In this document: positions 1-32,071 of the stretch, piece after piece | Layout: each line of letters starts with the position of its first letter | Numbering within the stretch: the first letter of the stretch is position 1 | Assembly (NCBI GenBank): GCA_012522805.1 | Contig: JAAYJS010000038.1 | Location: forward strand, 1 to 32,071 | Source of the DNA: Eubacteriaceae bacterium | GTDB taxonomy: Bacteria; Bacillota; Clostridia; Eubacteriales; Eubacteriaceae | DNA: 32,071 nt | Reading direction: 5' to 3' | The notes under the pieces: model-generated | Seen by the model: only the letters and a program-made list of their open reading frames with translations | Databases searched by the model: none | What the model was told of the DNA's origin: nothing | Translations under genes and position numbers: made by a program

Positions 1-125
1 AATTGGAGCTGTCCTTATGGACCTTCATGACGAATGGCTCAGTTCTACAAGAAAATATATTAAGTTTAATCAATGAGTGACCGGTAAAACATTGTATAGT
101 ATTTTACACAGGATTGTGGACTTGA
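1..125 (+). mobile_element. Right end of an IS256-family (mutator-type) insertion sequence, partial
   Basis: Bases 2-76 are open in frame and encode the last 24 residues of a protein (IGAVLMDLHDEWLSSTRKY and a short tail, stop TGA at 74-76). This resembles, from memory, the C-terminus of IS256-family DDE transposases, where a (I/L)GA-L-M--H-EW---RRY pattern is typical. The stretch at about 102-125 (TTTTACACAGGATTGTGGAC and a few bases more) has the look of an IS256-type terminal inverted repeat read outward. The element would end about 50 bases after its transposase stop, directly against the gldA coding frame. The left part lies outside the window, so the matching repeat and the 8-bp target duplication usual for this family cannot be checked. 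The exact boundary is uncertain by several bases. Confidence 0.62.
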
Positions 126-128
126 CTT

Positions 129-1154
129 GTGGCACCCTTGGGTAAAAAAGCCTTGGCCATTATTTCTCAATCCGGTTATCAAAGAAGCGGCAAGTTGGTA
201 GACGCCAGCTTAAAAGAAAATGATATCGAAGTCGTCTATGCTTATTTTAACGGTGAATGCAGCAAGGTCGAAATCGATAGAATCAAAGATCTAGTCCAGG
301 AAAACGAAGCCGATATCGTCTTAGGCATCGGCGGTGGGAAGATTTTAGATACCGCTAAAGCTGTGGCTTACTACGAAAAACTTCCCGTGGTGATTTGCCC
401 CACCATCGCTTCCACCGACGCACCCTGCAGTGCCCTGTCCGTTATTTACACGGAAGAGGGTGTCTTCGATGAATACCTGTTCTTACCATCCAATCCCAAT
501 GTGGTCATCATCGATACCGATGTCATCGTCAAATCTCCGGTTCGTTTAACCATTGCGGGAATGGGAGACGCTCTGGCAACTTATTTTGAAGCCCGGGCTT
601 GTCAAGCATCCAATGCAACCAGTTGTGCCGGCGGTACCATGACCTTGGCCGCCATGGCTCTATCCGAATTGTGTTTTAACACCTTAATGACGGAAGGGCG
701 CAAAGCAAAATTGGCTTTAGAGGCTGGTGTATCCACCGAAGCCGTGGATAAGGTGATCGAAGCCAACACCTTGTTAAGCGGTATCGGCTTTGAAAGCGGC
801 GGTTTGGCAGCAGCCCACGCCATCCACAACGGACTCACCGTTATGGAAGAATGCCATCACCTCTATCACGGTGAAAAGGTAGCCTTCGGTACGATTTGCC
901 AATTGGTATTGGAAAATGCGGATGAGGACGAATTATTTGAAATCATTTCCTTCTGCACCGAATTGGATTTACCCGTTACCTTAGAAGATATGGGTGTTGA
1001 AAAAATCAACCCAGACCAAATCATGGCGGTAGCCCAAGCGGCAACCGTAGAAGACGAAACCATTCACAACATGCCCTTCGAAGTGACCGCCGAGAGTGTG
1101 TATGGCGCTATTTTAGCGGCTGATGCCATAGGCAGATACATCAAAGGCGATTGA
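129..1154 (+). CDS. gldA: Glycerol dehydrogenase, N-terminally truncated by an IS insertion
   Basis: This is an iron/zinc-type alcohol dehydrogenase fold enzyme that oxidises glycerol to dihydroxyacetone with NAD+. Visible marks are the nucleotide-binding GIGGGKILDTAKA (residues 66-78), PTIASTDAPCSALSVIY (91-107), and metal ligands Asp147 (GMGDA), His230 (AAHAIHNG) and His247 (YHGEK). The reading begins at GTG 129, only one codon after an in-frame TGA at 123-125, and no good ribosome site precedes it. The peptide starts at VAPLGKKA, which in full-length GldA follows a first beta-strand segment (ISPxKYxQG...). About 26-29 residues of the usual ~365-370 are missing, and what stands there is the IS end. 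The rest of the frame is intact to a proper stop before a terminator. Either a GTG-started shortened protein is made or the gene is a recent pseudogene; I think reduced or lost function is more likely. Confidence 0.85.
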   Translation: MAPLGKKALAIISQSGYQRSGKLVDASLKENDIEVVYAYFNGECSKVEIDRIKDLVQENEADIVLGIGGGKILDTAKAVAYYEKLPVVICPTIASTDAPCSALSVIYTEEGVFDEYLFLPSNPNVVIIDTDVIVKSPVRLTIAGMGDALATYFEARACQASNATSCAGGTMTLAAMALSELCFNTLMTEGRKAKLALEAGVSTEAVDKVIEANTLLSGIGFESGGLAAAHAIHNGLTVMEECHHLYHGEKVAFGTICQLVLENADEDELFEIISFCTELDLPVTLEDMGVEKINPDQIMAVAQAATVEDETIHNMPFEVTAESVYGAILAADAIGRYIKGD

Positions 1155-1189
1155 TGCAATATTACCAATCCATCCATCTATACAAAAAA

Positions 1190-1218
1190 CCGAGTAGCGG
1201 ATTCGCCACTCGGTTTTT
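1190..1218. terminator. Bidirectional intrinsic terminator between gldA and the reductase-like gene
   Basis: A 10-bp stem (CCGAGTAGCG with CGCCACTCGG, one G-T pair) closes a GATT loop. It is flanked by A6 on the left and T5 on the right, so it can stop transcription from both convergent genes. Confidence 0.88.
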
Positions 1219-1242
1219 GTATTCAGAATCAAAACAAACCAT

Positions 1243-2187
1243 TTAGCATGTTGCGGTGGTTTCGACTTTTAAATCCAAGATTTGATTCTTATCCTTTAGA
1301 AGTTGGTCTTCTAAAATCATTTCTTGGGATTTTTCAAACCCGATGCGCTCAATGGTTTGAGAGAGACGTTCGCCTTTCTGGCCCATGGAGCGGTAAAATA
1401 AGATCACCTTTTCGATGGTTTGCATGACCTCTTCTTCATCGTCGAAAAAGGGTGATAAAAACTGGCCGATGGCAATGTTTTTACCCCAACGTCCACCGAC
1501 GACGAGCCGATAACCCCTGTGGCTGTTCATGGCATCAAAATGACATTTATCGGTACAAAAACCGCAATGGTTACAGGTTTGATCGATGGCAATGCGGTTG
1601 TCCGCATCGCCCTCGATGCGAGAAACGGCATGGATGGGGCAAGCCTCTAAAACCGTACACTTTTTACAACCCTTACATTTGTCCACATCAAATTGTGGAC
1701 GGTTTAATCCGATAACGCCGACATCGTTTAAATTGGGTTTAACGCAATTGTTGGGGCAACCGCCCACAGCAATTTTAAATTTGTGCGGCAAAGAAACGTT
1801 GCGGTAACCTTCATAAAACAGATGATGGATTTTTTCCGATACAGCCAGAGTATCCGCTTGGCCGTATTGGCAGGTTGTTCCTTTACAGGACACAACGGGG
1901 CGCACCTTTGCACCGGTTCCACCGGTAACACAACCCTCTTGGGCAATAAACTCTTGAAAAGCGGGAATATTGTCATAATGAATACCGGGTATCTCGATGG
2001 TCAGTCTTGTTGTAAAAAGCAAGCTCCCGTTACCGAATTTTTTAGCTGCCTCTGCTAAAGTGGTTAGGGCGACATGGTTCACTTTGCCGTTGACGGTGAT
2101 AATTCTGCCGGAAAACAGATCTGTCCCTCTGTTGTGCAAAAAACCTTCAGCTTTGACGGCTTTAATTTGTTCTGGTGTGACTTTCAT
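1243..2187 (-). CDS. Siroheme/4Fe-4S nitrite-sulfite reductase-like protein with two ferredoxin clusters
   Basis: A 314-residue protein with the nitrite/sulfite reductase ferredoxin-like half domain at the N-terminus. The siroheme-[4Fe-4S] cysteines appear as C-x5-C (Cys101, Cys106) and C-x3-C (Cys144, Cys148 in GGCPNNC). A two-cluster ferredoxin insert follows: Cys171/174/177/183 and Cys205/208/211/215, the last followed by His instead of Pro. The size and layout resemble AsrC-like single-subunit proteins common in anaerobic Clostridia, not the ~550-residue assimilatory enzymes. It probably moves electrons to a small sulfur or nitrogen oxyanion in the cytoplasm, but the substrate cannot be read from sequence. 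The ATG follows AAGGAGG at good spacing. No AsrA/AsrB or siroheme synthesis gene is nearby, so it stands as a single-gene unit with its own promoter. Confidence 0.85.
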   Translation of the reverse strand: MKVTPEQIKAVKAEGFLHNRGTDLFSGRIITVNGKVNHVALTTLAEAAKKFGNGSLLFTTRLTIEIPGIHYDNIPAFQEFIAQEGCVTGGTGAKVRPVVSCKGTTCQYGQADTLAVSEKIHHLFYEGYRNVSLPHKFKIAVGGCPNNCVKPNLNDVGVIGLNRPQFDVDKCKGCKKCTVLEACPIHAVSRIEGDADNRIAIDQTCNHCGFCTDKCHFDAMNSHRGYRLVVGGRWGKNIAIGQFLSPFFDDEEEVMQTIEKVILFYRSMGQKGERLSQTIERIGFEKSQEMILEDQLLKDKNQILDLKVETTATC

Positions 2188-2215
2188 CTATGAACCTCCT
2201 TCTTTTTGTACTTAT

Positions 2216-2245
2216 ATTTTATCACTATATAGAAAAAAGTGTAAA
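2216..2245 (-). promoter_or_regulatory. Probable sigma-A promoter of the reductase-like gene
   Basis: On the minus strand TTTACA, an 18-base spacer and TAAAAT are found, about 30 bases before the start codon. It lies in the 94-base gap after the transporter gene, so the reductase-like gene is probably transcribed on its own. Confidence 0.5.
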
Positions 2246-2281
2246 AAAAGAGATTGCATTCTATCAAATTTATTCGAATTT

Positions 2282-3190
2282 TTAGTGCTTCTTCGAAGAA
2301 TCTTGAACGACCCAAACCCCGAAACTGACTAAAATGAGAGCGGCCAAGGTCCGGAACTCCCAAAAGGTTTCCTTTAAAAAAATACCGGAAAGCACCGTGC
2401 CGTAGATGGGAATGGTCAAATTGTAAACGCCGATTCGGCTGACTGGATTTTCTTTTAGCAACAATGTCCAGATATTAAAAGCCGCCAAGGATAAAAACAC
2501 CAGATAAAACAATATGGCATAAGCTCCCAAGCCGGTTGGGGTCCATGTTCCGCCACGGGACATGCCGACGACCATCAGCAAGAAACCGCCGAAGCTCAGT
2601 TGGGATCCGGTCAAGATGAAGGGGTGGGTTCGATGGGAGAGGGGCCGTACCAGAACCGTACCCAAAGCGCCGAAAAAGGTCGACAATAACAACATGGCTT
2701 CTCCAAAAAAGTGCAAAGCTTCCGAGGTATCGGCACCGAGTTGTAAGACGACGATGCCCGCCGTGCCGATGACACAGCCCAGGATTTTAAGTGGGGTCAA
2801 GAGTTCATCTTTTAATAGAAAGTGGGCGATCACCAATATCATAAACGAAGACGTCCCGTTGATAATGGAAGCAACGGCTCCCGGTGTATGGGCCAAGCCG
2901 ATATAAGAAAAGAAGTATTGTCCGAAGGTTTGCACCAAACCCAAGGCCATCATCGGTTTCCAAAGTGTTTGATCCGGGATAGGCCATTTTTTAAAACGGA
3001 AGGCCGCGTAGCACAAGGTGACCAAACCGGCCAAAAAAAAGCGAATGCCGGCAAAAAGAATGCGGGAGCTGACGGACGTTACTTGAAAAAGCGTGTAGCC
3101 GATTTTAATAGAGGGGAAAGCCGATCCCCATAATAAACAGGCGGTATTTGCCAATAGAAAAACAACAACGGGTTTTTGAAGTGTTTTCAA
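2282..3190 (-). CDS. EamA/DMT-family membrane transporter
   Basis: A 302-residue integral membrane protein of the drug/metabolite transporter superfamily, with about ten hydrophobic segments forming two EamA repeats. The first helix holds the family's typical LLWGSAFP-IK pattern; the second repeat ends in IPIYGTVLSGIFLKE. It probably exports a small metabolite such as an amino acid. The start is taken at TTG 3190, because GGAGG lies 6 bases before it and the product then has the family's usual ~300 residues. The frame stays open for another 111 codons upstream, but that extension has no transporter character. No promoter could be fixed with confidence between the terminator at 3495 and this start. 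The substrate is unknown. Confidence 0.85.
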   Translation of the reverse strand: MKTLQKPVVVFLLANTACLLWGSAFPSIKIGYTLFQVTSVSSRILFAGIRFFLAGLVTLCYAAFRFKKWPIPDQTLWKPMMALGLVQTFGQYFFSYIGLAHTPGAVASIINGTSSFMILVIAHFLLKDELLTPLKILGCVIGTAGIVVLQLGADTSEALHFFGEAMLLLSTFFGALGTVLVRPLSHRTHPFILTGSQLSFGGFLLMVVGMSRGGTWTPTGLGAYAILFYLVFLSLAAFNIWTLLLKENPVSRIGVYNLTIPIYGTVLSGIFLKETFWEFRTLAALILVSFGVWVVQDSSKKH

Positions 3191-3494
3191 AAGAAGCCTC
3201 CATGATGGATTGTAATGGGACGGGTCTTTGACCAAGGCGCGATACATGTCTCTTGTTTCACTTTCAAATCCAGTTGTCACCTTCGGCACCTTCACCCTAT
3301 CTGTCCAATGAGGGTACCAAAGACGAGGGATCATTTCAAGATGAAGAGATCTATTCGCTATTGAAAATAGTCTGACTTGATCTTTTAGAATTCCAATACG
3401 AGGGATGACAGCCATCGCGACAGAATTTTCGGAGAACAGAGAGGTGTTTCGATGGGAGCAAATCTTGGATTGAAGAGAAACAGAACACCGATAA
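3191..3494 (-). other. Long untranslated leader of the EamA gene, no recognised element
   Basis: About 300 bases lie between the terminator of the upstream operon and the transporter's TTG start. On the minus strand I see a short GGTGTT/AACACC pairing near the 5' end and a possible CCCT/AGGG hairpin around 3293-3320, but no conserved riboswitch or T-box core. The sequence ACGAGGGAT occurs twice on the plus strand (near 3325 and 3399). The promoter must lie here unless the upstream terminator leaks. Confidence 0.35.
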
Positions 3495-3533
3495 TAAAAA
3501 ACCACGGCAGATGGGCTAGGCATCTGCCGTGGT
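3495..3533 (-). terminator. Intrinsic terminator of the URO-D operon
   Basis: A perfect 13-bp stem (3501-3513 with 3521-3533) has a 7-base loop. On the minus strand it is followed by TTTTTT. It closes the transcript that carries the URO-D gene and the small gene behind it. Confidence 0.85.
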
Positions 3534-3589
3534 TGGCAACCTTCTGGGACAAAGGGTGTTCATCCTGAAGAGGGTGCGGTCCAATGTAT

Positions 3590-3739
3590 TTATTGCAACA
3601 AGCCGACGATAAAATTCATAAAAGCGGCCTCGTCGCCTTCCCAAAGCTCTTGAATTTTTTCCAATCTTTCGCCTTCGACGTGGAAGGTATTTTGATTGTC
3701 TTCAAAGGGGAATAATTGTGTTTTCTTCTTTTGATCCAT
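3590..3739 (-). CDS. Small 49-residue protein of unknown function, downstream of the URO-D gene
   Basis: A short reading frame begins at ATG 3739, 13 bases after the stop of the URO-D-family gene. It has a strong ribosome site (GGAGG, 5 bases before the ATG) and stops at TAA 3590-3592. The product starts MDQKKKTQLFPF and ends FIVGLLQ. It is highly charged, has no signal peptide or membrane span, and its middle (VEGERLEKIQELWEGDEAAF) would form an amphipathic helix. Position, ribosome site and the terminator 57 bases downstream argue that it is translated with the URO-D gene. I do not recognise the family. Confidence 0.68.
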   Translation of the reverse strand: MDQKKKTQLFPFEDNQNTFHVEGERLEKIQELWEGDEAAFMNFIVGLLQ

Positions 3740-3752
3740 GATAACCTCCAAA

Positions 3753-4892
3753 TTAATACGTACCGTTTTCGCGGATATAGCGGTTGACGGCGTTTAAGTG
3801 GTTGACTTGGATATCCTTAATGGTGGTGGTAATTTTGTCGAAGCCAAACATATAGCCGCCACCGGGTGCTAAAATATCCACCAATTCCTTGGTTTTGTCG
3901 ATACACTCCGACTCGGTGCCATGGGCCAGCAAGGTGACCGGATAAAAGCCGGTCAGAGCCATTTTATCTCCAATCTTGTCTTTGATGGCCTTGGGATCAG
4001 CATACTCAAATCGACCCAAAATCCGTTTTTCCGGCAACGTTACTAAATGGTCGTAATAACGCGTCCAATCCCCTTCAAAGAAAATATAGAGGTAATAACC
4101 TTTTTGTGTGAGGATATCCACCATTTTAGCGAAGGTCGGCCAGTACATCTTGTCGAAAACCCGATCGCTGATATAGGGTGGCATGTGGAGAGGCATAAAG
4201 ACCATGGCATCTACCGTTGGTGGCGCCACCACGGCTTTTTGAATCATTAAGGGTAGGAGGGCTTCGCAAGCTTCGATCACTTTTTCCGGCATACGGCGAA
4301 CGTCCTTGGAAATTCCGGTAAAGCTGCGGAGCAAATCGGCTAAAAAGTCAAAAGGTGCCTCGGCGGATGCAGCGGTGAGGACGAATAGACCCTCTTCTTC
4401 CAACAATTGACCCATGGCGGCATTATAAGGGCCGAAGGTGCGATTGAGAGACATCATGCCCCTTGCCAATGCCATGGAGCGATAGGGCTCCGGTTTATCA
4501 AAGACTTTGTAGAGTCTCGGCAAGCACTTTCCCGCTAAAAATGCCGGAACATCGGCGATGAGTTCATCGTATTCATCGTCTTCCATAGAGTGCACTTCCG
4601 GGTGTTGCACAAAACCCTCTTTGCTTTGTATAAAGGATTTGGCTTCCAAGGAGGTGTAATAACGGGGAGAACGGTAAAAGGTACTGCGGATAAAGTCGCC
4701 CTCAAAGGCCGGGACGGCCTTTCTCATAGCGTCGATGACTTTTTCCGTTTCCCACAATCCGTCAAAAATGTGATAACCGGCGTATTCGATGGCCATTTCC
4801 GGTGTGATGATGTGTTCGATTGGAATGTAATCCGGTTTTTCCATATGCATGACTTTGCGAATATTGTCGATCCGACTTTGTTTTTTATCCAT
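3753..4892 (-). CDS. Uroporphyrinogen decarboxylase-fold protein (URO-D superfamily, probable methyl-transfer role)
   Basis: A 379-residue protein with the URO-D TIM-barrel fold. The N-terminal RIDNIRKVMHMEKPDYIPIE segment is the usual start of clostridial URO-D-family proteins, and YADPKAIKDKIGDKMALTGFYP and LAPGGGYMFGFD match the C-terminal half. True HemE enzymes are ~340-350 residues and carry an N-terminal RxPVWxMRQAG motif, which is absent here. This points to the paralogues that act in corrinoid-dependent demethylation (MtaA/CmuA-like) or unknown reactions. No corrinoid protein or methyltransferase partner lies next to it. It is the first gene of a two-gene unit with the 49-residue protein, preceded by a structured leader. 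The ATG follows AAAGGAAA, a moderate ribosome site. Confidence 0.75.
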   Translation of the reverse strand: MDKKQSRIDNIRKVMHMEKPDYIPIEHIITPEMAIEYAGYHIFDGLWETEKVIDAMRKAVPAFEGDFIRSTFYRSPRYYTSLEAKSFIQSKEGFVQHPEVHSMEDDEYDELIADVPAFLAGKCLPRLYKVFDKPEPYRSMALARGMMSLNRTFGPYNAAMGQLLEEEGLFVLTAASAEAPFDFLADLLRSFTGISKDVRRMPEKVIEACEALLPLMIQKAVVAPPTVDAMVFMPLHMPPYISDRVFDKMYWPTFAKMVDILTQKGYYLYIFFEGDWTRYYDHLVTLPEKRILGRFEYADPKAIKDKIGDKMALTGFYPVTLLAHGTESECIDKTKELVDILAPGGGYMFGFDKITTTIKDIQVNHLNAVNRYIRENGTY

Positions 4893-4925
4893 TTCTCATT
4901 TCCTTTCTTCAGTGGAATTTGGTCC

Positions 4926-5008
4926 CGAGGTGTGGCCAGCCGGCATGAAAAGCAATCATGAGGAGGTATCGTTGACCATGCCGGGAACGCCTCAAGGCCT
5001 GACCCTCG
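4926..5008 (-). ncRNA. Candidate structured leader RNA of the URO-D gene
   Basis: Three nested perfect pairings surround a 29-base loop. Given on the plus strand they are CGAGG 4926-4930 with 5004-5008, GGCC 4934-4937 with 4996-4999, and CCGGCATG 4940-4947 with 4977-4984. The inner strands are joined by short unpaired stretches on one side and a longer one (GAACGCCTCAA) on the other. The element ends 33 bases before the URO-D start codon. This part is GC-rich while the flank beyond 5010 is strongly AT-rich. There is no T-tract, so control, if any, would act on translation or by a factor. I cannot match it to a riboswitch class I know. Confidence 0.45.
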
Positions 5009-5224
5009 ATCAAAACAATGTTTATTGAATAAAAGATAATTCAATGATAAGGGACAATTTACGAAAAGTCAATACAAAACATTAAATAAAATACAATTTA
5101 CTAAATAAATAATGAGATTTACGCTAATAATGAGAAAATAATAGGAAATATTTGCCAAATTTTTAGAACCCTCCCTTGATTGAGGCAGCACCCAACCCCT
5201 GGGGATTTTTAACAGAAAGGAACC
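5009..5224. other. AT-rich divergent intergenic stretch
   Basis: This spans the gap between the URO-D leader and the aromatic operon promoter. It is very AT-rich with runs such as AATAAATAATGAG. It should hold the URO-D promoter; TTGTCC with a 17-base spacer and TTTTAT is a weak candidate on the minus strand near 5026-5056. Nothing else is recognised. Confidence 0.3.
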
Positions 5225-5253
5225 TTGACATTTTTTTCCATAAACCTTATAAT
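5225..5253 (+). promoter_or_regulatory. Consensus sigma-A promoter of the aromatic amino acid operon
   Basis: TTGACA (5225-5230) and TATAAT (5248-5253) are separated by exactly 17 bases, a perfect consensus. The strength fits a gene set held back by attenuation downstream. Confidence 0.93.
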
Positions 5254-5277
5254 GATAAAAAATTAAGGAGCAGAACG

Positions 5278-5394
5278 ATGGTAACTCGCACCCACCTTCA
5301 ATTTGATTACGCCTATGGTTATCAATATCGTCGCGACGATGTTGATCAATTTAATATGCGTAAAATTGAACGGGTAGACCTTTGCCATTGTTAA
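5278..5394 (+). CDS. Tyr-rich leader peptide of the aroF-tyrA operon
   Basis: A 38-codon reading frame starts at ATG 5278 behind AAGGAG and a consensus promoter, and ends at TAA 5392-5394. The peptide contains F-D-YAYGYQY at residues 9-17, so four Tyr codons occur in seven positions, plus Phe9 and Phe25. A near-perfect inverted repeat of 13+13 bases (5321-5346) begins inside the last two Tyr codons. A ribosome waiting for charged tRNA-Tyr would therefore cover its left arm. A terminator follows 26 bases after the stop and the next genes make tyrosine. These are the hallmarks of a ribosome-mediated attenuation leader. The product itself probably has no function. A longer frame from 5176 exists but lies upstream of the promoter. 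Confidence 0.82.
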   Translation: MVTRTHLQFDYAYGYQYRRDDVDQFNMRKIERVDLCHC

Positions 5395-5419
5395 CTGTGT
5401 GACCATTATAGGTAAATTC

Positions 5420-5462
5420 AGGGACTCTCGTGAGTCCCTTTTTTATTGGGACTTGCAGTCCC
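5420..5462 (+). terminator. Attenuator terminator with an alternative hairpin before aroF
   Basis: GGGACTC (5421-5427) pairs with GAGTCCC (5432-5438) around TCGT, with an A-T pair outside, followed by T6: a compact intrinsic terminator between the leader peptide and aroF. Directly after it GGGACT (5448-5453) and AGTCCC (5457-5462) form a second small hairpin. The arms have the same sequence, so they can also pair across the two hairpins, giving mutually exclusive folds just before the aroF ribosome site. Confidence 0.85.
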
Positions 5463-5476
5463 ATCAAGGAGAAAAA

Positions 5477-6487
5477 ATGATTGTCGTCATCAAGCCGCGT
5501 GCAGCAGAAAATGAAATTCAAAAATTAATGGACAAAATTCGCATTCAAGGTGTCGATATCCACTATTCCAAGGGAGCATCTCAAGTCATCTTGGGTTTAG
5601 TGGGCGATACGCAAGCGATCAACCGGAACATGATCGCTTCCAGCGATATCGTAGAAAAGGTTCTGTCCGTTCAAGAACCTTATAAAAAAGCCAACCGTCT
5701 GATTCACCCGCAGGATACGATTTTGGAAATCATGGGTCGAAAAGTCGGAGAGGGCAACTTAACCGTTATGGCGGGGCCTTGCTCGGTAGAAAGTGAAGAA
5801 CAAATCGTCTCTGTAGCCAAGGATGTTCAAGCTGCCGGTGCCCACTTTTTAAGAGGGGGCGCCTTTAAACCCAGAACGTCTCCCTATTCCTTTCAAGGCA
5901 TGGGAAAAATGGGTTTGGAGTTGCTATCCATCGCTAAGAAAGAAACCGGTCTGCCCTTGGTCAGCGAACTCATGGACTTGCAAGACTTAGATCTCTTTGA
6001 AGACGTGGACGTCATTCAAGTCGGCGCGCGAAACATGCAAAACTTCTCCCTTTTAAAGGAATTGGGTAAAATCGACAAACCGATTTTGCTTAAAAGAGGG
6101 TTGTCCGCCACCATCGAGGAGTGGATTATGAGCGCGGAATACATCATGGCCGGTGGGAACGAAGAGGTGATCCTCTGTGAAAGAGGTATCCGAACCTTTG
6201 AAACCATGACGCGCAACACCTTAGACCTGTCCTGTATTCCCATCATCAAATCCAAAACCCATTTACCCATCATCGTCGATCCCAGCCACGCCACAGGCAT
6301 CCGTTGGGCGGTCAAGGCGATGGCCAAGGCTGCGGTAGCTGCCGGTGCCGATGGCATCATGGTGGAGGTACACAACGACCCGGCCCACGCCCTATGCGAT
6401 GGCGAGCAAGCCCTGTCCCCTGTGGACTTCTCCCAACTGATGGACAGCATTCAAAAAATTAGTCAGATAGAGGGTAAGGTGATATAA
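5477..6487 (+). CDS. aroF: 3-deoxy-D-arabino-heptulosonate 7-phosphate (DAHP) synthase, type I-beta with regulatory N-terminus
   Basis: A 336-residue enzyme that condenses phosphoenolpyruvate and erythrose 4-phosphate, the first step of the shikimate pathway. Residues 1 to ~70 form the ferredoxin-like domain (MIVVIKPRAAENEIQKL...) that mediates Tyr/Phe feedback inhibition in the Thermotoga-type enzyme. The catalytic barrel shows AGPCSVES, GGAFKPRTSPYSFQG, a LLKRG active-site stretch, IVDPSHATG and the closing VEVHNDPAHALCDGEQAL. The start is ATG 5477 behind AAGGAG. A GTG at 5399 opens the same frame but would run through the attenuator. It overlaps tyrA by one base (TAATG), so translation is coupled. 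Confidence 0.95.
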   Translation: MIVVIKPRAAENEIQKLMDKIRIQGVDIHYSKGASQVILGLVGDTQAINRNMIASSDIVEKVLSVQEPYKKANRLIHPQDTILEIMGRKVGEGNLTVMAGPCSVESEEQIVSVAKDVQAAGAHFLRGGAFKPRTSPYSFQGMGKMGLELLSIAKKETGLPLVSELMDLQDLDLFEDVDVIQVGARNMQNFSLLKELGKIDKPILLKRGLSATIEEWIMSAEYIMAGGNEEVILCERGIRTFETMTRNTLDLSCIPIIKSKTHLPIIVDPSHATGIRWAVKAMAKAAVAAGADGIMVEVHNDPAHALCDGEQALSPVDFSQLMDSIQKISQIEGKVI

Positions 6488-7386
6488 TGAACCTATGCGA
6501 TCAACATGTCGCAGTCATCGGTTTGGGCTTAATGGGCGGCGCCTTCGCTTTGGGTTTGCGTCAATTGGAACCAGCCAGCATCATGGCAACGGATTGCAAC
6601 AAAGAGGTCTTGGAGAAAGCCCTGGAAGAAAAAATCATCGATTATGGCGCCCAAACACCGGAAGAAATAGCCCGGATGTTGTTTCAAAGCCATTTGATCA
6701 TCCTGTGTTTGTATCCCTCAGATGCCATTGATTTTGTAAAGACCTACGGGCGGTATTTTCAGGAAAACGCCATTTTAACCGATATTGTGGGGGTGAAGGA
6801 ACCGATTATTCGGGATATCAAAGAAGCCCTGCCCCCTACGGTGGATTTTATTCCCGGGCACCCCATGGCAGGCAGTGAGAAGGAAGGCTTTCTCGGTGCA
6901 ACGGAGGATATTTTTGTCGGACGCAACTACGTGCTGACCCCCTTGCCGGAAAACAAAAAAGAAAATTTGAACTTTATAAAGACTTTGATCAAACGCCTGG
7001 GATTTGTCAACATCGTGGAGAGCACACCGGAAGAGCACGACCGAAAAATTGCCTTTACCTCTCAATTGTGTCACGTCATCGCCGCAGCCTTAGTGGATGC
7101 CGACGAAGACCTCAAAATCACCGATTTTGAAGGGGGGAGTTTCGGCGATTTAACCCGCATCGCCATGATCAACGCACCGATGTGGACGGAATTATTTTTA
7201 ATGAATAAAAAGGCTTTGCTTGCGGAAATCGATAAATTCGAAGAGAGCTTGCAAGCCATCAAAGGGCACATTGCCCAAGACAATGCCGAGGCATTGATCG
7301 AAACGTTAAAGGACGTCAGGGATAAACGGGTTGTCATGGAAATTCAACGTATGAACAAGACCCGCACCCCTTTCCCTACAAAATAA
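6487..7386 (+). CDS. tyrA: Prephenate dehydrogenase
   Basis: A 299-residue NAD(P)-dependent enzyme turning prephenate into 4-hydroxyphenylpyruvate, the tyrosine branch. The N-terminal Rossmann motif is VIGLGLMGGAFALGL (residues 10-24). DIVGVKEPI, the GHPMAGSEKEGF substrate loop and the helical C-terminal domain (EEHDRKIAFTSQLCHVIAA, GGSFGDLTRIA) follow. The chain ends after the helical dimerisation domain and has no C-terminal ACT domain, unlike the ~370-residue Bacillus form that senses tyrosine. Feedback control of this enzyme by tyrosine through an ACT domain is therefore not expected, which fits control at the leader. It is translationally coupled to aroF. Confidence 0.95.
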   Translation: MNLCDQHVAVIGLGLMGGAFALGLRQLEPASIMATDCNKEVLEKALEEKIIDYGAQTPEEIARMLFQSHLIILCLYPSDAIDFVKTYGRYFQENAILTDIVGVKEPIIRDIKEALPPTVDFIPGHPMAGSEKEGFLGATEDIFVGRNYVLTPLPENKKENLNFIKTLIKRLGFVNIVESTPEEHDRKIAFTSQLCHVIAAALVDADEDLKITDFEGGSFGDLTRIAMINAPMWTELFLMNKKALLAEIDKFEESLQAIKGHIAQDNAEALIETLKDVRDKRVVMEIQRMNKTRTPFPTK

Positions 7387-7400
7387 ATGAAAGGAATACC

Positions 7401-8189
7401 ATGAATTTACCCTATCTCAGCGATAGCCACGCTCACTTGGACGACTCGCGATACGACTCCGACCGAGAAAACGTGATACGCGAAGCCGAAGAAGCGGGAG
7501 TGGGCTTGATCTTAAACCCCGCCGTTAACGAACACAGCGCTCGTTGCGCCTTGGAACTCACCAAGGAGTTCGACATTGTGTATGCCGCCGTGGGCTTTCA
7601 TCCTTCGGACTGCCGGGATTTTGATCCCGATGTCCACCTACCCATGATGGAAACCTGGTGTCAAGATGAAAAGGTCTTGGCCATCGGAGAAATCGGATTG
7701 GACTACTACTACGACGATGGCGCCCCCCGAGATTTGCAAAAAAAAGTTTTTGAAACACACATCGATTTGGCCAATCGCATGGAATTGCCCATCATCGTGC
7801 ACAATCGGGAAGCCCATCGGGACACCTATGAGATGGTGCGGGATTTATTGGATGAGGAATCCGGCGGTGTCTTTCATGCTTATAGCGGCTCCGTGGAAAT
7901 GGCCAAACAATTGTTGGATTTGGGTTTGTATATTTCTATCGCCGGCCCCTTAACCTTTAAAAATGCCAGAAAAGCGCCGGATGTGGTGGCTTATGTCCCC
8001 TTGGATCGATTGCTTTTGGAAACCGACAGCCCCTATTTAACACCCATGCCTTATCGCGGTAAGCGCAACCATCCCGCTTATGTTCGCTACATTGCGGAAA
8101 AAATTGCGGAAATCAAAAACATCCCCTACGAGGATGTGGTGTATCAAACTTTTGAAAATTGTAAAACTCTTTTCGGACTGGACGTATAA
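7401..8189 (+). CDS. tatD: TatD-family metal-dependent deoxyribonuclease
   Basis: A 262-residue TIM-barrel hydrolase of the TatD/YcfH family, thought to act as a 3'-5' exonuclease or AP-type DNase. It shows SHAHLDD at residues 9-15 (metal-binding HxH), GEIGLDYYYD, the HNREAHRDT segment with its His ligand, HAYSG and ETDSPYLTP near the end. The start ATG follows AAAGGAA, 14 bases after the tyrA stop, so it is probably in the same transcript. Its presence beside aromatic genes is likely a housekeeping coincidence, not a pathway link. Confidence 0.93.
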   Translation: MNLPYLSDSHAHLDDSRYDSDRENVIREAEEAGVGLILNPAVNEHSARCALELTKEFDIVYAAVGFHPSDCRDFDPDVHLPMMETWCQDEKVLAIGEIGLDYYYDDGAPRDLQKKVFETHIDLANRMELPIIVHNREAHRDTYEMVRDLLDEESGGVFHAYSGSVEMAKQLLDLGLYISIAGPLTFKNARKAPDVVAYVPLDRLLLETDSPYLTPMPYRGKRNHPAYVRYIAEKIAEIKNIPYEDVVYQTFENCKTLFGLDV

Positions 8190-8222
8190 ACCGGCCACAG
8201 TGAAGGGGAATTGGAGCTGCCA

Positions 8223-8885
8223 ATGGAAAAACTATTTGAAAAATTGATAGAAAATCGAAATCGCGACAGAGCGGTGCAGATGGCCGCCTATATGCGCAAC
8301 CAATTTCCATTCTTAGGCATCGATGCTACGAAGAGGCGCCATCTCTCGAAGGATTTTATACGAGAGACCAAGAAAACAAAGGCCATCGACTGGGAACTGG
8401 TCGCCACCCTTTGGGAAGAACCCTATCGGGAAATGCAATACATCGCCGTGGACTATTTGAACGCCATGAAAAACGCTTTGTCCCCGGAGGATCTGAAGCG
8501 ATTTGAAAAACTAACCGTTACCAAGTCCTGGTGGGACACCGTGGACGGCTTGGATAAATTGGCGGGACATATCGCCCTACACCGTCCGGAGTTGGATCCG
8601 ACCTTTGTCGATTGGAGTTTAGAGGATAATATTTGGCTGCGCCGAATGGCCATTAATCACCAACGTCATCGAAAAGAAGCCACTCGCGAGGCATTGTTGG
8701 AAGAAATCGTGGTGAACAACTTAAATCAAAAAGAATTCTTTATCAATAAAGCCATCGGTTGGGCTTTACGGGAATACAGCAAAACCGACTCCCAGTGGGT
8801 GGTGGATTTTATTCAAAAATATCAAGATCAAATGGCAAAGCTCAGCATTCAAGAAGGAACGCGATGGATCAAGAATCAAAAGTAA
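8223..8885 (+). CDS. AlkD-type DNA alkylation repair glycosylase
   Basis: A 220-residue all-helical HEAT-like repeat protein of the DNA alkylation repair family that removes alkylated bases such as 3- and 7-methylpurines. Visible signatures are IDATKRRHLSKDF near the N-terminus, LWEEPYREMQYIAVDYL, TKSWWDTVDGLD and LRRMAINHQRHR. The last ones match the AlkD active-site tryptophans and Asp that hold the extruded lesion. The ATG at 8223 is chosen because GGAG lies 6 bases upstream; an in-frame TTG at 8211 is an alternative. It lies 33 bases after tatD and before a strong terminator, so it is probably the last gene of the aromatic transcript. Confidence 0.88.
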   Translation: MEKLFEKLIENRNRDRAVQMAAYMRNQFPFLGIDATKRRHLSKDFIRETKKTKAIDWELVATLWEEPYREMQYIAVDYLNAMKNALSPEDLKRFEKLTVTKSWWDTVDGLDKLAGHIALHRPELDPTFVDWSLEDNIWLRRMAINHQRHRKEATREALLEEIVVNNLNQKEFFINKAIGWALREYSKTDSQWVVDFIQKYQDQMAKLSIQEGTRWIKNQK

Positions 8886-8919
8886 ATGTGGAAGAGTAGA
8901 GGCCATCATCGTCAACATG

Positions 8920-8985
8920 AAATGGCCCAACCTAAGGTCACCAACAACATGTTTGTGTAGCCGATGACCTTGGGTTGGGCCATTT
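8920..8985. terminator. Long hairpin terminator between the alkD-like gene and the convergent membrane protein gene
   Basis: A 21-bp stem (8920-8940 with 8965-8985, one G-T pair) with a 24-base loop separates two convergent genes. T-rich sequence follows on the plus side, and AAA precedes the left arm, so it can work in both directions. Confidence 0.8.
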
Positions 8986-9015
8986 TAAATTTTATACGCG
9001 ATCATTTTTAGAATG

Positions 9016-9423
9016 CTATTCTTCTTGAGCCACCCGCTGACAGCGCATCTCCTTGTCCGGTTCTTGAGACAAAATCAACATATCGTCTTCGAAACGGTAG
9101 TGCATCACCGTGTCGTTGCCCAAGCCCGGAAGGTATTGAATTTGAATGGTTTGGTTGTCGCTATCCACCGTGTAATGGGCGGTTTGTTCTCCCATAATGG
9201 TCAGCCATTGGTCCGAGGTAAAGGCCAGTTCAATCGGTGTGGAGTCGTCTTCGGGAACAGTGACCCAGGTACCAATAATTTTTTGTTTTTCTGATTGTGA
9301 TTTTTGCTCTCCCCGAAGCCCTGCGATTAAGAAGGCGGTTAAAATCGATAGAGCCAAGCTGATGACGATCAGCCCGACGAATATTTTTTGAAACAATTTT
9401 GAATTTTGAGTAGATGTATTCAT
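9016..9423 (-). CDS. Small membrane-anchored protein of unknown function
   Basis: A 135-residue protein with one N-terminal membrane span (about residues 13-35, KIFVGLIVISLALSILTAFL) and a C-terminal domain of ~90 residues expected outside the cell. The domain starts with KIIGTWV, continues with alternating hydrophobic strands (IELAFTSDQWLTIM, YTVDSDNQTIQIQY) and ends with YRFEDDMLILSQ. This order resembles lipocalin-like or DUF-type beta-sandwich domains that begin with IxGTW. There is no lipobox Cys, so it is anchored by the helix, not by lipid. The ribosome site is weak. No partner gene is nearby; it is monocistronic and the function is unknown. Confidence 0.72.
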   Translation of the reverse strand: MNTSTQNSKLFQKIFVGLIVISLALSILTAFLIAGLRGEQKSQSEKQKIIGTWVTVPEDDSTPIELAFTSDQWLTIMGEQTAHYTVDSDNQTIQIQYLPGLGNDTVMHYRFEDDMLILSQEPDKEMRCQRVAQEE

Positions 9424-9554
9424 AACTTCTTTCTCTTACTTGTATTCATTTATACAAAAGGCCAACAATCAGTATCATACTATTAGTATAGGTAAGTTTC
9501 CTTAAAGTAGCGATGGGCATTCATGAAAATTCACGACCATTTGACACAATATTT

Positions 9555-9583
9555 TTGCTTAATTTTGCAAACTTACGTATAAT
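9555..9583 (+). promoter_or_regulatory. Probable sigma-A promoter of the NagD-like gene
   Basis: TTGCTT (9555-9560), a 17-base spacer and TATAAT (9578-9583) stand 27 bases before the start codon. An upstream perfect TTGACA at 9541 is too far from the -10 box. ATACTATTAGTAT at about 9478-9490 is a short palindrome in the same gap. Confidence 0.65.
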
Positions 9584-9610
9584 ATAGGATAAGTTAGTAA
9601 GGAGAAAATT

Positions 9611-10429
9611 ATGAAAGAAAAAATTAAAGATATCGTGAAAAATGTCAAGGGCATTATCTGCGACATGGACGGTGTCATTTATCACGGCAATGAGTTATTG
9701 CCGGGTATTGCAGACTTCATCCAATGGATGGAGAAAAAAAACATCAACTTTTTGTTTTTAACCAATGCCAGTAACCGTTCGCCCAGAGAATTGAAGGAAA
9801 AATTACAAAGAATGGGATTGGAAATTCCCGAAGAAAATTTTTATACCTCGGCTCTGGCAACCGCCCGTTTTTTAGAAAGCCAAGCACCCAATAGCTCCGC
9901 CTATGTTATCGGAGACCCGGGGCTGATCAACGCTCTCTACGAAAGCGGCATTACCATGAACGATGTCAACCCCGAATACGTCGTCGTCGGGGATACGGCC
10001 AACTACAATTATGACAATATTTTTAAGGCGGTACAATTCGTCAACGCCGGTGCCAAACTCATCGGCACCTGCCCCGATACCACCGGCCCCATCGAGGGCG
10101 GTTTAATGGCGCCGTCGGGCAAAGCTCTGGTAGCTCCCATCGAAATTGCCACCGGAAAAAAGGCATACTTCGTCGGTAAGCCCAACCCCTTGATGGTGCG
10201 AACAGGCCTGAGAATGCTGGATGTTCACTCGGAAGAAGCTCTGTTTATCGGTGACAGAATGGATACGGATATCATCTCTGGTATCGAATCCGGTATGCAT
10301 ACCCTCTTGGTATTGTCGGGTGTCACCGGCCTGCAAGATATTAAGATGTTTCCCTATCGTCCGGATATTGTCGCCGAAGGTATTGGCGAACTGATGGAGA
10401 TCGTCGCGCAAATAGACAAGGAAGCTTAA
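9611..10429 (+). CDS. HAD-IIA family phosphatase (NagD/AraL-like)
   Basis: A 272-residue haloacid dehalogenase phosphatase with the C2a cap typical of NagD and p-nitrophenylphosphatase proteins. Motif I is CDMDGVIYHG (nucleophile Asp18, acid Asp20), motif II FLTNASNRS, the Lys of motif III sits in GKPNPLM, and motif IV is FIGDRMDTDI. It probably dephosphorylates nucleotides or sugar phosphates in the cytoplasm; members are promiscuous and the substrate cannot be named. The start follows AAGGAG at 6-base spacing. The gene has its own promoter and terminator. Confidence 0.88.
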   Translation: MKEKIKDIVKNVKGIICDMDGVIYHGNELLPGIADFIQWMEKKNINFLFLTNASNRSPRELKEKLQRMGLEIPEENFYTSALATARFLESQAPNSSAYVIGDPGLINALYESGITMNDVNPEYVVVGDTANYNYDNIFKAVQFVNAGAKLIGTCPDTTGPIEGGLMAPSGKALVAPIEIATGKKAYFVGKPNPLMVRTGLRMLDVHSEEALFIGDRMDTDIISGIESGMHTLLVLSGVTGLQDIKMFPYRPDIVAEGIGELMEIVAQIDKEA

Positions 10430-10432
10430 CTT

Positions 10433-10468
10433 AAAAAAACTCCGAGGCTGGGCCTTTGGAGTTTTTTT
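10433..10468 (+). terminator. Intrinsic terminator after the NagD-like gene
   Basis: AAAACTCC pairs with GGAGTTTT, with a further AGGC/GCCT pairing inside the loop, followed by a T-tract. Confidence 0.82.
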
Positions 10469-10684
10469 ATGCTCTGTGCTGAACACGGGTGGCTTTTCAA
10501 GTGCTCGATGGGTAACGGATGTGGCGAATCGGCGAATACGATGGAATTTTCCCGTCGGCTTTCAAAAGTGTACAGCTCTTTTCCAGAAAATGGATAGTCT
10601 GTGCCGCTTTTTGCTATCATTAACTGGTTTTCTATCTTTTACGAACTTGCGGATTCTGATAATATGATAGCAAGGGAGGATAGG

Positions 10685-11959
10685 ATGGCTTATCAAGATT
10701 TAAATGCAGACAGTGTCAAAACCTATTTACTGGAGAACACCCATCTTTTTTCTAAAAATGCCCGCCTTCAGGTGTACGAGATTGGAGACGGTGAGGATGA
10801 CGGGGACGGTTACGTTAACTTTTTGTACCGTGTTTGGGACGAAAAGGGGAAATCCGTCATCGTTAAACAGGCGAAGACCTATTACCGAGCCTTCGAGGAA
10901 GGGGTCGGTCCCTTTGTCCGGGAACGTAACTTTTTGGAAGCCAAAAACATGGACATTCGCCATGCCATCAACCCTCGGTGGATTCCTAAAATCTACCACG
11001 TCGACCGAGACAATCATCTCTATGTTTGTGAGGACAAGAAAGACTACAAGGTTTTGCGTTTTGAATTGATGAGAGGGATGCCCTTACCCCATATTGCCAA
11101 ACAATTGGGCACTTTTTTAGCCCGCAATCATTTTTATACCTCGGAGTACTATTTAGACGCCACCGTGTTTAAAGAATTACAAAGCACCTTTATGAATCCA
11201 CAGATGCGTTTGGTATTCGAATACGCTTTGTTTTTGCCGGAATCCGCCATCGATACCGGAAACGAGCGTTTTTTAGAAAGCGACCCTCAACGCGTGGCCA
11301 TGGGACAGGCACCTTGGCAAAACGAAGCCTTGCGGGTTGAACTTTTAAAATTGCGCCAATTGCACATGCATTGCGCTCAATGCTTGGTCCATGGAGATTT
11401 GCACACCTCCAACGTGTTGGTTTCCGAGGACAACCGCATGGCGGTCATCGATATGGAATACGCGTATATGGGCCCTTTCTCCTCGGATATGGGCTACCTG
11501 ATCGGTTCGTATTTTTACGAATACCTCCGTTGGTTTTATTTGGAAACCGCCTACGGCAAAGAATTTTGCGCCCGTTACAGAGAGAAAGTGCTGGCGGATA
11601 TCCGCAGCATCATCGATACCTATAGCGACGTTTTCAGTGAAGTCTGGGATCGAGATGCCAAAAGCATGTACCGGAAGTATACCGACCTGAGGGATTGGGT
11701 TATGACCAATTATATGTCGGAAATGGTGGGCTATATCGGCTGTCAAATACTCTCCCGGGTGGGGGGCTTGGTGCCCTTACCGGACTTTGACACCTTACCG
11801 GATCAAGCGGACCAATTGGATGCCAGCCGGCTGGCCTTAAACACCGCCTATTACCTGATCCTACACCGCGAGGAGATTGGATCTTCAACACAATTGACCG
11901 ATGTTTTCCAAAGGATGGCCCGACAATACCGGCAAGTCAAAAAAGTCGTGATGGGATAA
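10685..11959 (+). CDS. mtnK: Methylthioribose kinase homologue (APH-fold kinase)
   Basis: A 424-residue kinase of the aminoglycoside-phosphotransferase fold, closest by eye to S-methyl-5-thioribose kinase of the methionine salvage pathway. It has the N-terminal YEIGDG...VNFLYRV glycine loop, VIVKQA with the ATP-binding Lys, the catalytic LVHGDLHTSNVLV, and VIDMEYAYMGPFSSDMGY. The last corresponds to the DPEFAFYGP metal-binding segment of MtnK, with Met instead of Pro. The start ATG 10685 follows AGGGAGGA; earlier in-frame starts lack a ribosome site. TTTTAC and TAATAT with 17-base spacing (10637-10665) may be its promoter. No mtnA or other salvage gene lies nearby, so a different sugar or amino-alcohol substrate remains possible. 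Confidence 0.8.
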   Translation: MAYQDLNADSVKTYLLENTHLFSKNARLQVYEIGDGEDDGDGYVNFLYRVWDEKGKSVIVKQAKTYYRAFEEGVGPFVRERNFLEAKNMDIRHAINPRWIPKIYHVDRDNHLYVCEDKKDYKVLRFELMRGMPLPHIAKQLGTFLARNHFYTSEYYLDATVFKELQSTFMNPQMRLVFEYALFLPESAIDTGNERFLESDPQRVAMGQAPWQNEALRVELLKLRQLHMHCAQCLVHGDLHTSNVLVSEDNRMAVIDMEYAYMGPFSSDMGYLIGSYFYEYLRWFYLETAYGKEFCARYREKVLADIRSIIDTYSDVFSEVWDRDAKSMYRKYTDLRDWVMTNYMSEMVGYIGCQILSRVGGLVPLPDFDTLPDQADQLDASRLALNTAYYLILHREEIGSSTQLTDVFQRMARQYRQVKKVVMG

Positions 11960-11974
11960 AAGGAGCTTTTGCCC

Positions 11975-12003
11975 TTTACAAAAGAATAAGATCGCGTTAT
12001 AAT
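11975..12003 (+). promoter_or_regulatory. Sigma-A promoter of the riboflavin operon
   Basis: TTTACA (11975-11980), 17-base spacer, TATAAT (11998-12003). Transcription would start a few bases before the FMN aptamer. Confidence 0.85.
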
Positions 12004-12014
12004 GCTTTTAGAAC

Positions 12015-12123
12015 TATCTTCAGGGCAGGGTGTAATTCCCTACCGGCGGTATAGCCCGCGAGCCGTAAGGCATGATTCGGTGAAACTCCGAAGCCGACAG
12101 TAAAGTCTGGATGAAAGAAGATA
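12015..12123 (+). promoter_or_regulatory. FMN riboswitch (RFN element)
   Basis: The closing stem P1 is TATCTTC (12015-12021) with GAAGATA (12117-12123). Inside are the conserved RFN blocks: AGGGCAGGGTG near the start, ATTCCCTACCGGCGGTA, AGCCCGCGAGCC, TGATTCGGTGAAACTCCGA, and GCCGACAGTAAAGTCTGGAT. Binding of FMN should favour the terminator just downstream and shut off riboflavin synthesis. Confidence 0.96.
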
Positions 12124-12147
12124 TACGTATTGTATGACGTTCATTGA

Positions 12148-12183
12148 GCTCTGAAATGATTGGATCATTTCAGAGCTTTTTTT
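12148..12183 (+). terminator. Terminator of the FMN riboswitch
   Basis: A perfect 13-bp stem (GCTCTGAAATGAT with its complement) and a 3-base loop are followed by T7. It is the expression platform of the RFN element. Confidence 0.92.
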
Positions 12184-12191
12184 AATACCCT

Positions 12192-12235
12192 GCCCGCCTT
12201 TTTGTCCAATCGGACTGAAGGGCGGGCTGTTTTTT
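12192..12235 (+). terminator. Second terminator-like hairpin before ribD
   Basis: GCCCGCC (12192-12198) pairs with GGCGGGC (12221-12227) and GTCC (12204-12207) with GGAC (12212-12215). T6 follows after two bases. It stands nine bases after the T-tract of the riboswitch terminator, so the two are in tandem. Confidence 0.6.
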
Positions 12236-12250
12236 GCAAAAAATAAATAA

Positions 12251-12317
12251 AACCCATCGATTGCCTTGGAAAGAGACGCTCATAAAATGATGAGGGGTCC
12301 TGACCAAGCCATGGGTT
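12251..12317 (+). other. Possible hairpin just upstream of the ribD ribosome site
   Basis: AACCCAT pairs with ATGGGTT, CTTGG with CCAAG, and CTCAT with ATGAG in nested order. The structure ends 18 bases before the AAGGAGG of ribD. It could affect translation or protect the 5' end of the processed message; no known class is recognised. Confidence 0.35.
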
Positions 12318-12341
12318 GAGCGTGTCAACCTAAAAGGAGGG

Positions 12342-13433
12342 ATGATGATAGACAAAAAATATATGCAGTGCGCCATCGCTTTGGCCAAAAAAGCACGGGG
12401 ACAAACCAGTCCCAACCCCATGGTCGGTGCGGTGGTGGTCAAGGATGGCAGAATTATCGGGGAGGGATTTCACAAAGGGGCCGGAAGGCCCCACGCCGAA
12501 CCCGACGCATTAGACCATTGCAGCGAATCACCCCGGGGCGCAACCCTTTACGTGACCATGGAACCCTGTTGTCATCGGGGGCGCACCCCGCCTTGCACAG
12601 ACAAAATTATTGCGGCGGGCATAGCCCGGGTGGTGATTGGTGCCGTGGACCCCAACAAGATGGTGGACGGCAAGGGGATTCGACAGCTGAGAGAAGCCGG
12701 CATCGAGGTTCGAGTCGGTGTGGAAGCAAAAAGATGTGGTGATTTAAATCCCTTTTTCAATCACTACATTTTAAAGGGAACACCTTTTGTCACCTTAAAA
12801 TGGGCAGCCTCCTTGGATGGCCTTATCACGGCACGAGCGGGAGAACCCACAAGGATAACGGGAAAACAAGCCCAACTACATCTGCATGGCTTGCGCAGGG
12901 ACCATGCCGCCATCATGGTGGGCATTGGAACGATCTTGGCGGATGACCCGGCTTTGACTTGTAGACTTGACCGGGGTGTGAACCCCTTACGCATTGTCTG
13001 CGATACCCGGGGTCGTCTGCCGATTGGGGCCCAAGTGGTGCAAACCGCAAGGGAAATTCCCACGATGGTGGCGACGGCCACCATGTCCGGGGAAAAACGT
13101 CGCCTATTGACGGAGCAAGGTGTGGACGTCATGGTTTTGCCGGAGAAAAACGCCCACATCGATTTGCAAGCTTTGGTACAAGCCCTGGGACTGCGTCAAA
13201 TAGATTCGCTACTGGTAGAGGGCGGAGCAACCCTCCACGCCGCCATGGTACAGGAGGGACTTTGGCAGCGCCTAACGGCCTATATCGGCGGGACCTTGCT
13301 AGGTGGACAGGCGGGGATCAACCCTTTTGGTGGATTGCCACCTCAAAACCGGCCCTTGCCCTTAGAAACACCCGGGGCAACAATTTTGGGCGAGGACGTG
13401 GTCATCACCTGGGATCGAGCAAAGGAGGTATGA
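12342..13433 (+). CDS. ribD: Bifunctional pyrimidine deaminase/reductase of riboflavin synthesis
   Basis: A 363-residue two-domain enzyme. The N-terminal deaminase domain (to ~145) carries the zinc motif HAEPDAL and PCCHRGRTPPC. The C-terminal reductase domain starts at TLKWAASLDGLITARAGEP and has DHAAIMVGIGTILADDP and LLVEGGATLHAAM. It deaminates the GTP-derived pyrimidine and reduces its ribose to ribityl. The tandem ATG at 12342/12345 follows AAGGAGG. Length is normal. First gene of the rib operon; ribE starts 4 bases after its stop. Confidence 0.97.
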   Translation: MMIDKKYMQCAIALAKKARGQTSPNPMVGAVVVKDGRIIGEGFHKGAGRPHAEPDALDHCSESPRGATLYVTMEPCCHRGRTPPCTDKIIAAGIARVVIGAVDPNKMVDGKGIRQLREAGIEVRVGVEAKRCGDLNPFFNHYILKGTPFVTLKWAASLDGLITARAGEPTRITGKQAQLHLHGLRRDHAAIMVGIGTILADDPALTCRLDRGVNPLRIVCDTRGRLPIGAQVVQTAREIPTMVATATMSGEKRRLLTEQGVDVMVLPEKNAHIDLQALVQALGLRQIDSLLVEGGATLHAAMVQEGLWQRLTAYIGGTLLGGQAGINPFGGLPPQNRPLPLETPGATILGEDVVITWDRAKEV

Positions 13434-13437
13434 AAAG

Positions 13438-14085
13438 ATGTTTACAGGCATTGTGGAAGAAGTGGGAAGCTTGGTCCGGGCCCTTCCCACCGATCAAGGC
13501 GGACAATTGACCATCGCCGCTAAAAAGGTTTTACAAGATGTCGCCTTGGGAGACAGCATCGCCGTCAACGGCACCTGTTTAACCCTTGTGGCCCACGACG
13601 GCCAATCCTTTGTGGCCGACGTGATGGGCGAAACGCTGCGACAAACCAATTTGGGAGATTTAAAGGTGGGAGAAGCCGTCAATTTAGAACGGGCAATGGC
13701 TGCTGACGGTCGTTTTGGCGGGCACATGGTTTCCGGGCATATCGACGGGATGGGTCACATCATCGCAATCGAAAAGGAACAGAATGCCCGTTGGTTGACC
13801 ATCACCGCTTCCCCTGCTCTTTTGGCGGAGATGATCCCACGGGGGTCTATTACCGTAGACGGCATCAGCTTAACCATCGCCCGGTTGGAGGCAGAGTCCT
13901 TTAAAGTATCGATGATTCCCCATACCCTGATACAAACCCAAATGCAGTATAAAAAAGTAGGGGATAGGGTCAATTTAGAAACGGATTTAATCGGAAAATA
14001 TGTGAGAAGGGCTTTGATGCGTTCCGGACAAGAGGAACAAACATCCAATATCACCCTTGAGGATTTAATTGAAAATGGATTTTAG
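13438..14085 (+). CDS. ribE: Riboflavin synthase, alpha subunit
   Basis: A 215-residue protein made of two lumazine-binding domains, as usual for the trimeric synthase that converts two 6,7-dimethyl-8-ribityllumazine molecules to riboflavin. The start [11 protein letters not shown] is diagnostic. The first repeat shows [12 protein letters not shown] and [11 protein letters not shown]. The second repeat shows [22 protein letters not shown] and [14 protein letters not shown]. The ribosome site AAAGGAGG overlaps the end of ribD. Confidence 0.97.
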
Positions 14086-14093
14086 GAGAGACC

Positions 14094-15299
14094 ATGCAAT
14101 ACAATACCATTGAAGAAGCATTGAAAGCCTTGAGAGAAGGCAAAATGATTTTGATTACCGACGACCCCCATCGCGAAAATGAAGGGGATCTGGTTTGTGC
14201 AGCGGAATACGCCACCCCGGAAAACATCAACTTTATGGCAATTCACGGCAAAGGGCTGATTTGTATGCCCATGAACGAAGCCTACGGCAAAGCCTTGGGC
14301 TTACCTCAAATGGTTTCGGAAAATACCGACAACCACGCCACTGCTTTTACCGTATCCATCGACCATGTGGATACGACTACCGGTATTTCCGCCTATGAAC
14401 GCTCCCTGACGGCTTTAAAAACCGTAGAGGAGGGTGTCAGGCCTGAGGACTTTAGACGACCGGGGCATATGTTTCCCCTCATTGCAAAAGAGGGCGGCGT
14501 TTTAGAGCGGGAGGGGCACACCGAAGCCACCGTGGATTTGTTGCGTCATGCAGGTTTAAAGGAAATCGGCCTGTGTTGCGAGGTCATGGCACCCGACGGG
14601 CATATGATGTGTAGCAGCGAATTATGGGATTTGGCGAAGACCTACGATTTGGTATATGTGACCATTGCCGACCTAAAGGACTATTGCAGGCGAAAAGATA
14701 CCCATGTGGTTCGGGAGGTGGTGGTGGATATGCCCACGGCTTACGGCGAGTTTACCCTTTACGCGTATACCGACGATTTAACCGGGGAGCATCACTTGGC
14801 ATTGGTTAAAGGAGACCTGGGAGACGGTGAGGGTGTGCTGTGTCGGGTACACTCCGAATGCTTAACCGGCGATGTTTTCGGATCCTCCCGTTGCGATTGC
14901 GGCAATCAACTACAAAAGGCCATGGCCATGGTAGAGGCGGAGGGCCGGGGCATCATCCTCTATATGCGCCAGGAGGGCCGGGGTATCGGGCTGATCAACA
15001 AATTAAAGGCCTACCACTTGCAAGAACAAGGTCGCGACACCGTGGAGGCCAACGAAGAACTCGGTTTTGCACCGGATTTGCGGGAGTATTGGATTGGCGC
15101 ACAGATTCTCAGAGATTTGGGGGCAAAAACCCTGAGGTTGTTGACCAATAACCCGGATAAAATTTACGGATTAAATGGTTTTGGTGTCGAGATTGTGGAG
15201 CGGCTTCCCATCGAGGTACCCTTAAAAAAAGAAGATACCCGTTATATGAAAACCAAACAGGAAAAAATGGGACATGTTTTCAATGAAATTAAATTTTAG
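14094..15299 (+). CDS. ribBA: Bifunctional DHBP synthase / GTP cyclohydrolase II
   Basis: A 401-residue fusion that supplies both precursors of riboflavin. Residues 1-~200 are 3,4-dihydroxy-2-butanone 4-phosphate synthase ([39 protein letters not shown]). Residues ~205-401 are GTP cyclohydrolase II with the zinc site in [20 protein letters not shown] and the catalytic [19 protein letters not shown]. Both active sites look intact. It lies eight bases after ribE with an AGGAGA ribosome site. Confidence 0.97.
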
Positions 15300-15308
15300 G
15301 AGATCAAA

Positions 15309-15770
15309 ATGAAAATATTAGAAGGTCAACTGGTTGCAAAGGACATCAAGGTGGGCATCGTCGCCTCTCGTTTTAATCATTTCTTTGTGGAGAAGTTGGT
15401 TGACGGTGCCAGAGACGGTTTAGTCCGTCATGGCGTTCAAGATGAAGACATCACCTTGGCTTGGGTGCCCGGAGCCTTTGAATTGCCCTTTACAGCGGAC
15501 AAGATGGCTCAAAGTGGCCACTACGATGCGGTGATTTGTTTGGGATCCGTTATACGCGGCAGTACCAGTCACTACGACTATGTCTGTAACGAAGCGGCCA
15601 AAGGCATTGCCCAAGTGGGGTTGAAACAGGGTGTGCCGGTTATTTTTGGGGTCATCACCACCGAAAATATCGAGCAAGCCATCGAACGTGCCGGATCCAA
15701 GGCGGGCAACAAAGGGTATGATGCCGCCCTCTCCGCCATCGAAATGGTGAACTTGATCAAAGAGCTTTAA
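15309..15770 (+). CDS. ribH: 6,7-dimethyl-8-ribityllumazine synthase
   Basis: A 153-residue protein of normal length that forms lumazine from the ribityl-pyrimidine and the four-carbon phosphate. Typical segments are [47 protein letters not shown] and [21 protein letters not shown] strong AGGAGA site precedes the ATG. Its TAA is directly followed by the ATG of the next gene. Confidence 0.97.
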
Positions 15771-16412
15771 ATGGCAACCCTCGTTTTTGATTACGACGGC
15801 ACCTTGCACGATTCTACCTTTATTTACCTGCCTGCTTTTCGGATGGTTGAAAAAAGATTGATGCTGGAAGGGGCTGTGGGCAACCAAGTAGTTGAAGATG
15901 CCAAAGTGTTATCTTGGATCGGTTTAAGCCCGCCCCAAATGTGGGCGGATTTTATGCCCGGTTGGACCTGGCAACAAGCGGAGCCCTATTCCAAAGAAAT
16001 TGGCGATCATATGATCCGCGCGATTAAAGGGGGCAAAGCCCGTTGGTACCCCGGTGTGGCGGAAACCTTGGAAACATTAAAAAACAAAGGCCATCGTCTG
16101 ATGTTGCTCAGCAATTGTACCGATGCCTATATGGGGGCCCATCGTCAAGCCTTTCCCATCGACCGTTACTTTGAATCGGTTCATTGTTCACAAAACTTCC
16201 ATGTGCCGTCCAAAAAAGAAATACTGAGAGAACTTTTTTCTCAAGGTGTTCAAGATTTGGTGATGATCGGAGATAGAAAAACCGATATGGAGGCCGGGCG
16301 GGCCATGGGCGCCTTGACGGTGGGGTGTACCTACGGGTTCGGCAGAAAAGGAGAGTTGAAAGAAAGCCGGCGGTTGGTGGACTCCCCTTTGGAATGGCTG
16401 GATATTCTCTAA
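15771..16412 (+). CDS. HAD-family phosphatase, candidate for the riboflavin-pathway dephosphorylation step
   Basis: A 213-residue HAD-IA-like hydrolase. Motif I is FDYDGTLHD (Asp8, Asp10), motif II LLSNCTD, a Lys is present in the VPSKKEI segment, and motif IV is MIGDRKTDMEAG. Between motifs I and II lies a helical cap of ~75 residues. The ATG follows the ribH stop with no gap (TAAATG), so it is translated by coupling. It is the last gene before the rib terminator. Riboflavin synthesis needs a phosphatase for the 5-phosphoribitylamino pyrimidine, which in other bacteria is done by promiscuous HAD enzymes. The position suggests that role, but a Gph- or PpaX-like substrate is also possible. Confidence 0.87.
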   Translation: MATLVFDYDGTLHDSTFIYLPAFRMVEKRLMLEGAVGNQVVEDAKVLSWIGLSPPQMWADFMPGWTWQQAEPYSKEIGDHMIRAIKGGKARWYPGVAETLETLKNKGHRLMLLSNCTDAYMGAHRQAFPIDRYFESVHCSQNFHVPSKKEILRELFSQGVQDLVMIGDRKTDMEAGRAMGALTVGCTYGFGRKGELKESRRLVDSPLEWLDIL

Positions 16413-16442
16413 TAAAAGGTGACAGTGGCTTCTGAAAATGTA

Positions 16443-16482
16443 AAAATCCCCTTATTTGAAGATCCAAATAAGGGGATTTTTT
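16443..16482 (+). terminator. Terminator of the riboflavin operon
   Basis: A 16-bp perfect stem (16443-16458 with 16465-16480) and a 6-base loop end in a T-tract. A-rich sequence on the left lets it also serve the convergent gene. Confidence 0.9.
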
Positions 16483-16536
16483 GGGGTGTTTTAAAGTCGA
16501 AACCCTAAAATAAGGGATCGACGATTGTGAACTTTT

Positions 16537-19041
16537 TTAAGATTCTTTTTGAATCTCGTCGTCTTCTTGCGTTGTGTTCAAAGGCTTACCATTATAGACG
16601 AAGAGATTTTTAACCCTCGCCATTAAATTAGAAGCAGAGATTAAAAACAAAGGTATAACCACAAACCAACCCAATTGGAAAACCGTAAAGGCGCCGTCGT
16701 AGATAAAAAAGTTGATCAAGGTACCGACAAGATAGGCGATCATCAACACGATGGCAACGATCAGAGTGCGAGTAAAGGACAGATTGATTGTCAATAAACT
16801 CATCAGCCCCAAGGCGATGACCACGGAGTAATCGATGATGGTCAAGTTTCCGTTTAAAAAAATCAATTGAACACCGAAAGCAATCACCGCTGCGATAAAG
16901 AACAACAGAGAATGACGAATGGAAGTTACCGGTGGGAACCCTTGTTGGGGAAGGATGCTTTCTCCGGGAGTTAAGGCGACAGCCGGTTCCGAGACCACGT
17001 GTTCTTGGAAATGGAGAGGCTCATCGTGGAAGGCTTCCAATGGAATGGTATCTTCTGCATCCACATCCGGTATCACGATATCCTTAATATCCGGAATGGT
17101 GGTGGGATCAAAGACTTGCGTTTCTGTTGCCGGGTTTTCTTCCTCAAAGGCATCTAAAAACTCGGTAACCGCAGGGTCTTGCACGAGTTCATCCAATACC
17201 GGCTCTTCGTCAAGTGGGGTTTCATCCTCTTCGATGAATGCGCTTTCCTCTTCTTCGGGAGATGGGTCATCCTCTTCAAAGCTCACCGGCTGTCCCGGTT
17301 CGGTATGCTCAAACTTCTCTGCTTCGAGCTCGAGCTCCTGCTTTTCTTCATCGATTTGTGCCAAGCGTTCTCTTTCAAGGCGCAGCTCATCTTCAATCAG
17401 CTGTTCCTTAGCTAAACGGGCCTCTGCTAGGCGCTCTTCTTTGAGACGTTCTTCCTCGGCAATTCTGGCTTCTTCCGCCAGTCGTTCTTGCTCCAAACGC
17501 TCTTCTTCGAGACATTTTTCCTCGGCAATTCTCTCTTCTTCTGCGAGTCTTTCCTGTTCCAGTCGCTCTTCTTCGAGGCGTTTTTCTTCGGCGATTCTTT
17601 CTTCTTCTGCCAGCCGCTCCTGCTCTAAACGCTCTTCTTCGAGGCGTTTTTCCTCGGCAATTCTGGCTTCTTCCGCTAGCCGTTCCTGTTCCAAACGTTC
17701 TTCTTCCAGGCGCTTTTCCTCGGCGATTCTCTCTTCTTCCGCCAGTCGTTCCTGTTCCAAACGTTCTTCTTCGAGACGTTTTTCCTCGGCAATTCTCTCT
17801 TCTTCCGCCAGTCGCTCCTGCTCCAAGCGCTCTTCTTCCAGACGCTTTTCTTCGGCAATTCTTTCTTCTTCTGTCAGTCTTTCCTGTTCCAGGCGTTTTT
17901 CTTCGGCGATTCTTTCTTCTTCTGCCAGCCGCTCCTGCTCCAGTCTCTCTTCTTCCAGGCGCTTTTCTTCGGCGATTCTTTCTTCTTCCGCCAGTCGCTC
18001 CTGTTCCAGTCGTTCTTCTTCCAGGCGTTTTTCTTCGGCGATTCTGGCTTCTTCCGCCAGTCGTTCCTGCTCCAAGCGCTCTTCTTCCAGACGTTTTTCT
18101 TCGGCAATTCTGGCTTCTTCCGCCAGTCTTTCCTGCTCCAGTCGCTCTGCTTCCAGACGTCTGCGTTCTTCCTCTAAGCGCTTTCTTTCCAATCGCTGTT
18201 GGCGGATGGCAGCTTGGTCTACCGCAACCCAACGGGGTTTTTCCATCTCCCTCAAAGCAGCGGCAACTTTTTCCAAATTGATGGTGCGCTGTTCTTCGAG
18301 GAAAATTTTTTCCAATTCAACCGGGTCTGAAATGTCCTCTTCAGCTCTCGACAATGGGTCTTCTTGTAGTTCGGCAATAGGTGGATTGTCCATACCGGGC
18401 TGCGCAATCGGTGTTTCTTCTCCCGATGGGTCGACTGCCTGCGTCTCCCGGTACTCTTCCTCCGCAATAGATTGGGGTTTCAGTCCCTCCGATGCTTCGG
18501 TATGTGTCGAAGTGTCCTGGTGCAAAACCACATCCTGAGTCGATGTCTCATTTTCAGGGGTTGTTTCGGCGTCAATTTTCTCTAAGTCTTGGACCGGTTC
18601 GGTCTGTGTTTCGAGATGTTCTTGGACTTCTTTTGGAGGTGCGGGTTTCTTTTTTCTTTTCCAAAACATAGCAACTTTTTCCTTCCATCTACTCGGTGGT
18701 GTCGGTTGATTGACCACCTTGGTGTTTTCTTCTTGCTGCCCGACCTCTTGGTCGAGGTATTCGGTTTCATTCTCTGTGTCTGCTGCAATGGGGACATGAC
18801 CGGTTTCGGGCGCTGCCTGTTGTCTTTTTTTTAATTCCTCCGCAATGGCGCGTTGGTTGACAATATCCGTCCAACGTTTCGTTACTTGCAGGGGTTGTTC
18901 GTTTGAGGGGGGTGTATCCTGAGAGATGGACATCTTCGATATTTTATCCTCGATTCGGTTTTCGCATTGATCGAATGTCGAATAAAGATGTTCCCTTTTA
19001 TGGGCATAACCGTTGTTCTCATTGTGATTGTGATCTCCCAT
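16537..19041 (-). CDS. Large charged repeat protein with C-terminal membrane domain, unknown function
   Basis: An 834-residue protein with an unusual layout. Residues 1-~265 are polar, acidic and probably disordered, with a basic patch (VAMFWKRKKKPAPP). Residues ~275-560 are an almost pure Glu/Arg/Leu/Ala helix with ten tandem repeats of 22 residues. Residues ~565-705 are acidic and Pro-containing. Residues ~711-806 form four membrane spans, followed by a short charged tail. There is no signal peptide, so the long N-terminal part should be in the cytoplasm, tethered to the membrane from its C-terminal end. The helix could act as a rigid spacer or coiled coil. Similarity to TolA or IF-2 would be compositional only. 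ATG 19041 follows AAAGGGA; ATG 18933 (MSISQDTPP) is an alternative. It appears to be a single-gene unit. Confidence 0.8.
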   Translation of the reverse strand: MGDHNHNENNGYAHKREHLYSTFDQCENRIEDKISKMSISQDTPPSNEQPLQVTKRWTDIVNQRAIAEELKKRQQAAPETGHVPIAADTENETEYLDQEVGQQEENTKVVNQPTPPSRWKEKVAMFWKRKKKPAPPKEVQEHLETQTEPVQDLEKIDAETTPENETSTQDVVLHQDTSTHTEASEGLKPQSIAEEEYRETQAVDPSGEETPIAQPGMDNPPIAELQEDPLSRAEEDISDPVELEKIFLEEQRTINLEKVAAALREMEKPRWVAVDQAAIRQQRLERKRLEEERRRLEAERLEQERLAEEARIAEEKRLEEERLEQERLAEEARIAEEKRLEEERLEQERLAEEERIAEEKRLEEERLEQERLAEEERIAEEKRLEQERLTEEERIAEEKRLEEERLEQERLAEEERIAEEKRLEEERLEQERLAEEERIAEEKRLEEERLEQERLAEEARIAEEKRLEEERLEQERLAEEERIAEEKRLEEERLEQERLAEEERIAEEKCLEEERLEQERLAEEARIAEEERLKEERLAEARLAKEQLIEDELRLERERLAQIDEEKQELELEAEKFEHTEPGQPVSFEEDDPSPEEEESAFIEEDETPLDEEPVLDELVQDPAVTEFLDAFEEENPATETQVFDPTTIPDIKDIVIPDVDAEDTIPLEAFHDEPLHFQEHVVSEPAVALTPGESILPQQGFPPVTSIRHSLLFFIAAVIAFGVQLIFLNGNLTIIDYSVVIALGLMSLLTINLSFTRTLIVAIVLMIAYLVGTLINFFIYDGAFTVFQLGWFVVIPLFLISASNLMARVKNLFVYNGKPLNTTQEDDEIQKES
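17461..18105 (-). repeat. Ten tandem 66-bp coding repeats (22 residues each)
   Basis: Inside the charged protein the unit AEEKRLEEERLEQERLAEE followed by (A/E)RI is repeated ten times (residues 313-527). Nine copies are full length; the fourth has only 17 residues because five (EEERL) are lost in frame. Variation at protein level is confined to A/E at one site, one T and one Cys (AEEKCLEEE), while synonymous changes are frequent. More degenerate copies flank both sides. The 22-residue period is three heptads plus one residue. Confidence 0.95.
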
Positions 19042-19319
19042 TACGTCCCTTTCCGATTTTCAATATCAAATAATAGTATTTTATTTTATATTATAGCAAA
19101 GATACGCCAGATAATAAAGCAATCCTTGTTAAAGCCCTACAATTTCAATGAGAATGAGGTGTTTGGGGTATCATCAGATGAAGAGAAGAGGCGGTTTAAA
19201 ATTTTTTACGCTGAACACCACCCCACGGGTTGATCGATGATTGGGTGCCCTCTCGGGTAGACCACTGGATTGCGATTGAGCTAGAATTGAAGTTTGATTT
19301 GATGTTACAATACAGATAG
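19042..19319. other. Intergenic stretch without recognised gene
   Basis: This is the left part of a 650-base gap. It is AT-rich up to about 19110, where the promoter of the charged repeat protein should lie. Stop codons are frequent in all frames and no RNA element is recognised. Confidence 0.3.
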
Positions 19320-19649
19320 AAAAAATGTAATCAGAGTAAAACCGACCATTTTTCAGCACATGCCAAACTCGGTGGCGAGTTGCCTATGGGTAGTAGCTTT
19401 AAATTCTATGTTGTCGGACTCAAACCGGTGGCACCACCTGTTGTTCTAACAGAGGCTGCGACCTTATAGGAAGGGTTTGGCTTAGGGATGGCACTTATCC
19501 TTGAAGACCTCGGATTGTTCTGCGGTATTTTAGGACAGCCTGTGATCGCACATTCTGCTGAAGGAAATAACTTATATCAAACCATAGGAGTTGTCCGAGG
19601 ATGGGTGCAAGGCGTGGTGATGGCGGTCAGGATGGGGCCGGGTTGTTGA
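19320..19649 (+). pseudogene. Possible remnant of a protein-coding gene, one internal stop
   Basis: One frame is open for 110 codons from 19320 to TGA 19647-19649 except for a single TAG at 19467-19469. It lacks a credible start and ribosome site. The translation reads like a folded hydrophobic protein (AKLGGELPMGSSFKFYVVGL, then after the stop EGFGLGMALILEDLG and NNLYQTIGVVRGWVQG). I do not recognise the family. It may equally be chance, as no homologue is known to me; base composition fits the coding regions better than the usual intergenic DNA here. Confidence 0.28.
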
Positions 19650-19695
19650 TTTTGAAGGATTTGAAGATTGTCAGAAATAGGGGTCAGGAAAAAGT

Positions 19696-20496
19696 ATGGA
19701 TCAAACCGTTGTTAAAGAAAACGAAAAATGTGAAGATTTAGATTTAAAGGGCTTGCATATCATTCAAAACTCGGAGCTATTTTGTTTCGGTATGGATGCG
19801 GTTCTTTTGGCGTGGTATGCCTCCAGGTCTGTTTATTTAAAAACCAAAGTGTTGGAGGTGGGTACGGGAACGGGAATCATTCCACTGCTTTTAGTGGGGC
19901 ACGAGAGAACTAAAAAAATTGAAGCGATAGAGATCCAAGAGGTTATGGTGGAGATGGCAAGACGCAGTGTTGCCCTAAACGGTTTGGAAGATCAAGTATT
20001 GATTCGCCATGGAGATATCCGATCAAACAAATTAGAATTAGCCTACCAAAACTATGATGTCATCATCTCCAACCCACCCTATATGAGAACAAATCATGGC
20101 GAACATGCCAAAGGGGACAGTCGCGCCATTTCCCGACACGAAGTAATGATGACTATGGAGGATTTGTCAGATTTTGCCAAGAAACGTTTAAAAGATAAGG
20201 GGAAACTCATTATGGTGTACCGGGCGGATCGCCTGGGAGATGCGCTCGTCACCTTGAGGCAAGCCGGCATCGAGGCCAAAAGGCTACGGTTTGTCCACCC
20301 CTATGTGGATAAACCGGCTAATTTGGTACTCATCGAAGGCATTAAAAAGGGCAACCCTTTTTTACAGGTGGAGCCGCCCTTAATCATTTACGACGATCAG
20401 GGCAATTATACGGAACTCATCAACCGTATTTACGAGGAAGAGCGCTACGGAAAAATTTGGGGACCGATTCATCTCGATAAAGGACTACAACCTTAG
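19696..20496 (+). CDS. tRNA1(Val) adenine-37 N6-methyltransferase family protein (TrmN6/YfiC-like)
   Basis: A 266-residue SAM-dependent methyltransferase. Motif I is VLEVGTGTGIIPLLL (residues ~54-68), motif II the acidic IEAIEIQE, and the catalytic motif IV is SNPPYMR, typical of N6-adenine methyltransferases. The N-terminal QNSELFCFGMDAVLLAWYA is characteristic of the YfiC/TrmN6 group, which modifies A37 of tRNA1(Val). The ribosome site is moderate (AGGAAA). It is a single gene in front of the cobalamin-regulated operon. An RNA substrate other than tRNA1(Val) cannot be ruled out. Confidence 0.88.
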   Translation: MDQTVVKENEKCEDLDLKGLHIIQNSELFCFGMDAVLLAWYASRSVYLKTKVLEVGTGTGIIPLLLVGHERTKKIEAIEIQEVMVEMARRSVALNGLEDQVLIRHGDIRSNKLELAYQNYDVIISNPPYMRTNHGEHAKGDSRAISRHEVMMTMEDLSDFAKKRLKDKGKLIMVYRADRLGDALVTLRQAGIEAKRLRFVHPYVDKPANLVLIEGIKKGNPFLQVEPPLIIYDDQGNYTELINRIYEEERYGKIWGPIHLDKGLQP

Positions 20497-20551
20497 GAAT
20501 TACCGAGGGTGTCGAGGGGAGGAAATCTGAAAAAATCAAACTTTGCTAAAA

Positions 20552-20580
20552 TTGACTTGTCGCGTGAATTAGGATATAAT
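20552..20580 (+). promoter_or_regulatory. Sigma-A promoter of the cobalamin-regulated transporter operon
   Basis: TTGACT (20552-20557), a 17-base spacer and TATAAT (20575-20580) stand directly before the riboswitch. Confidence 0.88.
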
Positions 20581-20599
20581 TTTAATAGAATTTAATATG

Positions 20600-20735
20600 A
20601 ATGTTGATACCAAGGAAGTCGGTGTAAATCCGCTCAGTCCCGCTACCGTGAACTGTCAAAAGTAAGACGGATACTTTGTATCACAGCTATTCTGCGAGGA
20701 CAGGTTTTGCCGAAAATGAATGATCGGTTATAGAT
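20600..20735 (+). promoter_or_regulatory. Cobalamin riboswitch
   Basis: The conserved core is clear: GATACCAAGGAAGTCGGTGT, then AAATCCG, and AGTCCCGCTACCGTGA (the usual GCCCCCGCTACTGTGA block with changes). GACGGATAC follows, and near the 3' end there is GCGAGGACAGGTTTTGCC in place of the usual GGAGACCTGCC. It lies between a promoter and a terminator in front of the ABC transporter genes. Binding of a cobalamin should reduce their transcription. Ends are approximate. Confidence 0.85.
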
Positions 20736-20743
20736 GAAGTTGA

Positions 20744-20769
20744 AACTCCTCGTTGTAGGAGTTTTTTTG
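20744..20769 (+). terminator. Terminator of the cobalamin riboswitch
   Basis: AACTCCT pairs with AGGAGTT around a 6-base loop, followed by a T7 run. The AAGGAG of the first transporter gene lies just after it. Confidence 0.85.
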
Positions 20770-20783
20770 TTAAGGAGAACGAA

Positions 20784-21713
20784 TTGTATAAAAGTATAGC
20801 GAAACGTTTGTTACAATTTATACCCGTTTTATTGGGTATCACCTTTATGACCTTTGCCTTGATGGCCATCGCCCCCGGAGACGCTGCCACCGTTCGGCTT
20901 TCTGCCGGTGGTACCACACCAACCCCGGAAATGGTCGCTGCCCTTCAAGCGGAAATGGGATTGGATCGCCCCTTTACCCTCCAATATTTTTCATGGTTGG
21001 TGAATTTTTTAAGTGGAGATCTGGGTAATTCTTATTTCGGCAATACACCGGTGATGGACAAAATCTTTCAGGCTTTGCCCTTTACCTTGATGATGGCGGC
21101 TTTGTCCATGGTTCTGACTTTGGCGGTATCCATCCCCTTGGGTATCTATACGGCGGTGCGCAGGGACAAATGGGACGATTTCCTGATTCGAGGGTTAACC
21201 TTTGTCGGCAACGCTGTCCCTAATTTTACCATAGCTATCTTGTTGATTTATTTTTTTGCTCTGAAATTGCGTTGGTTTCCGGTTTTAGCAACCAGAGATC
21301 CCATCGGAGCCATTTTACCGGCTGTAACCTTGGCTATCGTCATGTCCTCCCGCTATATCCGCCAGGTGCGGGCAGCGGTATTGGACGAATTGGCCAAGGA
21401 CTATGTGGTCGGTGCACGGGCCCGAGGCATCAAAGAAAAAACCATTCTTTACAAGCATGTTTTAAAAAATGTGATGGTTACCATTATTACCTTAACGGCG
21501 ATCTCCATCGGATCTCTCTTGGCGGGTACGGTGGTGGTGGAGAGCATTTTCAATTGGCCGGGTTTGGGGTCCATGGTGATGGAAGCGATTGGTCGACGGG
21601 ATTACCCCGTCATCCAAGGGTTTGTGGTTTGGGTTGCCATCGCTTATATGATGGTCAACTTAATTGCGGATATTTCCTACACATGGTTTAATCCCAAAAT
21701 TCGGGATATATAG
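20784..21713 (+). CDS. Opp/Dpp/Nik-type ABC transporter permease 1
   Basis: A 309-residue inner membrane permease of the DppB/NikB family with six membrane spans. It shows the N-terminal RLLQFIPVLLGITFMTFAL segment, ALPFTLMMAALSMVL, and the ATPase-contact EAA loop at LDELAKDYVVGARARGIKE. The start is TTG 20784 behind AAGGAG with 8-base spacing. As first gene behind the cobalamin riboswitch it likely belongs to a system for cobalt, nickel, a metal chelate or a corrinoid precursor, not peptides. Family membership alone does not tell the substrate. Confidence 0.9.
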   Translation: MYKSIAKRLLQFIPVLLGITFMTFALMAIAPGDAATVRLSAGGTTPTPEMVAALQAEMGLDRPFTLQYFSWLVNFLSGDLGNSYFGNTPVMDKIFQALPFTLMMAALSMVLTLAVSIPLGIYTAVRRDKWDDFLIRGLTFVGNAVPNFTIAILLIYFFALKLRWFPVLATRDPIGAILPAVTLAIVMSSRYIRQVRAAVLDELAKDYVVGARARGIKEKTILYKHVLKNVMVTIITLTAISIGSLLAGTVVVESIFNWPGLGSMVMEAIGRRDYPVIQGFVVWVAIAYMMVNLIADISYTWFNPKIRDI

Positions 21714-21721
21714 GAGGCAGG

Positions 21722-22573
21722 ATGAAAAGAAAGAATGCGGGGCATTTACCAAAAAGTTTTTGGATTTTAGTTATTTTGATCAGCCTTCTCGTGGTGTTTT
21801 CGCTGTTTTCAAAGCATCTCACACCCTACGATCCCTACGCAACAGAACCTTCCAATGTTTTGCAACCGCCGTCGGCGGCCCATCCCTTCGGCACCGATGG
21901 ACATGGAAGGGATTTGCTGTCCCGGGTCATCGTCGGATCGAAAACCTCCATATTTTCCGCCTTTGCCCTGATTGCCATGACCAGCATCTTCGGCACCCTC
22001 ATCGGCATGATTGGCGGCTACTACGGCGGCTGGGTGGATGCCTTTTTAATGCGGATCACCGATGTGTTTTTATCCTTTCCGGATATTATTCTAGCCATTG
22101 CCGTTGCCGGTGTATTGGGGGGCGGTCTATTCAACGCAATTTTGGCGCTTTTTTTAACGACTTGGACCCAATTCGCGCGTTTGGCCCGATCCTCTACCAT
22201 TTCTGTCAAGGAAGAGGCCTATATCCATGCGGCAAAACTATCCGGTTGTTCCTCACCGCGCATTATATTTCTACATATTTTACCTAATATTTTAGGGGCC
22301 TTGATTGTGACAGCCACTTTACACATCAGCGGTATGATGATGGGTATCGCGGGATTATCCTTTTTAGGGTTGGGAGTCAAGGTACCCCAAGCGGAATGGG
22401 GATCCATGATCAGCGAAGGGCGCAAGTATTTGCAAACAGCTCCTTGGGTGGCCATTTACCCCTCGGTGGTGATGGTTGCGGTGATGATGCTCTTTAATTT
22501 GTTCGGCGATCAGGTCAGAGACCTGTTGGACCCCAAGCATGGTAAGAATTTGCTTAAGAGGAATACGTTATAA
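21722..22573 (+). CDS. Opp/Dpp/Nik-type ABC transporter permease 2
   Basis: A 283-residue partner permease of the DppC/NikC family. After the first helix comes the typical HPFGTDGHGRDLLSRVI-GS motif, then TSIFGTLIGMIGGYYGGWVD and the EAA loop VKEEAYIHAAKLSG, closing with the LGLGV-VPQAEWGSMI-EGR region. Eight bases separate it from permease 1, with an AGGAGG site. The two form the membrane channel. Confidence 0.9.
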   Translation: MKRKNAGHLPKSFWILVILISLLVVFSLFSKHLTPYDPYATEPSNVLQPPSAAHPFGTDGHGRDLLSRVIVGSKTSIFSAFALIAMTSIFGTLIGMIGGYYGGWVDAFLMRITDVFLSFPDIILAIAVAGVLGGGLFNAILALFLTTWTQFARLARSSTISVKEEAYIHAAKLSGCSSPRIIFLHILPNILGALIVTATLHISGMMMGIAGLSFLGLGVKVPQAEWGSMISEGRKYLQTAPWVAIYPSVVMVAVMMLFNLFGDQVRDLLDPKHGKNLLKRNTL

Positions 22574-22649
22574 TAGATAGTCAATGAGCACGATTGAGAT
22601 TATTCACATCAGAGGATGTTGATAATAAATCCATAACAAGGAGAATATA

Positions 22650-24173
22650 ATGAGAAGAAAAGTATTATTGTTGGCATTGATCCTGATTCTGGCCATCAGT
22701 TTGATTGCCGGTTGTGGCGGCGGGACCTCCAGCGGCGGAAAGAAGGACGACGGTTCTATTGTTTTCGGCAGTACCAATGCCGTCATGCCCACCTTAGACC
22801 CTGCCGTGGATTGGGTGGGTTGGTACCCCGTACGCTATGGTGTTGGGGAAACGTTGTTCAAATTGGACGAGAGTTTGCAACCCGCTCCATGGTTGGCGGA
22901 AAGCTATGAAAATATCGATCCCAACACGTGGAAAATTACCCTAAAGGACAAGGCGACCTTTTCCAACGGTGAAAAGGTAACCGGCGAAAAAGTGGTAGAA
23001 TCCTTAAAACGCGTCGGGGAGATCAACAGCCGTGCGGCTTACATTCAGGATATCGACTTTTCCGTAGAAGGCAACACCATCACCATGAAAACCCCGGAAC
23101 CCAATGCGACTTTGATTTATAACTTTTGCGATCCCTATGCGACGATTGTAGACGTAGCGAACACGGAAGATTTTGAAAATGCACCGATTTGCACCGGTCC
23201 TTTTAAAATAGAGAGCTTTGATCCGGAAACCAAGGCCGTCATGGTTAAAAATGAGAACTATTGGGACGGTGAGGTCAAATCCCAAAGTGTGACCTATATC
23301 GACGTCAGCGATTTTAATACCTTGGCGATGTCACTGGAAACCGGCGAGGTGGATGTCGCCTTGGAGCTGAGCCCGGAAGCAGCGGAAAGTTTAAAGGACA
23401 AAGAGGGCATCGTGGTATCTCAAACCGTACAACCCCGGACCTATCAAGTCTATTTTAATATGGAAACCATGCCGGACAAGGCGGTACGGGAAGCGGTGAT
23501 GACGGGCATCGACAAACAGGCCATTTGCGAGGAGCAACTAAAGGGAGCGGTGACTTCGGCTGTTGGCGCTTTTCCGGAATTTACCCCCTACAACGATAAA
23601 GACCTGAAGGCCAGAATCTATGATATCGAAAAGGCCAAGCAAATTTTGGCCGACGCCGGTTATGCAGATAGCGATGGCGATGGTATCGTTGAAAAGGATG
23701 GCAAACCCTTAACCCTTCAACTCAGCATTTATAAACGTTTGGCCATGGAGAGCATCGGAACGGAAATACAAGCACAACTTAAAAAAATCGGCATCAATGT
23801 AGAGCTTAAAGTATTTGAGAAATCCACTTACTTTGAACCCGGAGATTTTGATATCGGCATGTATTCCATCGTGACCATGCCCATTGGAGAGCCCTCCAAG
23901 TTTTTAGCTGATTGCATGATGGAAGGGGAAACAGCCAATTACGGTCATTACAACAACCCCCAAGTCAATGACAAATTAAAAGAATTGCAACAAACCTTTG
24001 ACGAGGATAAGCGCATCGCCTTGGTAGCGGAAATTCAACAAACCGCCATCGACGACGCCGCTTTCGATTACATCGGTTTCAATAATATGATGGTGGCAGC
24101 AAAGGAATCGGTACAAGGGTTTACCACCCATGCCAACGACTATTACCACGTCACTAAAGATTTAACCAAATAA
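22650..24173 (+). CDS. Substrate-binding lipoprotein of the ABC transporter
   Basis: A 507-residue SBP family 5 (DppA/OppA/NikA) protein. The signal peptide ends in the lipobox LIAGC with Cys22, so the mature protein is lipid-anchored outside the membrane. A Gly/Ser linker follows, then the family signature ETLFKLDESLQPAPWLAESY and the WKITLKDKATFSNGEKVT region. CTGPFKIESFD and AKQILADAGYADSDGDG are also typical. It delivers the ligand to the permeases. The ligand is unknown; regulation by cobalamin points to cobalt, nickel or corrinoid-type compounds. The ribosome site is AAGGAG. Confidence 0.9.
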   Translation: MRRKVLLLALILILAISLIAGCGGGTSSGGKKDDGSIVFGSTNAVMPTLDPAVDWVGWYPVRYGVGETLFKLDESLQPAPWLAESYENIDPNTWKITLKDKATFSNGEKVTGEKVVESLKRVGEINSRAAYIQDIDFSVEGNTITMKTPEPNATLIYNFCDPYATIVDVANTEDFENAPICTGPFKIESFDPETKAVMVKNENYWDGEVKSQSVTYIDVSDFNTLAMSLETGEVDVALELSPEAAESLKDKEGIVVSQTVQPRTYQVYFNMETMPDKAVREAVMTGIDKQAICEEQLKGAVTSAVGAFPEFTPYNDKDLKARIYDIEKAKQILADAGYADSDGDGIVEKDGKPLTLQLSIYKRLAMESIGTEIQAQLKKIGINVELKVFEKSTYFEPGDFDIGMYSIVTMPIGEPSKFLADCMMEGETANYGHYNNPQVNDKLKELQQTFDEDKRIALVAEIQQTAIDDAAFDYIGFNNMMVAAKESVQGFTTHANDYYHVTKDLTK

Positions 24174-24311
24174 AACCATGAGGGTAGAAGCAGCTGCCCT
24201 TTGGCTTTCATTTGGTTGCAACCGAACGGCGGCATTGCAGGAGCAGCTGCAGCCGCCGGCTTTAAAGAAGTTTTTGAAAAATAGAAAAGAAGAAATAGAT
24301 AGGAAAAGAAA
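24174..24311 (+). other. GC-rich gap in the transporter operon with possible gene fragment
   Basis: The 138 bases between the lipoprotein and ATPase genes contain two copies of GCAGCTGC and a GGTTGCAACC palindrome, which may fold. One frame reads NGGIAGAAAAAGFKEVFEK before a TAG, which looks like a protein C-terminus without a gene attached. No terminator T-tract is present. It could be a deletion scar or an intercistronic structure. Confidence 0.3.
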
Positions 24312-25268
24312 ATGGCGCCACTATTACAAGTAGAAAACCTTTCTGCCGGATATGGCGGAGTCAAAATTGTCAGAGATGTTGTCTTTAATTTACATGAGAA
24401 CGAGGTCTTGGGCATTGTTGGCGAAAGCGGATGTGGCAAATCCACCATGGTCAAAGCCATTGCCCGATTAAAAGGTATGAATACCGAGATCTTATCCGGA
24501 AACATTCGTTTCAAAGGTCAAGACTTGAGCACCTTGTCCAAAGAGAAGAGACGAAAAATAATGGGAGAGGACATGGCCATCATCTTCCAAAATCCGGAAG
24601 CCAGTTTAAACCCTTCGCGAAAAATCGGGCATCAATTTTTAGAAACCATGCAAAACCATCGAGGTGCCGTTCGTTGGTCAGAAATGCGGGACAATGCGGC
24701 GGAAATTTTTAACAAAATCGGTTTAGACGAGGTGGATCGCATTCTAGATGCTTATCCCTTTCAATTGTCCGGAGGGATGGCACAGCGGGTCGCCGTTGCT
24801 TTAGCCATGCTCCTAAAACCCAAACTCATTTTGGCGGACGAGCCGACTTCCGCCTTGGATACCACCGTTCAAAAACAAGTGGTGGAGGAAATGCTGGCAT
24901 TGAAGAAAAGCCTCAACACCGCTATGATTGTCATCTCTCACAACATGGGCGTCGTCGGCAAAATGGCGGACACCATCGCTGTGATGTACGGTGGCAGAAT
25001 AGTGGAAATCGGCTGTAAAGAGCAGATTTTAAATGCGCCGGCCCACCCCTATACCAAGGCGCTTTTGTCGGCGGTCCCTAAATTGGGCGCCGGTTTACCC
25101 GTCGGTTTAAAGGGACGGCCGCCTCATTTTAGCTGTATCAAAGAGGGATGTGGCTTTTACGACCGTTGCATATATTGTACGGAAAAATGCGCAAGTTACA
25201 ATAACGTCGCCTGCGAAATTCGCAAAGACCATTGGGTCTTGTGTGGACGAAAGGAGATCTATGCCTGA
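24312..25268 (+). CDS. Opp/Dpp/Nik-type ABC transporter ATPase 1
   Basis: A 318-residue DppD/NikD-type ATPase. Walker A is GESGCGKST (residues 37-45), signature LSGGMAQRV, Walker B LILADEPTSALD, and the switch His is in VISHNMGVV. The C-terminal oligopeptide-transporter extension has six cysteines within about 35 residues (from CIKEGCGFYDRC to VACE), matching the Fe-S-binding tail seen in some members of this family. Overlaps ATPase 2 by eight bases. Confidence 0.92.
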   Translation: MAPLLQVENLSAGYGGVKIVRDVVFNLHENEVLGIVGESGCGKSTMVKAIARLKGMNTEILSGNIRFKGQDLSTLSKEKRRKIMGEDMAIIFQNPEASLNPSRKIGHQFLETMQNHRGAVRWSEMRDNAAEIFNKIGLDEVDRILDAYPFQLSGGMAQRVAVALAMLLKPKLILADEPTSALDTTVQKQVVEEMLALKKSLNTAMIVISHNMGVVGKMADTIAVMYGGRIVEIGCKEQILNAPAHPYTKALLSAVPKLGAGLPVGLKGRPPHFSCIKEGCGFYDRCIYCTEKCASYNNVACEIRKDHWVLCGRKEIYA

Positions 25269-26022
25269 TAACCTCGTGTCCTTTAAAGGGGTCTCCAAAA
25301 CTTTTTCCGATGGCAACTATACGGTACAGGCTTTAAAAGACATCAGCTTTTCCATGAAACCCGGCGAAATATTAGGTGTCATCGGAGAAAGCGGCAGTGG
25401 TAAATCCACTTTGGCTAAGGTCTTGACGGGTTTGCATCGAGTCAGCTCCGGGCAAATTCTATATCGAGGCGAGGATATCGTCCACTATAAAAGAGCTCAG
25501 TGGCATCAGTTGTACACAAAAGTACAAATGGTTTTTCAAAGTGCCGTCGGCTCCTTTAATCCGAGGCGAAAAATTGGCCCCTCTATTGAAGAGACCATTT
25601 GTTTGTTGTGTCTTGAAAGAGGAAATAAGGCCAAGGATATGGTCGGCGAGCTGTTGAAGCAAGTGGGTTTAAAAGAGTCGTATCGAGACAAATACCCCCA
25701 CGAGCTCAGCGGCGGAGAGTGCCAAAGAGCCGCCATTGCCCGAGCCATGGCCGTCCATCCGGAGCTTTTAATCTGCGATGAGGCCACATCGGCACTGGAT
25801 GTTTCCGCTCAGGCGCAGATCATCGAGCTGTTACTGAGTTTAAGAGAAAGGCAGAACATGGCCATTTTATTTATTACCCACGACTTGCCCTTGGTCAGCA
25901 ACTTTACTGAAAATTTGATCATCATGCATGCCGGCGAAATTGTTGAAAGAGGCACCACCAAAAATATCTTAGAAAACCCTCAAAGCCGCTATACCCAAGC
26001 ATTGATCGACGCTATTCTGTAA
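25261..26022 (+). CDS. Opp/Dpp/Nik-type ABC transporter ATPase 2
   Basis: A 253-residue DppF/NikE-type ATPase. Walker A is GESGSGKST (residues 42-50), signature LSGGECQRA, Walker B LLICDEATSALD and switch His in FITHDLPLV. The start is ATG 25261 behind AAAGGAGATCT; the frame is open further upstream inside ATPase 1 but that would only lengthen the protein beyond the family norm. Completes the five-component importer. Confidence 0.92.
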   Translation: MPDNLVSFKGVSKTFSDGNYTVQALKDISFSMKPGEILGVIGESGSGKSTLAKVLTGLHRVSSGQILYRGEDIVHYKRAQWHQLYTKVQMVFQSAVGSFNPRRKIGPSIEETICLLCLERGNKAKDMVGELLKQVGLKESYRDKYPHELSGGECQRAAIARAMAVHPELLICDEATSALDVSAQAQIIELLLSLRERQNMAILFITHDLPLVSNFTENLIIMHAGEIVERGTTKNILENPQSRYTQALIDAIL

Positions 26023-26042
26023 ATGTATTAGAGGAGGATTTT

Positions 26043-27434
26043 ATGACACAATTTTTTTCTATGAGCCGTATTTTGCCTGAGAACAGGCGCAAAGGCCCGG
26101 TACCGAATACAAAAAACGCCTATCAAAATTTTTTGAATGTGGCGTGGCCCGCCGCCATGCAAGGTTTGCTCATTGACCTGATGATGACCATCGACTTGGC
26201 GATGGTCGGCACCTTGGGTGCTTGGGCATTGGCTTCCGTCGGCGTGATGAGCCAACCGAAAATGGTACTCCACGTCATGATGCGCGCCTTATCGGTACCG
26301 GTTACCGCCTTAGTAGCTCGAAGAATGGGCGAAGGCAACAGACAAGCGATGAATGCCACTTTAAAACAGGGCATCTCGCTGACACTTTTGCTGTACTTGC
26401 CTATCGTTGCAGCGGCTTTTTATTTTTTGCCCCAAATTATTTTATTTACCGGGGGGCAATCCTCCTTAATCGATCCGGCGACGCGTTACGGTCGCTATGT
26501 GACCATAGGTGTTTTCTTCACCGCTTTTACCCAAGTGATCGGGGCTGCACTGGTCGGAACCGGCAACACCAGGGTGGTTTTTAAGGCCAATGTCATGGGC
26601 AATGTGGTCAATACCCTTTTAAACATCGTTTTAATTCACGGTATCGGGCCCTTTCCCCGTATGGAGGTGGTCGGAGCCGGGCTTGCCACCATGGTTGGCA
26701 ATATCGTAGCTCTGTTGGCGATTTCCAGAGAAGTGATAGGCAGCGATAAGTTGTTGACCCTCAATGCTCCCGGAAAGTGGTTTGATCCACAAATCTTAAA
26801 ACCGATTGGAAAATTAGGCAGCAGCTCCCTAGGAGAGCAAGCATTTGAGCGCTTTGGCATGTATACCTATACCATGATGGTGGCCCGACTGGGTGTTGTG
26901 CCCTTGGCAGCCCACCACGTCGTTATGAGTTTGTGCGATATTTTTTACTCCTTTACCCTTGGGTTGGGTTCTGCCACGGCTTCCCACACCGGGCAAAATC
27001 TCGGTAAAAAACGGAGCGATATGGCGGAAGCCTATGGCAAAATCGGCATACGGGTCGGCTTTGTTTTGGGACTTGCGGCCTTTGCCGTCTACGTGGTGGG
27101 ACGAACACCTTTAATGTGGATTTATACCCAAGATGTCCAAGTCATCACCTTGGGTAAAGCTTTGACGGTGATCATGGCTTTGGCCACGGTGCCACAGGCG
27201 TTTCAACTGGTGTATTCCGGTGTGTTAAAGGGTGCCGGCGATAATTTTTACGTGATGGTGTATTCCCTCGGGGTTATTGCCGTTTTCAGGCCGCTACTCA
27301 CCTACCTGTTGTGCTTTCCATTAGGCTTCGGTATTTACGGGGCGTGGATCGCCCTGGTGGTAGACCAGAGTCTGCGCATGGTTTTTTCCGCCAAACGCTT
27401 TTATGGCGGCAAGTGGAAACACGTGCGCATTTAA
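26043..27434 (+). CDS. MATE-family multidrug/cation antiporter
   Basis: A 463-residue membrane protein with about twelve spans and two MatE repeats. The first repeat begins NVAWPAAMQGLLIDLMMTIDLAMVG and the second around LGSSSLGEQAFERFGMYTYTM. It should export drugs or cationic metabolites in exchange for Na+ or H+. GAGGAGG precedes the ATG. It starts 20 bases after ATPase 2 with no terminator between, so it may be co-transcribed from the cobalamin-controlled promoter, although the roles need not be linked. Confidence 0.9.
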   Translation: MTQFFSMSRILPENRRKGPVPNTKNAYQNFLNVAWPAAMQGLLIDLMMTIDLAMVGTLGAWALASVGVMSQPKMVLHVMMRALSVPVTALVARRMGEGNRQAMNATLKQGISLTLLLYLPIVAAAFYFLPQIILFTGGQSSLIDPATRYGRYVTIGVFFTAFTQVIGAALVGTGNTRVVFKANVMGNVVNTLLNIVLIHGIGPFPRMEVVGAGLATMVGNIVALLAISREVIGSDKLLTLNAPGKWFDPQILKPIGKLGSSSLGEQAFERFGMYTYTMMVARLGVVPLAAHHVVMSLCDIFYSFTLGLGSATASHTGQNLGKKRSDMAEAYGKIGIRVGFVLGLAAFAVYVVGRTPLMWIYTQDVQVITLGKALTVIMALATVPQAFQLVYSGVLKGAGDNFYVMVYSLGVIAVFRPLLTYLLCFPLGFGIYGAWIALVVDQSLRMVFSAKRFYGGKWKHVRI

Positions 27435-27448
27435 TCAATCAAAAAATA

Positions 27449-27499
27449 AAAGGACCTGAGCTCTCTGCGGAGGTATCCCGCAGAGAGCTCAGGTCCTTT
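27449..27499. terminator. Strong hairpin between the convergent MATE and yhaM genes
   Basis: A perfect 22-bp stem (27449-27470 with 27478-27499) and a 7-base loop. The T-rich tail is better on the minus strand (CCTTTTATTTTTT), so it mainly serves yhaM, but it should also stop the transporter transcript. Confidence 0.85.
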
Positions 27500-27526
27500 G
27501 TCGTTATGCAATAGCCGGTGTCGCCC

Positions 27527-28474
27527 TTATTTAAAGGTGGTGCGATAAACTTGAATGCCGTCCAAGGACCACTGGTTATCGGAAAAAGTACCGGGCTCCA
27601 AAGTGTTTTGGATGCGTTCCATGGTGTTCATCCGGGCATCGATGACATCGATGTGGTGCAACAGCTCCGCTTCGGCAAACATAGGTCGTTTGGGACTGCC
27701 GTATTCCGCTTCGTAGTGGTGGGAGAGCAACATATGTTCCAACAACAATAAAATTTCCGGATCGGTGCCCAATTCTTCGCCCTTTAATTTTAGATCCGCA
27801 ATGCCGGTGACGATGTGCCCGAGCAGCTTACCCTCGGTGGTGTAGTCGCTGACAATGCCGTTGGGGTCGGATATCATCTCATCGACCTTACCCAAATCGT
27901 GTAGAATAATACCGGCATAAAGGAGATCCGCATTGATAAAGGGGTAGAGGGGCGCCAAAACCATGCCGATTTTTAACATCGACAGGGTATGGTAGAGCAA
28001 ACCGCCCTTTAAAGCGTGGTGGTGACGCTTAGCCGCCGGAAAGTACATCAAAGCCTTTTCCTTATCTTCCACCAAGCTCAGGGTAATGGCCTTTAAATCT
28101 TCATTTTTAAAATTGGCGATGACTTTTTTGATATCACCCAACATGGCCTCGGATGAAAAGGGTGCCGCATGGACAAAATCGTCGATGCTTACCGGGTCGC
28201 CCTCGTTGGCCAATCGGATTTTTTGAATGATCACCTGCAGCTTTCCGTTGTACTCTTGGACGGCTGCCCGCACCTTGACCAACACACCGGGGACAAATTC
28301 CTCTTCGTCGGCCTTGCTGACGTCCCACATCCGGCCATCGATCTCATCGAAGGCCTTATCGGTTAAAATCAAATTAAAGTAGCGGCTGCCGTTGCTGGCA
28401 GTTTTGGCGATTAAATTTTTAATAAACAAATAGTCTTGAACGACATTTCCTTTTTTGTAGGATTTAATGGACAT
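27527..28474 (-). CDS. yhaM: 3'-5' exoribonuclease of the YhaM family
   Basis: A 315-residue protein with an N-terminal OB-fold domain (KTASNGSRYFNLILTD) and a C-terminal HD-domain with HHHALKGGLLYHT, ILHDLGKVDE and the later LLSHHYEAEYGSP His pair, the arrangement of Bacillus YhaM/CBF1. It degrades RNA, and in some species DNA, from the 3' end in the cytoplasm using Mn2+. Its start overlaps the end of the aminotransferase gene by eleven bases, with AAGGAG inside that gene, so the two are translated together. Confidence 0.93.
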   Translation of the reverse strand: MSIKSYKKGNVVQDYLFIKNLIAKTASNGSRYFNLILTDKAFDEIDGRMWDVSKADEEEFVPGVLVKVRAAVQEYNGKLQVIIQKIRLANEGDPVSIDDFVHAAPFSSEAMLGDIKKVIANFKNEDLKAITLSLVEDKEKALMYFPAAKRHHHALKGGLLYHTLSMLKIGMVLAPLYPFINADLLYAGIILHDLGKVDEMISDPNGIVSDYTTEGKLLGHIVTGIADLKLKGEELGTDPEILLLLEHMLLSHHYEAEYGSPKRPMFAEAELLHHIDVIDARMNTMERIQNTLEPGTFSDNQWSLDGIQVYRTTFK

Positions 28475-29687
28475 CGGTCATCTCCTTAAATGCTTCCGGT
28501 CGGGCCAGGCGGTAGGCCTCCAAGCCTTTCTTCAATAGTGCCATGGCCCGTCGCAAGTCTTCCGATTTTAAGACATAAGCAATGCGCACCTCGTCGGCAC
28601 CATCTGCGGGGTTTAAGTAAAAATCGTTGGCCGGCGACAATAACACCGTCTCTCCGTCTTCCTGAAAGGAGGTAATCATCCACTCAATAAAGTCGGTCGC
28701 TTTGATGACCGGCAGCTTAGCCATGTAATAGAAAGCACCGGTGGGCTTTTCGGCCACAACTCCGGGAATGGTCTTCAAACATTCGTAGACGATATCCCGG
28801 CGTTTGCGGTATTCTTCGATGACCGCATTAAAAAAAACATGATTCAGCTTGAACAACTCCCGGGCGCCGATTTGGTCTACCGAGGAAACCGCCAACCGCA
28901 TTTGACAGAGTTTGCGTAGGGCGTACATCACCTCTTTATTTTTGGATAACACAAAACCGATGCGAGCACCGCAGGCGGAGTAGCGCTTGGAAATGGAGTC
29001 GATGACCACGCATTGTTCATCTAATCGGCTGTCGTGAGCCGGGCTGACGTAAGCGCCTTCATAAATAAATTCCCGGTACACCTCGTCGGTTATCACAAAT
29101 AGATTGTGCTTCAGAGCCAGTTCTGCAACGCGGTTGATCTCTTCTTGGGTAAAAACCTTCCCCGTGGGGTTGCCGGGGTTGGTCATTAAAAAGCCCTTGG
29201 TTTTTTCTGTGATGGCTTCTTCTAAAACTTGCTTTTCCGGCAGGGCAAAGCCGTTTTCAGCATAGGTTTTAACCCCCTTCAGGTGAATGCCCGATACGGC
29301 GGCCATCTCCTTATAAATAGAATAAAGAGGCTCCGGCGTCAGGACCTCATCTCCGGGGTTGAACAAAGTTAAAAAAGTAAAGAGCAAGGCTTCGGATCCG
29401 CCGTTGGTAATCAGCATCTCATCTTTTTCAAAATTCAACCCGTAGCGTCTGTAATAGCTGCCGGCGGCTTCCCTCAAATCGGTTTCGCCCTCCGGTTGGG
29501 CGTATTCCAACACCTCCGGGTGTCCACCGCGAATGGTTTGGATGAACCCTTGGGGGGTCTGAATATCCGGTTGTCCGATATTCAGATAATAGACCTGAAT
29601 ACCTCGGGCTTTCGCCTGATCCACCAAAGGATAGTATTTTAGAAGGGCGGGTTCGCCCATATTTTGAACTCTTTTAGAAATTTGCAT
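28464..29687 (-). CDS. Class I PLP-dependent aminotransferase (aspartate aminotransferase-like)
   Basis: A 407-residue fold-type I aminotransferase. It shows the YYLNIGQPDIQTP start, TNGGSEALLF, MTNPGNPTGKVFTQEEI and the PLP-lysine motif SISKRYSACGARIGF, where Lys forms the Schiff base, followed by EVRIAYVL with the substrate-carboxylate Arg. Start ATG 29687 follows AAGGAG at 5 bases. A further in-frame stretch to 29774 lacks a ribosome site and spans a TATAAT at 29722-29727, so it is not coding. The donor amino acid is not certain; an aromatic substrate is possible but not shown. First gene of a pair with yhaM. Confidence 0.92.
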   Translation of the reverse strand: MQISKRVQNMGEPALLKYYPLVDQAKARGIQVYYLNIGQPDIQTPQGFIQTIRGGHPEVLEYAQPEGETDLREAAGSYYRRYGLNFEKDEMLITNGGSEALLFTFLTLFNPGDEVLTPEPLYSIYKEMAAVSGIHLKGVKTYAENGFALPEKQVLEEAITEKTKGFLMTNPGNPTGKVFTQEEINRVAELALKHNLFVITDEVYREFIYEGAYVSPAHDSRLDEQCVVIDSISKRYSACGARIGFVLSKNKEVMYALRKLCQMRLAVSSVDQIGARELFKLNHVFFNAVIEEYRKRRDIVYECLKTIPGVVAEKPTGAFYYMAKLPVIKATDFIEWMITSFQEDGETVLLSPANDFYLNPADGADEVRIAYVLKSEDLRRAMALLKKGLEAYRLARPEAFKEMTDVH

Positions 29688-29721
29688 AATGTCTCCTTCG
29701 TCTAAGGACTGTGATGTTGTC

Positions 29722-29727
29722 ATTATA
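29722..29727 (-). promoter_or_regulatory. Probable -10 box of the aminotransferase-yhaM operon
   Basis: A perfect TATAAT on the minus strand lies 35 bases before the aminotransferase start. The -35 region is a pyrimidine-rich run without a clear consensus hexamer. Confidence 0.55.
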
Positions 29728-29972
29728 CCATAAAAGAAAAAAAGAAAAGAATAGGATAGGGTGCCCGTGCTCATACCCGATAGGAAACATCAAAGTCGGT
29801 TGGAGCGGTCGCTAGGACGGCATGGAAATTGTAAACGGGTAACTCGTACTTTTAGTTGCATCTTTTTTGTAAAAAAACCTGATAGATTCAAAGTCAAAAC
29901 TCAAAAAACCTTGAAAGGCCCATAAAATGGGAGTTTTCAGAATTGGAAGAGCAGATAGTTTCTTAAAAAAAC
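29728..29972. other. Divergent intergenic stretch, nothing recognised
   Basis: This lies between the divergent aminotransferase and surface protein promoters. It is AT-rich from about 29850 on. No reading frame with a ribosome site, no clear hairpin and no known element was seen. Confidence 0.3.
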
Positions 29973-30001
29973 TTGATCTTATACATAATCAGTGGTACAA
30001 T
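29973..30001 (+). promoter_or_regulatory. Sigma-A promoter of the first secreted repeat protein
   Basis: TTGATC (29973-29978), a 17-base spacer and TACAAT (29996-30001), 44 bases before the start codon. Confidence 0.7.
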
Positions 30002-30045
30002 ATAGTTGACATAAACTAATAGATAAGTTTAGGAGGAAAGATAAA

Positions 30046-30723
30046 ATGAAAAAATTAGTATTAGTAGCTGTTTTAGCAATGGTCGTTATGGCTGTTAGCT
30101 TTGGTAGCGTATTCGCTCAAGCTGAAGTAATTGGCGACAATAACGATAAAAATATTGTATTAGATTTAGCGGCTGATATTGCAGCAAACGTAACAGTTAA
30201 CGCTATCAACAACAGTCCTAATCAAATTGCAACCGTAGAAGGTGATGACGTAGTAGTAAACCAAAAAATGGTTTCTAACGTTAATGCATGCGCTCAAGGC
30301 GTAGCAGCTACCGATGGTGCTGCAGTTGCAGGTGCAGGTGGTGGCGCTGGCATAGTCGGCGACAACAACGACGACAACGTAGTAGTTGAAGGCGATGCAG
30401 CGATTGCTATCAACTTAACTGGAAACATAGTTAACAACAGTCCTACTCAAGTAGCAGATGTATCCGGTGATGACGTAGTTGTAAACCAAGAAATGGAATC
30501 TAACGTAAACGTAAAAGCTTGTGGCGTAGCTACAGTTGGTAACGTATGTGTAGATTTAGGCGACTGCTGCTGCGACGTATGTGAAGTAGTATGTGAAGAA
30601 GTCAAATGCTGTGAAGTAGTCACCACTGTTCCAAAAACAGGTGATGTTGCTTCCTTAGCAAGTGTAGTAGCTTTAGTCGTATCCGGTTTAGGTGCGACGG
30701 TTGTAGGCAGAAAAATTAAATAA
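30046..30723 (+). CDS. Secreted two-repeat protein with Cys cluster and LPXTG-like sorting signal, copy 1
   Basis: A 225-residue surface protein of unknown family. Residues 1-24 are a signal peptide (MKKLVLVAVLAMVV...VFA). Two related segments follow with a 75-residue offset, at ~29-83 and ~104-160. Each has the order GDNN...NNSP...GDDVVVNQ-M-SNVN then a Cys, and a Gly/Ala linker lies between them. The regular Asn, Val and Gln spacing suggests stacked beta-strands. Next is a Cys-rich stretch (Cys168, 174-176, 179, 183, 188, 189). The end is a sorting signal: VPKTG (195-199), a hydrophobic run and the basic tail GRKIK, pointing to sortase attachment to the wall with Val for the usual Leu. A strong AGGAGGA site precedes the ATG. 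No sortase gene lies in the window. Confidence 0.83.
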   Translation: MKKLVLVAVLAMVVMAVSFGSVFAQAEVIGDNNDKNIVLDLAADIAANVTVNAINNSPNQIATVEGDDVVVNQKMVSNVNACAQGVAATDGAAVAGAGGGAGIVGDNNDDNVVVEGDAAIAINLTGNIVNNSPTQVADVSGDDVVVNQEMESNVNVKACGVATVGNVCVDLGDCCCDVCEVVCEEVKCCEVVTTVPKTGDVASLASVVALVVSGLGATVVGRKIK

Positions 30724-30746
30724 GGATTCTACAATAGAATAAAGAA

Positions 30747-30779
30747 AAAGAAGCAAGGCCACACCTTGCTTCTTTTTTT
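30747..30779 (+). terminator. Terminator after secreted repeat protein copy 1
   Basis: A 12-bp stem (AAAGAAGCAAGG with its complement) around CCACA, followed by T-rich sequence. Confidence 0.9.
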
Positions 30780-31078
30780 ATTGAAGATCTCCCTATTTGC
30801 ATTGCTGAGGTTTAACATTTCTAAGATATAGTTTTGAATTATCCACGGACTTTTACTTTCTTGTGGGAAAACGAAATTACGAAAACAGAGCATCATATTG
30901 AGGTTTCGTTTACAATATTTACAATAATGTGACATAGAAAATCTCCAAATATGTCCTAAAAAAAGCGATAAAAATCGAACTATAAAATTGGATTGATAGA
31001 TAAAACCCCCTATTTTAGGTAGTTACAGGGAGAACACAGGTTGTTTTTCAAAAAAAATAATAAAATCTTAGATAATCC
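30780..31078. other. AT-rich spacer between the paralogous genes
   Basis: The 300 bases between the first terminator and the second promoter show no conserved element and no similarity by eye to the region before copy 1. A minus-strand frame from 30935 with a fair ribosome site (GGAG) and an N-terminal YCKYCKR runs into the terminator and is judged doubtful. Confidence 0.3.
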
Positions 31079-31107
31079 TTGAACTCTAATCTTAAAGCTG
31101 TTATAAT
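31079..31107 (+). promoter_or_regulatory. Sigma-A promoter of the second secreted repeat protein
   Basis: TTGAAC (31079-31084), a 17-base spacer and a perfect TATAAT (31102-31107). It is a different and stronger-looking promoter than that of copy 1, so the two paralogues can be expressed separately. Confidence 0.82.
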
Positions 31108-31154
31108 AAACACATTAAAAAGCACTAATTGATAAATTTAGGAGGAACTATAAA

Positions 31155-31823
31155 ATGAAAAAATTAGTATTAGTAGCTGTCTTAGCAATGGTCGTTATGG
31201 CTGTTAGCTTTGGTAGCGTATTCGCTCAAGCTGAAGTAATCGGCGACAATAACGGTGAAAATATTGTATTAGATTTAGCAGCTGATATTGCAGCAAACGT
31301 AACAGTTAACGCTATCAACAACAGTCCTATGCAAGAAGTAGATGTAACTGGTGATGACGTAGTAGTAAACCAAAAAATGGTTTCTAACGTTAATGCATGC
31401 GCTAAAGGCGTAGCAGCTACCGATGGTGCTGCAGTTGCAGGTGCAGGCGGTGGCGCTGGCATAGTCGGCGACAACAACGACGAAAACGTAGTAGTTGAAG
31501 GCGACGCAGCGATTGCTATCAACTTAACTGGAAACTTAGTCAACAATTCACCGGGTCAAATTGTAGATGTAGAAGGTAATGACGTAGTTGTTAACCAAGA
31601 AATGGAATCTAACGTAAACGTAAAAGCTTGTGGCGTAGCTACAGTTGGTAACGTATGTGTAGATTTAGGCGACTGCTGCTGCGACGACGTATGCGAAGAA
31701 GTCAAATGCTGTGAAGTAGTAACCACTGTTCCAAAAACAAGTGATGTTGCTTCCTTAGCAAGTGTAGTTGCTTTAGTAGTATCCGGTTTAGGCGCTACTG
31801 TTGTAGGCAGAAAAATTAAATAA
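31155..31823 (+). CDS. Secreted two-repeat protein with Cys cluster, copy 2, with altered sorting motif
   Basis: A 222-residue paralogue of the preceding gene, nearly identical in signal peptide, first repeat and C-terminus. Differences cluster at the ends of both repeats (SPMQEVDVTGDD and SPGQIVDVEGNDV) and in the Cys-rich stretch, where three residues with one Cys are missing (CCCDDVCEEVKCC), leaving nine Cys. The sorting motif reads VPKTS instead of VPKTG: one base change (GGT to AGT) removes the Gly after which sortase products are defined, so wall attachment may fail and the protein may stay in the membrane by its C-terminal helix. Similarity starts about 30 bases before the ATG (CTAAT..GATAA.TTTAGGAGGA) and stops at the end of the gene, which marks a tandem duplication. 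Confidence 0.83.
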   Translation: MKKLVLVAVLAMVVMAVSFGSVFAQAEVIGDNNGENIVLDLAADIAANVTVNAINNSPMQEVDVTGDDVVVNQKMVSNVNACAKGVAATDGAAVAGAGGGAGIVGDNNDENVVVEGDAAIAINLTGNLVNNSPGQIVDVEGNDVVVNQEMESNVNVKACGVATVGNVCVDLGDCCCDDVCEEVKCCEVVTTVPKTSDVASLASVVALVVSGLGATVVGRKIK

Positions 31824-31864
31824 TTACACTTTAATTGTAGAAAGCATATGAACAATTAGTGCAC

Positions 31865-31891
31865 AACCCCGACTAACCTCGGGGTTTTTTT
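31865..31891 (+). terminator. Terminator after secreted repeat protein copy 2
   Basis: AACCCCGA pairs with TCGGGGTT around CTAACC, followed by a T run. Confidence 0.9.
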
Positions 31892-31912
31892 GAGCGTAGA
31901 CATAAGCCGTGC

Positions 31913-31978
31913 AAAATTTCCCCAATAGTGCCATGTGGGAGAGTTGACTCTCCAGGTTGGCACTATTGGGGAAATTTT
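31913..31978. repeat. Long perfect inverted repeat with nested inner hairpin
   Basis: A 21-bp perfect stem (31913-31933 with 31958-31978, outer end AAAATTTCCCC) encloses a 24-base loop that itself contains GGAGAG-TTGA-CTCTCC. It lies after a complete terminator and has no gene of its own. Its size and symmetry fit a palindromic intergenic repeat, a MITE-like unit, or a preferred target of another element. Confidence 0.85.
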
Positions 31979-31981
31979 ATA

Positions 31982-32071
31982 GGGCGTGTCCGTAAATGAC
32001 TGAAGCGCTAGCGAAGGAATGAGGACAAGCCCGGGAATGTTACGAAGGAAAATTCAGAGCACGGCTTAAAA
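31982..32071 (+). mobile_element. Structured DNA at the window edge, possibly the start of a group II intron or other element
   Basis: GGGCGTGTCC (31982-31991) can pair with GGACAAGCCC (32023-32032) with one mismatch, and TAAGCCGTGC (31903-31912) with GCACGGCTTA (32059-32068) perfectly, so the region folds as a nested unit. The stretch CAGAGCACGG also occurs, from memory, in domain I of some bacterial group II introns, and class C introns insert behind terminator-like hairpins as found here. No intron-encoded protein is visible because the window ends. The call is weak. Confidence 0.25.

Follow-up and report, generated by a model that had tools for sequence, protein, structure and literature searches.

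A tandem pair of strongly codon-biased, probable sortase-type surface proteins whose copies differ mainly in a short segment of each repeat

Two tandem genes of a Eubacteriaceae bacterium encode nearly identical proteins that read as exported proteins with sortase-type C-termini. Two properties of the pair are new: its codon bias reaches the level of ribosomal-protein genes, and the differences between the copies are concentrated in seven codons of each repeat. We give slightly less than an even chance to the reading that these are a lineage-specific, very abundant pair of sortase-type surface proteins whose hairpin tips are diversifying. Sortase-type surface proteins as such are known, but no domain has been described for this family, and our searches beyond this genome yielded no supported relative. 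If the codon bias means high expression, the two proteins would rank with the cell's most abundant products, and they would shape the surface of this lineage. The stretch that we analysed (the window, 32,071 nucleotides) makes up the whole of contig C25 in a 2.02-Mb genome (G000) of 47 contigs, which places the gene pair near a contig end, so that additional copies are possible.

The original prediction had described two nearly identical tandem surface proteins, and the open reading frames bear this out: the products, of 225 and 222 residues, are 92% identical. Both have the same order of parts, namely a signal peptide (MKKLVLVAVLAMVVMAVSFGSVFAQ, recognised by reading), two repeats, a Gly/Ala-rich linker, a Cys block and a TTVPKT[G/S]D tail. 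Two repeats per protein had been proposed correctly, but the stated length of 55 residues is slightly short: they span about 60 residues at a spacing of 75, with 36 of 60 residues identical between repeat 1 and repeat 2 within each protein. In both genes the signal sequence, repeats and tail line up in register across hundreds of bases, far beyond chance. As to composition, the description of the repeats as rich in Asn and Val holds for the mature proteins (Val 21%, Asn 11%, with Ala at 12-13%), whereas Gln makes up only 2.5-3%, so the description as rich in Gln is wrong. Both proteins are strongly acidic (27-28 Asp plus Glu against 8 Lys plus Arg; pI about 4; net charge about -19). The predicted CCC and CC clusters are present in both, and the totals are 10 Cys for gene 1 and 9 for gene 2. 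An EF-hand-like reading of DNNDDNVVVEGD was dropped, as it fits repeat 2 of gene 1 and not repeat 1.

Each gene also has, as had been claimed, its own TG-extended -10 promoter-like site, AGGAGG sequence and terminator hairpin (Table 1). The promoter scan as a whole performed at about the level of chance (7 sites versus 5.8 in shuffles), and we credit these two putative promoters because their positions match, 44-47 bases before each start codon. A riboswitch was looked for upstream of the pair and none was found. Past the second terminator, positions 31906-31985 hold a 39-nt inverted repeat (82% complementary, 2-nt loop) with only short partial matches elsewhere in the genome, and positions 32016-32071 are identical to the first 56 bases of another contig (C16:1-56), like an assembly-graph joint; a carA-like gene comes next on that contig (L075, 589-1707).

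Table 1. Coordinates of the gene pair, its parts and its divergent paralogues (window positions unless a contig is named).
Feature	Position	Strand	Basis
Promoter-like site, gene 1 (TTGATC-17-TACAAT, TG before -10)	29973..30001	+	consensus scan; putative
Ribosome-binding site AGGAGG, gene 1	30031..30036	+	sequence
Gene 1: 225-aa secreted repeat protein, VPKTG end	30046..30723	+	ORF; codon-bias z against recodings 6.7
Signal peptide, gene 1 (about residues 1-24, VFA/Q)	30046..30117	+	sequence; predicted cleavage site
Repeat 1, gene 1 (residues 26-85)	30121..30300	+	
Variable 7-codon segment, repeat 1, gene 1 (residues 59-65)	30220..30240	+	
Repeat 2, gene 1 (residues 101-160)	30346..30525	+	
Variable 7-codon segment, repeat 2, gene 1 (residues 134-140)	30445..30465	+	
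Cys block, gene 1 (residues 159-189; 9 Cys incl. CCC, CC)	30520..30612	+	sequence
Sorting-type C-terminus, gene 1 (TTVPKTG + hydrophobic + GRKIK)	30622..30720	+	TIGR01167 score
Terminator hairpin 3' of gene 1	30745..30777	+	stem listed on - strand; T-run read on + strand
Promoter-like site, gene 2 (TTGAAC-17-TATAAT, TG before -10)	31079..31107	+	consensus scan; putative
Ribosome-binding site AGGAGG, gene 2	31140..31145	+	sequence
Gene 2: 222-aa tandem paralogue, VPKTS end	31155..31823	+	ORF; codon-bias z against recodings 6.6
Repeat 1, gene 2	31230..31409	+	
Variable segment, repeat 1, gene 2	31329..31349	+	
Repeat 2, gene 2	31455..31634	+	
Variable segment, repeat 2, gene 2	31554..31574	+	
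Cys block, gene 2 (residues 159-186; 8 Cys)	31629..31712	+	sequence
Sorting-type C-terminus, gene 2 (TTVPKTS + hydrophobic + GRKIK)	31722..31820	+	sequence
Terminator hairpin 3' of gene 2	31865..31886	+	
Divergent paralogue, 350 aa, IPKTA end	C24:7944-8996		
Divergent paralogue, 298 aa, IPKTG end	C1:23085-23981	-	

With rpsL, rpsG and fusA as the reference set, the codon adaptation index (CAI) is 0.81 for gene 1 and 0.80 for gene 2, the highest of 32 genes compared. The three reference genes themselves reach 0.68-0.79 and the 23 other window genes 0.54-0.71; rpoB and rpoC also fall below the pair. When the same two proteins were recoded with window-average codons, the CAI dropped to 0.62-0.63 (SD 0.03), and none of 2000 recodings reached the observed values. 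The bias is much weaker in the divergent paralogues. Taking codon bias as a proxy for expression, this bias at the level of ribosomal proteins suggests that both genes are probably very highly expressed. Two EF-Tu-like frame starts occur elsewhere in the genome, at C5:8726-8809 and C27:32777-32860, the latter at the very end of its contig, possibly a duplicated tuf gene split by the assembly.

The two copies differ very unevenly along their length. There are no amino-acid changes in the signal peptide and linker, and nonsynonymous differences in the Cys block plus tail total 2.5, G199S among them (dN 0.018, dS 0.18). Within the repeats, 9 of the 15 differences fall in residues 59-65 and 134-140, so that 9 of 14 residues differ in these two segments versus 6 of 106 in the rest of the repeats; the segments were picked after the data had been seen, and the counts come from two genes and four repeats. 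Five of the differing places match between repeat 1 and repeat 2 (P = 2e-4), and the nonsynonymous proportion pN is 0.51 in the segments versus 0.03 elsewhere. Of the informative sites, the 42 outside the segment without exception group the first repeats of the two copies together; of the 4 inside it, none follows this repeat phylogeny, three pairing crosswise and one by copy (P = 6e-6). The four versions of the segment, one per repeat, are NQIATVE, TQVADVS, MQEVDVT and GQIVDVE: places two (Q) and six (V) are constant, and places one, three and seven change. Such alternation of constant and variable places fits a single exposed face of a beta-strand.

With two genes to go by, segment exchange among the repeats, relaxed constraint and selection could each account for the variable segment. 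Synonymous change is elevated in it too (synonymous proportion pS 0.37 over 9.5 sites), and for that reason local recombination or relaxed constraint can suffice without selection. Adenine-targeted change of the kind made by a diversity-generating retroelement is argued against by the unchanged CAA and GTA codons within the segment. That a fast-evolving surface protein was simply duplicated in tandem not long ago, with differences that serve no special function, strikes us as a somewhat unlikely alternative: the family is lineage-restricted, the differences are few overall and the synonymous ones are raised in the segment too, but a plain duplicate does not readily account for differences that cluster sharply at matching places of both repeats and break the repeat phylogeny.

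AlphaFold2 gave a pLDDT of 30 for the full-length protein. For a single repeat (six rows) it predicted a two-strand hairpin, with strands at residues 49-65 and 68-83, at a mean pLDDT of 57 that rises to 74-78 over residues 56-75, the hairpin tip. This weak model would place the variable segment in the distal part of the hairpin's first strand, beside the turn, and in it the variable residues 59, 61, 63 and 65 alternate with the conserved Q60 and V64.

Profile and database searches agree with the earlier statement that the proteins belong to no recognised family: Pfam, NCBIfam, PHROGs and the PDB gave no supported match, the PHROGs matches being weak only (E 0.06 or worse). Two divergent paralogues are present in the same genome (Table 1); they have the tail in common with the pair, along with a P-x-Q ... 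D-[VI]-V-[VI]-x-Q motif. Since only 1 to 6 of 2000 shuffles matched their local similarity to the pair, with tail and signal peptide left out, a distant kinship appears likely. Directly upstream of the 350-residue paralogue, at 4548-7811 of the C24 locus L032, lies a gene for a 1087-residue protein with six Big_3 Ig-like stretches.

Farther afield, no supported relative was found in 60 relatives, in the order (67 genomes), in samples of 391 genomes of the class and 398 of the phylum, in public genome contigs searched with the protein and a repeat profile, or in viral contigs, plasmids and phages. A match in the class sample (L048, E 7e-4) lies inside a DnaN-like gene and is a false positive, while in L039 and L040 (E 0.005) only the first 70 model positions aligned, that is, the signal-peptide end, and no ORF of at least 150 residues is listed for L039. 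On these searches the family is lineage-restricted, with members so far in a single genome; because the relatives searched included no other genome of the same genus, the claim can go no further than restriction to this genus.

The C-terminal layout that had been described, VPKTG in gene 1 or VPKTS in gene 2 followed by a hydrophobic stretch and GRKIK, is there, and together with the signal peptide it makes both products, by reading, exported proteins with sortase-type C-termini. The sorting-signal model TIGR01167 scored 16.1 bits on gene 1 in a genome scan (cut-off 15.9) and 11.9 bits on the whole protein; gene 2, where the same layout is recognised by reading, gave no match in either the protein or the genome scan. 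The tails of the four paralogues in this one genome are TTVPKTGD, TTVPKTSD, TTIPKTAD and TTIPKTGD, so the fifth motif place in this family can hold G, S or A.

A search of the genome for sortases, which the original prediction had called for, returned five (PF04203, over the cut-off). One is of class B (TIGR03064, 178 bits) and four are of class C type, three of these four passing the class C cut-off; three class C-type enzymes sit in a pilin cluster on contig C29. That pilus-type cluster (L028, 4595-14345) holds, besides the three sortases, proteins ending in FPKTG, MPKTG and IPQTG. The class B sortase of Clostridioides difficile cuts between T and G in (S/P)PXTG motifs such as PPKTG and SPKTG, and SPKTGD occurs in its substrates (PMC4155245). 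By inference from that cleavage, the likely anchoring route here is the class B enzyme acting on [VI]PKT[G/S/A]. The C. difficile substrates (e.g. CD2537 and CD3392) resemble our proteins as surface proteins exported by an anaerobe that has a class B sortase in its genome, with an xPKTGD-type motif and a hydrophobic and basic tail; unlike them, our proteins have Val or Ile as the first motif residue, and for the repeats we found no family common to both.

The original prediction had taken VPKTS for a broken motif and suggested that the VPKTG protein may be bound to the wall and the VPKTS protein held in the membrane or released. That the motif is broken is not established: in vitro, both LPXTS and LPXTA serve as substrates for streptococcal class A sortases (PMC9520033, PMC9126251), and one of the paralogues in this genome has an IPKTA end. 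Cells of C. difficile did not process proteins bearing SPSTG and SPQTG, and proteins with non-preferred motifs turn up in the supernatant (PMC5569036), which leaves room for a difference in location between the two proteins; the lack of processing also counts against the class B route proposed above. G199S belongs to a very small number of amino-acid changes in a Cys block and tail that are otherwise conserved. A single substitution is weak evidence, and we regard a split by anchoring as unlikely.

In the reading we prefer, the protein would be exported and retained at the membrane by its hydrophobic tail, and one of the sortases, with the class B enzyme at C1:149577 as the likeliest candidate, would cleave after the Thr of VPKT-G/S and attach it to the wall. 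The two repeats would fold as beta-hairpins, in which the outward side of the strand toward the tip diversifies through substitutions, possibly also through segment exchange among the repeats, with the packing residues (P58, Q60, V64 and DVVVNQ), the Cys block and the anchor conserved. Because the outward face varies while these parts stay, the duplicate would probably add a second variant of the same exposed surface, and not a form with another anchoring. Its role might be that of a coat, an adhesin or a decoy toward phages, predators or host. We consider it rather improbable that the pair goes as far as a dominant lineage-restricted beta-hairpin coat with a conserved Cys-rich base, its tips diversified in place by segment exchange or selection in the manner of antigenic variation or phage escape. 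From the sharply bounded variable segment one would expect strains to vary at residues 59-65 and 134-140, with few changes outside them.

The same proteins had been read as amyloid-like, and one can picture a self-assembling fibre coat (a functional amyloid) like that of the Streptomyces long chaplins, in which the repeats would polymerise and the sorting tail would tie the fibre to the wall. Two beta-prone repeats before a sorting signal are indeed the layout of a long chaplin, such as the chaplin family protein of L055 (3413-4897), and the proteins are rich in Val and Asn, strand-rich in the weak models and probably highly expressed. A weak local score against a short chaplin was equalled by 12 of 500 shuffles and another chaplin score by 16 of 500, which likely reflects composition, so chaplin homology was rejected. 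The long chaplins lack the Cys block and variable segment found here, and our proteins lack the chaplin domain, whose Pfam model was unmatched at E up to 10, making the two work-alikes at most. The curlin repeat (PF07012) was likewise unmatched in Pfam up to E 10: a Q-x4-N fragment occurs in VVVNQEMESN, but the Q-x4-N-x5-Q periodicity of curlin is absent.

Rodlins (NF041022; L055-L060) share with our proteins an IGDxN ... SP spacing that is identical by eye, and the rodlin amyloid region falls within the resembling stretch (PMC5314377). NCBIfam gave no match to NF041022, the hhalign probability was 2.7% and covered only the signal peptide and first residues, and 377 of 500 shuffles scored equally high; we rejected rodlin homology and treat the spacing as chance. 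With Gln not enriched (3%) and the charge strongly negative, the amyloid-like description is not supported, and a fibre coat seems to us quite unlikely.

The acidic Cys block, DCCCDVCEVVCEEVKCC, might instead bind metal ions or link neighbouring proteins by disulfides, giving a metal-binding or cross-linked coat. Each protein has 9-10 Cys, the block is conserved between the copies, and the divergent paralogues have one Cys and none, so the cluster is specific to the pair. Against this, Pfam and NCBIfam gave no match to a metallothionein or other family, no obvious metal-related gene adjoins the pair, and conservation between two recent copies says little about function kept. We consider such a coat quite unlikely.

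Elsewhere in the window, positions 16537-19041 encode an 834-residue protein in which RLEEERLEQERLAEE(E/A)RIAEEK-type repeats form a long tandem array and hydrophobic segments lie at the C-terminus, and an FMN riboswitch (119.5 bits) at 12012-12126 precedes a ribD-ribE-ribBA-ribH-like cluster.
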